DNA from: an uncultured Anaerovibrio sp.
Lineage (GTDB): Bacteria; Bacillota; Negativicutes; Selenomonadales; Selenomonadaceae
NCBI RefSeq assembly: GCF_947302755.1
Contig: NZ_CAMYWM010000004.1
Span: forward strand, 1-51,902
Direction: 5' to 3'
Length of the DNA: 51,902 nucleotides
In this document: positions 1 through 51,902 of the stretch, one piece after another
How positions within the stretch are numbered: the first letter of the stretch is position 1
How the letters are laid out: each line of letters starts with the position of its first letter
Notes under the pieces: generated by a model
Seen by the model: the letters and a program-made list of their open reading frames with translations, nothing else
Databases searched by the model: none
Told to the model about the DNA's origin: nothing
Program-made: the position numbers and the translations under genes

Positions 1-36
1 CAACTAAATTCAGATGGAGTTAAAACTCCACCTGAA
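1..36. repeat. Dispersed hairpin element, copy 1
   Basis: A near-perfect inverted repeat (positions 9-36) with arms reading TTCAGATGGAGT and ACTCCACCTGAA around a short A/T loop. A very similar palindrome is present at 7520-7552, and related single arms or degraded copies lie near 5980, 9190, 34379 and 35607. It is intergenic and has no T-run, so I read it as a dispersed repeat and not a terminator. The window edge may cut it. Confidence 0.55.
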
Positions 37-96
37 TAAGTTATCATTTTATTGCCGGTTCTTTGGGCATAAAGCCTGTTTTGGGGGAATTTTATT

Positions 97-1374
97 ATGT
101 ATTTTGTAAAGGCTAAGGGTATATACCAGCCATTGGCAGGTGTAGTGCTGCTTTTGGCTAGCTTTCTTATGTTTTGGTCCATGTCAGAGGCTCAGGCGGC
201 TTCCTTTGCCCAGCGGATTGCTGATTTGGCGGAAATTCAGGCTATAAGAGTCAGCTCTGATGCGGATAAATCCCGGATAGTATTGGATACCACCAAGGAG
301 GTTACCTTTAAGACCAGTGTGCTCAGTAATCCTGAGCGGGTGGTGGTGGATATCCAGGGGGCTTGGATCAGCTCCGACATGAATAAGACCATCAATATGG
401 GCAGTCCCTTTGTTAAAACGGTTCGGATGGCCCAGTACGACCCCAATACGGTGCGGGTGGTTATTGAAAGCAGCATGAATGAATATAACCGCAGCTTCTT
501 TACCCTGGATGGTGGTGCAACAGGCCATCGTCTGGTACTGGATTTTGGCAATGTGGGAGGGAGCTCCGCCGGAGCCGCCATTGATTTTGGGCGCAGTGAC
601 TCCACCCCTGAGGAGGAGCCTGACTCCAGTTCTGAGGAGGAGCCTAACTCCAGCCCTGAGGAGGAGCCGTTACCCCAGTCTGGCAGCGATAAACAGACTG
701 GTCCCAAAATTATCTACCCGGATAGTGACAAAAGTAATACCGGCAGTGATAAGGAAAAGGTGGCCAGTCCGGTGACCGAGCCGGTATTTACCACCGGTAT
801 TGCCAATAAAAAAATTGCCATTGATGCCGGTCATGGCGGTTGCGACACTGGGGCTATTGGTCCCACCGGCGTTACCGAAAAAAGTATAACCCTGCGTATA
901 GCCCAGGAGCTGCAGCGTCGGCTGGTGGCTGAGGGGGCCGAGGTTATTATGACCCGTACCAGGGATACTGAGGTATCAAAAAAGAAGGCTAATGCAACGG
1001 ATATTGAGGAGCTTCAGGCCCGTTGTGATGTGGCCAACAATAGTGGGGCAGACATATTTATTTCCATACACATGGACTCCTTTACCAGCAGCAGTCCAAG
1101 TGGCACTACCGGTTACTATTATGGGGGCGGCAGCAAGACCTCCATTCGCCTGGCCAAGTGCGTGTCGGATGCTGTGGTATCCTCCCTGTCAACGGGACAT
1201 CGAGGGGTGAAGAGCTGTAATTTCTACGTGGTAAAGCATACTTCTATGCCGGCAATTCTCCTGGAGACAGCGTTTATTTCCAATGAGCGGGAGGAGCGGC
1301 TGTTAAATTCTGAAGCGGGCATCAAGAAAGCAGCTGCGGGTATTTTAAATGGATTAAAAAATTTCTTTGAATAA
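97..1374 (+). CDS. N-acetylmuramoyl-L-alanine amidase, AMIN + Amidase_3
   Basis: A secreted zinc amidase that cleaves the bond between N-acetylmuramic acid and the L-Ala of peptidoglycan peptides, so it acts in the cell wall or periplasm. Residues 1-35 form a signal peptide ending in AQAA. Residues about 45-150 look like an AMIN targeting domain, followed by a Ser/Glu/Pro linker with three EEEP repeats (about 168-192). The Amidase_3 domain runs from about 238 to the end, with zinc ligands H246 (DAGHGG), E261 and H325 (SIHMDS) and the catalytic glutamate E390 (LLETAF). AMIN plus Amidase_3 resembles AmiC-type cell-division amidases of diderm bacteria. The ATG follows a GGGGGA ribosome site. The linker repeat is low-complexity and may vary in length between strains. 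Confidence 0.9.
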   Translation: MYFVKAKGIYQPLAGVVLLLASFLMFWSMSEAQAASFAQRIADLAEIQAIRVSSDADKSRIVLDTTKEVTFKTSVLSNPERVVVDIQGAWISSDMNKTINMGSPFVKTVRMAQYDPNTVRVVIESSMNEYNRSFFTLDGGATGHRLVLDFGNVGGSSAGAAIDFGRSDSTPEEEPDSSSEEEPNSSPEEEPLPQSGSDKQTGPKIIYPDSDKSNTGSDKEKVASPVTEPVFTTGIANKKIAIDAGHGGCDTGAIGPTGVTEKSITLRIAQELQRRLVAEGAEVIMTRTRDTEVSKKKANATDIEELQARCDVANNSGADIFISIHMDSFTSSSPSGTTGYYYGGGSKTSIRLAKCVSDAVVSSLSTGHRGVKSCNFYVVKHTSMPAILLETAFISNEREERLLNSEAGIKKAAAGILNGLKNFFE

Positions 1375-1415
1375 ATAGGGAATGTTTAATGTAGCAATTG
1401 TGAGGTTGAGTAATT

Positions 1416-2621
1416 TTGGCTGAAAAAGAATTAAATGTGGAAGCAGATGAACAGGAATTTATTTTTTCTGATGAGCAGTTCAATCAGGTAATAGCAGAGC
1501 AAAAGGCCGAACGGATGAAGAGCCTGCGCCGTCATAAGCTTCCGGCAAGGCTTACCCTGGAGGAGGCCCTTACGGCCCTGACCAAGACGGAGCTGGAGGA
1601 TATCCAATATAATCTAAATCTTCCGGTGGCAAACAATATTAATCGGGTGAAAAAGGCGGAGATGGTTGAGGCAATATTGCCTGAGGTAGTTAAATTTGCC
1701 CAACGGTGGTTTGTCAGTGCCTTTGAGGATCAGAAGGATATATTTGATTATGTATGCCAGCATGAGGGACAGGTCAGGGACCTGCAGCTGGAGGATGGAC
1801 GCCTGGATTATCTCCGGGGGATAGGCATTATGTATTGTGGCCTGTCTGATGGCCAGTTGGTTTGGTATATGCCCAAGGAAATTCAGGAGGAGTACGGCAA
1901 GATTAACAATGGAGCCTTTCAGCAGGCCACCGCCCTGAATACGGAGGTCATTCGTCTGGCTTCCGGCCTGGTGTTCTATTATGGCGTCATGGATTATGAT
2001 CAGCTATATGCCAAGGTGTGCGACTATATTGATGATGATTTGGAATTTGCCGATTTTATCGGCATAATTCTCAATGGCGGCTGCTGGTATGATAATATTC
2101 AGGCCGGCAAGCATGACCTGATGTACGCTGAACTGATAAATGTGGAGGCCCTTCAGGGGGAGCAGCTGAGGAATACCTCTGTTGATTACGCCGATTTGCC
2201 CTATAATAAGGTATGGGATGCCGGTCAGGAGGCCTATATTGAGTCTACCGATGAATACCGGGCCCTGGCCCAGTTCTTGATGAACAAGTGTAAGCTGGAT
2301 GTGCTCCAGGCGGCGGAGGCCGTTCGCTCCATTAATATCATTATTCAGAATGGATATGGTATGAAGGAGATAGTCGGCTTTTTGAAGGAGCAGAAGCTGG
2401 TCCTGCCCAAGGAGGAAGAGACCCAGGAGCTTTATGAGCTAATCGGCCGTTATGACAGTACACTGCCTAAGTGGGTCTTAAAGGGTCATACCCAGGTGGA
2501 GCTGGCCAATATGCCTCATGGCTCCGTGGTTCGGGTGGGAAAAAAGATTGGCCGCAATGATCCATGTCCTTGTGGCAGTGGCAAAAAGTATAAAAATTGC
2601 TGTATCGATAAGAATTACTAA
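1416..2621 (+). CDS. SEC-C motif protein, function unknown
   Basis: The 401-residue protein ends in a SEC-C zinc motif, C384-x-C386-x8-C395-C396, preceded by the usual [15 protein letters not shown] signature. Residues about 45-80 (LTLEEAL...AEMVEAIL) resemble the small helical Rho-N/SAP-like fold. The middle is acidic and rich in aromatic residues and I recognise no catalytic motif. SEC-C motifs bind zinc and occur at the end of SecA and in many unrelated proteins; this is not SecA because there is no helicase core. The start is TTG 1416, about 6 bases after a GAGGTTGAG ribosome site. It follows the amidase by 41 bases and may be co-transcribed. No specific function can be given. Confidence 0.75.
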
Positions 2622-2638
2622 AAAAATTCAAAAAAAGC

Positions 2639-2667
2639 TTGCTTTTTTATCTTATATGCAGTATTAT
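2639..2667 (+). promoter_or_regulatory. Promoter of the tRNA cluster
   Basis: TTGCTT and TATTAT are separated by exactly 17 bases, and the predicted start lies about 20 bases upstream of tRNA-Asn. The -35 box overlaps the A/T-rich end of the SEC-C gene's trailer. Confidence 0.55.
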
Positions 2668-2695
2668 ATCTCTTGTCGACGTCACCGACACAAAT

Positions 2696-2771
2696 TCCTC
2701 GATAGTTCAGTCGGTAGAACGACGGACTGTTAATCCGTATGTCGCAGGTTCGAGTCCTGCTCGAGGAGCCA
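2696..2771 (+). tRNA. tRNA-Asn (GTT)
   Basis: Acceptor arms TCCTCGA/TCGAGGA pair fully. The anticodon loop at 2727-2733 carries GTT (2729-2731), the T-loop reads GGTTCGAGTCC, and an encoded CCA closes the gene. First of a cluster of three. Confidence 0.95.
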
Positions 2772-2772
2772 T

Positions 2773-2847
2773 GGCGCGTTGGTCAAGTGGTTAAGACACC
2801 GCCCTTTCACGGCGGCTTCACGGGTTCGAATCCCGTACGCGTCACCA
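2773..2847 (+). tRNA. tRNA-Glu (TTC)
   Basis: Acceptor arms GGCGCGT/ACGCGTC pair with one G-T. The anticodon stem CCGCC/GGCGG encloses the loop CTTTCAC, giving anticodon TTC (2806-2808). CCA is encoded. It starts two bases after tRNA-Asn ends, so the two are surely processed from one transcript. Confidence 0.95.
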
Positions 2848-2859
2848 CTAAAAAAACAG

Positions 2860-2883
2860 AGGGGATTTTTTGGTCCCCTTTTA
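2860..2883 (+). terminator. Terminator-like hairpin inside the tRNA cluster
   Basis: AGGGGA and TCCCCT pair around an eight-base loop and are followed by TTT. It sits between tRNA-Glu and tRNA-Val with only about four bases left before tRNA-Val, too little room for a separate promoter, so tRNA-Val should depend on read-through. Confidence 0.55.
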
Positions 2884-2886
2884 TAT

Positions 2887-2962
2887 GGGCGCTTAGCTCA
2901 GCTGGGAGAGCGTCTGCCTTACAAGCAGAATGTCAGCGGTTCGATCCCGTTAGCGCCCACCA
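2887..2962 (+). tRNA. tRNA-Val (TAC)
   Basis: Acceptor arms GGGCGCT/AGCGCCC pair fully, the anticodon stem TCTGC/GCAGA encloses CTTACAA with anticodon TAC, the T-loop is GGTTCGATCC, and CCA is encoded. Confidence 0.95.
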
Positions 2963-2973
2963 TTGATTATCAG

Positions 2974-2997
2974 AGACTGTCTTAGGACAGTCTTTTT
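2974..2997 (+). terminator. Terminator after tRNA-Val
   Basis: Stem GACTGTC/GACAGTC with a four-base loop followed by TTTTT; it ends the tRNA transcript ahead of niaR. Confidence 0.8.
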
Positions 2998-3060
2998 GTA
3001 TTATGCAGGTTCTTGCATTTTTTCTATACCTTTACTAAAATTAAGTCAGGAGGGGTAAGG

Positions 3061-3582
3061 ATGGATACGCAGGAAAGACGGGAATTGCTGCTGCATACCT
3101 TAAAGCAGGCCCAGGGCCCTCTTACAGGAGGCTTTTTATCAGGAAAATTTAATGTCAGCCGTCAGATCATCGTGGGGGATATCAGCGTCCTTCGGGCTGG
3201 CGGGGCAATAATATACGCTACGCCCCGGGGCTATGTTATGCCGGAAAATGGGGAGGTTCATGGTATAGTGGGGATTATTGCCTGTAAGCATGGCCCTGAG
3301 CAAATGCGCCGTGAGCTGGAAATAATCGTTGATAATGGCGGATATGTGCGGGATGTGATTGTGGAGCATCCTCTTTATGGTGAAATACGGGCTGATTTGA
3401 TGCTTAGAAACCGGCATGATGTGGAGGTTTTTGATAATCGCATGAAGGAATGTGCGGGGATGCCCTTGTCCATAGTGACCCAGGGGGTGCATCTCCATAC
3501 TATCGAGGCACCGGATCAGGAAACCCTGGAGCGGATAAAAAGGCAGCTGCGTCAGGAAAATATCTGTGCCAACAAGGCATGA
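3061..3582 (+). CDS. niaR: NiaR-type transcriptional repressor (HTH + 3H domain)
   Basis: A niacin-responsive repressor (YrxA/NiaR family) that in Firmicutes senses nicotinic acid and represses NAD synthesis or niacin uptake genes. Residues 1-60 form an HTH_11 winged helix; residues about 70-170 form a 3H domain. The candidate metal site is H77, E85, H144 and H146, which match in number and spacing the metal ligands I remember for the Thermotoga NiaR structure. Length (173 residues) is typical. I chose ATG 3061 because AGGAGGGG lies 5-10 bases upstream; the open frame extends 48 bases further 5' without a good ribosome site. No niacin genes are in the window, so its targets lie elsewhere. Confidence 0.9.
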   Translation: MDTQERRELLLHTLKQAQGPLTGGFLSGKFNVSRQIIVGDISVLRAGGAIIYATPRGYVMPENGEVHGIVGIIACKHGPEQMRRELEIIVDNGGYVRDVIVEHPLYGEIRADLMLRNRHDVEVFDNRMKECAGMPLSIVTQGVHLHTIEAPDQETLERIKRQLRQENICANKA

Positions 3583-3664
3583 GAAGTTGGCTTGGGGCGG
3601 CCTTTCAGCTAATAATCAGATGGAAATACTACAATTAAGGTATTGCTTTAGGTGACAAAGTATA

Positions 3665-3768
3665 ACGGGCAGGTGTTGATCCCATAGGGGATGCGGGGAA
3701 AGGGTATTCATTTTATGGCTGTAACCGTGGCGAAAGCCAATTTCCAATGGCTTCAATGCTTGTCCCGT
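3665..3768 (+). other. Possible structured leader RNA upstream of the nfeD-floA genes
   Basis: The roughly 220-base gap between niaR and the NfeD-like gene can fold. Closing arms are ACGGGCA (3665-3671) and TGTCCCGT (3761-3768). Inside are GATCCC/GGGGAT (3678-3692) and AAGCCA/TGGCTT (3734-3753). It does not match any riboswitch consensus I know. Only the pairing is observed; function is open. Confidence 0.3.
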
Positions 3769-3801
3769 ATATTTTAATTGGACCAGGTAGGGGGGAGTAC
3801 A

Positions 3802-4056
3802 ATGTCCTTCTTCAGTGATTTATGGCACAGCTTTGTGCTGAAGGATCAGACCACAACCGAAAAGGGCTATGTCAGTGCCGTTGAACAGCCGGAGCTGGTG
3901 GGCTGCACAGGCATTGTATCCCGGGAGCTTAGACCGGCCGGTACGGTTATTATTAACGGTGAACCGGTGGATGTGGTTTCTGAGGGGGATTATATCCCCA
4001 AGGGCCGGGAGGTCAGGGTTATTTCGGTTAATGGCAACCGTGTGGTTGTAAGATAA
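3802..4056 (+). CDS. Small NfeD-like OB-fold protein
   Basis: An 84-residue protein whose C-terminal 50 residues ([20 protein letters not shown]... to the end) match the soluble OB-fold domain of NfeD proteins. Full-length NfeD has membrane helices and a serine protease; here both are missing, so this is the short NfeD1b-type partner that usually travels with flotillins. Its neighbour 23 bases downstream is floA, which supports a role in flotillin-associated membrane organisation. ATG 3802 is preferred over the in-frame TTG 3778 because a GGGGGGAG ribosome site sits directly upstream. Confidence 0.75.
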
Positions 4057-4079
4057 GCTATTTTGAAAGGGTGTATGTT

Positions 4080-5090
4080 ATGGACGAATTGTTGGATTTG
4101 TTGCTGGATTTTAGTGGTTTGTGGGTTTTCCTGGCCGTTATTTTCCTCTTTGTGTTTTTGCATTTTGTTCCTTTGCGGCTGTGGATTGCCGCCAAGGCCG
4201 CCAATGTATCGGTGGGCATTTTTACCCTGGTGGGTATGCGCCTGCGTCAGGTTATTCCCTCCCGTATCGTATATCCCCTGATAAAAGCCAATAAGGCTGG
4301 CCTCAGTGTGGAGGTTAACCAGCTTGAGGCTCATTTTCTGGCAGGCGGTAACGTGGATAAGGTGGTAGATGCCCTTATTGCCGCCCACAGAGCCCAGATA
4401 CCACTTCCCTTTGAGCGGTCTGCCGCCATTGATTTGGCCGGTCGTGACGTACTGGAAGCGGTACAGATGAGCGTAAATCCAAAGGTTATCGAGACCCCTG
4501 TGGTTTCTGCTGTGGCAAAAAATGGTATCGAGCTGCGGATTAAGGCCAGAGTTACGGTGCGGGCCAATATTGACCGCTTGGTGGGTGGTGCCGGTGAGCC
4601 TACCATCATTGCCCGGGTAGGTGAAGGTATCGTCACCACCGTAGGCTCCTCGGTGAGCCATACCGATGTGCTGGCCAACCCGGATGATATTTCCAAGACA
4701 GTGTTGGGTAAGGGACTGGATGCCGGTACTGCCTTTGAAATTCTCTCCATTGATATTGCTGATGTGGATGTGGGCAGAAATATTGGTGCCGAGCTCCTGA
4801 CTGATCAGGCAGAGGCTGATAAGCGGATTGCCCAGGCCAAGGCCGAGGAGCGCCGGGCCATGGCCGTAGCCAAGGAGCAGGAAATGAAGGCCTATACCCA
4901 GGAAATGGAGGCCAAGGTGGTGGAAGCCCAGGCTGAGGTGCCTCATGCTATGGCTGAAGCCTTGAAAAACGGTAATTTAGGCGTAATGGATTATTATAAC
5001 CTGAATAATGTAAAGGCCGATACGGATATGCGGGACAGCATCAGCCGCAGTGCCGATGGCAGTCCCCTGACTCCACCGCCTATCAAGTAA
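4080..5090 (+). CDS. floA: Flotillin-like protein FloA
   Basis: A 336-residue SPFH-domain protein of the bacterial FloA (YqfA, UPF0365) family, which forms membrane assemblies that organise functional microdomains. An N-terminal membrane segment (about residues 10-35) is followed by the SPFH/PHB domain and an Ala/Glu-rich helix (about 240-300, with [18 protein letters not shown]) typical of flotillin coiled coils, then a short Pro-rich tail. The ATG at 4080 has GAAAGGG eight bases upstream; the GTG at 4071 overlaps the ribosome site and is unlikely. The gene lies between the NfeD-like gene and a small Pro-rich membrane protein, with short gaps, so the three probably form one operon. Confidence 0.9.
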
Positions 5091-5105
5091 AGCAGGTGAA
5101 CAGCT

Positions 5106-5474
5106 ATGGATTATGTTATTCCAGTAGTGGTATTTGCCCTGATGGTTATATTTGGCAATGTGCTGGATAAGAAGAAGCCGCCGGCCCAGCCTATTCCCAA
5201 GGACTGGATACCACCGGATATAGGACGTGGTCCGGAGCCGCCACCACCCCAGCACAGACCCCATCATCCCAGTGAGTATGATCAGGTTCACAATCCCTAT
5301 CAGGAGTACCTGCTGCGTCACACGGATGATTATGAGGAAAAGCATGAGGAGCCGCCCCAGGATCCCTCCTATTCCACGGAGCGAATAAAAAAGCCTATGA
5401 GCGGACTGGCTCAGGCAGTTATCTGGTCGGAGATACTGGGTAAGCCCAAGGCCAGACGCAACAGACTGAGGTAA
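5106..5474 (+). CDS. Small Pro-rich membrane-anchored protein, unknown function
   Basis: A 122-residue protein with one N-terminal membrane helix (about residues 2-20, YVIPVVVFALMVIFGNVL) followed by a polar, Pro/His/Asp/Glu-rich stretch (PPAQPIPKDWIPPDIG, EPPPPQHRPHHPS) and a C-terminal helix ending in basic residues (KARRNRLR). No known domain. An AGGTG ribosome site precedes ATG 5106, 15 bases after floA stops, and a terminator follows, so it is the last gene of the nfeD-floA unit. By position it could be a flotillin-associated partner; that is inference from context only. Confidence 0.6.
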   Translation: MDYVIPVVVFALMVIFGNVLDKKKPPAQPIPKDWIPPDIGRGPEPPPPQHRPHHPSEYDQVHNPYQEYLLRHTDDYEEKHEEPPQDPSYSTERIKKPMSGLAQAVIWSEILGKPKARRNRLR

Positions 5475-5492
5475 ATAATGGTAAAATAAAAG

Positions 5493-5521
5493 CGGGACTG
5501 CAAATGCAGTCCCGTATTTTG
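5493..5521. terminator. Bidirectional terminator
   Basis: CGGGACTGC and GCAGTCCCG form a perfect 9-bp stem with an AAAT loop. There are T-rich runs on both strands, so it serves the Pro-rich protein gene on the plus strand and gtrA on the minus strand. Confidence 0.85.
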
Positions 5522-5529
5522 GCCCGTTT

Positions 5530-5931
5530 TTATTTTTTGCCAAAGGCGAATATCTTTACCAAAAGAAAAGTTACCGGAATACCTAAAATTGCTGCAATCA
5601 GGTAGCTTACTATTGGCGGATACCCCAGCCAGTTGTAGAATATAATAACAATAATATTTTGAATGATATAGTTTGGAATATATGATACAAAGAATTTTAT
5701 GAAGCGGCTCACAGATAATGTGTCGTGGAATACAAAGCGGCTGTTCATCCAGCAGGCACAGAGATTGGCCAGAATGTAGCCTATGTTGAAGGTGAGATTG
5801 GCGTCTGCTATGAAAAAGGAGCAGAGCCAGGCCATAAAGGTACAGTTAAAGGTGTTGATACAGCCAATAACCAAAAACAGGAAGAATTCCCTGGTAAGAA
5901 AGTGGTGCTTTGTTTTTTCAATTAAATTCAT
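5530..5931 (-). CDS. GtrA-like membrane protein
   Basis: A 133-residue protein with four predicted membrane helices (about residues 16-38, 44-66, 77-98, 106-128), the pattern of the GtrA/DPMS family. These proteins are thought to move polyprenyl-linked sugars across the inner membrane for modification of O-antigen, teichoic acid or other envelope glycans. The divergently transcribed GT2 glycosyltransferase 207 bases away is the natural enzyme partner (GtrB-like). The ATG at 5931 has AAGGGGT upstream on the minus strand. Aromatic and cysteine-rich helix 2 is ordinary for the family. Confidence 0.85.
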   Translation of the reverse strand: MNLIEKTKHHFLTREFFLFLVIGCINTFNCTFMAWLCSFFIADANLTFNIGYILANLCACWMNSRFVFHDTLSVSRFIKFFVSYIPNYIIQNIIVIIFYNWLGYPPIVSYLIAAILGIPVTFLLVKIFAFGKK

Positions 5932-5979
5932 TAATAGACCCCTTTGGTTTTTAATATTGATAAGCTTCTGCTCAGTGAA

Positions 5980-6043
5980 TTCAGCTGGGTGAAGCCTGTT
6001 ACATCGCGCTGCGGCGGAATACCGGTCCTTTGGGTAAAGGGCT
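5980..6043. repeat. Possible degraded copy of the dispersed hairpin element
   Basis: This stretch contains ATTCAGCTGGGTGAAGCC and, further on, CCGGTCCTTTGGGTAAAGG. The first window-edge copy shows ATTCAGATGG followed about 35 bases later by CCGGTTCTTTGGGC, in the same order. It lies in the divergent gtrA/GT2 promoter region. Confidence 0.35.
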
Positions 6044-6138
6044 GGCCGGAGGATTTTGCCTGTGGCAAAAATTGAATAATGGCGTTATAATATTAAGGTA
6101 TTTTCGAGCAGTTTAATAAAAGAAGAAAAGAGATAACC

Positions 6139-7083
6139 ATGAAGATTATATCAGTTGTTGTACCGGTATACAATGAAGAAGATAATATCGAGCATTTTTA
6201 CAGGTCCATTGCTGAGGTGTTTGACAAGCTGGACTACGATTTTGAGCTAAATTTTGTGGATGACGGCTCCAAGGACCATAGCCGGGAAATTCTCCGGGAG
6301 CTGGAAAAAAAGGATCAGAGGGTTCAGTCGATTTTTTTGGCAAAAAATTCCGGCCATCAGCTGGCATTGACCTGTGGGCTGGACCATGCCGACGGAGATG
6401 CGGTTATCATGATGGATGGCGATATGCAGCATCCGCCGGAGCTTATTCCCACCCTTATTGCCAAGTGGGAGGAAGGCTATGATGTGGTTCATACCATCCG
6501 CAAGAGCACGGAAGGCGTTTCGGTCTTAAAAAAGCTTACCTCTGCATATTATTATAAGGTCTTAAATACCATTTCCACCGTTCATATTCAGGAGGGAGGG
6601 GCTGATTTCCGCCTGATGGATCAGAAGGTGGTCAAGGCCTTTCGGCGGTATCGGGAGCATGCCCGGTTTATTCGGGGCATGATAGGCTCCATGGGCTTTA
6701 AGCAGACCTACATAGAATTTGTGGCTCCCAAGCGGTTTGCCGGCGTTTCCAAGTTCTCTCCCCGGAAGATGCTTCACCTGGCTGTGGATGGGGTTATGGC
6801 CTTTTCCAGCCTGCCCCTTAGAATGGGCTTGTATATAGGCTTTGGCTGTGGCTTTCTCAGTATTATACTGTTTTTGCATGTATTGGTATCAAAATTTGTG
6901 TTCAATGATGCAGTGGCCGGCTGGGCCACCATTACGGCCTGCATACTGTTCTTCGGCGGCGTGCAGCTCACCGTACTGGGCATTATGGGAGAATATATAT
7001 CCCGTATTTACGAGGAAGTAAAAAACAGACCCCTGTACCTCATTGGCCGTGACCGACCTAAGGATGAGCCGGAAACCAATTAA
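6139..7083 (+). CDS. GT2 glycosyltransferase, DPM1/GtrB-like
   Basis: A 314-residue family 2 glycosyltransferase that probably transfers a sugar from a nucleotide donor to polyprenyl phosphate at the inner face of the membrane. N-terminal motifs are VVPVYNEEDNI (residues 5-15), FVDDGSKDHS and the metal/nucleotide DxD-type MDGDMQHPPE (about 91-100). The C-terminus carries two membrane helices (about 228-250 and 262-284), as in GtrB and DPMS enzymes. It is divergent from gtrA, its likely functional partner. The ribosome site (AAAAGAG) is modest. The sugar and the final glycan cannot be read from sequence. Confidence 0.88.
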   Translation: MKIISVVVPVYNEEDNIEHFYRSIAEVFDKLDYDFELNFVDDGSKDHSREILRELEKKDQRVQSIFLAKNSGHQLALTCGLDHADGDAVIMMDGDMQHPPELIPTLIAKWEEGYDVVHTIRKSTEGVSVLKKLTSAYYYKVLNTISTVHIQEGGADFRLMDQKVVKAFRRYREHARFIRGMIGSMGFKQTYIEFVAPKRFAGVSKFSPRKMLHLAVDGVMAFSSLPLRMGLYIGFGCGFLSIILFLHVLVSKFVFNDAVAGWATITACILFFGGVQLTVLGIMGEYISRIYEEVKNRPLYLIGRDRPKDEPETN

Positions 7084-7133
7084 ATATTATTATGCTATGA
7101 TGTGGGGGAGTCCCCTGTAGCACGTCACACGTC

Positions 7134-7262
7134 GCTAAAGTTTTTCTTGTCTTTAACAATAGCGAAAAAAAATCATAACTCGCTGCTAATTACAGATCAA
7201 AAAATTGTTTTAGCACCGGAACCGAGCGAAAGACAACAGTTTCTGCCAAGTTTTTGCTTTAG
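7134..7262. repeat. Diverged copy of the long palindromic element of 37649-37849
   Basis: The segment 7134-7195 reads CGCTAAAG, TTTTTCTTG, then AAAATCATAACTCGCT and TTACAG. The reverse complement of about 37755-37818 gives the same blocks in the same order with similar spacing. The other arm (7220-7262, AAAGACAAC and CAAGTTTTTGCTTTAG) partly pairs with the first. I see no coding capacity. Confidence 0.5.
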
Positions 7263-7275
7263 TATTGTTATTATG

Positions 7276-7321
7276 CACTAGAAAAGGGATTACCCATCCA
7301 CGGGTAATCCCTTTCCTAGTG
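7276..7321. terminator. 46-bp palindrome, likely terminator of the GT2 gene
   Basis: Arms CACTAG-A-AAAGGGATTACCC and GGGTAATCCCTTT-C-CTAGTG pair almost perfectly over about 20 bp with a six-base loop. The following TGTGTGTATTATATTT is only moderately T-rich, so it may equally be a stand-alone palindromic repeat. Confidence 0.5.
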
Positions 7322-7449
7322 TGTGTGTATTATATTTAGGAGAGTTACGCTTTTTTCAAAGCTTGAATATAATATAACATAATTGAAAATGATTTTCAAT
7401 ACCTAAATGAGAAAAATTTTCATTTTTTTATAGAAATAAAAAAACAGGC

Positions 7450-7494
7450 TGGCACAAAGGGTAAATCCCTTGGTGTCAGCCTTTATTTTTTCCC
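7450..7494. terminator. Bidirectional terminator between the GT2 gene and putP
   Basis: AGGCTG-G-CAC and GTG-T-CAGCCT with an inner GGG/CCC pair form a hairpin. It is followed by TTATTTTTT on the plus strand and by a seven-T run on the minus strand, which fits convergent transcription. Confidence 0.8.
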
Positions 7495-7497
7495 GAT

Positions 7498-7552
7498 GTT
7501 AACGGGTGAAATGGGACAATCATCAGGTGGAGCTTAAAGCTTCACCTGATGA
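7498..7552. repeat. Dispersed hairpin element, copy 2
   Basis: GTTAACGGG (7498-7506) is followed by the palindrome 7520-7552 with arms TCATCAGGTGGAGCT and AGCTTCACCTGATGA. It resembles the copy at 1-36 and shares GTTAACGGG with the region at 9168. It sits between the putP stop and its terminator. Confidence 0.55.
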
Positions 7553-7565
7553 AGCCTCCACCTTA

Positions 7566-9041
7566 TCAGATATCCGAATTTTGTACGGAATCAAACATCT
7601 CCGTAATTTCCTTCTCCGGCTCCTTGTCCAACAGGCTCACGACGTAAATGGCCAGCAGGGAGAACAGAAATCCCGGAATAATCTCATAAAGACCAAGGAA
7701 GGCAAACTGCTTCCAAATCAGCACGGTGAGGCCTCCCGTCACAATACCGGCCAGGACACCGTTTCTGGTGGCCCGTCGCCAGAACAGGGACATAATCAGA
7801 GCCGGGCCAAAGGCGGCACCGAAGCCGGCCCAGGCATAGGATACCATGTCCAAAATAAAGCTATTCGGATTCATGGCCAAGGTAATAGCCATGGCGGATA
7901 TCACCAGTACGGCGGCACGGCTTACCCATATAAGCTCATTTTGGCCTGCTTCCTTCCGTATAACCGAACGGTAAAAATCCTGGGAAAAGGCGGAGGCTGC
8001 CACTAAAAGCTGGGCGGAGGCGGTACTCATTATGGCTGCCAATACAGCGGACAGGATGAGTCCGCCTGCAAATGGAGTAAACAGCTCGCCGGTCATTACC
8101 AGAAATACGGTTTCCACCCTTGGACCGGTAAGGGCTTCAGTCAGGTACACGCTGCCCACAATACCTACGGCCACAGCAGCAGCCAGGGAAATGGCCACCC
8201 ACACCATGGCAATATGCATGGCATGATTAAGCTCTCTGGAGGATTTGATGGCCATAAACCGGATTAGAATATGGGGCTGACCAAAATAGCCAAGCCCCCA
8301 GCCCATAAGGGAAATGAATTCAATAGCTGATATGGTGGAGCCATCCGGACCCATAAATGGGTTGAAGAAGGTCGGATTTAAAATCTCAACTGCCTTGGCA
8401 GTGTTGACAGGTCCCCCAAGGGCGAACATGGCCACTGAGGGCACCATGATGATGGCAAAGAACATCATGACTCCCTGAATGAAATCAGTCCAGCATACGG
8501 CCATAAAGCCACCGGTCAGGGTGTAGAACACCACTACGAAGGCCCCCAGCAGGACGGCAGTGGTATAGTCCATACCAAAAAGGGTGCTGAACAGCTTGCC
8601 GCCGCTGACAAAGCCGGAGCTGGTGTAAATTACGAAAAATATAATGATGAAAATAGCCGGAGCCACCCGCAGGACGTTGCTGCGGTCATTGTACCGGTTT
8701 TGGAAGAAATCCGGCAGGGTCAGGGAATTATTGGCAATTTCCGTAAATTTGCGCAGCCTGGCGGCTATAAAACGCCAGTTGGCATAGGTACCCAGGGCCA
8801 GCCCCACAGCAATCCAGCCGGCATTAAGGCCGGCAAGATAGGCGGCTCCCGGCAGTCCCATCAGCATCCAACCGCTCATATCAGAGGCTTCGGCGCTAAG
8901 GGAGGTTACCCAGGCCCCCAGCTTCCTGTTGCCAATGATATAATCATCCATGTTATTTGTCTTCTTATAATAGCAGAGTCCAATAAACATCATCAGGCCC
9001 AAATATAATACAAAGGCCGTAATAATTAAAATATTATCCAA
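7566..9041 (-). CDS. putP: Sodium/proline symporter
   Basis: A 491-residue member of the sodium:solute symporter family that imports proline with Na+. Family marks are the helix-2 sequence AEASDMSGWMLMGLPG, the GGFMAVCWTDFIQG stretch, and the helix-9 sequence LAAIMSTASAQLLV, whose Ser/Thr residues bind Na+ in PutP. Twelve to thirteen membrane helices fit the length. The start is a TTG at 9041 on the minus strand with AGGAGG 10 bases upstream. It is monocistronic between a terminator at its 3' end and a divergent regulator gene. No PutA is in the window, so whether proline serves as nutrient or osmolyte cannot be told. Confidence 0.93.
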   Translation of the reverse strand: MDNILIITAFVLYLGLMMFIGLCYYKKTNNMDDYIIGNRKLGAWVTSLSAEASDMSGWMLMGLPGAAYLAGLNAGWIAVGLALGTYANWRFIAARLRKFTEIANNSLTLPDFFQNRYNDRSNVLRVAPAIFIIIFFVIYTSSGFVSGGKLFSTLFGMDYTTAVLLGAFVVVFYTLTGGFMAVCWTDFIQGVMMFFAIIMVPSVAMFALGGPVNTAKAVEILNPTFFNPFMGPDGSTISAIEFISLMGWGLGYFGQPHILIRFMAIKSSRELNHAMHIAMVWVAISLAAAVAVGIVGSVYLTEALTGPRVETVFLVMTGELFTPFAGGLILSAVLAAIMSTASAQLLVAASAFSQDFYRSVIRKEAGQNELIWVSRAAVLVISAMAITLAMNPNSFILDMVSYAWAGFGAAFGPALIMSLFWRRATRNGVLAGIVTGGLTVLIWKQFAFLGLYEIIPGFLFSLLAIYVVSLLDKEPEKEITEMFDSVQNSDI

Positions 9042-9167
9042 ACGTTATACCTCCTATAATACAGATAGTAAATATTATACTCCAGTTGCTAAAAATTATC
9101 TATTGATATGTAAAAATATACAGGCCCATAGGCAAAGCCTACTGTTGAGCAGTAATATTTTATCCTA

Positions 9168-9202
9168 CGTTAACGGGTAATAAACGGCTGAATTCAATGA
9201 GG
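9168..9202. repeat. Dispersed hairpin element, partial copy 3
   Basis: Read on the minus strand this gives CATTGAATTCAGCCG, then TTTATTACCCGTTAACG. That matches, block for block, CATTGAATTTAGCCGAATAAATCCGTT at 35612-35650 (listed as a partial copy). Only one arm remains and there is no full hairpin. Confidence 0.4.
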
Positions 9203-9393
9203 TTAAACAAAAAAGCTTGAATAAGTCTTTATTTTATTTCCGGAAAATGAAGGAATTATCCACTTTATGTAGAACTATCTAATTAGGTTTCATATGATTG
9301 ATGGATATTGTTTTCAAAAAATCAGGAAATAATATGGTTTACGTGTCAAAAAGTACAGGAAATTTTTCCTAAAATAGAAGGATTTTCGTTTTT

Positions 9394-9423
9394 TTGGCGA
9401 ATATTTACAGAGAAGGATAAAAT
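9394..9423 (+). promoter_or_regulatory. Promoter of the response regulator/CheX genes
   Basis: TTGGCG and TAAAAT are spaced by 18 bases; the predicted start leaves a short leader before the AGGTGA ribosome site at 9436. I do not see a flagellar sigma-28 box. Confidence 0.45.
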
Positions 9424-9448
9424 ACAGGAAAAGCGCAGGTGATTGTTT

Positions 9449-10312
9449 GTGGAAAAAGTCAAGGTTATGGTAGTTGATGATTCGAGGATTAGTCGTATGA
9501 TGGTGAGCTCTATGCTGGCCAAGACTAATTTTGAAGTTTGCGCAATGGCTGAGAATTCTGCAGAGGCAGTGGCTCTTTATGCTAAGACAAAACCGGATGT
9601 AGTAACCATGGACATGAATTTACCGGATGCCGATGGTATTGAATGCACCCGTCGTATTCATGCAATAGATCCAAAGGCTAAAATCGTTATGATAAGTGCT
9701 ATGAAGGATGCCAAGCTGATTATGCAGGGCCGTATGGCCGGTATTGGCTCATTTCTTCAAAAGCCGGTCAGCACCAATGAACTCATAGATACCCTTATGA
9801 TTATGTGCAATGAGAATGTTGGGGCAGTGGCTGTTTATAGGGAGTCCTATGTAACTACCTTTGCCAAGGTACTTCAGCAGAGCTTGTTGTCAATATTTGG
9901 TATCAAGAGCGAGATTGAGATTTCTCAAAATGAGGACTCCGTTGTCCGGGTTAACGGTGTTGCTGCAGTGATTGGTATAGTTGGTGAACCTAAGGGCAGA
10001 GTTGCTTTATATATGGATTCGGATACGATGTACAGCCTTAGCAAGGCTATGCTGGGGCTGGATCCTCAGGATGATTTGTCGGCTGATGAAGCAGAGGCGG
10101 CCATCGAGGAGGCTGGCAATATAATTGCCGGTCGTGCTGTTTCCCGGGTTAATGACGTATTTAAGGACAAGGAAATGCGTATTACGCCCCCGGGGACAGT
10201 TATTGGTACAGATATAATTCTGTCCAATCCTGAGCTGATTTCCTTTAATGTAATAGCTAAGACGTCTTATGGTGATGTTCATATGAGTGTGGGTTTTGCG
10301 AGGGGAGTATAA
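9449..10312 (+). CDS. Response regulator receiver fused to a CheX-like domain
   Basis: A 287-residue protein with a phosphoacceptor REC domain (residues 3-122) joined to a CheX/CheC-type domain (about 130-285). REC residues are D10 and D11 (acidic pocket), D55 (phosphorylation site, VTMDMNLPD), S83 and K105. The CheX part shows the paired alpha-beta layout with E/A-rich helix AEAAIEEAGNIIAGRAV; its EAGN keeps the Glu and Asn of the phosphatase motif ExxN. The receiver may therefore gate a phosphatase or scaffold. GTG 9449 is preferred: AGGTGA lies 8 bases upstream, whereas TTG 9443 is too close. The next gene, 3 bases downstream, is a second CheX. No flagellar or other chemotaxis genes are near. 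Confidence 0.85.
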   Translation: MEKVKVMVVDDSRISRMMVSSMLAKTNFEVCAMAENSAEAVALYAKTKPDVVTMDMNLPDADGIECTRRIHAIDPKAKIVMISAMKDAKLIMQGRMAGIGSFLQKPVSTNELIDTLMIMCNENVGAVAVYRESYVTTFAKVLQQSLLSIFGIKSEIEISQNEDSVVRVNGVAAVIGIVGEPKGRVALYMDSDTMYSLSKAMLGLDPQDDLSADEAEAAIEEAGNIIAGRAVSRVNDVFKDKEMRITPPGTVIGTDIILSNPELISFNVIAKTSYGDVHMSVGFARGV

Positions 10313-10315
10313 CTT

Positions 10316-10777
10316 ATGGATGTAAAGTTGGTTAATCCTTTTATAGATGCATTTACGACTGTACTTCCTCAAATGGGCTTTCCAACACCACAGCGTACAG
10401 GTATGACAGTCAATCAGCAGAATGCTGTCAGTCAGGGCGTAGCTGTTATCGTTGGCTTTACCAAGGAGATAAGGGGAAACGTCGTTTATAATATGAGTGA
10501 GGAGACTGCTAAATTTATTGCTTCCACCATGATGATGGGAATGCCGGTAGAGAGCTTTGATGAGATGGCTCAGAGTGCCATTTCCGAGATGTCCAATATG
10601 TTGACGGCAAATGCCGCTACTAATTTGACTGCTCTGGGACTTGAGGTGGATATATCCACGCCATCCCTGACAGTGGGCTCCGATTTCCAGATTAAGATAA
10701 GCAATGAGCAGTACCTGTGTGTCATTATGGATGTCAGTGGCCATCAGGTGGAGATTGATATTGCTGTTAAGCAATGA
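10316..10777 (+). CDS. CheX-like chemotaxis phosphatase domain protein
   Basis: A 153-residue single-domain CheX homologue. CheX dephosphorylates CheY-P using a Glu and an Asn in an ExxN motif; here E-M-S-N lies in SAISEMSNMLTANA (about residues 86-99), so catalysis is plausible. It starts three bases after the REC-CheX gene with a GAGGGGAG ribosome site and ends at a strong terminator, so the two form a bicistronic unit. Partners could be the REC domain next door or a distant CheY. CheX proteins dimerise, and a hetero-pair with the fused CheX domain is possible but unproven. Confidence 0.85.
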   Translation: MDVKLVNPFIDAFTTVLPQMGFPTPQRTGMTVNQQNAVSQGVAVIVGFTKEIRGNVVYNMSEETAKFIASTMMMGMPVESFDEMAQSAISEMSNMLTANAATNLTALGLEVDISTPSLTVGSDFQIKISNEQYLCVIMDVSGHQVEIDIAVKQ

Positions 10778-10797
10778 GTAATTTTGAAGGTAATATT

Positions 10798-10823
10798 AGG
10801 GATTGCTTCGGCAGTCCCTTTTC
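10798..10823 (+). terminator. Terminator after the cheX unit
   Basis: AGGGATTGC and GCAGTCCCT pair with a TTCG tetraloop and run into TTTTC. Confidence 0.85.
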
Positions 10824-10881
10824 TATTTTGGCTTGTGAAATACACAATTATCTGGTGGTGACATCGCATAAAAATATATAT

Positions 10882-10966
10882 AACGAGCTTTAAGATGTCC
10901 CCCACCTCTTTAGGTGGGGGAAAACAAACTACAACAGCTGGCGAGCATATCTCCCAGCTCGTTGAA
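10882..10966. repeat. Nested palindrome in the cheX-ywiB gap
   Basis: Outer arms AACGAGCT and AGCTCGTT enclose a strong hairpin CCCCCACCT/AGGTGGGGG (10900-10919) and a second pairing of AGCTGG with CCCAGCT. Another palindrome, ATTTTTCTTC/GAAGAAAAAT, follows at 10981-11004. No gene lies in the stretch 10778-11124; the rest is the terminator and a promoter. Confidence 0.5.
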
Positions 10967-11028
10967 ACGCTAATTGGAAGATTTTTCTTCTAAAGAAGAA
11001 AAATTTGAACAATGGCGTTATAAATTTC

Positions 11029-11057
11029 TTGGCAAGGATAGGGCTTTTTAGTATAAT
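11029..11057 (+). promoter_or_regulatory. Promoter of the ywiB-argS-rpoE-pyrG genes
   Basis: TTGGCA and TATAAT are spaced by exactly 17 bases, close to the vegetative sigma consensus, about 60 bases before the next start codon. Confidence 0.75.
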
Positions 11058-11124
11058 AAATACAGTTTTGTATAAATGCAGAAGCAAATAAATGTTCTGC
11101 TTAAAAAGGGCGAAAGGAACCATT

Positions 11125-11556
11125 ATGAACAAGGTTACAGTGGTTACCTCCGGCTTTCAAAAAGACCTTAATGGTAAACAGGAAAGGGTTGCCCATTTAG
11201 TCGAAGGGCAGTATTATTTCCGCAATAAAAAGCATTATATCAAATATGATGACAGCAGTATGGACCAGGAAAATGTGATTGCTACCACTATTAAAACCGA
11301 TGGCGGCAGTTTGGCCATTTTCCGTCGCGGTGCCGTTGATACGGAAATGACTTTTTCCAAGGGAGAAAGGTCCCGTTCCATGTATCATACCCCCTACGGT
11401 CCCATGGAGCTGGAAATAAATACAAGGAAGCTGGAAATATGCATGGATGAAGTGGAGGCCTGCGGTGAGATTGACCTGTGCTATGATTTGCAGGTTAATG
11501 GGATGCCGGTTGGTGACTATGAGCTTCACATAAAAATCAGTAATGCTGATAATTGA
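11125..11556 (+). CDS. YwiB-like DUF1934 protein
   Basis: A 143-residue beta-rich protein of the YwiB/DUF1934 family, a calycin-like barrel of unknown function. Characteristic stretches are KHYIKYDDSSM, the ERSRSMYHTPYGPMELEI segment and the final GDYELHIKI strand. It sits directly before argS (24 bases), the same partnership seen in Bacillus, and shares its promoter. I chose ATG 11125 because GAAAGGA lies upstream; the frame is open to 11092 but has no ribosome site there. Binding of a small hydrophobic ligand is a guess from the fold only. Confidence 0.75.
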   Translation: MNKVTVVTSGFQKDLNGKQERVAHLVEGQYYFRNKKHYIKYDDSSMDQENVIATTIKTDGGSLAIFRRGAVDTEMTFSKGERSRSMYHTPYGPMELEINTRKLEICMDEVEACGEIDLCYDLQVNGMPVGDYELHIKISNADN

Positions 11557-11580
11557 TTATAGGTTTGGGAGGCCATTAAT

Positions 11581-13242
11581 TTGGATATTAAGGAAACACT
11601 ATTAGCCGCTATTGAACATGCTGCCAAAGGAGCTATCGCCGATGGAGTTTTTCCTGAGGCACAGCTGCCTAACATTATTCTCGAGGTTCCCCCAAAAAAG
11701 GAAATGGGCGACTTTGCCACGAACTTTGCAATGCAGTCCGCTAAGGCGTTTCACATGAACCCTCGGAAGATAGCCCAGGAGGTTACCGGCCGTATTGCAG
11801 GTGAATGGCTGGAACGGGTTGAAATAGCCGGTCCGGGCTTTATAAATTTCTTTTTGAAGGCCAATGTTCTTTATGATGGCCTCAAGGCAATTATGGACCG
11901 GGGTGACAGCTTTGGCCAGCTGCCCAGGAAGGACATGAAGCCTGTTCAGGTGGAATACGTAAGTGCCAATCCAACGGGACCCTTGCATGTTGGCCATGGG
12001 CGCGGTGCTGCTGCCGGCAGTGCCCTGGTAAATGTGATGCGGGCCGCCGGATATCCGGTATCCAGCGAATATTATATCAATGATGCCGGCAACCAGATTA
12101 ATAACCTGGCCCTGTCCGTTGACCATCGTTATTTGGAGCTTCTGGGCAAGGCGACGGAGGATACCTTCCCGGAAAATGGCTATCATGGAGCCGATATTAT
12201 CGATACGGCTCAGCGGATTATTAAAAAGGATGGGGACAAGTACCTGAATATGTCCGAGGAGGAGCGCTTGGATATTTTCAAGGAGCTGGCCCTGAAGGAA
12301 AAGCTGGCAGCCCTGAAGGAGGATTTGGCGGCCTTTAACTGCGAATTTGATGTATGGTACAGTGAACGTACCCTGCATCCTGATAAGGTGAAGGCGGCCG
12401 TTGAGGTACTTCAGAAAAATGGTAAAATATTCGAGGAGGGCGGGGCTCTCTGGCTCAAATCCACTGATTATGGTGATGATAAGGACCGGGTAGTAATCCG
12501 CGATAACGGCGTTCCTACCTATTTGGCTGCTGATATTGCCTATCACAAGGATAAGTTTGAGCGGGGCTTTGGCAAGCTGATTAACATTTGGGGAGCCGAC
12601 CACCATGGTTATATTTGCCGGGTAAAGGCCGCCATGAGTGCCCTGGGCTTCAATGCGGACAATCTGGATGTGCTGCTGCTCCAGATGGTTCGCCTCCTGC
12701 GGGGCGGCGAGCTGGTAAAGCTGAGCAAGCGTACCGGACAGACCGTCACCCTGGCTGAGCTGATTGAGGAGGTTGGCACCGATGCGGCCCGCTATTTCTT
12801 TATTATGCGGTCCATGGACAGCCAGCTGGATTTTGATTTGGATTTGGCCAAGTCCAAGAGCAACGAGAACCCGGTTTATTACATTCAATATGCCCATGCC
12901 CGTATTTGCAGTATCTTCCGTCAGGCGGAGGAAACAGGGCTGAAGGTTACCGATGGGGTGGATTTGTCCCTCCTTACTGATGAGACTGAAATTGATATAA
13001 TCAATAAGCTTCAGGAATATGAGGAGGAGATTGAACGGGCAGCGGCGGAATATGCACCACAGCGTATTGCCCGCTATGCCTATGAGCTGGCCGGAAAATT
13101 CCACAGCTTCTACAATCAGTGCCGTATATTGGGCGTTGACAACAAGCTGGCGGAGGCCCGTCTGGCCCTGGTTACGGTTACGGCCCACACCATCCGGCAT
13201 TCCCTGGGCATTTTGGGAGTTTCTGCCCCGGAAAAAATGTAA
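11581..13242 (+). CDS. argS: Arginyl-tRNA synthetase
   Basis: A class I synthetase of 553 residues that charges tRNA-Arg with arginine. The N-terminal Add-1 domain (about 1-110) is followed by the catalytic core with the HIGH variant H136-V-G-H139 and the KMSKS-like loop K380-L-S-K-R, then the C-terminal DALR anticodon-binding domain (about 435-553). Length is normal. Start is TTG 11581 with GGGAGG 9 bases upstream. It follows the YwiB-like gene and precedes rpoE and pyrG, a conserved Firmicute group. A tRNA-Arg(CCG) lies at the other end of the window. Confidence 0.97.
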   Translation: MDIKETLLAAIEHAAKGAIADGVFPEAQLPNIILEVPPKKEMGDFATNFAMQSAKAFHMNPRKIAQEVTGRIAGEWLERVEIAGPGFINFFLKANVLYDGLKAIMDRGDSFGQLPRKDMKPVQVEYVSANPTGPLHVGHGRGAAAGSALVNVMRAAGYPVSSEYYINDAGNQINNLALSVDHRYLELLGKATEDTFPENGYHGADIIDTAQRIIKKDGDKYLNMSEEERLDIFKELALKEKLAALKEDLAAFNCEFDVWYSERTLHPDKVKAAVEVLQKNGKIFEEGGALWLKSTDYGDDKDRVVIRDNGVPTYLAADIAYHKDKFERGFGKLINIWGADHHGYICRVKAAMSALGFNADNLDVLLLQMVRLLRGGELVKLSKRTGQTVTLAELIEEVGTDAARYFFIMRSMDSQLDFDLDLAKSKSNENPVYYIQYAHARICSIFRQAEETGLKVTDGVDLSLLTDETEIDIINKLQEYEEEIERAAAEYAPQRIARYAYELAGKFHSFYNQCRILGVDNKLAEARLALVTVTAHTIRHSLGILGVSAPEKM

Positions 13243-13282
13243 TGATTTGAGACTTTATATAATGGATTAAGGAGACTTTGAC

Positions 13283-13660
13283 GTGGATTATTTGAAGAGT
13301 ACTGATGTAGAAGTAGCCGCTTATATTTTGGCAGAGCATAATGCTGATCTCGGTAATGTGGTGGATTCCTCCGCCTATGAGCCAATGTATTTTAAGGATC
13401 TTATCCTTGAAGTAATCAAGAGAAAGAATAAGCCTGTCCAGTCCCTGCCTGAGGCTATTTCCGAGATTTACACCCAGATCAACATGGACAGCCGCTTCAC
13501 CTACAGAAACGATGGCATGTGGGGGCTTACGGAGTGGTATCCGGTGGATAAGAAGAAGTCTGCCCGCAGTGTCCGCACAATTTCCCATGAGGCGGCTGCT
13601 TCGGAAAAGAAGAAGGCCAATGATACCCACAAGTTCGAGAGTATTCAGGAAAATATGTAA
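13283..13660 (+). CDS. rpoE: RNA polymerase delta subunit-like protein, short form
   Basis: A 125-residue protein with the HARE-HTH domain (about residues 28-90; FKDLILEVI, then SRFTYRNDGMWGLTEWYP) of the RNA polymerase delta subunit. In Bacillus, delta is about 170 residues with a long Asp/Glu tail that speeds recycling and displaces RNA. Here the region after the domain is only about 35 residues and is Lys/Ser-rich (KKKSARSVRTIS, SEKKKAND), so the acidic tail is missing. The position directly before pyrG supports delta. Start is GTG 13283 after AAGGAG. If the tail is truly lost, its activity may differ from Bacillus delta. Confidence 0.8.
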   Translation: MDYLKSTDVEVAAYILAEHNADLGNVVDSSAYEPMYFKDLILEVIKRKNKPVQSLPEAISEIYTQINMDSRFTYRNDGMWGLTEWYPVDKKKSARSVRTISHEAAASEKKKANDTHKFESIQENM

Positions 13661-13683
13661 AATTTTGCGTATAGGAGGATTAG

Positions 13684-15294
<1,611 letters not shown>

Positions 15295-15333
15295 GGAAAT
15301 TTCGCAGTGCAACGCGGAATTTAGAAAGCATAA

Positions 15334-15426
15334 TGCTAACCTTGCCTCCCCTTGGGGGAGCACCCCAAGGGTACTAGGTGCAAAGCACCGTCGGTGTCAG
15401 CCTTTAGGCTGACGGAGGGGGTAGCA
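15334..15426. repeat. Dispersed GC-rich repeat with several hairpins
   Basis: Terminal arms TGCTAACCTTGCCTCCCC and GGAGGGGGTAGCA form an imperfect inverted repeat. Inside are small hairpins GGTGC/GCACC and TCAGCCT/AGGCTGA. The style (…AGGCTGACGGAGG…) and the block GCTAACCTTG recur at 51045-51162, so this is a family of short intergenic repeats of the kind common in gut Firmicutes. Confidence 0.6.
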
Positions 15427-15449
15427 TCGGATAAAAGCAAAAAGACAAG

Positions 15450-15492
15450 GAGCCTTGACAGACCTTTAAAAGGTTTTATCAAGACTCCTTTT
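15450..15492. terminator. Bidirectional terminator, pyrG and the 15506 gene
   Basis: AAGGAG-C-CTTGA and TCAAG-A-CTCCTT pair, with an inner CCTTT/AAAGG stem, and end in TTTTTT on the plus strand; the minus-strand side reads CTTTTTGC. Confidence 0.8.
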
Positions 15493-15505
15493 TTGATTGG
15501 TTGGG

Positions 15506-16162
15506 TTACTCCTCTGTATTGGCAGGCTCCACATTGATACCCAGCTTCTCAAAGAGCTCGTTAAAGCGCTTGGTGATTTCATCATGGGTATCCTGGGTAA
15601 TTTGTGGCATATCATCCTGTCCGATGACTTCCTTCCAGGTTATTCCAGCCTGACGGAATCCTTCTTCCACAGCCTCCTGCATCATCTTTAATTTTTCCGG
15701 GTTTTCACCGGCAATGGAGGATACCATATCCATGATACGGGTTGCAACCGCATCAACGGAATATTCGCCACCCTCGGCCACAGCTTCGGCTGCTTCCTCA
15801 GGGGTGGTTGCCACTTCCGGCAATACAAATTTGTCCAGACCGACTTCTACACCGTCAAAGTCAAATTTGAAGAGCCCCTGGTCAAGGTAACCCTGCAACG
15901 TGGCATTTTGCTCGGTCAGGGTCTGAATCATCAGCATATAGCTTCTGTCAATCCCCTCCTGTAAGGCATCAACCTGTTCAGGTGTGAGCTTGCCCAGTGC
16001 AGTGGAGGCTTTTTTCACTTCCGTGGAAATATCCAAAGAAAAAGCCTCAGTGGTGGTGGTTTCCTGTGTCGCCTCATTGGTGGTAGTAGTTTTTGTCATA
16101 CTCGCCTTCACCGTTGCAGTTTGTTGCGACAAGGAAGAAAGCATCTTAACATCCATGTTCAT
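15506..16162 (-). CDS. Hypothetical protein, possibly DUF5610-like
   Basis: A 218-residue soluble acidic protein. The N-terminus is a Thr-rich low-complexity stretch (about residues 20-40, TTTTNEATQETTTTE). The C-terminal half (about 130-210: VDAVATRIMDMVSSIAGENPE, then EGFRQAG and MPQITQDT) resembles, from memory, the DUF5610 family, which has no known function. No signal peptide or membrane helix. The minus-strand ribosome site AAGGAGGAAG supports ATG 16162. It is a single-gene unit facing pyrG with a shared terminator and diverging from the 16357 gene. Confidence 0.6.
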   Translation of the reverse strand: MNMDVKMLSSLSQQTATVKASMTKTTTTNEATQETTTTEAFSLDISTEVKKASTALGKLTPEQVDALQEGIDRSYMLMIQTLTEQNATLQGYLDQGLFKFDFDGVEVGLDKFVLPEVATTPEEAAEAVAEGGEYSVDAVATRIMDMVSSIAGENPEKLKMMQEAVEEGFRQAGITWKEVIGQDDMPQITQDTHDEITKRFNELFEKLGINVEPANTEE

Positions 16163-16258
16163 CTTCCTCCTTTATCCTTAAAAGAAAAACTAAATACAAA
16201 GACAGAACACCTAATCCTATCTAACCGTATATCGTAAAAGCAGCCGGTAAAAATTAAG

Positions 16259-16290
16259 CAGGAAAAAATGTATACAGTATATTTTTCCTG
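16259..16290. promoter_or_regulatory. 32-bp palindrome in a divergent promoter region
   Basis: CAGGAAAAA and TTTTTCCTG flank TGTATACAGTATA, itself nearly symmetric. It lies between the divergent genes at 15506 and 16357, just upstream of the -35 box of the latter, so it may be an operator or a small hairpin. Confidence 0.35.
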
Positions 16291-16298
16291 GGCAAAAG

Positions 16299-16327
16299 TT
16301 GCATAGCTTTGGGGGAAATGCTACACT
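16299..16327 (+). promoter_or_regulatory. Promoter of the 16357 gene
   Basis: TTGCAT and TACACT are spaced by 17 bases, followed by a start codon 30 bases downstream. Confidence 0.45.
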
Positions 16328-16356
16328 ATGCTATATGAAATCAAGGGGTGGAGACA

Positions 16357-17019
16357 ATGGAGGATCATGGAAAGAAAATTTTTCTTATTTCAATAGGATT
16401 GGTTGTAGCTGTGATATTGGCCCTTTTCGGCTATCAGGGCTACAAGGCTAAAATGGAAGAAAAGCGTCATGCTGAGATTCATCAATCCGGCCACAGTACT
16501 GCTGTGGCGTATCTTGAGGCTGGAGAATGGGGAAATGCCATGGATACCTTAAGTGGGTTGAGTGATTATCGTTGTGATGACTGTGATACATTGCTGACTT
16601 ATTCTTATGCAATGCTGAAATACAAAGATGGTAAAGCCAGTGATGGCGGTATTACCACTGCCCATGACAGCTTTGAAGAGATCGGTGAAGATTATTTTGG
16701 GGATTTGGCGGATAATGTCCGTCGTGACCGCGAACGGGTCAATGCCGATTATGAAAAAATGAAGGCCCGCCAGGCTGAGGCAAAACGCCAGGAGGAGGCT
16801 GCCAAGGCTGCCAGAAAAGCGGCAGAGGATGCAGAACGGGCCAATAATGTATATATAGGCGACCCTGAGGAAAAGGTACGGAGACTTTTCGGTACCCCTG
16901 ACCATGTAGGCCGCGCCGTGATGGGAGACACTGAAACAAAGCAGTTTGTATACTACGCCCCAGGCCGTAATATCATCATTTACCTCCAAAACGGCAAAGT
17001 GGCTGGATTTATGGACTAA
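16357..17019 (+). CDS. Membrane-anchored protein with coiled coil and SmpA/OmlA-like C-terminus
   Basis: A 220-residue protein with one N-terminal membrane helix (about residues 7-26, FLISIGLVVAVILALFGYQG), a C-D-D-C motif near residue 70 (YRCDDCDTLL) in what looks like a helical repeat segment, a Lys/Ala/Glu coiled coil (about 125-160) and a C-terminal module (YIGDPEEKVRRLFGTPDHVG ... YLQNGKVAGF). That last part resembles the SmpA/OmlA or DUF2845 type of small beta module. It probably faces the periplasm. ATG 16357 follows AGGGGTGGAG; the upstream GTG 16348 overlaps that site. Function unknown. Confidence 0.6.
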   Translation: MEDHGKKIFLISIGLVVAVILALFGYQGYKAKMEEKRHAEIHQSGHSTAVAYLEAGEWGNAMDTLSGLSDYRCDDCDTLLTYSYAMLKYKDGKASDGGITTAHDSFEEIGEDYFGDLADNVRRDRERVNADYEKMKARQAEAKRQEEAAKAARKAAEDAERANNVYIGDPEEKVRRLFGTPDHVGRAVMGDTETKQFVYYAPGRNIIIYLQNGKVAGFMD

Positions 17020-17114
17020 ATGGTGAATGCTTACAGTTGAATAAAAAAGGAAACTTTCCACATAATTGAAACAGGCGGAGGCTTCCGTTCCCTCCGCTGT
17101 TAGTAATTTCAGGT

Positions 17115-17654
17115 TTGTTTTCTTTTTGCTCCTTTAGCGATGCTGCGGAAATTCCCATTGATGGTGGTTTGGATGATTTTTCCAATCCCCAAGCACCGAA
17201 GGTTATCCAATCCAATACCATCATCGAATTCTCTCTGCAATTCAAGGAAGATATGGATATCGACAGGGCAGGAACAGCAACGAGTTTTCCGGCTGGCGAG
17301 TATATTCTCAAAGTTGAACGCAGGGACGATAAGGCTCGATTCCATCTTATTTATGATAGCCAGGATACATCTAAGCCGTTGATATTTAAGCAGGACTTGC
17401 CTGTTGAGGCATTGGATGAACTACAGGCAATCATAAAAAAGAAAAATCTCGCCGCCATCAACGGCAGCAGTCTGCGAAATAGTGCGTTGGGAACATTGCT
17501 TATTTTCCATGTTCATTACGATAGTGGTGAACGCCTATCCGTTTATGCTGAGGGTGGAGCGGCTACTCTGCCGGATGGCTGGTGTGGTACGGAGGTATTT
17601 CTGGAATTCTTCATGGAGAAGCTGCAGGCAGAAAAAATTCTGCTATGCAAATAG
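17115..17654 (+). CDS. Hypothetical protein, uncertain start, possibly secreted
   Basis: An open frame of about 179 residues whose body reads like a small beta-rich family seen in Firmicutes (EYILKVERRDDKARFHL, VEALDELQAIIKKKNLAAING, SGERLSVYAEGG). The start is unclear. TTG 17115 has only CAGG upstream. The frame is open back to 17070 and those codons would add a hydrophobic LPFPPLLVISGLFSF segment, like a signal peptide, but offer no good start codon. The 5' end may be damaged or use a rare start. Its 3' end overlaps bioD (opposite strand) by 12 bases. Codon use favours AAA and GAA more than its left-hand neighbours. Confidence 0.5.
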   Translation: MFSFCSFSDAAEIPIDGGLDDFSNPQAPKVIQSNTIIEFSLQFKEDMDIDRAGTATSFPAGEYILKVERRDDKARFHLIYDSQDTSKPLIFKQDLPVEALDELQAIIKKKNLAAINGSSLRNSALGTLLIFHVHYDSGERLSVYAEGGAATLPDGWCGTEVFLEFFMEKLQAEKILLCK

Positions 17655-18329
17655 GGCAGATAGTTTTTCTGCTGTCAGATCAGGCAAAAATCTATCCCCT
17701 TGCCCAATGCAGGAAAGTACCGATAGCCCGGTCAGCTGTTCACACATAAGCCGGTTATCTTCTTCCATAAGATTGCCTTTGTGGAAGTTATTGAATAGAA
17801 TGCCCTTTAGGGGCATTTTTTTTTGTTTCATATATTCGTAAGTGAGTACTACGCCGTTGATGGTGCCTAATCCGGCATCTGCCACCAAAATACTGGGCAG
17901 GTTAAACTGATGTACAATATCTTCTAACTGGATATGTTCTTCATCGACGCTTAACGGGCAGGTTATGCCGCCACTGCCTTCAATAACAATGTAATCATGT
18001 TCCCGGCAAACCGAATGAAAACTTTGTTTGATTACGTCCATGCGTACAGGGGTGCCTTCTATGCGGGAGGCCAGATGCGGGGATACGGCATGCTCGTAAA
18101 CATAAGGGCACATGCTTTCCAGGCTTTGGGAAATGCCGGAAATTTCCCGGACAAAGAGAGCATCACCGGGAATCAGGGTGCCATCTGCACGCCGTGTATT
18201 GCCGCTCATAGCGGCTTTGTAATACGCAACGTCCAGACCTGCTTCATACAGTGTTTTTACGATAAGGCCGGCGACATACGTTTTGCCCACCTCTGTATTG
18301 GTTCCTGTGACAAACAGATTCTTACTCAT
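17643..18329 (-). CDS. bioD: Dethiobiotin synthetase
   Basis: BioD (228 residues) closes the ureido ring of dethiobiotin from 7,8-diaminopelargonate, CO2 and ATP, the penultimate step of biotin synthesis. The P-loop GTNTEVGKTYVAG lies at residues about 8-20, and EGSGG and LGTINGVVLT are further family motifs. The start at 18329 has AGGAGG seven bases upstream; the longer open frame 5' to it lies over bioY. It overlaps bioY by four bases (ATGA), so the two are translationally coupled. It is the last gene of bioA-bioY-bioD; bioB and bioF are not in the window. Confidence 0.95.
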   Translation of the reverse strand: MSKNLFVTGTNTEVGKTYVAGLIVKTLYEAGLDVAYYKAAMSGNTRRADGTLIPGDALFVREISGISQSLESMCPYVYEHAVSPHLASRIEGTPVRMDVIKQSFHSVCREHDYIVIEGSGGITCPLSVDEEHIQLEDIVHQFNLPSILVADAGLGTINGVVLTYEYMKQKKMPLKGILFNNFHKGNLMEEDNRLMCEQLTGLSVLSCIGQGDRFLPDLTAEKLSALFA

Positions 18330-18913
18330 GCACATACCTCCTTTTGCACAGCAGCGTGTTTTTCCTCTACCCAGACACCGATTTTGTAACAACGCATGCC
18401 AATAGCTGCAGCGGCCAGACAAAGAAGAAAGTCTGGGATTATCTGCAAAACACCGCAGTAGAAGATGGCTGTCCAAAGTGGAATCGGTGCGGCAATCACA
18501 TAATTGGAAATCAGATAGAACCAGCTGATGCCAATCACATAAACAAGCACCATGCCCAAAAGGTTAGCCGCCAGCATCTGGCCATACGAAACAGCTGCGC
18601 TGCGGCGGACATAATAGCCGCAGAACCAGGCTTGCAGGATAAAGGCCAAAAGATAGCCAAACGTGGGCTGCAACAGATAAGCCGGGCCGCCGCCGGAGGC
18701 AAACACCGGCACGCCCAATAACCCCAGTAGTACATAAGTCCCTACTGCAATGGCCCCCAGACGGGCACCGAGAACCAGACCGGCCAGCAGGGTGAACAGG
18801 AATTGCAGGGTATATACGTCCGTACCCACCGGTATGCGGATAAAGGTTCCTGCGGTAATCAGGGCGATGAACAAGCCGCAGAGAACGAGCTCGCGTGTAT
18901 TAAGATGTTTCAT
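18326..18913 (-). CDS. bioY: Biotin transporter BioY
   Basis: A 195-residue membrane protein with about six helices, the substrate-binding S component of biotin ECF transporters. Family marks are GTFIRIPVG near residue 22-30, the LLGLLGVPVFASGGGP loop and QPTFGYLLAF. No dedicated ECF energy genes (bioM, bioN) are nearby, so it either uses a shared energising module or works alone. Position between bioA and bioD means this strain both takes up and makes biotin from late intermediates under one control. Confidence 0.95.
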   Translation of the reverse strand: MKHLNTRELVLCGLFIALITAGTFIRIPVGTDVYTLQFLFTLLAGLVLGARLGAIAVGTYVLLGLLGVPVFASGGGPAYLLQPTFGYLLAFILQAWFCGYYVRRSAAVSYGQMLAANLLGMVLVYVIGISWFYLISNYVIAAPIPLWTAIFYCGVLQIIPDFLLCLAAAAIGMRCYKIGVWVEEKHAAVQKEVCA

Positions 18914-18940
18914 AATTTCCTCCGTAATTTGCTACAAAAA

Positions 18941-20143
18941 TTATTGCTGACGAAAATATTCTTTCATAACGGCAATGATATGAACCAATTCATCATCATT
19001 GAGTATGTAAGGCGGCATGGCGTATAGATAGGTCAGGAACGGTCTGACAAAGACGCCGCGTTCATAGGCAAATTGTTGATAGCCTGCCAGTGTCTTCGCC
19101 TCAGCGACTTCGATGCAGGCACAACCACCCATTATGCGAATCTCACGAATACGCGGGTCGGTAAAGCCGTTTAATTCTCTTTTGGCGATTTCTTCCATAT
19201 GTCTGGCTCTGGCGGTTACATCCAACTGGTCGTACAGTTCAATAGAGGCACTCGCTGCTGCACATGCCAGTGCGTTACCCATAAAAGTGGGCCCATGCAT
19301 CAAGGCTTTTTCCGGTGCATCATCATAAAAAGCAGTAAAGACTTTTTTATTGGCTACGGTAACGGCATGACCAATATGCCCGCCGGTCAGCCCTTTGCCC
19401 AATACCAAAATATCCGGCAATACCACATCGGCGACAAAGCGATGACCGGTCCGTCCAAAACCTGTAGCGACCTCATCAAAGATGAGCAGAACGTCATATT
19501 GATGACAAAGTTCTCTGGCCCGCTGTAGGAAAGCAATGTCATACATACGCATGCCGCCTGCTCCCTGGAGCAAGGGTTCGACAATAAAGGCATTCAGCTC
19601 ACTGCCATAACGGGCAAAGGCATCTTCCAAAGCGGAAATCGTTGTGGGAATATGCACGACATAGGGATTTTTTCCGTATACCTGCAAGATGAAATGGTAA
19701 TCTTCATCATCGCCTACCGACATGGTTTTGAAGGTATCGCCATGATAGGCGTGGTCAAGTGCCAGTACCGTACGGCGGTTGTTTTCACCGGCGTTTACAT
19801 AATATTGCAGGGCCATTTTCAAAGCGACTTCCACGGCGACACTGCCGGAGTCGGAGAAAAAGCAATAATCCAGGTCGCCGGGCAGCCAGTCCGCAAGTTT
19901 TTCCGCCAGTTTCTCGGCAGGCTTGTGGGTAAGGCCACCGAGCATGATGTGCGAAAACTTTGCCGCCTGCCGGCAGATGGCATCGGTGATTTGCGGCTGA
20001 TGATAACCATAGATAACGCTCCACCAGGAAGATATGGAATCCAGTAGTTTTGCGTCTTTGGTGTACAGATATGGCCCCTCAGCCTTTACGATTTCATAAG
20101 GGGCTTTCATCGTTTTCATTTGTTGGTAGGGATACCATATCAT
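18941..20143 (-). CDS. bioA: Adenosylmethionine-8-amino-7-oxononanoate aminotransferase
   Basis: BioA (400 residues) makes 7,8-diaminopelargonate, usually with S-adenosylmethionine as amino donor, using PLP. It has W40-W41 (SSWWSVIYGY), the fold-type I marks D223 (IFDEVATGFGRTG) and the Schiff-base lysine K250 (LGKGLTGG), and HGPTFMGN near 285. The minus-strand ribosome site GGGGAGGG precedes ATG 20143. It is first in bioA-bioY-bioD. Its promoter at 20217-20244 overlaps a BirA operator, so it should be repressed when biotin is plentiful. Codon choice (AAA, CAA, GAA frequent) differs by eye from argS or pyrG. Confidence 0.95.
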   Translation of the reverse strand: MIWYPYQQMKTMKAPYEIVKAEGPYLYTKDAKLLDSISSWWSVIYGYHQPQITDAICRQAAKFSHIMLGGLTHKPAEKLAEKLADWLPGDLDYCFFSDSGSVAVEVALKMALQYYVNAGENNRRTVLALDHAYHGDTFKTMSVGDDEDYHFILQVYGKNPYVVHIPTTISALEDAFARYGSELNAFIVEPLLQGAGGMRMYDIAFLQRARELCHQYDVLLIFDEVATGFGRTGHRFVADVVLPDILVLGKGLTGGHIGHAVTVANKKVFTAFYDDAPEKALMHGPTFMGNALACAAASASIELYDQLDVTARARHMEEIAKRELNGFTDPRIREIRIMGGCACIEVAEAKTLAGYQQFAYERGVFVRPFLTYLYAMPPYILNDDELVHIIAVMKEYFRQQ

Positions 20144-20216
20144 TTTACGATACCCTCCCCTGAGATGATATTTTTCTGCATATACATCGCTTCCTTTTGA
20201 AAAAGTCTACATTAAG

Positions 20217-20244
20217 AAGATACTCCCAATTCGTTTTATGTCAA
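20217..20244 (-). promoter_or_regulatory. Promoter of the bioA-bioY-bioD operon
   Basis: On the minus strand a perfect TTGACA (complement of 20239-20244) is followed by a 16-base spacer and TATCTT (complement of 20217-20222), about 75 bases upstream of bioA. The -35 box lies within the BirA operator half-site. Confidence 0.7.
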
Positions 20245-20268
20245 CCTATGAAAATGATATGGTTTACT
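20239..20268. promoter_or_regulatory. BirA operator
   Basis: TGTCAACC and GGTTTACT are separated by exactly 14 bases, matching the TTGTAAACC-N14-16-GGTTTACAA type of BirA site. The left half-site contains the -35 box of the bio promoter. A BirA with an HTH domain is encoded at 34617-35588, so the regulator is in the same window. Confidence 0.75.
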
Positions 20269-20449
20269 AAAAACTGTTTTGTATATTCCCTTAACACTTA
20301 AAGCTGGTATTGATTTTGAACCGGTATGTAAATTGGATGAAATAATCTTATAAAAAGGATATAATAGTAGACATGAAGAAATTCGTTCGCAAAAAATGAA
20401 ACATTGTGGAGGAAAATCTTAAAATCTAACGTAGAACAGGAGCGAATTT

Positions 20450-20482
20450 ATGAATCAGGATAAGGACAGATTAAAATTTTGA
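20450..20482 (+). CDS. Possible ten-residue peptide frame
   Basis: AGGAGCG lies seven bases before an ATG opening the frame MNQDKDRLKF and a stop. It sits just upstream of two terminators, so it could be a leader peptide, the 5' scrap of a lost gene, or chance. No homologue is recognised. Confidence 0.2.
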   Translation: MNQDKDRLKF

Positions 20483-20498
20483 TCAAATAAAGTCTAGG

Positions 20499-20531
20499 TG
20501 CCCTGATATATAGGCTATCAGGGCATTATTT
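20499..20531 (+). terminator. Terminator 1 upstream of mfd
   Basis: TGCCCTGATA and TATCAGGGCA form a perfect 10-bp stem with a seven-base loop, followed by TTATTTAT. Confidence 0.75.
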
Positions 20532-20562
20532 ATGTTCCAGAAATATAACGAGTTTTACTTTA

Positions 20563-20604
20563 TAAACCGCCTAAGTTTGATCGGCTAGGGCGGTTTATTT
20601 TTTT
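20563..20604 (+). terminator. Terminator 2 upstream of mfd
   Basis: TAAACCGCC and GGCGGTTTA pair over nine bases and run into a T-run of seven. Confidence 0.85.
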
Positions 20605-20726
20605 GTTTCCACTGTTGGTGACATTGTATATATTAAGTACCCTAACCCACTGTTTTGTGATATGATATAGGCGGTGTTTTACAATAGTTGAATTTTATAT
20701 ACCAATAGAAAAAGTAGGGTGAAGCA

Positions 20727-23700
20727 ATGCAGAATTTGTTATCTGTCATGTTAAAGGACAGTTCAATAGAGCAAATGAACACCTGCTATAACAGAGAAAA
20801 GGGGCAGGCCTTTGTGTACGGTTTATCCGGTACCCAAAAGCATGCCTCCTTTTCTGCTTGTTATGCAGACCATCCAAGAACGAGTATCATTATAACCTAC
20901 AATCAGGAGGAGCTGGCGGCCTGGCGGGAAAATCTTGCCACCCTGCTTCCCGATACGGAGGTGGCAGAGCTGCCGGTTTTGGACATGGTAGATTTTAATG
21001 TGGCGGCCAAGGGGATTGCCAGAAATTCCCGGCGTATGGAGATACTGGGCAGCCTTCTTAAAGGGGACACCAGAATTGTTCTGACCACAGCCCAGGCCGC
21101 CGCCCAGAAGGGAATCTCACCAAAGCAGTTCAAGGCCCTGAGCCTGAAGCTGAAGGTAGGTACTGTCATTGATCGGGAGGATTTGCTGGATCAGCTGGTA
21201 AAGATGGGCTATGAACGGGTTGATCAGGTGGATATGCAGGGGGAATTCTGCATCCGGGGCGGCATCGTGGATGTATTTCCCGTCAACAGTCATGCCCCCT
21301 ATCGTATTGAATTCTTCGATGATGAGGTGGATTCCCTACGATTTTTTGATGTGGAAAACCAGATATCCATATCCAAGACCGACAAGGCGGAAATTCTCCC
21401 ATTTGATGTTTTTGACGACAAGCATCGCAAGGCTATGTTCACGGAATTTCTCTCCTCCGGCTCTGCAATTATTGTTGATGATCCCCTGAAGGTTCGGGAG
21501 GAAATCATCAAGCTGACCAGGGAAAATCCAGATATTAAGGGACGTCTCTTTTCCTGGGATGATTTTCTGGAGAAAATAAATCCATATAATGTAATTTATG
21601 TGGCTATGATACTTCATAGCCTGCACAGCATAAAGCTGGACCATCTTATAGGGGTGTCTGTTCAGGGGATGGCCTCCTATCAGCGGCAATTTGACATGTT
21701 TACCAATGATATGGAAGGCTGGCTCCAGACTCAAAATCAGGTAATTGTAACCCTGGGGGATGTGGCCAAGGTGTCCTCCGTGCGGGAAATTCTGGGACGA
21801 AATCGTCTGGCCTCAGTGGAGGGGAATGGCGATACTGCCCTGCGTTATGGTGTGGCCACTGTGGTTAAGGGAAGTCTGCTGAACGGCTTCGAGCTGCCCG
21901 GGGCCAAGCTGGTGGTGGTGTCGGAAAAGGATATCTTCGGCCACCAGAAAAAACGGCTTTCCCGGGCCAGCAAGGAAGACCGCATACATCATTTCCGTGA
22001 AATCAACCTGGGGGATTATGTGGTTCATTCCCAATATGGAATCGGTAAATATTGTGGCGTAAAAACCAAAGAAATTAATGGGATTAAGCGGGATTATCTC
22101 TATATCCAATACGGTGGGGAGGACCGGCTGTTTGTGCCTACGGACCAGGTCAGCCTTTTGCAGAAGTACATCGGCAAGGAGGGCGAGGTGCCCCGGCTGC
22201 ATAAGATTGGTAGCTCCAGCTGGGTCAAGACCAAGAACAAGGTCCGTTCCTCTGTTAGGGACATTGCCAAGGAGCTCATCAACCTGTATGCCAAACGAAA
22301 GGGGGATGAGGGCTACGCCTTTTCCCCGGATACTGTATGGCAGCGGGAATTTGAGGATGCCTTTCCCTATGAGGAAACCCATGACCAGCTGACTGCCATA
22401 GCGGAAATCAAGGCGGATATGGAGCGGCAGCAGCCTATGGATCGCCTCCTGTGCGGGGAGGTGGGCTTCGGTAAGACCGAGGTGGCCATCCGGGCCGCCT
22501 TCAAGGCCGTAATGGACGGCAAGCAGGTAGCCGTGCTGGTACCTACCACCGTATTGGCCCAGCAGCACTATCAGACCTTTGTGGAACGGTTCCACAATTT
22601 TGGCCCCACGGTGGAGGTTATCAACCGGTTCAGAAGCCAAAAGGAGCAAAAGGCGGTGGTGAACCGGGTAGAAAATGGTCAGGTGGATATTCTCATTGGC
22701 ACCCACGCCATTTTAAATACCAAAAGGGTGAAATTCAAGGACCTAGGGCTTCTCATAGTAGATGAGGAACAGCGTTTTGGGGTGTCCCAAAAGGAAAAGA
22801 TAAAGCAGATGGCCGTAGGCATTGATGTGCTTACCCTAAGTGCTACCCCTATACCAAGAACTCTCCACATGTCCCTGGCCGGCGCCCGGGATATGAGTGT
22901 TATTGAAACGCCGCCCCAGGAGCGGTTTCCGGTTCAGACCTATGTGGCGGAGGAAAATGACAATATTATCCGCAACGCCATCAACAGGGAGCTGAAGCGG
23001 GGCGGACAGATTTATTTCGTCTATAACCGGGTGGATAGTATTTACTCCATGCTGGACCGTCTGGAAAAGCTGGTGCCGGAAGCCAATATACGGGTGGGCC
23101 ATGGTCAGATGCCGGAGGCCCGGCTGGAGCGGGTTATGGTGGAATTTTATGAGGGACAGTTTGATATACTGCTGTCCACCTCCATAATCGAAAGTGGGCT
23201 GGATGTGGCCAATGCCAATACCATTATTGTGTACGATGCGGATAAATTCGGTCTGGCCCAGCTGTATCAGATGCGGGGCCGGGTGGGACGCTCCCGGAAT
23301 ATTGCCTACGCCTATCTGTTGTACAAGCAGGATAAGGTTTTGTCCGAGGTGGCAGAAAAGCGGCTCCAGGCCATTAAGGAATTTGCGGAGCTGGGAGCCG
23401 GCTTTAAAATAGCCATGCGGGATTTGGAAATCCGCGGGGCCGGCAATCTTCTCGGAGCCCAGCAGCACGGCCATATTGCCAGCGTAGGCTTTGAAATGTA
23501 CTGCCGCATGCTGGATGATGCGGTGCAGGAGTTGAAGACAGGCAAGCCGGTGGAGCGGGAAAGTGATCCACTGGTGGAAATCAAGGTTCAGGCCTATATT
23601 GATAACGAATACGTGGGCAATGCCATGCATAAAATCGAGATTTATCAGCGTATGGCGGCTGTGGGCAGCAATGAGGCCTTGGACAGGCTGCTGGATGAAT

Positions 23701-24029
23701 TGGTGGACCGCTTCGGTGACCCGCCCCAGGCTGTGCTCAATCTATTTACCGTGGCCCGTATCAGAATAGAAGCCCGCCAGGCGGGGATACAGCGTATCAG
23801 CGAGGGCAGCCAATATTTGGAAATGTATTTTGCCGGGGCACCAAAGTGTCCTGTGGAAAATCTGCTGGAGATATCGGGCATGTACGGCAATCATGTGAAG
23901 TTTGACAATGAGGCCAGGGCTATGCTGATTGATTTGACAATAGTGCCTGGAGCTGCCGTTCACGAGTTTGTGCTGGAGATTATGAAAATATTAAACGGCA
24001 AGGCTGTGGCCGGGGCCGTTTCACACTGA
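20727..24029 (+). CDS. mfd: Transcription-repair coupling factor
   Basis: Mfd (1100 residues) removes RNA polymerase stalled at DNA damage and recruits UvrA. The N-terminal third is the UvrB-like part (FCIRGGIVDVFPV near residues 172-184). The CarD-type RNA polymerase interaction domain is around 430-500 (GDYVVHSQYGIGKY). The translocase core has Walker A GEVGFGKT (576-583, K583 being the lysine) and the DEEQ box at 679-682, then SATPIPRTLH and MRGRVGRS. The C-terminal TRCF domain is complete. Length is slightly shorter than Bacillus Mfd. It opens the conserved mfd-to-dusB block and is followed by yabN after 17 bases. Confidence 0.98.
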   Translation: MQNLLSVMLKDSSIEQMNTCYNREKGQAFVYGLSGTQKHASFSACYADHPRTSIIITYNQEELAAWRENLATLLPDTEVAELPVLDMVDFNVAAKGIARNSRRMEILGSLLKGDTRIVLTTAQAAAQKGISPKQFKALSLKLKVGTVIDREDLLDQLVKMGYERVDQVDMQGEFCIRGGIVDVFPVNSHAPYRIEFFDDEVDSLRFFDVENQISISKTDKAEILPFDVFDDKHRKAMFTEFLSSGSAIIVDDPLKVREEIIKLTRENPDIKGRLFSWDDFLEKINPYNVIYVAMILHSLHSIKLDHLIGVSVQGMASYQRQFDMFTNDMEGWLQTQNQVIVTLGDVAKVSSVREILGRNRLASVEGNGDTALRYGVATVVKGSLLNGFELPGAKLVVVSEKDIFGHQKKRLSRASKEDRIHHFREINLGDYVVHSQYGIGKYCGVKTKEINGIKRDYLYIQYGGEDRLFVPTDQVSLLQKYIGKEGEVPRLHKIGSSSWVKTKNKVRSSVRDIAKELINLYAKRKGDEGYAFSPDTVWQREFEDAFPYEETHDQLTAIAEIKADMERQQPMDRLLCGEVGFGKTEVAIRAAFKAVMDGKQVAVLVPTTVLAQQHYQTFVERFHNFGPTVEVINRFRSQKEQKAVVNRVENGQVDILIGTHAILNTKRVKFKDLGLLIVDEEQRFGVSQKEKIKQMAVGIDVLTLSATPIPRTLHMSLAGARDMSVIETPPQERFPVQTYVAEENDNIIRNAINRELKRGGQIYFVYNRVDSIYSMLDRLEKLVPEANIRVGHGQMPEARLERVMVEFYEGQFDILLSTSIIESGLDVANANTIIVYDADKFGLAQLYQMRGRVGRSRNIAYAYLLYKQDKVLSEVAEKRLQAIKEFAELGAGFKIAMRDLEIRGAGNLLGAQQHGHIASVGFEMYCRMLDDAVQELKTGKPVERESDPLVEIKVQAYIDNEYVGNAMHKIEIYQRMAAVGSNEALDRLLDELVDRFGDPPQAVLNLFTVARIRIEARQAGIQRISEGSQYLEMYFAGAPKCPVENLLEISGMYGNHVKFDNEARAMLIDLTIVPGAAVHEFVLEIMKILNGKAVAGAVSH

Positions 24030-24046
24030 TGGGGAGGAAAATATAA

Positions 24047-25498
24047 ATGGGCAGCATTACTGTTATTGGCCTTGGGCCAGGGGATTTTGGCCTTATTACC
24101 ATGGATAGCTGGGAGCGGCTCCAGGGGGCGGAGCACCTTTATTTTCGCACGGAAAAGCATCCCACGGTGCTGATGATTAAACAGCGGGGGGTCAGCTTTA
24201 CCTCCTATGACAGCTTTTATGAGGGGGCAGAGAGCTTTGGGGAGCTTTATGAGGCCATTGCCCGGGATCTGGTACAAAGGGCTGCTTCAGAGGATTTGGT
24301 GTATGCCGTGCCGGGAAGTCCTATGGTGGCGGAAAAAACCGTGGTTCTGCTGCGTCAATACTGTGTGGAGTCCGGTGTTAGGCTGGATATTCTGCCGGGC
24401 ATGAGCTTTGTGGAGGTGTTGTACAGCAAGCTGGGCATTGACCCCATTGATGGCATGACCATAATTGATGCCGAGGACCTTGACCGGCTGCCGGTGGATA
24501 TGCCCACCGGGCTGGTAATCACCCAGGTGTACAATCCCCATATTGCGTCATATACCAAGCTGAGCCTTATGGAGGTGTTTCCTGACGAATATCCTATCAC
24601 CTATATTCATAAGCTGGGAATGCCCGATGAAAGCATTCGCTCCATCCCGCTCTTTGAATTGGACCGCCAGCCGGATATTGATTATCTCACCAGCCTGTAC
24701 GTGCCACCTCATAACCATCAGCCGGAGTTTGATATGACTCCCTTAAAGGATATTGTGCACACCCTGCGCTCCCCGGGGGGCTGTCCCTGGGATATTGCCC
24801 AGACCCATGAGAGCATCCGCACCAACCTTATAGAGGAAACCTATGAGGTGCTGGAGGCCATTGAGCTTCAGGATCCGCAGCTTTTGTGTGAGGAGCTGGG
24901 GGATTTGCTTTTGCAGGTGGTATTCCATGCCCGTATGGCCGAGGAAACAGGGGCCTTTTCCCTGCAGGAGGTTATTGATGAAGCCACGGAGAAGCTGGTG
25001 CGCCGTCATCCCCATATTTTTGGTGATGTGCAGGCGGCTGATGCCGGTGCCGCCGTGTTGGCCTGGGAGTCCATCAAGAAACAGGAAAAGAAGGACAGGG
25101 ACTCCGTTTTGGATGGGGTGCCTATGGGACTGCCGGCCCTGATGAGTGCCCAAAAGCTCCAGCATAAGGCGGCAAAGGTGGGCTTTGACTGGGAGGAAAT
25201 CAACCCTGTATGGGACAAGATAAGGGAAGAGGTTGATGAGCTGAAGGAGGCCCAGGGGGAGGGGGATCCAAAGCACATTGAGGAGGAGCTGGGGGACGTC
25301 CTCTTTACGGTGGTTAATCTGGCCCGTTTCCTGAAGGTAGACCCGGAGCTGGCCCTGATGAATACCAATCGTAAATTCATTAAGCGGTTTCATGTGGTGG
25401 AAAGCAAGGTAAAGGAATCCTGTCGTAAGTGGTCGGATTTTACCCTGGAGGAGCTGGATGAGCTGTGGAACGCCGCCAAAAAGTGCCAAAATTCATAA
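24047..25498 (+). CDS. mazG: YabN-type fusion: SAM methylase-like + MazG pyrophosphohydrolase
   Basis: A 483-residue fusion. Residues 1-225 belong to the tetrapyrrole (corrin/porphyrin) methylase fold (ITVIGLGPGDFGLITMDSW, VPGSPMVAEKTV). Residues about 235-483 form a duplicated MazG nucleoside triphosphate pyrophosphohydrolase (GGCPWDIAQTHESI; metal-binding IEETYEV and ELGDLLLQV; second copy REEVDELKEA and EEELGDVLF). This is the Bacillus YabN arrangement, which cleans up NTPs; the substrate of the methylase half is unknown. It follows mfd as in Bacillus, but the sporulation genes spoVT and spoVB that normally intervene are absent. Confidence 0.92.
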   Translation: MGSITVIGLGPGDFGLITMDSWERLQGAEHLYFRTEKHPTVLMIKQRGVSFTSYDSFYEGAESFGELYEAIARDLVQRAASEDLVYAVPGSPMVAEKTVVLLRQYCVESGVRLDILPGMSFVEVLYSKLGIDPIDGMTIIDAEDLDRLPVDMPTGLVITQVYNPHIASYTKLSLMEVFPDEYPITYIHKLGMPDESIRSIPLFELDRQPDIDYLTSLYVPPHNHQPEFDMTPLKDIVHTLRSPGGCPWDIAQTHESIRTNLIEETYEVLEAIELQDPQLLCEELGDLLLQVVFHARMAEETGAFSLQEVIDEATEKLVRRHPHIFGDVQAADAGAAVLAWESIKKQEKKDRDSVLDGVPMGLPALMSAQKLQHKAAKVGFDWEEINPVWDKIREEVDELKEAQGEGDPKHIEEELGDVLFTVVNLARFLKVDPELALMNTNRKFIKRFHVVESKVKESCRKWSDFTLEELDELWNAAKKCQNS

Positions 25499-25524
25499 AA
25501 TTTCAATAATTTTCTATACTTTCA

Positions 25525-25553
25525 TTGCAGAAACCTAGTGTTTATGGTATATT
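25525..25553 (+). promoter_or_regulatory. Promoter of the HU gene
   Basis: TTGCAG and TATATT are spaced by 17 bases. The leader of about 65 bases before the HU start can form GGGGCGAAAACCC/GGGTTT pairing. Confidence 0.6.
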
Positions 25554-25626
25554 GTAGATAATACAGGGGCGAAAACCCAGTGATTGCGCGGGTTTCCCGA
25601 CATACCTAAATAAGAGGAGGATGTAT

Positions 25627-25938
25627 ATGAACAAGTCTCAGTTGGTTGCAAAGGTTGCAGAAAAGGCTGGTCTTACCAAGAAGGATGCCGAGAAAGCAGT
25701 AAATGGTTTGTTTGCAAGTATCCAGGAGGCTCTGGTAGCTGGCGATAAGGTTCAGATGATTGGCTTTGGTACCTTTGAGGTGAAGGCTCGTGCTGCCCGT
25801 ACTGGCCGTAACCCTCAGACTGGTGATGAGATTAAGATTGCTGCTTCCAAGAATCCTGCGTTCAAAGCCGGCAAGGCTTTGAAGGAAGCAGTCAACACCA
25901 AGAAGGATAAAAAGGCTAAGAAGACCAAGAAAAAATAA
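25627..25938 (+). CDS. hup: HU-family DNA-binding protein with Lys-rich tail
   Basis: A 103-residue HU protein that bends and compacts DNA. Residues 1-90 are standard HU ([56 protein letters not shown]). The last 13 residues are almost all Lys ([13 protein letters not shown]), an extension most HU proteins lack and reminiscent of the basic tails of some actinobacterial HU proteins. ATG 25627 is preferred to ATG 25621 because AGGAGG ends directly at 25620. Strong promoter and terminator make it monocistronic. It stands where Bacillus has yabN-yabO. Confidence 0.95.
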
Positions 25939-25953
25939 TTTTTTTAACAAGCT

Positions 25954-25986
25954 GGCTGCCGCTGATATGGGGGCAGCCTTTTTATT
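25954..25986 (+). terminator. Terminator after HU
   Basis: GGCTGCC and GGCAGCC pair and run into TTTTTATTT. Confidence 0.85.
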
Positions 25987-26027
25987 TGGCACTTGACAGA
26001 AGGATATATTACGAGGACAGCTTGCTT

Positions 26028-26786
26028 ATGGAAGAAAAAACGGTGATGATTACGGGAGGCACCTCAGGAATCGGCCTGGCAGCAGCCATGAGATTTGTGG
26101 CTAAGGGGCACAGGGTGGCTTTATTGGGACGGGATGCCCATCGGGGAACAGACGCCCTGAAGATTATAATGGAAAAAAATAATGGGGCAAATTGCAGCTT
26201 TTTCCCCTGTGATGTGCGTAAAACGGAGGACTGCCGGGCTGCTGTACAACAGACGGTGACCCTTTATGGGACTGTTGATGTACTTGTAAATTCGGCAGGG
26301 GTGTATTTTGAGCGGGCTCTTGAGGACATGACGGAGGCGGATTTCGATTATATTATGGACACGAACCTGAAGGGTACCTATTTCATGACCCAGCAGGCAG
26401 CGGCAGAAATGAAAAAGCAGGGGGCGGGAGCCATAGTTAATGTGTCCTCTGACGCGGGGCTTCATGGTAATATGCTGTGCAGTGCCTATTGTGCCTCCAA
26501 GGGAGCAGTAAATCTGTTTACCCGGGCTATGGCCCTGGAGCTGGCCCCCTGGAATATCCGGGTGAACAGCGTGTGCCCCGGGGATGTGCTGACCCCGCTG
26601 ACGGAACAGCAGCTGGCCCAATATCCGGATCGGGAGGCAGCTTTACGGGAAATGAGCTCCATTTATCCTATGGGACGGATTGCCACACCGGAGGAGGTAG
26701 CCGGAGTCATTGAATTTTTGTGTTCAGGGGAGGCGGCCTTTGTCAATGGTGCAATATGGAGTGTGGATGGGGGAATTACAGCATAG
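26028..26786 (+). CDS. Short-chain dehydrogenase/reductase
   Basis: A classical SDR oxidoreductase of 252 residues, closest in style to FabG-like 3-oxoacyl reductases. Motifs: NAD(P)-binding TGGTSGIG (9-16), NSAG (88-91), catalytic S140 or S141, Y154 and K158 (SAYCASKGA), and PGDVLTPL after the active site. The R34-containing LLGRDAHR hints at NADP preference. Start chosen at ATG 26028; GAGG is 11 bases upstream and TTG 26022 is an alternative. It has no pathway neighbours, so the substrate is unknown. Confidence 0.85.
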   Translation: MEEKTVMITGGTSGIGLAAAMRFVAKGHRVALLGRDAHRGTDALKIIMEKNNGANCSFFPCDVRKTEDCRAAVQQTVTLYGTVDVLVNSAGVYFERALEDMTEADFDYIMDTNLKGTYFMTQQAAAEMKKQGAGAIVNVSSDAGLHGNMLCSAYCASKGAVNLFTRAMALELAPWNIRVNSVCPGDVLTPLTEQQLAQYPDREAALREMSSIYPMGRIATPEEVAGVIEFLCSGEAAFVNGAIWSVDGGITA

Positions 26787-26788
26787 TG

Positions 26789-26817
26789 TTGATACTTTGA
26801 CGGTAGTGTGATACAAT
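26789..26817 (+). promoter_or_regulatory. Possible promoter of the GT28 gene
   Basis: TTGATA and TACAAT are spaced by 17 bases, directly after the SDR stop codon. The predicted transcript would begin immediately before the hairpin at 26826. Confidence 0.4.
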
Positions 26818-26825
26818 GAGCCTTG

Positions 26826-26853
26826 TTAAGCGGGAGTGGCTACTCCCGCTTAA
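26826..26853 (+). terminator. Strong palindrome after the SDR gene
   Basis: TTAAGCGGGAGT and ACTCCCGCTTAA pair perfectly around a four-base loop. The T-tail is weak (TTTAG), so it either terminates the SDR transcript or forms the 5' hairpin of the following mRNA. Confidence 0.55.
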
Positions 26854-26942
26854 TTTAGTCAAGCTATACCAAGAGCGTAAGCAAAGGGTGGACTTGTACA
26901 GCACCCGTTTTTACGTATACTAATTTTAGGAGGAGTGGACCT

Positions 26943-28058
26943 ATGAAGTCATCGGCCAAGTCCTTTCTTATCGTTACGGCTTCGGTTGGCTCCGGCCATG
27001 AAAAGGCTGCTGCCGCAGTGGCTGAAAGCATTCAAAAACAGCATCCTGATGCCGTCATAAATATTATCGACTTCATGTCCATGCAGACCTCCTGGATAAA
27101 TGCCCTTATGAAGAAGTGCTACCTTAACATGCTGTATTTTGTGCCTAATCTCTATGAGTTTATGTACCAGTTTACCGCCGGCAAAAAGAAGGGCGGCTTT
27201 GTGAAATGGGCCATGAGCTCGGTGATTGTGTATTCCATGAAGGAGCTTATAAAGCGGTACCGGCCGGATACGATTATTTGTACCCATCCATTTCCTGCTG
27301 ATGCCGTATCTCACCTGCTGCAGCATCGTCGGGTTTCCTTTGATTCCTGTGCTATTATTACCGATTATTCCGTACATCAGATGTGGGTTTGCCCCAAGCT
27401 GAACCATTATTTTGTGGCCATAGACTCCATGCGGGATCAGCTGGTGGAGTTCGGCATCAGCCGGGATATTATTCATGTCAGCGGTATACCGGTGTCGGAG
27501 CCCTTCTGCCGGGACTATGATAAGGGCCAGTGCCGCAGGGAATTGGGCCTGACCATGGATAAGCCCCTGGTGATGATGATGGGGGGCGGCCTGGGGCTGG
27601 GGGGTATGGACGGAGCCCTGGATCAATTGGAAAAAATCAGGGAACAGCTGCAGCTTATGGTAATAGCCGGGCGCAACGACGAGCTTAAGAGAAAGGTGGA
27701 GGCCTTTGCCAAGACCTCTCATCACGAGGTGCTGACCTGGGGCTATACGGATAAGGTGGCTGTGATGATGGCTGCGGCGGATATTCTGATTACGAAGCCG
27801 GGGGCACTGACTCTGACGGAGGCTATGTCCTTGGGCCTTCCCATGGTGCTTCATGAACCGATACCAGGTCCGGAAACGGATAACGCCCGTTTTATGTCAG
27901 AGGGGGGCATGGCCATCTGGCTTCATTCCGGGGACAGTCTGGCCAAAATTATTGGTAATTTGCTGAAGCATCCGGAAAAGCTCTCCCTAATGCGGCAAAA
28001 TTCCCTTAAATTCCGGCGCATAGATGCGGCCTGGCAGATAGCCCGGGCTATGAGTTAA
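26943..28058 (+). CDS. MGDG-synthase/UgtP-like GT28 glycosyltransferase
   Basis: A 371-residue glycosyltransferase with the N-terminal MGDG-synthase domain (TASVGSGHEKAAAAVAESI at residues 11-29) and the C-terminal GT28 domain (MMMGGGLGLGGMD near 210; KPGALTLTEAMSLGLPMVL near 282-300). Such enzymes add glucose or galactose to diacylglycerol to make glycolipids or lipoteichoic acid anchors. In a diderm Firmicute the product could be a membrane glycolipid; the sugar cannot be told. It is soluble or peripheral with no signal peptide. Ribosome site AGGAGGAG precedes ATG 26943. Confidence 0.88.
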   Translation: MKSSAKSFLIVTASVGSGHEKAAAAVAESIQKQHPDAVINIIDFMSMQTSWINALMKKCYLNMLYFVPNLYEFMYQFTAGKKKGGFVKWAMSSVIVYSMKELIKRYRPDTIICTHPFPADAVSHLLQHRRVSFDSCAIITDYSVHQMWVCPKLNHYFVAIDSMRDQLVEFGISRDIIHVSGIPVSEPFCRDYDKGQCRRELGLTMDKPLVMMMGGGLGLGGMDGALDQLEKIREQLQLMVIAGRNDELKRKVEAFAKTSHHEVLTWGYTDKVAVMMAAADILITKPGALTLTEAMSLGLPMVLHEPIPGPETDNARFMSEGGMAIWLHSGDSLAKIIGNLLKHPEKLSLMRQNSLKFRRIDAAWQIARAMS

Positions 28059-28198
28059 ATTCCCAAGATTTTTTTATTTTTACAAGGAAAATATTGGGCA
28101 ATTAGAGTATAATATTGTTGAGACTTTTTCCCCTGTGGGGGAGGAATAGTGTTTTTCTATTCATACTAATATGCTGCAGAAAGCTTGTGGTGGTTAAT

Positions 28199-29236
28199 GT
28201 GTCAGTTACCGCATTGGAAAGTGGAAAAGATGGTGCTCTTGTATGTCCTAAGTGTAAGAGACCGTTAGTTTATAAAGATGGTGGTCAGGTCCGCGTGGTG
28301 GATGGCAAGGTGGATTATGAAAATATCAAGCCGCGCCATGTGTGCTTTTATTGCCGGAGGTTTTATCGGGAAATGCTTCATTCCGGGTATTATGATGTTT
28401 TTGATTTGGATGATGAGCTAAAGGAAGAAGCCGACAAGCTCCTTAAGAATACGCCAAAGTCCCCTGAAGTCTCTCCGACCGATGCAAAGAAAAAGGTGGA
28501 TACGGTAGTCCGTCTTGAAAAGGGCCAGGGTGGCAGCTATAAGTGCCCCCGTTGCAGCAATCCACTGCGTTGCTCCGAGGGAAGTGCCATTCGCGTTGTG
28601 GGCGGCAGGGTGGATTATGAACGCATCAAACCCCGGTTCATCTGTGACGAGTGTAAGGTATTTTATCGGGAATTGCTGACCTCCGGGCTTTATGATACCT
28701 TCGAGCTGCCTGCTGAGGACAAGCCGACGTCCTCAGCTTCAGCTGCGAAAACCTCAGATGTAAGTCCGGTGGTGGCCCTGTCCAAAAATGGTTCAGGTCA
28801 TTATCTGTGCCCGGTATGCAATCAGGAGCTGGAATTTTCTGGTGGCGGCCAGGTTCGGGTCGTAAATGGCAAGGTGGATTATGAAAATGTTAAGCCACGG
28901 TATATCTGCCGACGCTGTGAAACCTTTTACAGGGAATTGCTGAGCTCCGGCCTTTATGAGGTATTTAATCTGGAGGAGCTTACCCTGTCACCAGAAAGAC
29001 AGCGGATTATTGGTACAGGCGACCTGGAGCCAATGCAGCTGAAAAAGGATGCAAATGGCAATTGCGCCTGTCCGCGGTGTGGATCCAATATGAAGTATTT
29101 GGAGCCGGAGGCAGTAAAAATTATTAATGGCCGTGCCGATATGCGGGATACGGTGGCCCGTTTTGCCTGCGATAAATGCAATTCCTTATATCGCCGTATT
29201 GCCGCAACTGATTATTATCAGTGGAGTGAAAACTGA
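28199..29236 (+). CDS. Protein with four tandem zinc-ribbon modules, unknown function
   Basis: About 345 residues built from four repeats of one module: CPxC, then about 29 residues including RVVDGKVDYENIKPR, then CxxC and (F)YRELLxSGLYD. In module 1 the cysteines are C16, C19, C49 and C52. Modules 1-3 are very alike; module 4 has diverged (NGRADMRDTVARF) but keeps its cysteines. The linkers are variable and Ser/Pro/Lys-rich. I recognise no named family. Sixteen cysteines should bind four zinc ions, and an RNA- or protein-binding role is possible. The start is uncertain: GTG 28199 has a weak GTGGTGG site, and the open frame reaches back to 28115. Confidence 0.7.
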   Translation: MSVTALESGKDGALVCPKCKRPLVYKDGGQVRVVDGKVDYENIKPRHVCFYCRRFYREMLHSGYYDVFDLDDELKEEADKLLKNTPKSPEVSPTDAKKKVDTVVRLEKGQGGSYKCPRCSNPLRCSEGSAIRVVGGRVDYERIKPRFICDECKVFYRELLTSGLYDTFELPAEDKPTSSASAAKTSDVSPVVALSKNGSGHYLCPVCNQELEFSGGGQVRVVNGKVDYENVKPRYICRRCETFYRELLSSGLYEVFNLEELTLSPERQRIIGTGDLEPMQLKKDANGNCACPRCGSNMKYLEPEAVKIINGRADMRDTVARFACDKCNSLYRRIAATDYYQWSEN

Positions 29237-29268
29237 TAGCTGTCAACAAACCGGAAAGGAGGACGTGG

Positions 29269-29580
29269 ATGAGCAGGACAAAAATGAATAATACAAATAC
29301 AAGACCTCAAAAGCGTCAGATTAACTGGTTTGTGATTGCAATGGTGATTATGTTTTTGCTGGCGGCAGTTAAATTGGGGGAACAGGCCCTGACCTATCAT
29401 GATCTTAATCAGGATAAGGTACAGGCCGAGGCAAGGCTGAAGGCTGCCCAGAAGGAAAACGAGCAATTAAACCAGGAAAAGGAACAATTGATGGACCCGG
29501 CCTACGTTGAAAAGCTGGCCAGGGAGGATCTGGGGATGACCAAGGCTGGTGAGATACCATATATTTATCAAAAAAAGTAG
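29269..29580 (+). CDS. divIC: FtsB/DivIC-type septum formation initiator
   Basis: A 103-residue bitopic membrane protein: short basic N-terminus, one membrane helix (about 21-38), then a coiled coil (about 46-76, rich in Glu, Gln and Lys) and the family tail PAYVEKLAREDLGMTKAGE. It would act in the divisome with FtsL and DivIB/FtsQ. Length matches FtsB/DivIC. AAGGAGG precedes ATG 29269; a second ATG at 29284 is possible. The position between the zinc-ribbon gene and the S1-domain gene is that of divIC next to yabR in Bacillus. Confidence 0.9.
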   Translation: MSRTKMNNTNTRPQKRQINWFVIAMVIMFLLAAVKLGEQALTYHDLNQDKVQAEARLKAAQKENEQLNQEKEQLMDPAYVEKLAREDLGMTKAGEIPYIYQKK

Positions 29581-29597
29581 GTGTCCCCAAAACTAGA

Positions 29598-29627
29598 TTG
29601 ACACTGTAAGAAATGGGATAGTATAAT
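29598..29627 (+). promoter_or_regulatory. Promoter of the S1-domain gene
   Basis: A perfect TTGACA and a perfect TATAAT with an 18-base spacer, about 40 bases before the start codon. Confidence 0.8.
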
Positions 29628-29665
29628 ACTTGTATTAGTGTTATATTATCTAAGGAGGAAGTATT

Positions 29666-30154
29666 TTGTCCATTGAAGTAGGTAGTATTGTTGAGGGCGT
29701 TGTCTCCGGCATTACTAATTTTGGAGCTTTCGTTAACCTGCCTGAGGGTAAGGTGGGCCTCGTGCATATTTCCGAGGTCGCAGATGTTTATGTAAATGAT
29801 GTTAATGAATTCCTGAAGGAGCAGGATAACGTAAAGGTCAAAGTACTTTCCGTTGATGATAAAGGAAAGATTGCTCTTTCCATTAAACGCGCCCAGGAGA
29901 AGAAGCTGGAGGAGCAGTCAGGCTCTGAGAAGAAAAGCTTTGATAAGAAGCAGTTTGATGCCAGACCGAATATGGCCAGCAAGGCTGTAGGCGGATTTGG
30001 CAGAAATGCCGGCGGCAGCCGGTTTAACAACGCCACAGCTTCCTTTGAGGACAAGCTGTCACGTTTTTTGAAGGACAGCGACGAACGCCTGACGGATCTC
30101 AGCCGCAAGACGGATTCAAAGCGTGGTGGCCGGGGCGGCGGACGCAGAAGATAA
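29666..30154 (+). CDS. S1 RNA-binding domain protein, YabR-like
   Basis: A 162-residue protein with an N-terminal S1 domain (residues 1-72; GSIVEGVVSGITNFGAFVNL, GLVHISEVA) and a basic, Gly/Arg/Ser-rich disordered tail ending in SKRGGRGGGRRR. YabR-type proteins associate with ribosomes or RNA; exact role unknown. Start is TTG 29666 with AAGGAGG eight bases upstream. It has its own strong promoter and is followed by terminators. In Bacillus spoIIE comes between yabR and tilS; here only about 110 bases do. Confidence 0.88.
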   Translation: MSIEVGSIVEGVVSGITNFGAFVNLPEGKVGLVHISEVADVYVNDVNEFLKEQDNVKVKVLSVDDKGKIALSIKRAQEKKLEEQSGSEKKSFDKKQFDARPNMASKAVGGFGRNAGGSRFNNATASFEDKLSRFLKDSDERLTDLSRKTDSKRGGRGGGRRR

Positions 30155-30204
30155 TCAGCTGCCAGTATTGGCTGAACAACCGTTATTGTCGGTAAGCATA
30201 CCAG

Positions 30205-30231
30205 AAGCACCTTGTTATAAGGTGCTTTTTT
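30205..30231 (+). terminator. Terminator after the S1-domain gene
   Basis: AAGCACCTT and AAGGTGCTT form a 9-bp stem with a five-base loop, followed by TTTT. Confidence 0.85.
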
Positions 30232-30265
30232 GCATTTGCCCATTTGCTGTTTTGGGGAGGGTATT

Positions 30266-31684
30266 ATGAGAATTGAAGGGGCCTTAATTGAATATTGGCG
30301 GTCCAATTCCCTGGGCCAACCGGGAGATACAGTGATCGTGGCCTGCTCCGGCGGCCCGGATTCCCTGGCCCTGCTGGATTTGCTGTGGCGGCTGAGGGAC
30401 AGGCTCAGCATTAAGGTGGCAGCAGCCCATTATGAGCATGGTATTCGCGGACAGGCCTCCAAGGAGGATGAGGCCTTTGTGGCCCAGTATTGCCATGAAA
30501 GAAAAATTCCCTTTTATTCGGAGTCAGGCAATATCCTTCAATTAAGCCGCGAAAAGGGGGAATCCATCGAAACCTGTGCCAGAAGAAAGCGCTATGAATT
30601 TCTGAACAGGCTGTCGGTGAATTTGGCCGGGGCCTTAATCGCCACGGCCCATCATTGTGACGATCAGGCTGAAACCCTGCTGATGCATTTCCTAAGGGGC
30701 ACCGGCTTAAAGGGACTGACGGGTATTTTGCCCAAGCGGGAGAACATTATACGTCCCCTGCTGATTTTTACCAAACAGGAATTGGTGGAATATTGCCATG
30801 AACAGGGCTTATCGCCGCGCCATGATGCCACCAATGACCTTGCTGACTGTACCCGCAACAAATTGCGCCTCAGGCTGCTGCCCTTGCTGAAAGAGGATTA
30901 TAATCCCAATATTATCCAATCACTGTGCAATCTGGCCAATACTGCCGCGGCGGAGGAGGCCCTGCTGCAGCAGCTGTCCAGGGAGGCGGAGAAGCGTCTG
31001 GAGATGCACTATGATAAGGAGAAGCAGGCCGTTTCCTGCAAGAGCTCCTTGCTGCTGGGGGAGCCCTTGGCCATAAGACGGCGGCTGGTAAAGCAGCTTC
31101 TTTCCCTGGTCAGTCCGGGCTGTGACCTGGATTTTCCCCATGTGGAGGCCATATTGGCCATGGCAGAGAAAAATATTACCGGCAGCTCCCTGGACCTGCC
31201 GGATAAATGTCAGCTTCGGATTAGCTATGGACATATTGAATTATCAAAAAAAACTGATAAATTTTTGACAAGTCATGGTACAATAGAAGATACACCAAAT
31301 AAAAAAATTCTTAGCCTGGACAGCAAAATAGAATTGCCGGGGGGCGGTTTTATTTCTGCCCGGTTAACTGACTCATTGGAGGGTGAGGGCAGCTTTTCCC
31401 GCCACAAAATATATTGTGATGCAGCTAAATGCGGGCCGGAATTTGTGGTGCGGTACCGCAGGAAGGGTGACCGGATTCGCCTTAGGGTGGGCAGCAAAAA
31501 GCTGAAGGATTTTTTTGTAGACGCCAAGGTGGACCGAGAAAGACGGGATTGGGTGCCGCTGGTTGTCAGCCCCATCACAGGTGAAATCATCTGGGTGGCG
31601 GGCTGCAGGCAGACGGCGGTGGCCATGACGGACGTCGATACCAAGGAATATGTAATACTTTCTTATGAAAAAGGAGAAGAATAA
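30266..31684 (+). CDS. tilS: tRNA(Ile)-lysidine synthetase
   Basis: TilS (472 residues) changes C34 of tRNA-Ile(CAU) to lysidine with ATP and lysine, so that the tRNA reads AUA. The PP-loop S28-G-G-P-D-S33 sits in the N-terminal ATPase domain; further motifs are HYEHGIRG and TAHHCDDQAETLLMHFLRG. The C-terminal domain ends with the conserved RYRRKGDRIRL and KLKDFFVDAKVDRERRD. ATG 30266 follows GGGGAGG. It heads the classical tilS-hpt-ftsH cluster and is separated from hpt by one base. Confidence 0.97.
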   Translation: MRIEGALIEYWRSNSLGQPGDTVIVACSGGPDSLALLDLLWRLRDRLSIKVAAAHYEHGIRGQASKEDEAFVAQYCHERKIPFYSESGNILQLSREKGESIETCARRKRYEFLNRLSVNLAGALIATAHHCDDQAETLLMHFLRGTGLKGLTGILPKRENIIRPLLIFTKQELVEYCHEQGLSPRHDATNDLADCTRNKLRLRLLPLLKEDYNPNIIQSLCNLANTAAAEEALLQQLSREAEKRLEMHYDKEKQAVSCKSSLLLGEPLAIRRRLVKQLLSLVSPGCDLDFPHVEAILAMAEKNITGSSLDLPDKCQLRISYGHIELSKKTDKFLTSHGTIEDTPNKKILSLDSKIELPGGGFISARLTDSLEGEGSFSRHKIYCDAAKCGPEFVVRYRRKGDRIRLRVGSKKLKDFFVDAKVDRERRDWVPLVVSPITGEIIWVAGCRQTAVAMTDVDTKEYVILSYEKGEE

Positions 31685-31685
31685 A

Positions 31686-32222
31686 ATGACAAAGGATTTG
31701 GAAAGCGTAATGTTTGACGAAAAGGCACTTGCCGCCAAGGTAGCCCAGCTGGGTCAGCAGATTACCAGGGATTATGAGGGCAAGGATGTAGTTATAGTAG
31801 GTATCCTGAATGGCGCAGCCGTATTCTTTACCGACCTTATCCGACAGATTAAGCTGCCGATCAACATCGATTTTATCGCAGCCTCCAGCTACGGTGATGC
31901 TGCGGTGTCCAGCGGCAAGGTAAATATTAAAAAGGATTTGAACAAGGACATTGCCGGCCGTCATGTACTTTTGGTGGAGGATATTATTGATTCCGGTGTT
32001 ACCATGAGCAACCTTATGGCTATTCTCCGCACCCGTAACCCGGCCAGCATTAAATTATGCGCCCTCCTTTCCAAGCCGTCCCGCCGTCAGGTGGATGTAA
32101 ATATTGATTATTGCGGCTTTGAGGTGCCTGATGAGTTCTTGGTGGGCTATGGCCTTGATTATGCCGAAAACTACAGAAACCTGCCGGTAATCGGCGTCCT
32201 TAAGCGAGAAATTTATTCATGA
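31686..32222 (+). CDS. hpt: Hypoxanthine phosphoribosyltransferase
   Basis: A 178-residue type I phosphoribosyltransferase that salvages hypoxanthine and guanine with PRPP. The PRPP-binding motif is VLLVEDIIDSGVTMS (about residues 95-109), with the base-binding DEFLVGYGLDY near 150-160. The ATG at 31686 uses an AAGGAG located inside the end of tilS, so translation is probably coupled. Its place between tilS and ftsH is highly conserved. Confidence 0.96.
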   Translation: MTKDLESVMFDEKALAAKVAQLGQQITRDYEGKDVVIVGILNGAAVFFTDLIRQIKLPINIDFIAASSYGDAAVSSGKVNIKKDLNKDIAGRHVLLVEDIIDSGVTMSNLMAILRTRNPASIKLCALLSKPSRRQVDVNIDYCGFEVPDEFLVGYGLDYAENYRNLPVIGVLKREIYS

Positions 32223-32306
32223 AATTTTCATGAGGCTGTAAGATAATCTTTCAGTGTGGTATAATTATTCTTTGTAAAGATTATTGCCTTTTTAGGGGGT
32301 TGAGGT

Positions 32307-34304
32307 TTGAATAAGTTTATCCGTAATGTAGGTTTTTACCTGCTCATTATTCTGGTTGCCATATCATTAATCGACTATTTCTCTGCCAAGGGACCCACCA
32401 AGATGGAGATGAATTATTCCTCCTTTGTGCAGGAAACCAATAATGGTAAGGTGGCCAAGGTTGTTATTGTTGAAAACATCATAAAGGGTACCTTAAGTGA
32501 TGGTACGGAATTTACTACGGTTTTGCCTACCTATCCCAGTGAAAACAGCGATATTATCAAGCTGCTGTCGGATAAGAACGTAGAGATCAAGGCCGAAAAT
32601 CCGCCGGAGCCACCATGGTGGTCTACCCTGCTGTCCTCTGTGCTGCCTATTCTGCTGCTGGTGGGTGTGTGGTTCTTTATCATGCAGCAAAGCCAGGGGG
32701 GCGGCGGCAAGGTAATGTCCTTTGGCAAGAGCCGGGCCAAAATGAGCGGCGGCGACAAGGTCAAGGTTCGCTTTGATGATGTGGCCGGTGCCGATGAAGC
32801 AAAGCAGGAGCTGGAGGAGGTAGTAGAATTCCTGAAGCAGCCTGCCAAGTTTAATCAGCTGGGAGCCAAAATTCCTAAGGGAGTCCTTCTCTTTGGGCCT
32901 CCTGGTACCGGTAAAACCCTGTTGGCCAAGGCCGTTGCCGGCGAGGCCGGGGTTCCCTTTTTCTCCATAAGCGGCTCTGACTTCGTGGAGATGTTTGTCG
33001 GTGTGGGTGCTTCCCGTGTCCGTGACCTTTTTGATCAGGCCAAGAAGAACTCACCTTGTATTGTGTTTATTGATGAAATTGATGCAGTTGGCCGTCAGCG
33101 TGGTGCCGGTCTGGGCGGTGGCCACGATGAGCGGGAGCAGACCCTTAACCAGATGCTGGTGGAAATGGATGGCTTCGCTGCCAACGAGGGCATCATAATT
33201 ATTGCGGCTACCAACCGCCCGGATATTCTTGATCCGGCCCTGCTGCGTCCTGGCCGATTCGACCGCCAGATAGTGGTGGATAAACCGGATGTCAAGGGCC
33301 GGGAGGCCATTTTGAAGGTGCATACCAAGGACAAGCCGGTGGACAAGGATGTTGACCTTAATGTGCTGGCCAGACGTACACCGGGCTTTACCGGTGCCGA
33401 TCTCAGCAATTTGGTGAACGAGGCGGCTCTGCTGTCTGCCCGTCGGAACAAAAAAACCATTGCCATGCAGGAAATGGAGGAATCCATCGAGCGGGTAATG
33501 GCCGGTCCTGAGCGCAAATCCAAGGTGATGAGCGACAAGGAAAAGAAGCTTACCGCTTATCACGAGGGCGGTCATACCTTGGTGGGAATGCTCCTGCCAA
33601 ATGCTGATCCGGTACATAAGGTTACGATTATTCCCAGAGGCAGAGCAGGCGGCTATACGCTTATGCTGCCTAAGGAGGATCGGTCCTATGCCACCAGAAG
33701 CGAGCTGCTGGATCAGCTTAAAACCCTGCTGGCCGGCCGTGTAGCTGAGGAGGTGGTGCTGAAGGAAATCAGCACCGGTGCCCAGAATGATATTCAGAGG
33801 GCATCTCAGCTGGTAAGAAGCATGATTACCCAGTATGGTATGAGTCCGACCCTTGGCCCGGTGGCTTATGGTGAGAGCCGTGACCATCAGGTGTTCCTGG
33901 GCCGTGACATAAATAATCAGAGAAATTACTCTGAGAATGTGGCCAGCGATATTGATAAGGAAGTCCGTAAATATATTGAGGAGGCTTATGAGGCCTGCCG
34001 GGTACTTCTTACGGAAAATATCGACAAGCTCCATGTTATTGCCGAGGCCCTGATTGAAAAGGAAACTCTGGAGGCGGCTGAACTGAAGGAGCTGGTGGGC
34101 TTTGGTAATGTCACTGAAAAGGATGAGCCGAAGGACAAGCCGGCGGAACCCAAGGATGATGACGACGAGCCAAAGTTGATTCCGGTGGAGCCGGTGAACC
34201 AGGCAGCTGACCAGGGTGATGCAGTCACTGTCAAGGAGGAGGAAGAAGTGGAGGTTCCCTATACTGAGCCGGAACCAAAACTGAATAGTACTACGGAGAA
34301 ATAA
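32307..34304 (+). CDS. ftsH: ATP-dependent zinc metalloprotease FtsH
   Basis: A membrane AAA+ protease of 665 residues that degrades misfolded and regulatory proteins at the cytoplasmic face. Two membrane helices (about 7-22 and 104-122) flank a short periplasmic domain. The AAA module has Walker A GPPGTGKT (197-204), [14 protein letters not shown] and the arginine finger region [19 protein letters not shown]. The zinc site is H419-E-G-G-H423 where most FtsH have HEAGH, a mild change that keeps both histidines and the glutamate. The C-terminal 50 residues are acidic and disordered. TTG start after AGGGGG. A TATAAT at 32260 suggests a separate promoter. Confidence 0.97.
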
Positions 34305-34311
34305 GTATTCA

Positions 34312-34357
34312 TAGGGGCTGAAGCATGAAATTAATCTATGCAGCAGCCCCTTTTGAT
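34312..34357 (+). terminator. Terminator after ftsH
   Basis: AGGGGCTG and CAGCCCCT close a hairpin with an inner GCAT/ATGC pair and are followed by TTTTG. Confidence 0.75.
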
Positions 34358-34378
34358 GGTTTTGTTAAATGAGATTTA

Positions 34379-34424
34379 TTCAGTGGGAGATTTATACGCC
34401 TACTGAATGTAGTCGAATTAATCC
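34379..34424. repeat. Dispersed hairpin element, copy 4 (degraded)
   Basis: TTCAGTGGGAG and CCTACTGAA form an imperfect hairpin (34379-34407), followed by TGTAGTCGAATTAATCC. The same order of blocks (GAAT, TAG, CGAAT, AATCC) occurs at 35607-35650 and, in part, on the minus strand at position 1-36. Confidence 0.45.
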
Positions 34425-34428
34425 AGAG

Positions 34429-34484
34429 CTTTGCGGACGTATCCAAGAGGCAAAGCCTATTGGTTAATACGTCCCATGCGAAAG
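34429..34484 (+). other. Long hairpin in the ftsH-birA gap
   Basis: CTTTGCGGACGTAT (from about 34430) pairs with ATACGTCC and GCGAAAG. CCAA, GGC, GCC and TTGG nest inside, giving a stem of over 15 bp with a small AAA loop. A further stem GTGTC/GACAC (34486-34528) encloses AAGACC/GGTCTT. The region 34305-34616 thus looks like a structured RNA leader of birA. Confidence 0.4.
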
Positions 34485-34539
34485 TGTCCTGCAAAGCAAG
34501 ACCATGGTCTTAGCTGAGTAGCTGACACTGACCGATATG

Positions 34540-34563
34540 GGTGCTTTTATCCCACCTAAGAGG
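34540..34563 (+). other. Leader motif shared by birA and coaX, copy A
   Basis: The 24 bases fit GGTGCnnnTnTCCCACCTrAGAGG, which recurs at 35657-35680 upstream of coaX with all fixed positions matching. It lies 54 bases before the birA start. Confidence 0.45.
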
Positions 34564-34616
34564 AGGGAGAATTAGCATCCGTTAACGTGGGGTTCAAATA
34601 AGCGAGGTTTTAGGCT

Positions 34617-35588
34617 ATGCGACAAGGGATTTTGGCACTGCTGCGGGAGGCTGGTGATAGTTATCTCTCCGGGGAGTATATTGCCGATAAGCTGGGAGTA
34701 TCCCGGACAGCGGTGTGGAAGCACATTAATGAGTTAAAGGCCATGGGCTATAATATTGATAGCCAGGCCAGAAATGGCTATAGGCTGTTGGGCACCCCTG
34801 ACCGGCTGCTGCCGGAGGTGATAGGCCATGAGCTGGGTAATGAGGTGATTGGCAGCAGGATTGTGGCCTTTGAGGATATCGATTCCACCAACAATGAGGC
34901 AAAAAAAATGGCGGCCCATGGCTATCCTGACGGCACCGTTGTGGTGGCCGAAAGCCAGAATACGGGAAAGGGACGCCTTGACCGCAGCTTTTTCTGTCCC
35001 AGGGGCGGTATTTGGTTTTCAGTTATTCTGAAGCCGGATTTTCTGCCCCAGGAAGCACCTAAATGTACCCTGCTGGCGGCGGTGGCCATTACCGAGGCCA
35101 TGCGGCAGTTCGGTCTGGAGGCTGGTATAAAATGGCCCAATGACATACTGTACCAAGGGCGAAAGCTGGTGGGAATTTTGACGGAAATGAGTGCGGAAAT
35201 CGACCGTATCAATTATGTGGTCATTGGCATGGGCATTAATGCTATTATTGATGAAGCAGCCTTTCCTGATGATATTAAGGATAAGGCTGGCTCCATGTCC
35301 ATGTTCCTGGGGGAATTTAACCGGGTGGCCTTTTTTCAGGAGGTACTGCGCCGTCTGGAGGCCTGCTATTTACAGGCCAGGAATGAGGGCTTTGCCGGAA
35401 TATTGGACAGATGGCGGGCCCTGTCCATAACTCTGGGGGCAGATATTAATGTGCTGGGCATCAATGAAAAATTTGCTGGCCGGGCAGTGGATATTGATGA
35501 GGATGGTGCCCTGCTGGTACAGCCCCAGGGCAGTGATACAATCCGCAAGGTATATGCCGGTGACGTATCCATCCGTCCGAGAAGGTAA
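34617..35588 (+). CDS. birA: Bifunctional biotin-protein ligase and biotin operon repressor
   Basis: A 323-residue BirA of the DNA-binding class. Residues 1-60 form an HTH_11 winged helix (SGEYIADKLGVSRTAVWKHI). The ligase core has the biotinyl-AMP loop TGKGRLDRSFFCPRGG (GRGRxGR variant), IKWPNDILYQGRKLVGIL with the catalytic lysine in KLVGIL, and the C-terminal SH3-like cap (LGADINVL ... AGRAVDIDEDGALLV). It attaches biotin to carboxylases and should repress the bio operon through the operator at 20239-20268. ATG 34617 follows AGCGAGG. The leader carries a structured, repeat-like region. Confidence 0.96.
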   Translation: MRQGILALLREAGDSYLSGEYIADKLGVSRTAVWKHINELKAMGYNIDSQARNGYRLLGTPDRLLPEVIGHELGNEVIGSRIVAFEDIDSTNNEAKKMAAHGYPDGTVVVAESQNTGKGRLDRSFFCPRGGIWFSVILKPDFLPQEAPKCTLLAAVAITEAMRQFGLEAGIKWPNDILYQGRKLVGILTEMSAEIDRINYVVIGMGINAIIDEAAFPDDIKDKAGSMSMFLGEFNRVAFFQEVLRRLEACYLQARNEGFAGILDRWRALSITLGADINVLGINEKFAGRAVDIDEDGALLVQPQGSDTIRKVYAGDVSIRPRR

Positions 35589-35606
35589 CATGAGACCTAT
35601 TTTTTT

Positions 35607-35650
35607 GGAGCCACCAGGCTGCCATTGAATTTAGCCGAATAAATCCGTTC
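35607..35650. repeat. Dispersed hairpin element, partial copy 5
   Basis: The block CATTGAATTTAGCCGAATAA, continuing into ATCCG, matches 34403-34424 and the minus strand of 9168-9200. The hairpin arm GGAGCC...GGCTGCC is imperfect. It lies in the birA-coaX gap. Confidence 0.4.
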
Positions 35651-35656
35651 CTTTAC

Positions 35657-35680
35657 GGTGCCGGTCTCCCACCTGAGAGG
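35657..35680 (+). other. Leader motif shared by birA and coaX, copy B
   Basis: It fits GGTGCnnnTnTCCCACCTrAGAGG, as at 34540. Here it can pair further: GCCGGT with ACCGGC (35660-35698), ACCT with AGGT, and TCAG with CTGA, making a compact multi-stem structure just before coaX. Confidence 0.45.
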
Positions 35681-35736
35681 TCAGAGCCCTGACACCGGCC
35701 GGTGCGGAATAAACAGCCGCAAGTTTGGAGGAAAGT

Positions 35737-36501
35737 ATGCTTTTAGTAATAGATATTGGTAACAGTAATGTGGTATTGGGAACCTACGATGGAAAAAAAT
35801 TGTATCGTCATTGGCGCGTGTCAACAGAACGCCAGAAAACCAGTGATGAATACGGTATGGAAATCAATAATCTCTTTTTGTATCATGGAATAAAAATGGA
35901 GGATATTACGGCCATAATTATCTCCTCGGTAGTTCCACCGCTGGTGGTGCCTATGGAGAAAATGTGTGAGCGATATTTCCATCTCAAGCCCCTTATTGTA
36001 GGTCCCGGTATTAAAACCGGTATCCGCCTGAAATACGAAAATCCCCGTGACATCGGTGCCGACCGTATCGTGAATGTGGTGGGAGCCTACGAGCAGTATG
36101 GCGGCCCCCTTATTGTTATTGACATTGGAACGGCCACTACCTTTGATGTGGTGGACGAAAATGGTGATTTTTTGGGCGGCGTTATTTCCACCGGTCTGGG
36201 AACCTCTGCCGAGGGCCTGTTCCAAAAGGCGGCCAAGCTGCCGAGAATTGAGCTGGTGACGCCCAAGAATGTTATTTGCCGCAGCACGATTACCGGTATG
36301 CAGGCCGGTATAATTTTTGGCTTTGTGGGCCAGATTGATGAAATCGTTCGCCGCATTAAGCAGGAATACGGTAAACCAATGAAGGTGGTGGCCACCGGCG
36401 GTTATGCCAAGATGATTGCCAAGGAATCCAAGACCATTGATGCCATCGACCACTTTTTGACATTAACGGGCTTGCGGGTTCTTTATGAAAGGAATCAATA
36501 A
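35737..36501 (+). CDS. coaX: Type III pantothenate kinase
   Basis: CoaX (254 residues) phosphorylates pantothenate, the first step of coenzyme A synthesis. It is an ASKHA-fold enzyme with [12 protein letters not shown] (residues 5-16), [21 protein letters not shown] and [12 protein letters not shown] as ATP and pantothenate site motifs. ATG 35737 follows GGAGG by six bases; an ATG-free extension to 35725 would overlap the ribosome site. It stands between birA and dusB as expected for this block. Confidence 0.96.
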
Positions 36502-36504
36502 TTG

Positions 36505-37461
36505 ATGAAAATCGGACATTTTGAATTCCCTATACCGGTTTTTTTGGCCCCCATGGCCGGGGTTACTGATACTCCCTATAGAATTTTGGCCCGGGAAATG
36601 GGCTGTCCCCTGGTGTATTCTGAGATGGTCAGCGACAAGGGAATTAATTACCGCAATGAGCACACCCTGAAAATGCTTCACACCGAGGAGGCAGAACGGC
36701 CAATGGCCATGCAGCTGTTTGGCGCGGAGCCTGACAGTGTGGCCCGGGCGGCCGAATACATTGAGTCCCTGGGCTGTGCCGATATCCTTGACTTTAATAT
36801 GGGCTGTCCTGCCCCCAAAATTGTCAAAAACCATGAGGGCTCAGCCATGATGCTGGATCCTGAAGGGGCCTTTAAGGTGTTAAAGGCCCTGGTGGGGGCC
36901 GTAAGCATGCCCGTTACCGTGAAAATGCGGATTGGCTGGGATGAAAACCGGATTAATGTGCTGGAAATGGCCAAGCTGGCCGAGGAAGCGGGGGTAAAGG
37001 CTGTGGCGGTGCATGGCCGCACCCGGGAGCAGTTTTATCGGGATCATGCCAATTGGAAGATTATCCGTAAGGTTAAGGAACATTTACATATTCCGGTTAT
37101 TGCCAATGGTGATATCAGGACGGTGGATGACCTGATAAAAATAAGGGAAATTACCGGCTGCGAGGCGGTGATGGTGGGCAGGGCAGCCCAGGGCAATCCT
37201 TGGATATTCCGCCAGCTTACCCGGTATTTACAAACCGGTGAGCGGCTGCCGGGTCCTACCATGGAGGAGCGCAAGGAGGTTATCCTGCGCCATCTGGACA
37301 TGCTGCTGAAATTTAAGGGGGACTATGTGGGCCCCCGGGAAATGCGCAAGCACGCCACCTGGTACACCAGAGGCATCAAGGGCAACGCTGAACTCCGGGT
37401 GCTCTTTAACAAGGCCGAAACCCGTGACGACTTCTTGCGTATTCTCGCCAAAATGAAATAA
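36505..37461 (+). CDS. dusB: tRNA-dihydrouridine synthase
   Basis: A 318-residue FMN-dependent Dus enzyme that reduces uridines in tRNA D-loops. Motifs: PMAGVTDTPYRILAREMG (16-33), QLFGAEP, the catalytic C101 in NMGCPAPKIVKNHEGSAMM, VKMRIGWD, and AVHGRTREQFY. It begins three bases after coaX ends. TTG 36502 is directly in front of ATG 36505 and either could start translation. It closes the conserved block; lysS, which follows in Bacillus, is not here. Confidence 0.95.
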   Translation: MKIGHFEFPIPVFLAPMAGVTDTPYRILAREMGCPLVYSEMVSDKGINYRNEHTLKMLHTEEAERPMAMQLFGAEPDSVARAAEYIESLGCADILDFNMGCPAPKIVKNHEGSAMMLDPEGAFKVLKALVGAVSMPVTVKMRIGWDENRINVLEMAKLAEEAGVKAVAVHGRTREQFYRDHANWKIIRKVKEHLHIPVIANGDIRTVDDLIKIREITGCEAVMVGRAAQGNPWIFRQLTRYLQTGERLPGPTMEERKEVILRHLDMLLKFKGDYVGPREMRKHATWYTRGIKGNAELRVLFNKAETRDDFLRILAKMK

Positions 37462-37486
37462 ATTATTATTAGTTACAACAGGTACA

Positions 37487-37612
37487 TGGGGAGGTACAAT
37501 GGGGAACGCTCTCGCTCACTAGTTTGCGTAGCGGATACTAAGCTCATCCTGCGCCTTTGGCTTGGATTCACTAAGTACCAACGCAAAATACGTCCCCATA
37601 TGCACCTCCCCA
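37487..37612. repeat. Long palindromic element downstream of dusB
   Basis: Outer arms TGGGGAGGT (37487-37495) and ACCTCCCCA (37604-37612), with second arms TGGGGA (37500) and TCCCCA (37593), form an interrupted inverted repeat of 126 bases. The inside is A/T and GC mixed with no open frame. It may act as a terminator for dusB, but there is no T-run. Confidence 0.6.
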
Positions 37613-37648
37613 CTAACCTTTCATAAATTATTGATATTATTTTTGGAC

Positions 37649-37849
37649 GGTGGACTGGTGACTTGAATATTTAGTACCAACGCGTTAAGAAACTTTTTGT
37701 TGCTCTACCTTAATATTAGTGGTAAAAATCATTTGTTTGAGCGACGCGAAGCTAGTCCTGTAAGGGCGAAGCGAGTTATGATTTTTGCCACTATATAAAA
37801 GCAAGAAAAAGTTTTAGCGCTGGCACGGCATGAAAGCCACCAGTCCACT
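37649..37849. repeat. MITE-like 200-bp palindrome upstream of the M18 gene
   Basis: Terminal arms GTGGACTGGTG (37650-37660) and CACCAGTCCAC (37838-37848) are perfect complements. Nested pairs: AAACTTTTTGTTGCT with AGCAAGAAAAAGTTT (one mismatch, 37690 and 37800), and AGTGGTAAAAATCAT with ATGATTTTTGCCACT (one G-T, 37718 and 37778). The whole folds into one long hairpin. A diverged copy is at 7134-7262. No coding capacity. Confidence 0.7.
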
Positions 37850-37877
37850 GACCAAATCTTATATAAGGAGGATTATT

Positions 37878-39281
37878 ATGGCAAAGGAACAGAAAAAGGA
37901 CCCAAAGAAGGTTCCGGTTTGGAATAAATATACTGAAGCAGAAAAGAAGGCCCTCCACAAGCTGAATGAGGGCTACAAGGCTTTTTTGAGTCAGTGCAAG
38001 ACTGAGCGGGAAAGCGTGGCGGAGGCCGTAAAGCAGGGGGAAAAGGCCGGCTACAAAAATCTTGAGGACATCATTAAGTCCGGCCAGAAGCTTTCTGCCG
38101 GGGATAAGGTTTATGCAGTCTGCATGGGCAAGGCTGTTGCCATGTTCAACATTGGTACTGACTCTCTGGAGGAGGGGATGGCCATTTTAGGGGCCCACAT
38201 TGACACCTGCCGCCTTGATTTGAAGCAGCATCCCCTTTATGAAGCTGACGGTATGGCCTATTTTGATACCCATTATTATGGCGGTATCAAGAAATATCAG
38301 TGGGTAACCCTTCCATTGGCCCTCCATGGTGTGGTGGCCCGGCTGGATGGCAGTGTACAGGAAATCGTCATCGGCGAGGATGAGGGTGACCCGGTATTTT
38401 GTGTAACAGACCTCCTTATACACTTATCCCAGGAGCAGATGGAAAAGAAGGCCAGCAAGGTGGTTACCGGTGAAAACCTGGACATCCTTATTGGCAGCTA
38501 TCCTTTAAAGGGGGAGGAAAAGGATGCTGTTAAAGTCGGAGTCCTTAAGCTCCTGAAGGACAAATACGGCATTGAGGAGGAGGACTTTATTTCTGCGGAG
38601 CTTACCATGGTGCCTGCCGGTAAGGCAAGGGATCTGGGCCTTGACCGCAGTATGGTGCTGGCCTATGGCCATGATGACCGGGTGTGTGCCTACACCTCCC
38701 TGGTGGCCATGCTGGAAACCAAAAAGGTAAAGCGAACCGCCTGCTGTCTGCTGGTGGACAAGGAGGAAATCGGTTCTGTAGGTGCCACCGGTATGCAGTC
38801 CCGGTTCTTTGAGAATACGGTGGCCGAGCTGCTCCACGCCCTTGGCGGCTATGAGGCCATTTCCCTGCGCCGCTGCCTGGCCAATTCCTGGATGCTGTCC
38901 TCCGATGTCAGCTCGGCCTTTGATTCCCTTTATGCCTCGGCCTTCGATAAGAAGAATGTGGCATACCTTGGGAAGGGCATGGTATTCAACAAATTTACGG
39001 GCCGGGGGGGCAAGTCCGGCTCCAACGATGCCAGTGCTGAATACCTGGGCCGTATCCGGTCCATTATGGAAAAGCACGGTGTAACCTTCCAGACCGCTGA
39101 GCTGGGGCGGGTAGACCTGGGTGGCGGCGGCACCATTGCGTATATAATGGCCCTGTACGGTATGAATGTCATCGATAGCGGTGTGGCCGTCCTCAGCATG
39201 CACGCTCCTTGGGAGGCTGTCAGCAAGGTGGACGTATATGAAACCATGAAGGGCTACAAGGCCTTTTTACAGGAAATTTAA
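37878..39281 (+). CDS. M18 family aminopeptidase
   Basis: A 467-residue zinc aminopeptidase of the M18 (aminopeptidase I / ApeA) family. The metal ligands lie in GAHIDTCR (H107, D109), LLVDKEEIGSVGATG, SSDVSSAF, and the final SMHAPWEAVSKVD. It is a cytoplasmic peptide-trimming enzyme with no signal peptide. The Lys-rich N-terminus (MAKEQKKDPKKVPVWNKYTE) is usual for the bacterial branch. ATG 37878 follows AAGGAGG; the open frame upstream lies in the palindromic repeat and is not used. The next gene, a secreted glycosidase, follows after 23 bases. Confidence 0.9.
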   Translation: MAKEQKKDPKKVPVWNKYTEAEKKALHKLNEGYKAFLSQCKTERESVAEAVKQGEKAGYKNLEDIIKSGQKLSAGDKVYAVCMGKAVAMFNIGTDSLEEGMAILGAHIDTCRLDLKQHPLYEADGMAYFDTHYYGGIKKYQWVTLPLALHGVVARLDGSVQEIVIGEDEGDPVFCVTDLLIHLSQEQMEKKASKVVTGENLDILIGSYPLKGEEKDAVKVGVLKLLKDKYGIEEEDFISAELTMVPAGKARDLGLDRSMVLAYGHDDRVCAYTSLVAMLETKKVKRTACCLLVDKEEIGSVGATGMQSRFFENTVAELLHALGGYEAISLRRCLANSWMLSSDVSSAFDSLYASAFDKKNVAYLGKGMVFNKFTGRGGKSGSNDASAEYLGRIRSIMEKHGVTFQTAELGRVDLGGGGTIAYIMALYGMNVIDSGVAVLSMHAPWEAVSKVDVYETMKGYKAFLQEI

Positions 39282-39304
39282 TATATATCCAGGTGAATGG
39301 TAAA

Positions 39305-40768
39305 ATGAAGATGAAGGTTATTTTTTTGTTGTTTCTGTGCCTGTTTGTCCTGACCCAGCTGCCTATGAATGCCCAGGCTGACCGGGCCAATAGCCGGCCA
39401 ATTCCCCTGCGGGGGGTGGTGGAAGGGTTTTATGGCGTGCCCTGGACCCATGACCAGCGGCTGGATATGCTGAAATTTATGGCAGCCAAGGATTTGAATG
39501 CCTATGTTTACGCTCCAAAGGATGATGAATATCATCGTAAATATTGGCGTCAGCCCTATCCTGAGGATAAATACCGGGAGCTGGAGGAGCTCACCAGGCA
39601 GGCTAAAAAATTAAAGATAGATATTATTTTTGCCGTTTCTCCCGGCAATGATATTGCCTTTTCCGGTGAGGCCATGGCTGACGACCGTTCTGCCATGATA
39701 AACAAGCTGCAGGCCATGTATGATATTGGCATCAGGCACTTTGCCTTGTTCTTTGATGATATTCCCACCAAGGATGCCCATGGTCAGGCCCAGTTCGTCA
39801 ATTGGCTTAATAAAAGCTTTATTAAGTCCCACCCTGATTGCAGCCAGCTGCTGTTTGTGCCGACGGAATATTATCTGCAGGATATGATTGCTGATGGCCG
39901 GGTGACGGAATATACCCGTACCATGGCCGACGAGCTGGACAAGGAGGTATTGGTACTCTACACCGGCAACGGGGTATGTCCCGATGGCCTTACGGAAAAC
40001 ACTATTAATCAGACCAATAAGCTATATGGCAGGTCCCTGGGTATATGGTGGAATTATCCTGTGACGGATTATATGAAGGAAAAGCTGGCCTTGGGTCCTA
40101 TGGATAAGCTGGACAAGTCCCTGGACGCCCACCGGCTTCCGGCCTTCCTGATTAACCCTATGGAGAAGCCTGAATTATCCAAGCTGGCCATAGCTACCGG
40201 GGCGGAGTTTGCCAACAATCCGGGGCAATATGATGAACGCAGGGCCTGGGACCGGGCCATCAATGATCAATTTGGGGACCTGGCCGAAGAAATGAAAATA
40301 TTTGCCAATCATTCCCAGCGGCTGGAAAATAATTGGGCCCATATCGGCCGCTTTGATGCCGTAGAATTACAATTGTTGTACAGAAATCTGTGGGGGACAG
40401 TAAATGGCCGTGAGACTATTCCCAAGACCAGGACTCTGGAGGCCTTAAAACGGGATAACCTGAAACGGGAACATGCCATAAATGTCCTTAAGGAGAGCCT
40501 GCCCAAAAAATATCTTGATGAATGCAGGCTGCAGCTGGATCAGCTTCAAAGCCTTACCCAGGCGGAAAAATACGCCCTGATGATATTGGAAAAGGATTCG
40601 TCAGACCTTAAGCAACCAGAATTGTACAAGGAATTTAAAGCCGCCAAGGCACGGTATGCTGCCCAGGAGTCCCTTGCCCGAATTTCCGAGGAGGCCCTGT
40701 GGAAATTTGTGAAGGATTTTGATGTTTGGTATGTAATGAGTGTAGGTGACGATAGTAATGCTGACTGA
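39305..40768 (+). CDS. Secreted GH84-type beta-N-acetylglucosaminidase
   Basis: A 487-residue protein with a signal peptide (1-25, ending AQA) and a catalytic domain of glycoside hydrolase family 84. The opening RGVVEGFYGVPWTHDQRLDM (36-55) and the adjacent aspartates D151-D152 (LFFDDIPTKDA) match the two acidic residues used in substrate-assisted catalysis by NagJ/OGA enzymes. It should cleave terminal GlcNAc, perhaps from mucin, hyaluronan or wall fragments, in the periplasm or outside. No carbohydrate-binding module is attached. Start at ATG 39305 (AGGTGA eight bases upstream). It overlaps the CDF gene by 11 bases. Confidence 0.85.
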   Translation: MKMKVIFLLFLCLFVLTQLPMNAQADRANSRPIPLRGVVEGFYGVPWTHDQRLDMLKFMAAKDLNAYVYAPKDDEYHRKYWRQPYPEDKYRELEELTRQAKKLKIDIIFAVSPGNDIAFSGEAMADDRSAMINKLQAMYDIGIRHFALFFDDIPTKDAHGQAQFVNWLNKSFIKSHPDCSQLLFVPTEYYLQDMIADGRVTEYTRTMADELDKEVLVLYTGNGVCPDGLTENTINQTNKLYGRSLGIWWNYPVTDYMKEKLALGPMDKLDKSLDAHRLPAFLINPMEKPELSKLAIATGAEFANNPGQYDERRAWDRAINDQFGDLAEEMKIFANHSQRLENNWAHIGRFDAVELQLLYRNLWGTVNGRETIPKTRTLEALKRDNLKREHAINVLKESLPKKYLDECRLQLDQLQSLTQAEKYALMILEKDSSDLKQPELYKEFKAAKARYAAQESLARISEEALWKFVKDFDVWYVMSVGDDSNAD

Positions 40769-41912
40769 TATTCTCATAAACCGGTTTGTGAAGAACAGTG
40801 ACCAGATTAATGATGCCAGGGTGCGGACCAGCTATGGCTACCTTAGTGGGGGCGTGGGCATAATGGTAAATGTTATCCTGTGTATCATAAAGCTGTGTAT
40901 CGGCTTTATATCAGGCTCTATTGCCATTATTGGCGATGCGGTCCACAATTTGGCCGATGCCGGTGCCTCGGTTATTACCATTATGGGGTATCGTATGTCG
41001 GCCAAGCCGGCAGACCCGGAGCATCCCTTTGGTCATGGCCGGATTGAGTATATTGCGGGCTTAATAATTGCCGGGGCTATTTTAGTTATTGGCATAGAGC
41101 TTCTAAAATCGTCAATAGAGAAGGTTCTTTATCCTGAACCCATGGACACCTCGGTGACGGTAATTGTGATTTTGGCCAGCTCATTAATCCTCCAATTATG
41201 GCTGGGTCTCTTTAACCGGGGACTGGGCAAACGGATAGATTCCCCGGCCATGCTGGCGGCCGCTACGGACAGCCTCAGTGACTGTGTGGCTACCTTTGTG
41301 GTTATTCTTTGCCTTATTGTGAATTTGACCACCGGTCATGACTTTGATGGTATGGCGGGAATAATAGTAGCTCTGTTTATTATTCACAGCGGCTGGGGAT
41401 CGGCCAAGGACACCCTGCAGCCCCTATTGGGGGAGCCGCCGGATCCGGAATTCGTCCGGGCTATTACCCGGCGTATTTTGGCAGAAAACCAGATATTGGG
41501 TGTTCATGATGTTATTGTACACAACTATGGTCCAGGCCGGGTATTTGTGTCCCTTCATGCTGAGGTGCCGGCGGATATGAGCCTTATGGCGGCCCATAAT
41601 ATGATAGACAGTCTGGAAGAGGAAATACGCACCGCTTTCAATGTGTCCGTAACTGTCCATGTGGACCCCATGGTGACAGGCGATCCTATACAAAATGAAA
41701 TTAAGGAAAAGCTGTATCATATTGTGGGTTGCATAGACCCGTTGATTACCTTCCATGATTTTCGTCTGGCCTCCTCCCGCAAAATCCTTTTTGATTTGGC
41801 TGTACCCTATGGCTGCAAGTTTACCGACGAGCGCATTATTGAAATGGTACGAGAGGATATCAGCAAGGATTATCCTAATTATCAGGTGACCATTCTGGTG
41901 GATCGTCATTAG
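40758..41912 (+). CDS. Cation diffusion facilitator (CDF) metal exporter
   Basis: A 384-residue CDF transporter exchanging Zn2+, Fe2+ or Mn2+ for protons. Six membrane helices lie in residues about 25-225, with GDAVHNLADAGAS in helix 2 and HPFGHGRIEYIAG after it; helix 5 has TDSLSDC (about 172-178), so the metal site reads HxxxD and DxxxD. The cytoplasmic domain is longer than usual, with two ferredoxin-like copies (DPEFVRAITRRIL ... and a second after GDPIQNEIKEK). Start at ATG 40758, with AGGTGA inside the previous gene. Metal specificity is not certain. Confidence 0.9.
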   Translation: MLTDILINRFVKNSDQINDARVRTSYGYLSGGVGIMVNVILCIIKLCIGFISGSIAIIGDAVHNLADAGASVITIMGYRMSAKPADPEHPFGHGRIEYIAGLIIAGAILVIGIELLKSSIEKVLYPEPMDTSVTVIVILASSLILQLWLGLFNRGLGKRIDSPAMLAAATDSLSDCVATFVVILCLIVNLTTGHDFDGMAGIIVALFIIHSGWGSAKDTLQPLLGEPPDPEFVRAITRRILAENQILGVHDVIVHNYGPGRVFVSLHAEVPADMSLMAAHNMIDSLEEEIRTAFNVSVTVHVDPMVTGDPIQNEIKEKLYHIVGCIDPLITFHDFRLASSRKILFDLAVPYGCKFTDERIIEMVREDISKDYPNYQVTILVDRH

Positions 41913-41941
41913 CCATATGCTGATATTTTTTGATTTTGGTG

Positions 41942-41970
41942 TTGACAGTAAATAGTCAAAGTGCTATTAT
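41942..41970 (+). promoter_or_regulatory. Strong promoter of the first cobalamin riboswitch
   Basis: A perfect TTGACA, 17-base spacer and TATTAT lie about 25 bases upstream of the riboswitch. Confidence 0.8.
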
Positions 41971-41994
41971 CCTATTTGTAAGATGAATTTAATA

Positions 41995-42185
41995 AAGATT
42001 GGAACAGGTGCTGAAAAGCCTAACAGAGAAGCTGGTAAAAAGCCAGCACGGTCCCGCCACTGTATCAGGGAGCAAATCACAATATGTCACTGGAGAAATC
42101 TGGGAAGGCGTGATGAGCTATGAACTGGAGTCAGGAGAACTGCCTGTTTGACAATCACCGTTTGACCTGCGAGTGATGGGGAAGG
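41995..42185 (+). ncRNA. Cobalamin riboswitch 1
   Basis: It shows the conserved blocks of the B12 aptamer in order: GGAACAGGTGC, CACGGTCCCGCCACTGTA, GTCACTGG followed by TGGGAAGGCG, and the B12 box region GGAGTCAGGAGAACTGCCTG. The copy at 44113 is nearly identical in the last 65 bases. Its transcript meets three terminators (42211-42240, 42256-42299, 42374-42417) before any credible gene, so it appears to be an orphan or to control a small RNA. Confidence 0.93.
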
Positions 42186-42210
42186 GGATTTGAGCATTTC
42201 GATTGCACTT

Positions 42211-42240
42211 ATCCTGGCTTTGTGTCAGGATTTTTCTTTT
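42211..42240 (+). terminator. Terminator 1 after riboswitch 1
   Basis: ATCCTG and CAGGAT pair and run into TTTTTCTTTT. By position, 26 bases after the aptamer, it is the likely expression platform. Confidence 0.75.
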
Positions 42241-42255
42241 AATGCTGTCTGGAAG

Positions 42256-42299
42256 CCCTTCGCACTTCAGGTCACTGAATATGTCGAAGGGTTTTTTCT
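42256..42299 (+). terminator. Terminator 2 after riboswitch 1
   Basis: CCCTTCG and CGAAGGG close a hairpin with an inner TTCAG/CTGAA stem, followed by TTTTTTCTT. Confidence 0.8.
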
Positions 42300-42373
42300 T
42301 GTGGTTTCAGCACTGCAAGAAAAGCATTGCTCATACATTTCATTTCATTCATTGGTTGCCTGGTGCAACACTG

Positions 42374-42417
42374 GCTTTCGGACAGGTGGAGCTGTCCGAA
42401 AGCTATCTTTCTTTTTT
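42374..42417 (+). terminator. Terminator 3 after riboswitch 1
   Basis: GCTTTCGGACAG and CTGTCCGAAAGC are a perfect 12-bp stem, followed by TATCTTTCTTTTTT. Confidence 0.85.
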
Positions 42418-42560
42418 GGCTGGATAATTGAAAAAATGTAAAAGACAAATTGAACGAAAGTTAAAAAGCATAGTTACAATAACTTTGGGTTATAATCTGT
42501 GCATTGGTATGAAAAAAATACATAATTTACAGGAATTTAATACCTACTGTTAAGTTTGTC

Positions 42561-42589
42561 TTGACATTTAAGATTTAGACTGTTTTAAT
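42561..42589 (+). promoter_or_regulatory. Promoter of the GntP permease gene
   Basis: TTGACA and TTTAAT are spaced by 17 bases. It lies after all three terminators, so the permease is probably expressed independently of riboswitch 1. Confidence 0.55.
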
Positions 42590-42660
42590 ATAGAGGCTGA
42601 CTCTTTAGATATAGGCCAGCAGACGACAATTATCTGACAAATTTGGGAGGAGATTTTCTA

Positions 42661-44076
42661 ATGGACACAGCAATAATTTTTATTGCGCTTATTGGTCTTA
42701 TGTATATGGCATATCGCGGTGCTTCCGTAATCCTGGTGGCCCCTCTCTTTGCCGTAGTGGCCGCCCTTGGAAGTGAGCATGCAGCGTTACCTATTTTCAG
42801 TGAGCTCTATATGACCAAGGCTGCTGAATACATCAAGAATTACTATCCGATCTTTCTCTTTGGTGCTATCTTTGCCCGCCTTATGGAAAAGGGGGGCATG
42901 GCCGCATCTGTGGCAGGAAAGATTATTGAAATATTAGGTGAAAAACGGGCTGTGCTGGCTGTGCTTTTGGGCTGCGGTGCCCTGACCTACGGCGGCCTTT
43001 CCGTATTCGTGGTGGCATTTGTTATGTACCCCTTCGGTGCTGTGGTATTTAAAAAGGCTGATATTCCAAAGCGTCTGTTACCGGCTGCCCTGTGGATGGG
43101 TATATTCTCCTTTGCCATGGTTGCCCTGCCTGGTACGCCGCAGATTCAGAACATTATTCCTTCCTCCTATTTCGGAACCTCTACCTGGTCCGGTGTGGGA
43201 ATCGGTTTGTTCGCTTCTTTGGTATTCCTGCTCATGGGGTGGGGCTGGATTTCCTTTCGGGCCAAGCGGCTGAAGGCCAACGGTGAAGGCTACGGCCGTC
43301 ATATTGAATTCGGTCAGAGACGTCATAAGCTGCCTAATCCCAACTGGAAGGTTTCCTGTGTCCCCCTGCTGATGGTTATTGTTCTAAACGTAATTCTGTC
43401 CAATCCCTTTGCCTGGGAATGGGGCTTCCACTGGGATCAGAATTCTCTTGAGTCTCTGTCCGATATGAAGCTGTCTCTCCTGGCCCACTCGGTAGCCAAG
43501 ATTTCTGCCGGCTGGTCCATCAGTATTTCCCTGATTATCAGCTCCATTGCGGCAGCCTTTATTGCCCGCCGCCATCTTCGCCTTCAGGATGGTATGCTGC
43601 CTACCATTAACGGCTCGGCTGTATCCTCCTGCAGTGCAGTATTGAATGTGGCCTCCGGCTACGCCTTTGGTTGTGTAGTGGTAAGTCTGGGCGGCTTTGC
43701 CGTTATCAAGGATTTCCTGTTAAATCTGGATTTTGGTGGCGGCCCCCTGTTTTCGGCTGTGCTTACCACCAATGTTATGTGCGGTATAACCGGTTCCGCC
43801 TCCTCCGGCCTGACCATCGCCCTGTCTATGCTGGGTGATCAGTGGGCCCAGATGGCCACGGCTGCCGGCATTCCATTGGAGGTTCTCCATCGAATTGTGG
43901 CGGTTTCCTCCATCGGCATTGACCCGGTGCCCCATGCCGGTGCTCTGGTCACTCTGTTGGCCATTTGCGGCCTTAGCCATAAGGAATCCTATGCTGATAT
44001 TATTGTGCTGATGGGGATGAAGTTCCTCGTACCCTTCCTCTGTGTAATGTTCTATATGCTTACAGGTATTGCTTAA
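42661..44076 (+). CDS. GntP-family permease
   Basis: A 471-residue transporter with about 12 to 14 membrane helices. The C-terminal part (GSASSGLTIALSMLG, HRIVAVSSIGIDPVPHAGA, and the ICGLSHKESY loop) is typical of the GntP family, whose members carry gluconate, D-hydroxybutyrate, glycerate or similar hydroxy acids with protons. The N-terminal ARLMEKGGMAASVAGKI and the PGTPQIQN motif fit as well. Substrate cannot be told. It lies between two cobalamin riboswitches and may have been inserted there. GGGAGGAG precedes ATG 42661. Confidence 0.85.
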   Translation: MDTAIIFIALIGLMYMAYRGASVILVAPLFAVVAALGSEHAALPIFSELYMTKAAEYIKNYYPIFLFGAIFARLMEKGGMAASVAGKIIEILGEKRAVLAVLLGCGALTYGGLSVFVVAFVMYPFGAVVFKKADIPKRLLPAALWMGIFSFAMVALPGTPQIQNIIPSSYFGTSTWSGVGIGLFASLVFLLMGWGWISFRAKRLKANGEGYGRHIEFGQRRHKLPNPNWKVSCVPLLMVIVLNVILSNPFAWEWGFHWDQNSLESLSDMKLSLLAHSVAKISAGWSISISLIISSIAAAFIARRHLRLQDGMLPTINGSAVSSCSAVLNVASGYAFGCVVVSLGGFAVIKDFLLNLDFGGGPLFSAVLTTNVMCGITGSASSGLTIALSMLGDQWAQMATAAGIPLEVLHRIVAVSSIGIDPVPHAGALVTLLAICGLSHKESYADIIVLMGMKFLVPFLCVMFYMLTGIA

Positions 44077-44097
44077 TATCTTAAAATGCAATATACT
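44069..44097 (+). promoter_or_regulatory. Promoter of the second cobalamin riboswitch
   Basis: TTGCTT and TATACT are spaced by 17 bases; the -35 box overlaps the stop codon of the permease gene. Confidence 0.5.
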
Positions 44098-44112
44098 ATA
44101 TCTAAATTAATA

Positions 44113-44325
44113 TTTGGAACAGGTGCCAATGCCTAATATAGGTTGGCCTAACATGAGAAACCGGTTAAAGGCCGGTACGGTCCCGCCACTGTAGCAGGGA
44201 GTCAGATCTTACTATGTCACTGGAGCATTCCAGGAAGGCAAGGTCATGACGATGAACTGGAGTCAGGAGAACTGCCTGTTGGACAATCACCGTTATTACC
44301 TGCGAGCGATAGGGAGGGGATTATT
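44113..44325 (+). ncRNA. Cobalamin riboswitch 2, upstream of cbiK
   Basis: It carries GGAACAGGTGCC, GGTACGGTCCCGCCACTGTA, GTCACTGG, CAGGAAGGCAAGG and GGAGTCAGGAGAACTGCCTG in the correct order. The following terminator (44353-44390) and the cbiK gene make it a standard off-switch: high B12 should stop transcription of the exported CbiK and perhaps the genes behind it. Confidence 0.95.
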
Positions 44326-44352
44326 TACAGGTTTCTTATGAGGTTGTAAGTA

Positions 44353-44390
44353 AAAGCTCTTTCACGCTGGTTCGTGAAGGAGCTTTTTAA
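44353..44390 (+). terminator. Riboswitch 2 expression-platform terminator
   Basis: AAAGCTCTTTCAC and GTGAAGGAGCTTT pair over 13 positions with one mismatch and continue into TTTTT, 31 bases before the cbiK start. Confidence 0.85.
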
Positions 44391-44421
44391 AATGTTTATT
44401 TATAAAGAGAGGTAAAGTATT

Positions 44422-45417
44422 ATGAAGAATTTGAAGAAAATGGTAGCATGTTCCCTGGCTTGTGCCGCACTGTTCTCTGTAAATGTCAACAGCACTGAGG
44501 CCGCCTATACCCTGAATCCGGAGGTTACCACAGCCACTACTGCTCTGAAGAATGCTTCCCAGATTGGCGTAATGGTAAATGAGAACAAGACCATGGCCAA
44601 GAAGGCCAACAAGGATGCCATTCTTGTAATGAGCTTTGGTACTACCTATAAGGATAATCGGGACAAAACCATTACCCAGACTGTAGCCGATATTCAGGCA
44701 GCTCATCCTGGTGTAAAGGTAGTTACTGCCTTTACTTCCCATATTATTATTGACCGCATCAAGGCCAATGAGGGTATTACCTACCCAACTCCTGAGCAGG
44801 CTTTGGAGCAGCTGAAGAAGGAGGGCTACACCCGGGTTGCCCTTACCACTCTGGATGTAATCCCAGGTATGGAATATTCCTATGATGTGGCTGTATTCCA
44901 TCAGTACAAGGACCAGTTCAAGAAGATGACCATGGGCACCTCTCTCATGTACTGGATGGGTCAGGAGGAGCAGCGTGATGATATCATGGAGACCATGAAG
45001 GCCTTTGCCACCCAGTTCCCAAAGATCGGTGCTGAGGATGCCGTTCTCATTCTGGAGCATGGTACCCCACATCCTGCCAATGCCTATTATACCGTAATGC
45101 AGAACCGCCTGAATCAGCTGGGCTACAGCAATGCTTACATTTATACTGTAGAGGGTTGGCCTGCCCTGAACGATATTATTCCTCAGCTTAAGGAAAAGGG
45201 CATCAAGAACGTTACTCTCATGCCTATGATGATGGTGGCCGGTGACCATGCCAACAATGATATGGCCGGTAATGAGGAGGATTCCCACAAGACCATTTTG
45301 ACCCAGTCCGGCTTCAACGTAAACACTTATATCCACGGTCTCGGTGAAAACAAGGCTATTCGTGACATCTATGTAAAGCGGGCTAACGAGGCCTGGGATG
45401 CTTTGCAGGCAAAATAA
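44422..45417 (+). CDS. cbiK: Exported CbiK-type cobalt/iron chelatase
   Basis: A 331-residue anaerobic cobaltochelatase homologue with a signal peptide (1-28, ending TEA-A), so it is exported, like the periplasmic CbiK-P of Desulfovibrio. The active-site residues known from Salmonella CbiK are kept: E151 (IPGMEY), H213 (LEHGTPHP) and H276 (VAGDHANND). Other marks are ILVMSFGTTYKDNRDKT and YTVEGWP. A periplasmic chelatase cannot serve the cytosolic B12 pathway directly, so a role in metal or tetrapyrrole handling at the envelope is more likely. It is controlled by riboswitch 2 and followed by exbB-exbD-tonB. Confidence 0.92.
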   Translation: MKNLKKMVACSLACAALFSVNVNSTEAAYTLNPEVTTATTALKNASQIGVMVNENKTMAKKANKDAILVMSFGTTYKDNRDKTITQTVADIQAAHPGVKVVTAFTSHIIIDRIKANEGITYPTPEQALEQLKKEGYTRVALTTLDVIPGMEYSYDVAVFHQYKDQFKKMTMGTSLMYWMGQEEQRDDIMETMKAFATQFPKIGAEDAVLILEHGTPHPANAYYTVMQNRLNQLGYSNAYIYTVEGWPALNDIIPQLKEKGIKNVTLMPMMMVAGDHANNDMAGNEEDSHKTILTQSGFNVNTYIHGLGENKAIRDIYVKRANEAWDALQAK

Positions 45418-45445
45418 TTATATTAAATAAAACCATTGAAGCAGT

Positions 45446-45475
45446 GCCCCCTTGGTTGTGATATACTAAGGGGGT
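45446..45475 (+). other. Hairpin between cbiK and exbB
   Basis: GCCCCCTT and AAGGGGGT can pair around GGTTGTGATATACT, followed by AATGTTTTG. It may be a weak terminator that lowers expression after cbiK, an mRNA-stabilising hairpin, or overlap a promoter for exbB (TTGAAG, then TGATAT at 17 bases). Confidence 0.4.
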
Positions 45476-45500
45476 AATGTTTTGCAAGGAGGATTTTTTC

Positions 45501-46118
45501 ATGGATTTAATCATGACTGGTATCAGTTTTTTTCACAAGGGCGGTCCGGTAATGTATATCTTGCTGCTGGCCTCCATATTTGTGGTGACCATCGCCATTG
45601 AGCGGACCATGTACTTTAATGCCAAGGATCCGGGCCGCAGCTTTGCCCGGGATTTTGCGGACAGACTCAGCCAAGGGGACCGGGAGGGAGCAGCCCGGCT
45701 GGCCGGCAGCACCAAAGGGGCCCTGCCCTCCCTGCTGGCCAAGGGAATGGCCTTTACCGGCAATGAAACTGTATCCCTCCATACCTTCTGGGAGGTTCAG
45801 TCCGGTATTGCCCTCACCCGCTTCCGTAAGCGGCTGTACTATTTAAATGTGATTGTTACCATGGCCCCTCTGCTGGGCCTTTTAGGCACCATCAGCGGTA
45901 TGATTTCCGCCTTTAGTGTATTCAACCTGGAATCCGGCCAGGCCGGCACCATTACCGGTGGCGTGGGTGAAGCCCTTATTGCCACGGCCATGGGCCTGTG
46001 TACGGCCATTATTGCCCTGGCAGTTCACGCCTATTTTACCCAGCGGATTGACAGTATCGTTTCCGATATGGAGCAGTGCTTCTCTCTGGCTGAGGGCATG
46101 GCAGAGGAGCGTGAGTAA
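45501..46118 (+). CDS. exbB: ExbB/TolQ-type proton channel
   Basis: A 205-residue MotA/TolQ/ExbB protein with three membrane helices (about 17-38, 114-140, 155-178) and a cytoplasmic loop between the first two. The signature is in helices 2-3: APLLGLLGTISGMISAF and GGVGEALIATAMGLCTAI. It forms the proton channel with ExbD and powers TonB. AAGGAGG precedes ATG 45501. It begins a coupled exbB-exbD-tonB set. ExbB rather than TolQ is chosen because tonB is adjacent. Confidence 0.93.
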   Translation: MDLIMTGISFFHKGGPVMYILLLASIFVVTIAIERTMYFNAKDPGRSFARDFADRLSQGDREGAARLAGSTKGALPSLLAKGMAFTGNETVSLHTFWEVQSGIALTRFRKRLYYLNVIVTMAPLLGLLGTISGMISAFSVFNLESGQAGTITGGVGEALIATAMGLCTAIIALAVHAYFTQRIDSIVSDMEQCFSLAEGMAEERE

Positions 46119-46119
46119 G

Positions 46120-46530
46120 ATGCGCATCCGCGACCGTCACGATTTTGATAAACCGGAGGTCATGATAATACCGATGATTGATATAATGTTCTTTCTGCTG
46201 GTATTTTTCATGCTCAGTACCCTGTATATGGTTAATTTAAAAACAGTTCCCGTAAATATGCCCAAGGCCCAAAGTGCGGAGACCCAGATGAATGTAAATT
46301 ATCTGGTGACTATGAAAAAGGATGGCTCCCTGTGGCTGGAGGACAAGCTTATCAGCGAACAGGAGCTTATTGCCAGGGCCAAGGCTGAAAGCTCCCGCAA
46401 TCCGCGGTTTGCCGTGGTTGTACGGGCTGACCAGAGCCTGGATTACGGCATGGTTATCGGTCTGTTGGATAAATTTAAGGCAGCAGGCATTACCAAGTTT
46501 GGCTTGGCGGCGGAATCCGGAGGTAATTGA
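46120..46530 (+). CDS. exbD: ExbD biopolymer transport protein
   Basis: A 136-residue bitopic protein: a short basic N-terminus, one membrane helix (about 17-37) with the proton-carrying D21 (IIPMIDIMFFLLVFFML) and a periplasmic domain ending in LDKFKAAGITKFGLAAE. It starts one base after the exbB stop. Forms the stator with ExbB. The long open frame 5' of 46120 overlaps exbB and is not used. Confidence 0.95.
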   Translation: MRIRDRHDFDKPEVMIIPMIDIMFFLLVFFMLSTLYMVNLKTVPVNMPKAQSAETQMNVNYLVTMKKDGSLWLEDKLISEQELIARAKAESSRNPRFAVVVRADQSLDYGMVIGLLDKFKAAGITKFGLAAESGGN

Positions 46531-46531
46531 T

Positions 46532-47374
46532 ATGGCCTCAGATAATTCAGACAAGAAGCGGGAATATCGGGCCTGGGCCGCCTCGCTGCTTATTCACCTG
46601 CTGATATTTGTCATTGTATGCCTTACGGGCCTCTTTGTGGTGGTATCCCCCCGTCAGGAGCAGCCGGTGGATGTAAGCCTCTATGATGCAGATGCCGGCG
46701 GAGGACATCAGGGCGGTGGTGCTTCGGCCCCTGCTCCTGCCCCTGAGTCGGCGGCCCCACCTCCGGCTGCTCCCTCCATTGATGATGTGGTGCTGGATAA
46801 GAAAAAGGAGGAAATCCTGCCCAAGATAGAGGAAACCTTTACCAGGGAGCCGGAAAAGCAGGAGCAATTTAAAAAGGAGCACAATGCCCCTGTAGCACCG
46901 GCCGTGGTAGCCAGTGCCAACGGAACTGATCAGGGGGATAAAACCGCCGTCCAGGGCGGCTCCGGCAGTGGCTCTGAGGGTACCGGTACGGGTAACGGCC
47001 CCGCCGGAAATGGTACCGGCAATGGCAGCGGTACCGGTGAGGGCAGCGGCAACGGCGATGGCGATGGTCCCGGCAGCGGTGACAGTGAAACCAAGCGTCC
47101 GGCCATATCCCCAACCCTGCTGGAGGCCCCTGAGCCCGAATATCCCGAAGACCTTCGCCAACGGAATATAAAGGGCCAGGTGGTGGTCCGTATCGTGGTG
47201 GGCACCGATGGCAGTGTAATGAGCGCGGAGATTGAAGACTCCTCCGGCTACGGGGAAATGGACCAATCAGCCCTGGATGCGGCCTGGGGATATCGCTATA
47301 CCACGGCCTATAACGAATACGGCCAGGCCGTAACCTTCCAAAAACGGGTGAGGATTACCTTTAAGCTGCGGTGA
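46532..47374 (+). CDS. tonB: TonB energy-transducing protein
   Basis: A 280-residue TonB: N-terminal anchor helix (about 16-38), a Pro/Ala/Glu region (PAPAPESAAPPPAAPS), a long Gly/Ser/Thr/Asn linker (about 130-180) and the C-terminal TonB domain (about 195-280; EPEYPEDLRQRNIKGQVVVR, GTDGSVMSAEIEDSSGYG). It links the ExbBD motor to outer-membrane receptors. The Gly-rich linker replaces the usual Pro-Lys/Pro-Glu rod. It overlaps nothing and starts one base after exbD. No TonB-dependent receptor is in the window. Confidence 0.92.
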   Translation: MASDNSDKKREYRAWAASLLIHLLIFVIVCLTGLFVVVSPRQEQPVDVSLYDADAGGGHQGGGASAPAPAPESAAPPPAAPSIDDVVLDKKKEEILPKIEETFTREPEKQEQFKKEHNAPVAPAVVASANGTDQGDKTAVQGGSGSGSEGTGTGNGPAGNGTGNGSGTGEGSGNGDGDGPGSGDSETKRPAISPTLLEAPEPEYPEDLRQRNIKGQVVVRIVVGTDGSVMSAEIEDSSGYGEMDQSALDAAWGYRYTTAYNEYGQAVTFQKRVRITFKLR

Positions 47375-47405
47375 TAACGAGTATTATTTTGCGGAGTACC
47401 CATTT

Positions 47406-48272
47406 ATGATAAAAATTCAAGGATTAATTAAGGAATTTCAAATAAAAAATAAAGAGAAAAAGACGGTTACCAAGCGGGCGGTGGATAATTTGTCACTCCA
47501 CGTGAAGCCGGGAGAGATATTTGGTATATTGGGCCCCAATGGGGCGGGCAAAACCACCACCATTCGCATGCTGACCATGGAAACCAGGCCTACCCTGGGG
47601 GAGATTTATTATAATGGGGAATCCATCAAAAAAAATCCCTTGGAAATAAAGAAGCTGATTGGGGTAGTACCCCAGCATATTAATTTTGACAATGACCTGA
47701 CGGTGGGGGAAAACATGGAGCTCCATGGCCGCCTGCACCATATGAGCAGCGACAAACGCCGGGCCCGTATCAAGGAAATGCTGGATTTTGTGGAGCTGGG
47801 GGATACCATTAACCGTATGCCCCGCTCCCTGTCCGGCGGTATGAAGCGGCGTCTGCTCATTGCCCGCTCCCTCATTCATGAGCCGAAGATTTTGTTTATG
47901 GACGAGCCTACGGTGGCCCTGGATCCCCAGGTGCGCCGCCGTATATGGGAGCTTATTCGGGTGCTGGCCGCCCAGGGGACTACGGTGATCATTACTACCC
48001 ATTATATTGAGGAGGCAGAAGCCCTCTGTAACCGGGTGGCTATTGTAAATAAGGGACGGCTGGTGGCCATCGACACACCGGAGGCCTTTTGCAACCGGCT
48101 GGGGCGCATTACGGTGGAGTGGGATGGGCCCAATGGCCACGAATATCAATTTTTTGAAAGCCGTCAGGAGGCAGCGGCCTTTGCCGGCACCCTGGAGCAT
48201 GGGGCCCATATCAGGCGAACCAATTTGGAGGATGCCTTTATTGAGCTTACGGGACGAAGGGAGGGTGTATAA
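47406..48272 (+). CDS. ABC-2 transporter ATP-binding protein
   Basis: A 288-residue ABC ATPase of the drug/antigen exporter class (CcmA/NodI/DrrA-like). Walker A GPNGAGKTT is near residue 43-51, signature LSGGMKRRLLIARSL near 141-155, Walker B ILFMDEPTVALD near 161-172, and the switch histidine in ITTHYIEEAE. The permease gene overlaps it by one base. Location 31 bases after tonB places it in the same transcription run. Substrate unknown; it is an exporter or efflux type by family. Confidence 0.88.
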   Translation: MIKIQGLIKEFQIKNKEKKTVTKRAVDNLSLHVKPGEIFGILGPNGAGKTTTIRMLTMETRPTLGEIYYNGESIKKNPLEIKKLIGVVPQHINFDNDLTVGENMELHGRLHHMSSDKRRARIKEMLDFVELGDTINRMPRSLSGGMKRRLLIARSLIHEPKILFMDEPTVALDPQVRRRIWELIRVLAAQGTTVIITTHYIEEAEALCNRVAIVNKGRLVAIDTPEAFCNRLGRITVEWDGPNGHEYQFFESRQEAAAFAGTLEHGAHIRRTNLEDAFIELTGRREGV

Positions 48273-49009
48273 TGCTAAGGGATATATGGACCGTCTTTTG
48301 GCGGGATTGGGTGGTATTAAAACGTCGTCTGCCCAAATTTATCCTCAGCCGCATGGTGGCTCCAATGCTGTATTTGGTGGCCTTTGGCTGGGGGCTGGGG
48401 CGAAGCATTCAGGTGGGCTCCGGCTCCTACCTTGACTTTTTGGTACCGGGCATCATGGCCCTGAATTCCATGAATATCAGCTACAACAGCCTCACCCCCC
48501 TGTGTACGGAACGGATTTACCATCGCAGCATTGGGGAATATATTATAGCGCCCATGCATTTCACTGCCTTTATTATCGGTAAGATTATGGCGGCGGTGCT
48601 GCGGGGCCTGATTTCCTCGGCCATTATTGTGGCTCTGGCCCTGGTCTTTGGGGCTCATTTAAATATTACTCCTCTTTTTTTGCTGATTCTTATTTTGAAT
48701 TGTGTTATATTTGCCGAGGTGGGCTTCTTTGCAGCCCTGAAAATGGACAGCTACGAGGAGCTGTCCCAGGTAAATACCTACCTGCTGCTGCCCATGTCCT
48801 TTTTGTGCGGTACCTTCTTTAGTACTCAGACCCTGCCTGAGGCGTTTCGCTGGTTTATTGAGGTGCTGCCCCTGACCCATACCAGCTACCTGCTTCGGGG
48901 GATTTCCACCCAGTCGCCGGTGGCCATGGAATCGGTGGCGGTGTTGACAGTATATGCTATAATAGGTTTTATATTAGGCAGTAAGGCCTTTAGGGATCAA
49001 TCAAAATAG
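48272..49009 (+). CDS. ABC-2 type permease
   Basis: A 245-residue membrane protein with six helices of the ABC-2 (NodJ/DrrB) family: N-terminal FWRDWVVLKRRLPK, RMVAPMLYLVAFGWGLGRSI, and PLTHTSYLLRGI before the last helix. It is the partner of the ATPase it overlaps. In Gram-negative bacteria this type exports drugs, lipids or glycans. Its link to metal uptake is by position only. Confidence 0.85.
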   Translation: MLRDIWTVFWRDWVVLKRRLPKFILSRMVAPMLYLVAFGWGLGRSIQVGSGSYLDFLVPGIMALNSMNISYNSLTPLCTERIYHRSIGEYIIAPMHFTAFIIGKIMAAVLRGLISSAIIVALALVFGAHLNITPLFLLILILNCVIFAEVGFFAALKMDSYEELSQVNTYLLLPMSFLCGTFFSTQTLPEAFRWFIEVLPLTHTSYLLRGISTQSPVAMESVAVLTVYAIIGFILGSKAFRDQSK

Positions 49010-49049
49010 AAGGATTTTACCTATAGGGTTGTATATAAAAAGGAATGCT

Positions 49050-49919
49050 ATGCTGAAACGATTATTTAGGCACTCCAAGGGAGAGGGCAATGACTGCTCC
49101 AGGCTGTGCTGTACGAAAATTGAAAATTTCACTGTGAAGGCCGGTAAGCTGACTATCTTTGAGAACGTGAATATCCACGTCCATTGTGGTCAGCTTACGG
49201 CAGTTATCGGTCCAAATGGGGCAGGGAAGAGTACCCTTCTTAAGGCAATTTTGGGGGAGGTCAGTCATACCGGTACCCTGAAATATACCGATGCCAAGGG
49301 AAAACGCACCGGCAAGCCCATTATTGGCTATGTGCCCCAATATTTGAACTTTGATGTCAGTGCGCCCATAACGGTACTGGACCTTTTTTCTGCCTGTCAG
49401 TCCTGGCGGCCCATTTGGCTGTTGCCCTCCAACCTCCGCAGTGAGGTGGAGAACAGCTTGAGGCGGGTTAAGGCGGCAGAATTGATTGACCGTCGGCTGG
49501 GAGCCCTGTCCGGTGGGGAGCTGCAGCGGGTGCTGCTGGCCCTGGCCCTCAATCCCATGCCGGATATTCTCTTGTTGGATGAGCCTGTATCCGGAGTGGA
49601 CCAAAATGGCCTGGAGATTTTTTACAATATATTGGAGGATTTGCAAAACAATGAGGATATGGCGATTATCCTTATTTCCCACGACCTTAACATGGTGGCC
49701 CGCCATGCTGACCAGGTGGTTTTGATGAATAAGGGTGTGGTGTGCAATGGTACTCCTGAGGCGGTCTTCAGCGATCATCGCACCAGAAAAATTTTCGGTA
49801 TGCTTACCGATGGCGGTACCCATCGGGGTGGCACCGGCTTTGTATGGGTGGAGCACAGGAAAAAACCACATGGTCAGTCCTGTGGCTGTCCCGAGTGCGT
49901 ATCAAAGGAGGTCGAATAA
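49050..49919 (+). CDS. Metal-type ABC transporter ATP-binding protein, ZnuC-like
   Basis: A 289-residue ATPase of the ABC-3 metal group (ZnuC/MntB/TroB). Walker A VIGPNGAGKSTLLKAILGE, signature LSGGELQRVLLALALNP, Walker B ILLLDEPVSGVD and the ISHDLNMVARHAD switch are complete. The N-terminus has a CC pair (SRLCCTKIENF) and the C-terminus ends with HRKKPHGQSCGCPECVSK, a His/Cys cluster that could bind a metal. ATG 49050 follows AAGGA; the 49029 TTG lacks a site. The permease follows with overlapping TAATG. No ZnuA-type binding protein is present. Confidence 0.88.
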   Translation: MLKRLFRHSKGEGNDCSRLCCTKIENFTVKAGKLTIFENVNIHVHCGQLTAVIGPNGAGKSTLLKAILGEVSHTGTLKYTDAKGKRTGKPIIGYVPQYLNFDVSAPITVLDLFSACQSWRPIWLLPSNLRSEVENSLRRVKAAELIDRRLGALSGGELQRVLLALALNPMPDILLLDEPVSGVDQNGLEIFYNILEDLQNNEDMAIILISHDLNMVARHADQVVLMNKGVVCNGTPEAVFSDHRTRKIFGMLTDGGTHRGGTGFVWVEHRKKPHGQSCGCPECVSKEVE

Positions 49920-50758
49920 TGGAATATATCTATGACCTCCTGAACGCCTTACCCTTTGAGTGGCTGGAATATGATTTTATGAAAAATGCCTTTTTGGCCA
50001 TTTTGCTCATAACGCCCCTATTTGGTCTGCTCAGCACCATGGTGGTGTCCAACCGCATGGCCTTCTTTTCCGATTCCCTGGGACATGGGGCCTTTACGGG
50101 ACTGGCCATTGGAGCTGTGGTGGGACTCTTTTCGCCCATGCTTTCTTTGCTGGTCTTTTCGGTAATCTTTGCCCTCCTTATCACCTGGATTAAGAATAAA
50201 AGCTCTGCTTCCACTGATACCATTATCGGGGTCTTTTCCTCCACTGGTATCGCCGTAGGTCTGATGATGATGTCCTATGGGGGCGGCTTCAATAAGTTCA
50301 GCAATTACCTGATAGGGGATATCCTCAGCATTACCACCCAGGAACTGGGCTATCTGGTTCTGGTTCTGGTGCTGGTGTTTATTGCCTGGGGGCTTATGTT
50401 CAATAAATTGCTGGTATTAAGTGTCAATCAGTCCTTTGCCCGCAGTCGGGGGATTAATGTAATATTGGTTGAGGCTGTATTTGCCGCCATGGTGGCGGTG
50501 GTGGTGGCCATCAGTATTCAATGGGTGGGGCTGTTGATTATCAACTCTTTGCTGGTACTGCCCGGGGCAGCAGCCCGCAATGTGTCCAACAGCGTTAAGC
50601 AATATCATGTCATGTCCGTGGGCAGTGCCATGCTATCAGGGATTTCCGGCCTTGTTTTGGCGTATCACTTCAATATGGCGGCGGGAGCCACCATCGTGGT
50701 AATTTCCGCCCTGATTTTCTTTATCACCATGGCCTTAAAGCCCTATTTTCTTCGCTAA
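49919..50758 (+). CDS. Metal ABC transporter permease, ZnuB-like
   Basis: A 279-residue ABC-3 family permease with about eight membrane helices. Family motifs include SNRMAFFSDSLGHGAFTGLAIG (about 44-65), KNKSSASTDTIIGVF and LLIINSLLVLPGAAARNVS. It pairs with the preceding ATPase (overlapping TAATG) and AAGGAGG lies upstream. Transport of Zn2+, Mn2+ or Fe2+ is typical; the cobalamin context leaves cobalt or a chelate possible. It is the last gene of the run that starts at cbiK. Confidence 0.9.
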   Translation: MEYIYDLLNALPFEWLEYDFMKNAFLAILLITPLFGLLSTMVVSNRMAFFSDSLGHGAFTGLAIGAVVGLFSPMLSLLVFSVIFALLITWIKNKSSASTDTIIGVFSSTGIAVGLMMMSYGGGFNKFSNYLIGDILSITTQELGYLVLVLVLVFIAWGLMFNKLLVLSVNQSFARSRGINVILVEAVFAAMVAVVVAISIQWVGLLIINSLLVLPGAAARNVSNSVKQYHVMSVGSAMLSGISGLVLAYHFNMAAGATIVVISALIFFITMALKPYFLR

Positions 50759-50917
50759 AGCTCCCCGGAATAATGGTCAGGGGCAGCCTTGGTCCGTTCA
50801 GCTGTGGTACTGCAAAATTCAACAATTTTTAAAAAAATAAAATTTTTGTGGAAAGTTTTTGCCGATTGGGGTATAATATTCATTGTTAAATTTTCATTTC
50901 GCAACAACTTTTATTTG

Positions 50918-50992
50918 GCGCTCGTAGTCCAGTGGATAGGACGTTAGCCTCCGGAGCTGAAAGCGTGGGTTCGACTCCCGCCGAGCGCACCA
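50918..50992 (+). tRNA. tRNA-Arg (CCG)
   Basis: Acceptor arms GCGCTCG/CGAGCGC pair fully. The anticodon stem TTAGC/GCTGA encloses CTCCGGA with anticodon CCG (50951-50953), T-loop GGTTCGACTCC, encoded CCA. A TATAAT at 50872 is a likely -10 box. Confidence 0.95.
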
Positions 50993-51002
50993 GGAAAAAA
51001 AC

Positions 51003-51030
51003 AGGCCTGCCTACCTTAGGCAGGCCTTTT
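51003..51030 (+). terminator. Terminator after tRNA-Arg
   Basis: AGGCCTGCCT and AGGCAGGCCT are a perfect 10-bp stem followed by TTTT. Confidence 0.9.
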
Positions 51031-51044
51031 GAGTGCCCTAAAAA

Positions 51045-51162
51045 TCTCCAACAGGAGAGGTTCAGCCTTCCCCTCTGGGGAAGGTGGCACGCTCAGCGTG
51101 ACGGATGAGGTATTCTCTGCTAACCTTGGGGGGTGAGCCCTTAGGCTGGCGGAAGTGTTGCC
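51045..51162. repeat. Dispersed GC-rich repeat
   Basis: It contains CTCC/GGAG, CCTTCCCC/GGGGAAGG and CACGCT/AGCGTG hairpins followed by GACGGATGAGG, the pattern of short intergenic repeats widespread in Firmicutes. The second half (GCTAACCTTGG, then CTTAGGCTGGCGGAAG) is a truncated relative of the element at 15334-15426. Confidence 0.6.
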
Positions 51163-51183
51163 TTTGTGTATTGATATAATAGG

Positions 51184-51212
51184 TTGACACAAAAATTTAT
51201 TTTTGCTAAAAT
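51184..51212 (+). promoter_or_regulatory. Promoter of the glyQ T-box leader
   Basis: TTGACA, a 17-base spacer and TAAAAT. Confidence 0.75.
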
Positions 51213-51217
51213 TTTTC

Positions 51218-51410
51218 CTAGCAATGAAAAAGAGGAGTAATCCCCTTACAGCGATGCAGGGACGGTGGGAGCCTGCTGATGGGATGAAGGGCACTTTGGA
51301 GCGACAACATATATATCCATTGAGGCGGAATGCGTTGGCATTCAAGCAGGGTGGAACCGCGGGTTATCTCGTCCCTGTAACATTATTAACCGATGTTACA
51401 GGGACTTTTT
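51218..51410 (+). ncRNA. T-box leader, probably glycine-responsive
   Basis: The T-box sequence AGGGTGGAACCGCG (51347-51360) lies upstream of a strong terminator (51371-51410) and the glyQ start. A GGC in GATGAAGGGCACTTTGG (about 51284-51300) is a good candidate for the glycine specifier. Uncharged tRNA-Gly should stabilise the antiterminator and switch on glycyl-tRNA synthetase. Confidence 0.9.
51371..51410 (+). terminator. T-box terminator
   Basis: GTCCCTGTAACAT and ATGTTACAGGGAC form a perfect 13-bp stem followed by TTTTT. The 5' arm begins ten bases after the T-box sequence, as required for competing antiterminator formation. Confidence 0.9.
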
Positions 51411-51448
51411 ATGTGTTTCTGTAACAAATCAGAAGGAGGCAAACTCTT

Positions 51449-51902
51449 ATGAAATATCAGGAAATGATCCTGGCCCTTCAGCAGTTCTGGTCCGAGCAGG
51501 GCTGTATTTTAGGGGAACCTTATGATGTGGAAAAGGGTGCCGGCACCATGAACCCCTTTACCTTCCTTAGAGTTCTTGGACCGGAGCCGTGGAATGTGGC
51601 TTATGTGGAGCCGTCCCGCCGTCCGGCAGATGGCCGTTATGGCGATAATCCAAACCGCCTTTATCAGCATCACCAGTTCCAGGTAATTATGAAGCCATCC
51701 CCTGATAACATTCAGGAGCTGTATCTGGCATCTCTGGAGCGTCTTGGCATCAATCCCAAGGAGCACGATATCCGCTTTGTAGAGGATAACTGGGAATCCC
51801 CGACCCTGGGGGCCTGGGGCCTGGGCTGGGAAGTCTGGCTGGATGGCATGGAAATCACCCAGTTTACCTATTTCCAGCAGGTCGGCAGTCTGGATATCAA
51901 AC
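51449..51902 (+). CDS. glyQ: Glycyl-tRNA synthetase alpha subunit, 5' part
   Basis: The first 151 codons of GlyQ, cut by the window end. GlyQ is the catalytic subunit of the alpha2-beta2 glycyl-tRNA synthetase. [52 protein letters not shown] and [17 protein letters not shown] are highly conserved signatures. AGAAGGAGG lies nine bases before the ATG. It is controlled by the T-box just upstream; glyS should follow outside the window. Confidence 0.97.

Follow-up and report, generated by a model that had tools for sequence, protein, structure and literature searches.

We propose that the cbiK gene of a rumen Anaerovibrio, which follows a cobalamin riboswitch, encodes an exported protein that is probably the Negativicutes counterpart of Desulfovibrio CbiK-P, namely a chelatase-fold protein of a B12-repressed regulon for corrinoid or cobalt acquisition. 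The analyzed window is a stretch of 51,902 nucleotides from an uncultured Anaerovibrio sp. (contig NZ_CAMYWM010000004.1). Its locus consists of the riboswitch, cbiK, exbB, exbD, tonB, an ABC-2 pair and an ABC-3 pair, all on the + strand, and as a whole resembles gene sets already known for the scavenging of B12 or cobalt. ORF and profile matches agree with the initial annotation on the single-strand row of eight genes from cbiK to the ABC-3 permease, with gaps of at most 83 bases. The features are as follows.

41989..42161, + strand: riboswitch 1, 5' of the gene of a CitMHS-like membrane protein (RF00174, 98.8 bits)
42658..44076, + strand: CitMHS-like transporter gene, start taken as the first ATG (PF03600, E 1.4e-6, 28.2 bits, below the cut-off of 31.9)
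44104..44293, + strand: riboswitch 2, 5' of cbiK (RF00174, 97.6 bits)
44352..44387, + strand: hairpin and T-run in the interval between riboswitch and cbiK (-20.5 kcal/mol, z -5.7)
44422..44502, + strand: likely signal peptide of CbiK, residues 1-27 (A27 invariant; low-confidence N-terminus in the structure model)
44422..45417, + strand: cbiK, 331 aa, class II chelatase fold (PF06180, 271.4 bits)
45438..45483, + strand: strong conserved hairpin in the interval between cbiK and exbB (-26.1 kcal/mol, z -4.9)
45501..46118, + strand: exbB (PF01618, 89.5 bits)
46120..46530, + strand: exbD (PF02472, 94 bits)
46532..47374, + strand: tonB (PF03544, 64.9 bits)
47406..48272, + strand: ABC-2 exporter ATPase, DrrA/NodI-like (PF00005, 122.7 bits; TIGR01188, 273 bits, below the cut-off of 312.45)
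48272..49009, + strand: ABC-2 permease (PF01061, 82.5 bits)
49050..49919, + strand: ABC-3 type ATPase, ZnuC/MntA-like (NF053840, 173.8 bits, and NF007090, 162.4 bits, both below cut-off)
49919..50758, + strand: ABC-3 family permease, ZnuB/AztB-like (PF00950, 177.6 bits)

An antisense ORF over cbiK (44362-45336, - strand), which recurs in 11 loci, was treated as an overlap and not as a gene. As longest-ORF gene calling gave artefacts, the neighborhoods drawn from it are incomplete, and the counts below were therefore taken from tblastn with bit-score limits chosen by us.

Both riboswitches score far above the gathering score of 31.5; that of cbiK had been recognized before, whereas riboswitch 1 had been omitted. 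The riboswitch 5' of cbiK occupies the same position in all five named Anaerovibrio, and the hairpin at 44352..44387, retained in the alignment of relatives, is likely the terminator of its expression platform. The CitMHS-like gene adjoins cbiK in 5/5 named Anaerovibrio loci and shares a short contig with it in L180, making it a candidate member of the B12 regulon of cbiK; in a structure search, its product matched no solved protein significantly (best E 0.1). Among the 80 named loci, which are the best 80 of 306 relatives, a riboswitch ends less than 1 kb 5' of the exported CbiK in 60 and lies farther upstream in another four. The remaining 16 gave no match at E 0.01 and, at E 10, three weak matches only, none of which lies within 1 kb upstream. 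Six of these 16 carry a 7-base B12-box-like motif less than 900 bases upstream, and thus divergent switches may escape detection. Rfam searches were positive for 25 of the best 29 CbiK loci (L003-L031, except L009, L010, L012 and L015) and for eight of nine wider regions (except L055), and found no cobalamin riboswitch at eight loci of signal-less CbiK (L069, L072 and L096-L101). In Schwartzia succinivorans (L241), a riboswitch precedes a signal-less CbiK copy.

CbiK matches its family profile PF06180 at ten times the curated score of 26.2, a structure search returned the expected chelatase fold, and the sequence is 93% identical to that of Anaerovibrio sp. JC8. Alignment verified the intact metal ligands E151, H213 and H276, which are invariant in 21/21 and 22/22 aligned proteins. 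At the N-terminus there are lysines close to the first residue, a hydrophobic segment and, before the likely cut, A27, which is identical in the same 21/21 and 22/22 proteins. These Sec-like features are in keeping with the predicted signal peptide, and judged by sequence the protein looks like an exported one that is cut after A27. The exported CbiK is a conserved protein of Negativicutes, and among open-licence papers we recognized none on it. The genome of the window also encodes a second CbiK without a signal. Both proteins miss the equivalog model of sirohydrochlorin cobaltochelatase, NF047852, which requires 400 bits (215.3 bits for the exported protein and 177.5 bits for the cytoplasmic paralog). 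Signal-less paralogs as a second exported type were ruled out, as their N-termini lack a signal; they fall among the exported proteins in a tree that has a midpoint root only and good support for 7 of its 30 inner branches.

The neighborhoods of the 80 loci point to the same regulon. BtuF, BtuC or BtuD genes lie within 9 kb of CbiK in 19 loci, 18 of them on the same strand; CbiL is found in 13, again on the strand of CbiK and no more than 9 kb away, and in 12 of these it lies at most 260 bases downstream; and a TonB system is nearby in eight loci of four genera. Schwartzia L241 has the row CbiK-receptor-BtuD-BtuC-BtuF-ExbB-ExbD-TonB, and genes of the same kinds follow CbiK in Megamonas (L186) and precede it in one Mitsuokella (L216). 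These neighbors support the earlier link of the exported CbiK to a TonB-driven, B12-controlled uptake route. We therefore favor a counterpart of CbiK-P, on the grounds of the riboswitch, Btu, CbiL and TonB counts, the invariant metal ligands, and the control of cbiK-cbiL and btuCDF by a B12-element in Desulfovibrio (PMC545781).

The genome of the window contains nine cobalamin riboswitches. Four TonB receptors were detected in it, three of which stand behind such switches other than that of cbiK, which also supports the uptake route. Profile searches found neither a receptor nor a Btu gene adjoining cbiK in the window, which counts against the CbiK-P counterpart. For two of the riboswitch-linked receptors, the best model is the B12-receptor TIGR01779, with scores below its cut-off. 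The third scores as siderophore-type rather than B12-type and, like the 16 loci that lack a riboswitch match, is at odds with that explanation.

The present locus suggests how such a route might work. At low adenosylcobalamin, the riboswitch would let transcription pass through the terminator into cbiK, as read from the anatomy of the leader. Once exported and cut after A27, the periplasmic CbiK may use its E/H/H site to bind either Co(II) or a tetrapyrrole, such as a corrinoid, delivered by TonB-dependent receptors, and might hand this ligand to inner-membrane transporters of the Btu or Nik type. Its likeliest role is in the handling of cobalt or corrinoids. ExbB, ExbD and TonB, whose genes lie side by side as a full three-subunit energizer, would power the receptors, and exbBD-tonB may be co-regulated with them. 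The downstream ABC-2 and ABC-3 genes would stand outside this route, by comparison with relatives.

The hairpin between cbiK and exbB complicates the picture, and the CbiK-P counterpart has to contend with it. The initial annotation saw no strong terminator inside the row, a view not borne out in light of this hairpin, the core of which appears in the terminator scan and is identical in 6/6 Anaerovibrio genomes. By our reading its loop, likewise identical in all six, holds an extended -10-like sequence, TGATATACT. The hairpin may be a terminator, or a promoter or operator for exbB, and the riboswitch transcript may end there; B12 control from exbB onward is therefore only putative. Mere juxtaposition, in which exbB and the genes beyond have their own promoter outside B12 control and the riboswitch unit is cbiK only, has a chance somewhat short of even: the strength of the hairpin and its conserved -10-like loop speak for it, whereas in three other genera the ExbBD-TonB genes accompany CbiK together with Btu genes. 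Such an arrangement is compatible with the CbiK-P counterpart.

The initial annotation further suggested that the ZnuCB-like transporter might use CbiK as its binding protein in place of a missing ZnuA. The ABC-3 pair (49050-50758) matches the ABC_tran and ABC-3 Pfam families and misses the ZnuC and ZnuB equivalog cut-offs; it lies downstream of CbiK in 22/80 loci, and no ZnuA match was obtained in the 94% complete assembly of the window's genome. Both facts would suit a substitute, and the term binding-protein-less holds for this locus, but not for the genus. Among the genomes sampled from the order (completeness at least 85%), 119 of 121 encode a ZnuA, including 11/11 others of the genus. 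In A. lipolyticus LB2005 (L122), ZnuA adjoins a Fur-family gene, an order repeated in RM50 (L123), and the matching contig of the window's genome (C163) ends about 1.2 kb before the ZnuA site of LB2005; about 2 kb of C163 in this stretch is missing from L122. In Anaerovibrio sp. JC8, ZnuA sits at another place (L121), and the matching site in the window's genome (C34) lacks it, so the contig-end argument rests on L122. Moreover, L131, L133 and L134 have the ABC-3 pair but no CbiK close to it, the whole ABC-2/ABC-3 block is free of CbiK in L131, a locus of the same genus, and none of the 80 loci combines same-strand Btu genes with an ABC-3 pair near CbiK. As ZnuA is near-universal in the order and the contig breaks off beside the place expected for it, the substitute reading fails and is strongly disfavored, to the point of being highly improbable. 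By analogy with relatives, ZnuA is presumably encoded elsewhere in this genome, the ABC-3 pair is most likely a ZnuCB that uses it, and the ABC-2 and ABC-3 genes are probably a separate neighboring module.

Alternatively, the exported CbiK might remove or swap the metal of haem or other porphyrins that enter through TonB receptors, a role proposed for IhtB/FetB of Porphyromonas gingivalis. We consider this improbable: control is by a B12 riboswitch rather than by iron or haem, the neighbors are Btu and CbiL genes, and the sequence is slightly nearer to Salmonella CbiK than to FetB. His96 and His103 of Desulfovibrio CbiK-P (numbered as in the PDB sequence) form what we take to be its haem site. 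The position of His96 is never a histidine (0/21 and 0/22) and that of His103 is one in 7/21 and 5/22 aligned proteins, the window's CbiK having Ser153 and His160 there. The missing histidine position weakens a haem-type CbiK-P identity, as far as alignment can tell.

CbiK could also be a biosynthetic cobaltochelatase that happens to carry a signal; the insertion of cobalt into sirohydrochlorin would then take place before the protein leaves the cytoplasm, at the membrane, or on a substrate that is itself exported. This would suit the 14/14 sampled genomes of oral Selenomonas (genus g5) that have this CbiK match only. It would also suit the 15/15 single-CbiK genomes tested for CbiX, 11 of them among those 14, which have no CbiX match outside that gene and yet possess CbiD, as well as the neighboring CbiL, which acts on the product. 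However, sirohydrochlorin and CbiL are located in the cytoplasm, the window's genome has its second CbiK without a signal, and 14/15 of the single-CbiK genomes contain a protein of CysG/Met8 type that could insert cobalt on its own; we thus regard this function as unlikely. Conceivable, if doubtful, is a cobalt economy of Negativicutes that is partly extracytoplasmic, in which the exported CbiK would load or strip Co(II) on periplasmic tetrapyrroles during B12-repressed uptake, perhaps with the CitMHS-like protein as a cobalt importer under its own riboswitch, and would be the sole dedicated class II cobaltochelatase in oral Selenomonas. Since CbiD is found in 119/121 genomes of the order, these organisms make corrin rings and B12 uptake is not their sole source, a point against the CbiK-P counterpart. 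A puzzle is posed by corrin-ring-building genomes in which the sole chelatase of CbiK/CbiX type to be detected has a signal peptide. Returning to the CbiK-P counterpart, our results suggest that an exported CbiK under B12 control, as known from Desulfovibrio, occurs widely among the diderm Firmicutes providing B12 in the rumen and gut, where it adjoins genes of TonB-driven uptake.

Several known systems resemble parts of this locus. Salmonella CbiK (1qgo), a sirohydrochlorin cobaltochelatase, is cytoplasmic, whereas the exported CbiK carries a predicted signal peptide and a YW[QM]GQE loop, and its residues 29-60 form a conserved extension of the N-terminus. The ZnuABC importer shares the ZnuC- and ZnuB-like pair, but its ZnuA is encoded elsewhere in the relatives. 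Bacteroides BtuS and HmuS (PMC6460266) are described as periplasmic chelatase-like proteins in uptake operons as well; these belong to the CobN family (pfam02514), and the mutant phenotype concerns haem iron use. The IhtABCDE system of P. gingivalis (IhtB/FetB; 9b86; PMC10913741) also combines an exported CbiK-fold protein with a TonB receptor and an ABC importer, and Schwartzia L241 comes nearest to it. IhtB is described there as a putative lipoprotein of a haem- and iron-linked system, whereas the present CbiK lacks a conserved lipobox cysteine by our reading and is under a B12 riboswitch; profile searches of the window's block found no Iht-type receptor with a binding protein, permease and ATPase. 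The closest counterpart is Desulfovibrio CbiK-P (2xvz) and its B12-element cbiK-cbiL-btuCDF operon (PMC545781, PMC11124144). Compared to that operon, the window's cbiK has no adjoining CbiL or Btu genes, and the haem-type histidines are not conserved in the aligned proteins. Both have a B12 element in front of cbiK, to which some Negativicutes genera have added ExbBD-TonB and receptor genes.

Two cobalamin riboswitches, and a hairpin behind the second, are found in the window, as follows:

41989-42161, + strand: cobalamin riboswitch 1, upstream of the gene of a CitMHS-like membrane protein
44104-44293, + strand: cobalamin riboswitch 2, upstream of cbiK
44352-44387, + strand: hairpin with a T-run, between riboswitch 2 and cbiK

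Such an order, with a riboswitch, a hairpin with a T-run and then the gene, is typical of a transcriptional off-switch. Behind it lie cbiK, exbB, exbD, tonB, the ABC-2 pair and the ABC-3 pair, all on the + strand, which bears out the gene row of the initial annotation. With 93% identity to the CbiK of Anaerovibrio sp. JC8, and 91-92% to those of four other Anaerovibrio records, the window CbiK identifies the host as an Anaerovibrio. Riboswitch 1 and the CitMHS-like transporter gene (41989-44076) sit directly upstream of the riboswitch-cbiK unit; they are kept beside cbiK in all five named Anaerovibrio loci, and share a contig with CbiK in locus L180. The transporter, with a weak family match under the family cut-off, may bring in cobalt or metal-citrate. 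In addition, a 324-codon open frame runs antisense to cbiK (44362-45336, - strand), with similar frames in 11 relative loci, and is probably an effect of codon usage.

A CbiK match is present in 121/121 sampled genomes of the order, three of which (G104, G114 and G116) have a distant, cytoplasmic-type protein as the sole match. The best 80 of 306 CbiK relatives, retained from a scan of named genomes, are, judging by their titles, nearly all from Negativicutes, including Selenomonas, Anaerovibrio, Megasphaera, Veillonella, Phascolarctobacterium, Sporomusa, Pelosinus, Pectinatus, Mitsuokella, Megamonas and Schwartzia; one record labelled Acholeplasmataceae and another labelled just Bacillota are perhaps mis-binned. 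With a model built from 16 sequences, 60 of these 80 loci show a cobalamin riboswitch whose end is 100-478 bases upstream of CbiK, and four more (L180, L191, L241 and L244) have one farther upstream. The other 16 gave no match at E 0.01 and three weak ones at E 10, none within 1 kb upstream of CbiK. Rfam detected the riboswitch in 25 of 29 CbiK loci (L003-L031). Some relatives of the exported CbiK lack a signal peptide (L068, L069, L072 and L097-L101), several of which retain the conserved stretch that comes after it.

The neighbours of CbiK point to B12. Within 9 kb, BtuF, BtuC or BtuD occurs in 19 of the 80 loci (same strand in 18), and same-strand CbiL in 13, ExbB/ExbD/TonB in eight and a TonB-dependent receptor in seven, counts that are not frequencies because the loci were chosen by similarity, are mutually dependent and often have flanks cut by contig ends. 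Schwartzia succinivorans (L241) has the row CbiK-receptor-BtuD-BtuC-BtuF-ExbB-ExbD-TonB; receptors, Btu and TonB-system genes lie downstream of CbiK in Megamonas (L186) and upstream in Mitsuokella oral taxon 131 (L216).

Between cbiK and exbB lies a hairpin of -26.1 kcal/mol, with a core identical in six Anaerovibrio genomes and variable flanks; its pattern occurs once in the window and was not found elsewhere in 251 loci. It may be a terminator, which would undercut the earlier statement that the row has no strong terminator inside, or a promoter with operator for exbB, as its loop is also fixed and contains an extended -10-like TGATATACT. B12 control of exbB is thus no more than a possibility; a functional CbiK-ExbBD-TonB link is favoured by how the genes are arranged in three other genera, whatever the transcript.

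Nine cobalamin riboswitches were found in the window's own assembly (2.66 Mb, 94% complete, 214 contigs, the window being contig C4). Two belong to the units of the window and two lie at the ends of contigs C165 and C190; the others are:

C91: riboswitch upstream of a BtuF-BtuD-BtuC-receptor set
C34: riboswitch upstream of a BtuF-receptor pair
C93 (locus L048, 6169-9761): riboswitch upstream of genes for a siderophore-type TonB receptor and for a family 5 solute-binding protein, which may together take up a cobalt chelate
C78: riboswitch upstream of a Nik/Opp-type ABC set, then CobW-like genes
C3 (locus L046, 2741-2929): riboswitch directly upstream of methylmalonyl-CoA mutase (gene from 3097)

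Since methylmalonyl-CoA mutase depends on B12, one would not expect a B12-off switch to control it. A riboswitch precedes three of the four TonB receptors found in the assembly, so that ExbBD-TonB would have an ordinary set of B12-regulated clients. These three receptors, on C91, C34 and C93, lie outside the window and behind other riboswitches than that of cbiK, under which the initial annotation proposed to look for one. The riboswitch-free receptor (C17; locus L052, 205-2851) is placed after an ECF transporter substrate subunit.

The strongest earlier inference, that CbiK stands in for a missing ZnuA, is abandoned: ZnuA is present in 119/121 genomes of the order and in 11/11 other genomes of the genus, and the contigs of the window's assembly, which gave no ZnuA match, end before the expected site. 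In a genome that is putatively A. lipolyticus LB2005, a BtuF-BtuC unit has beyond it, on the opposite strand, ZnuA and a Fur-family gene; this stretch has 97-99% matches in contigs C165 and C163, which end ~1.2 kb before the ZnuA position. An ABC-3 permease is found in 120/121 genomes of the order. The ABC-2/ABC-3 block looks like a zinc module that frequently neighbours CbiK: it occurs without CbiK in a same-genus genome (L131), and has a Fur-family gene between its pairs in Megamonas (L128). In 22 of the 80 loci the block is found downstream of CbiK, never accompanied by same-strand Btu genes. A palindromic dispersed element of ~127 bases occurs in the window (37485-37610, - strand) and sits between the ABC-2 and ABC-3 genes in L172, L173, L174 and L176, its copies being 87-100% identical to the L173 copy; Rfam gave no match for it in the window or in locus L054.

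In one genus, putatively oral Selenomonas, the exported CbiK is the only CbiK in 14/14 sampled genomes; members include putative S. noxia and putative Selenomonas sp. F0473. Among 15 single-CbiK genomes tested, 11 from this genus and four from three others, none has a CbiX match outside its CbiK gene, despite the presence of CbiD. The chelatase step may be carried out by a CysG/Met8-type protein, which 14 of these 15 genomes have, and the puzzle is therefore a lead rather than a result. Altogether, the likeliest reading, which we favour with some reserve, is that CbiK is a periplasmic cobalt/corrinoid-handling protein of a B12-repressed regulon, served by TonB.

Desulfovibrio CbiK-P has a two-histidine feature, reportedly described by Lobo in 2017, which is not conserved in the CbiK proteins aligned here. 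A single B12-element governs cbiK-cbiL and btuCDF in Desulfovibrio, according to a text that leaves the CbiK type unspecified (PMC545781); a riboswitch reported near cbiKP in Oleidesulfovibrio alaskensis G20 ties such an element to the periplasmic CbiK (PMC11124144). The order CbiK-CbiL-BtuF-BtuC-BtuD is found in 10 of the 80 Negativicutes loci. Given the B12-element counterpart and these loci, the window CbiK is best filed with the kind already known from Desulfovibrio, here in another phylum and with other neighbours.
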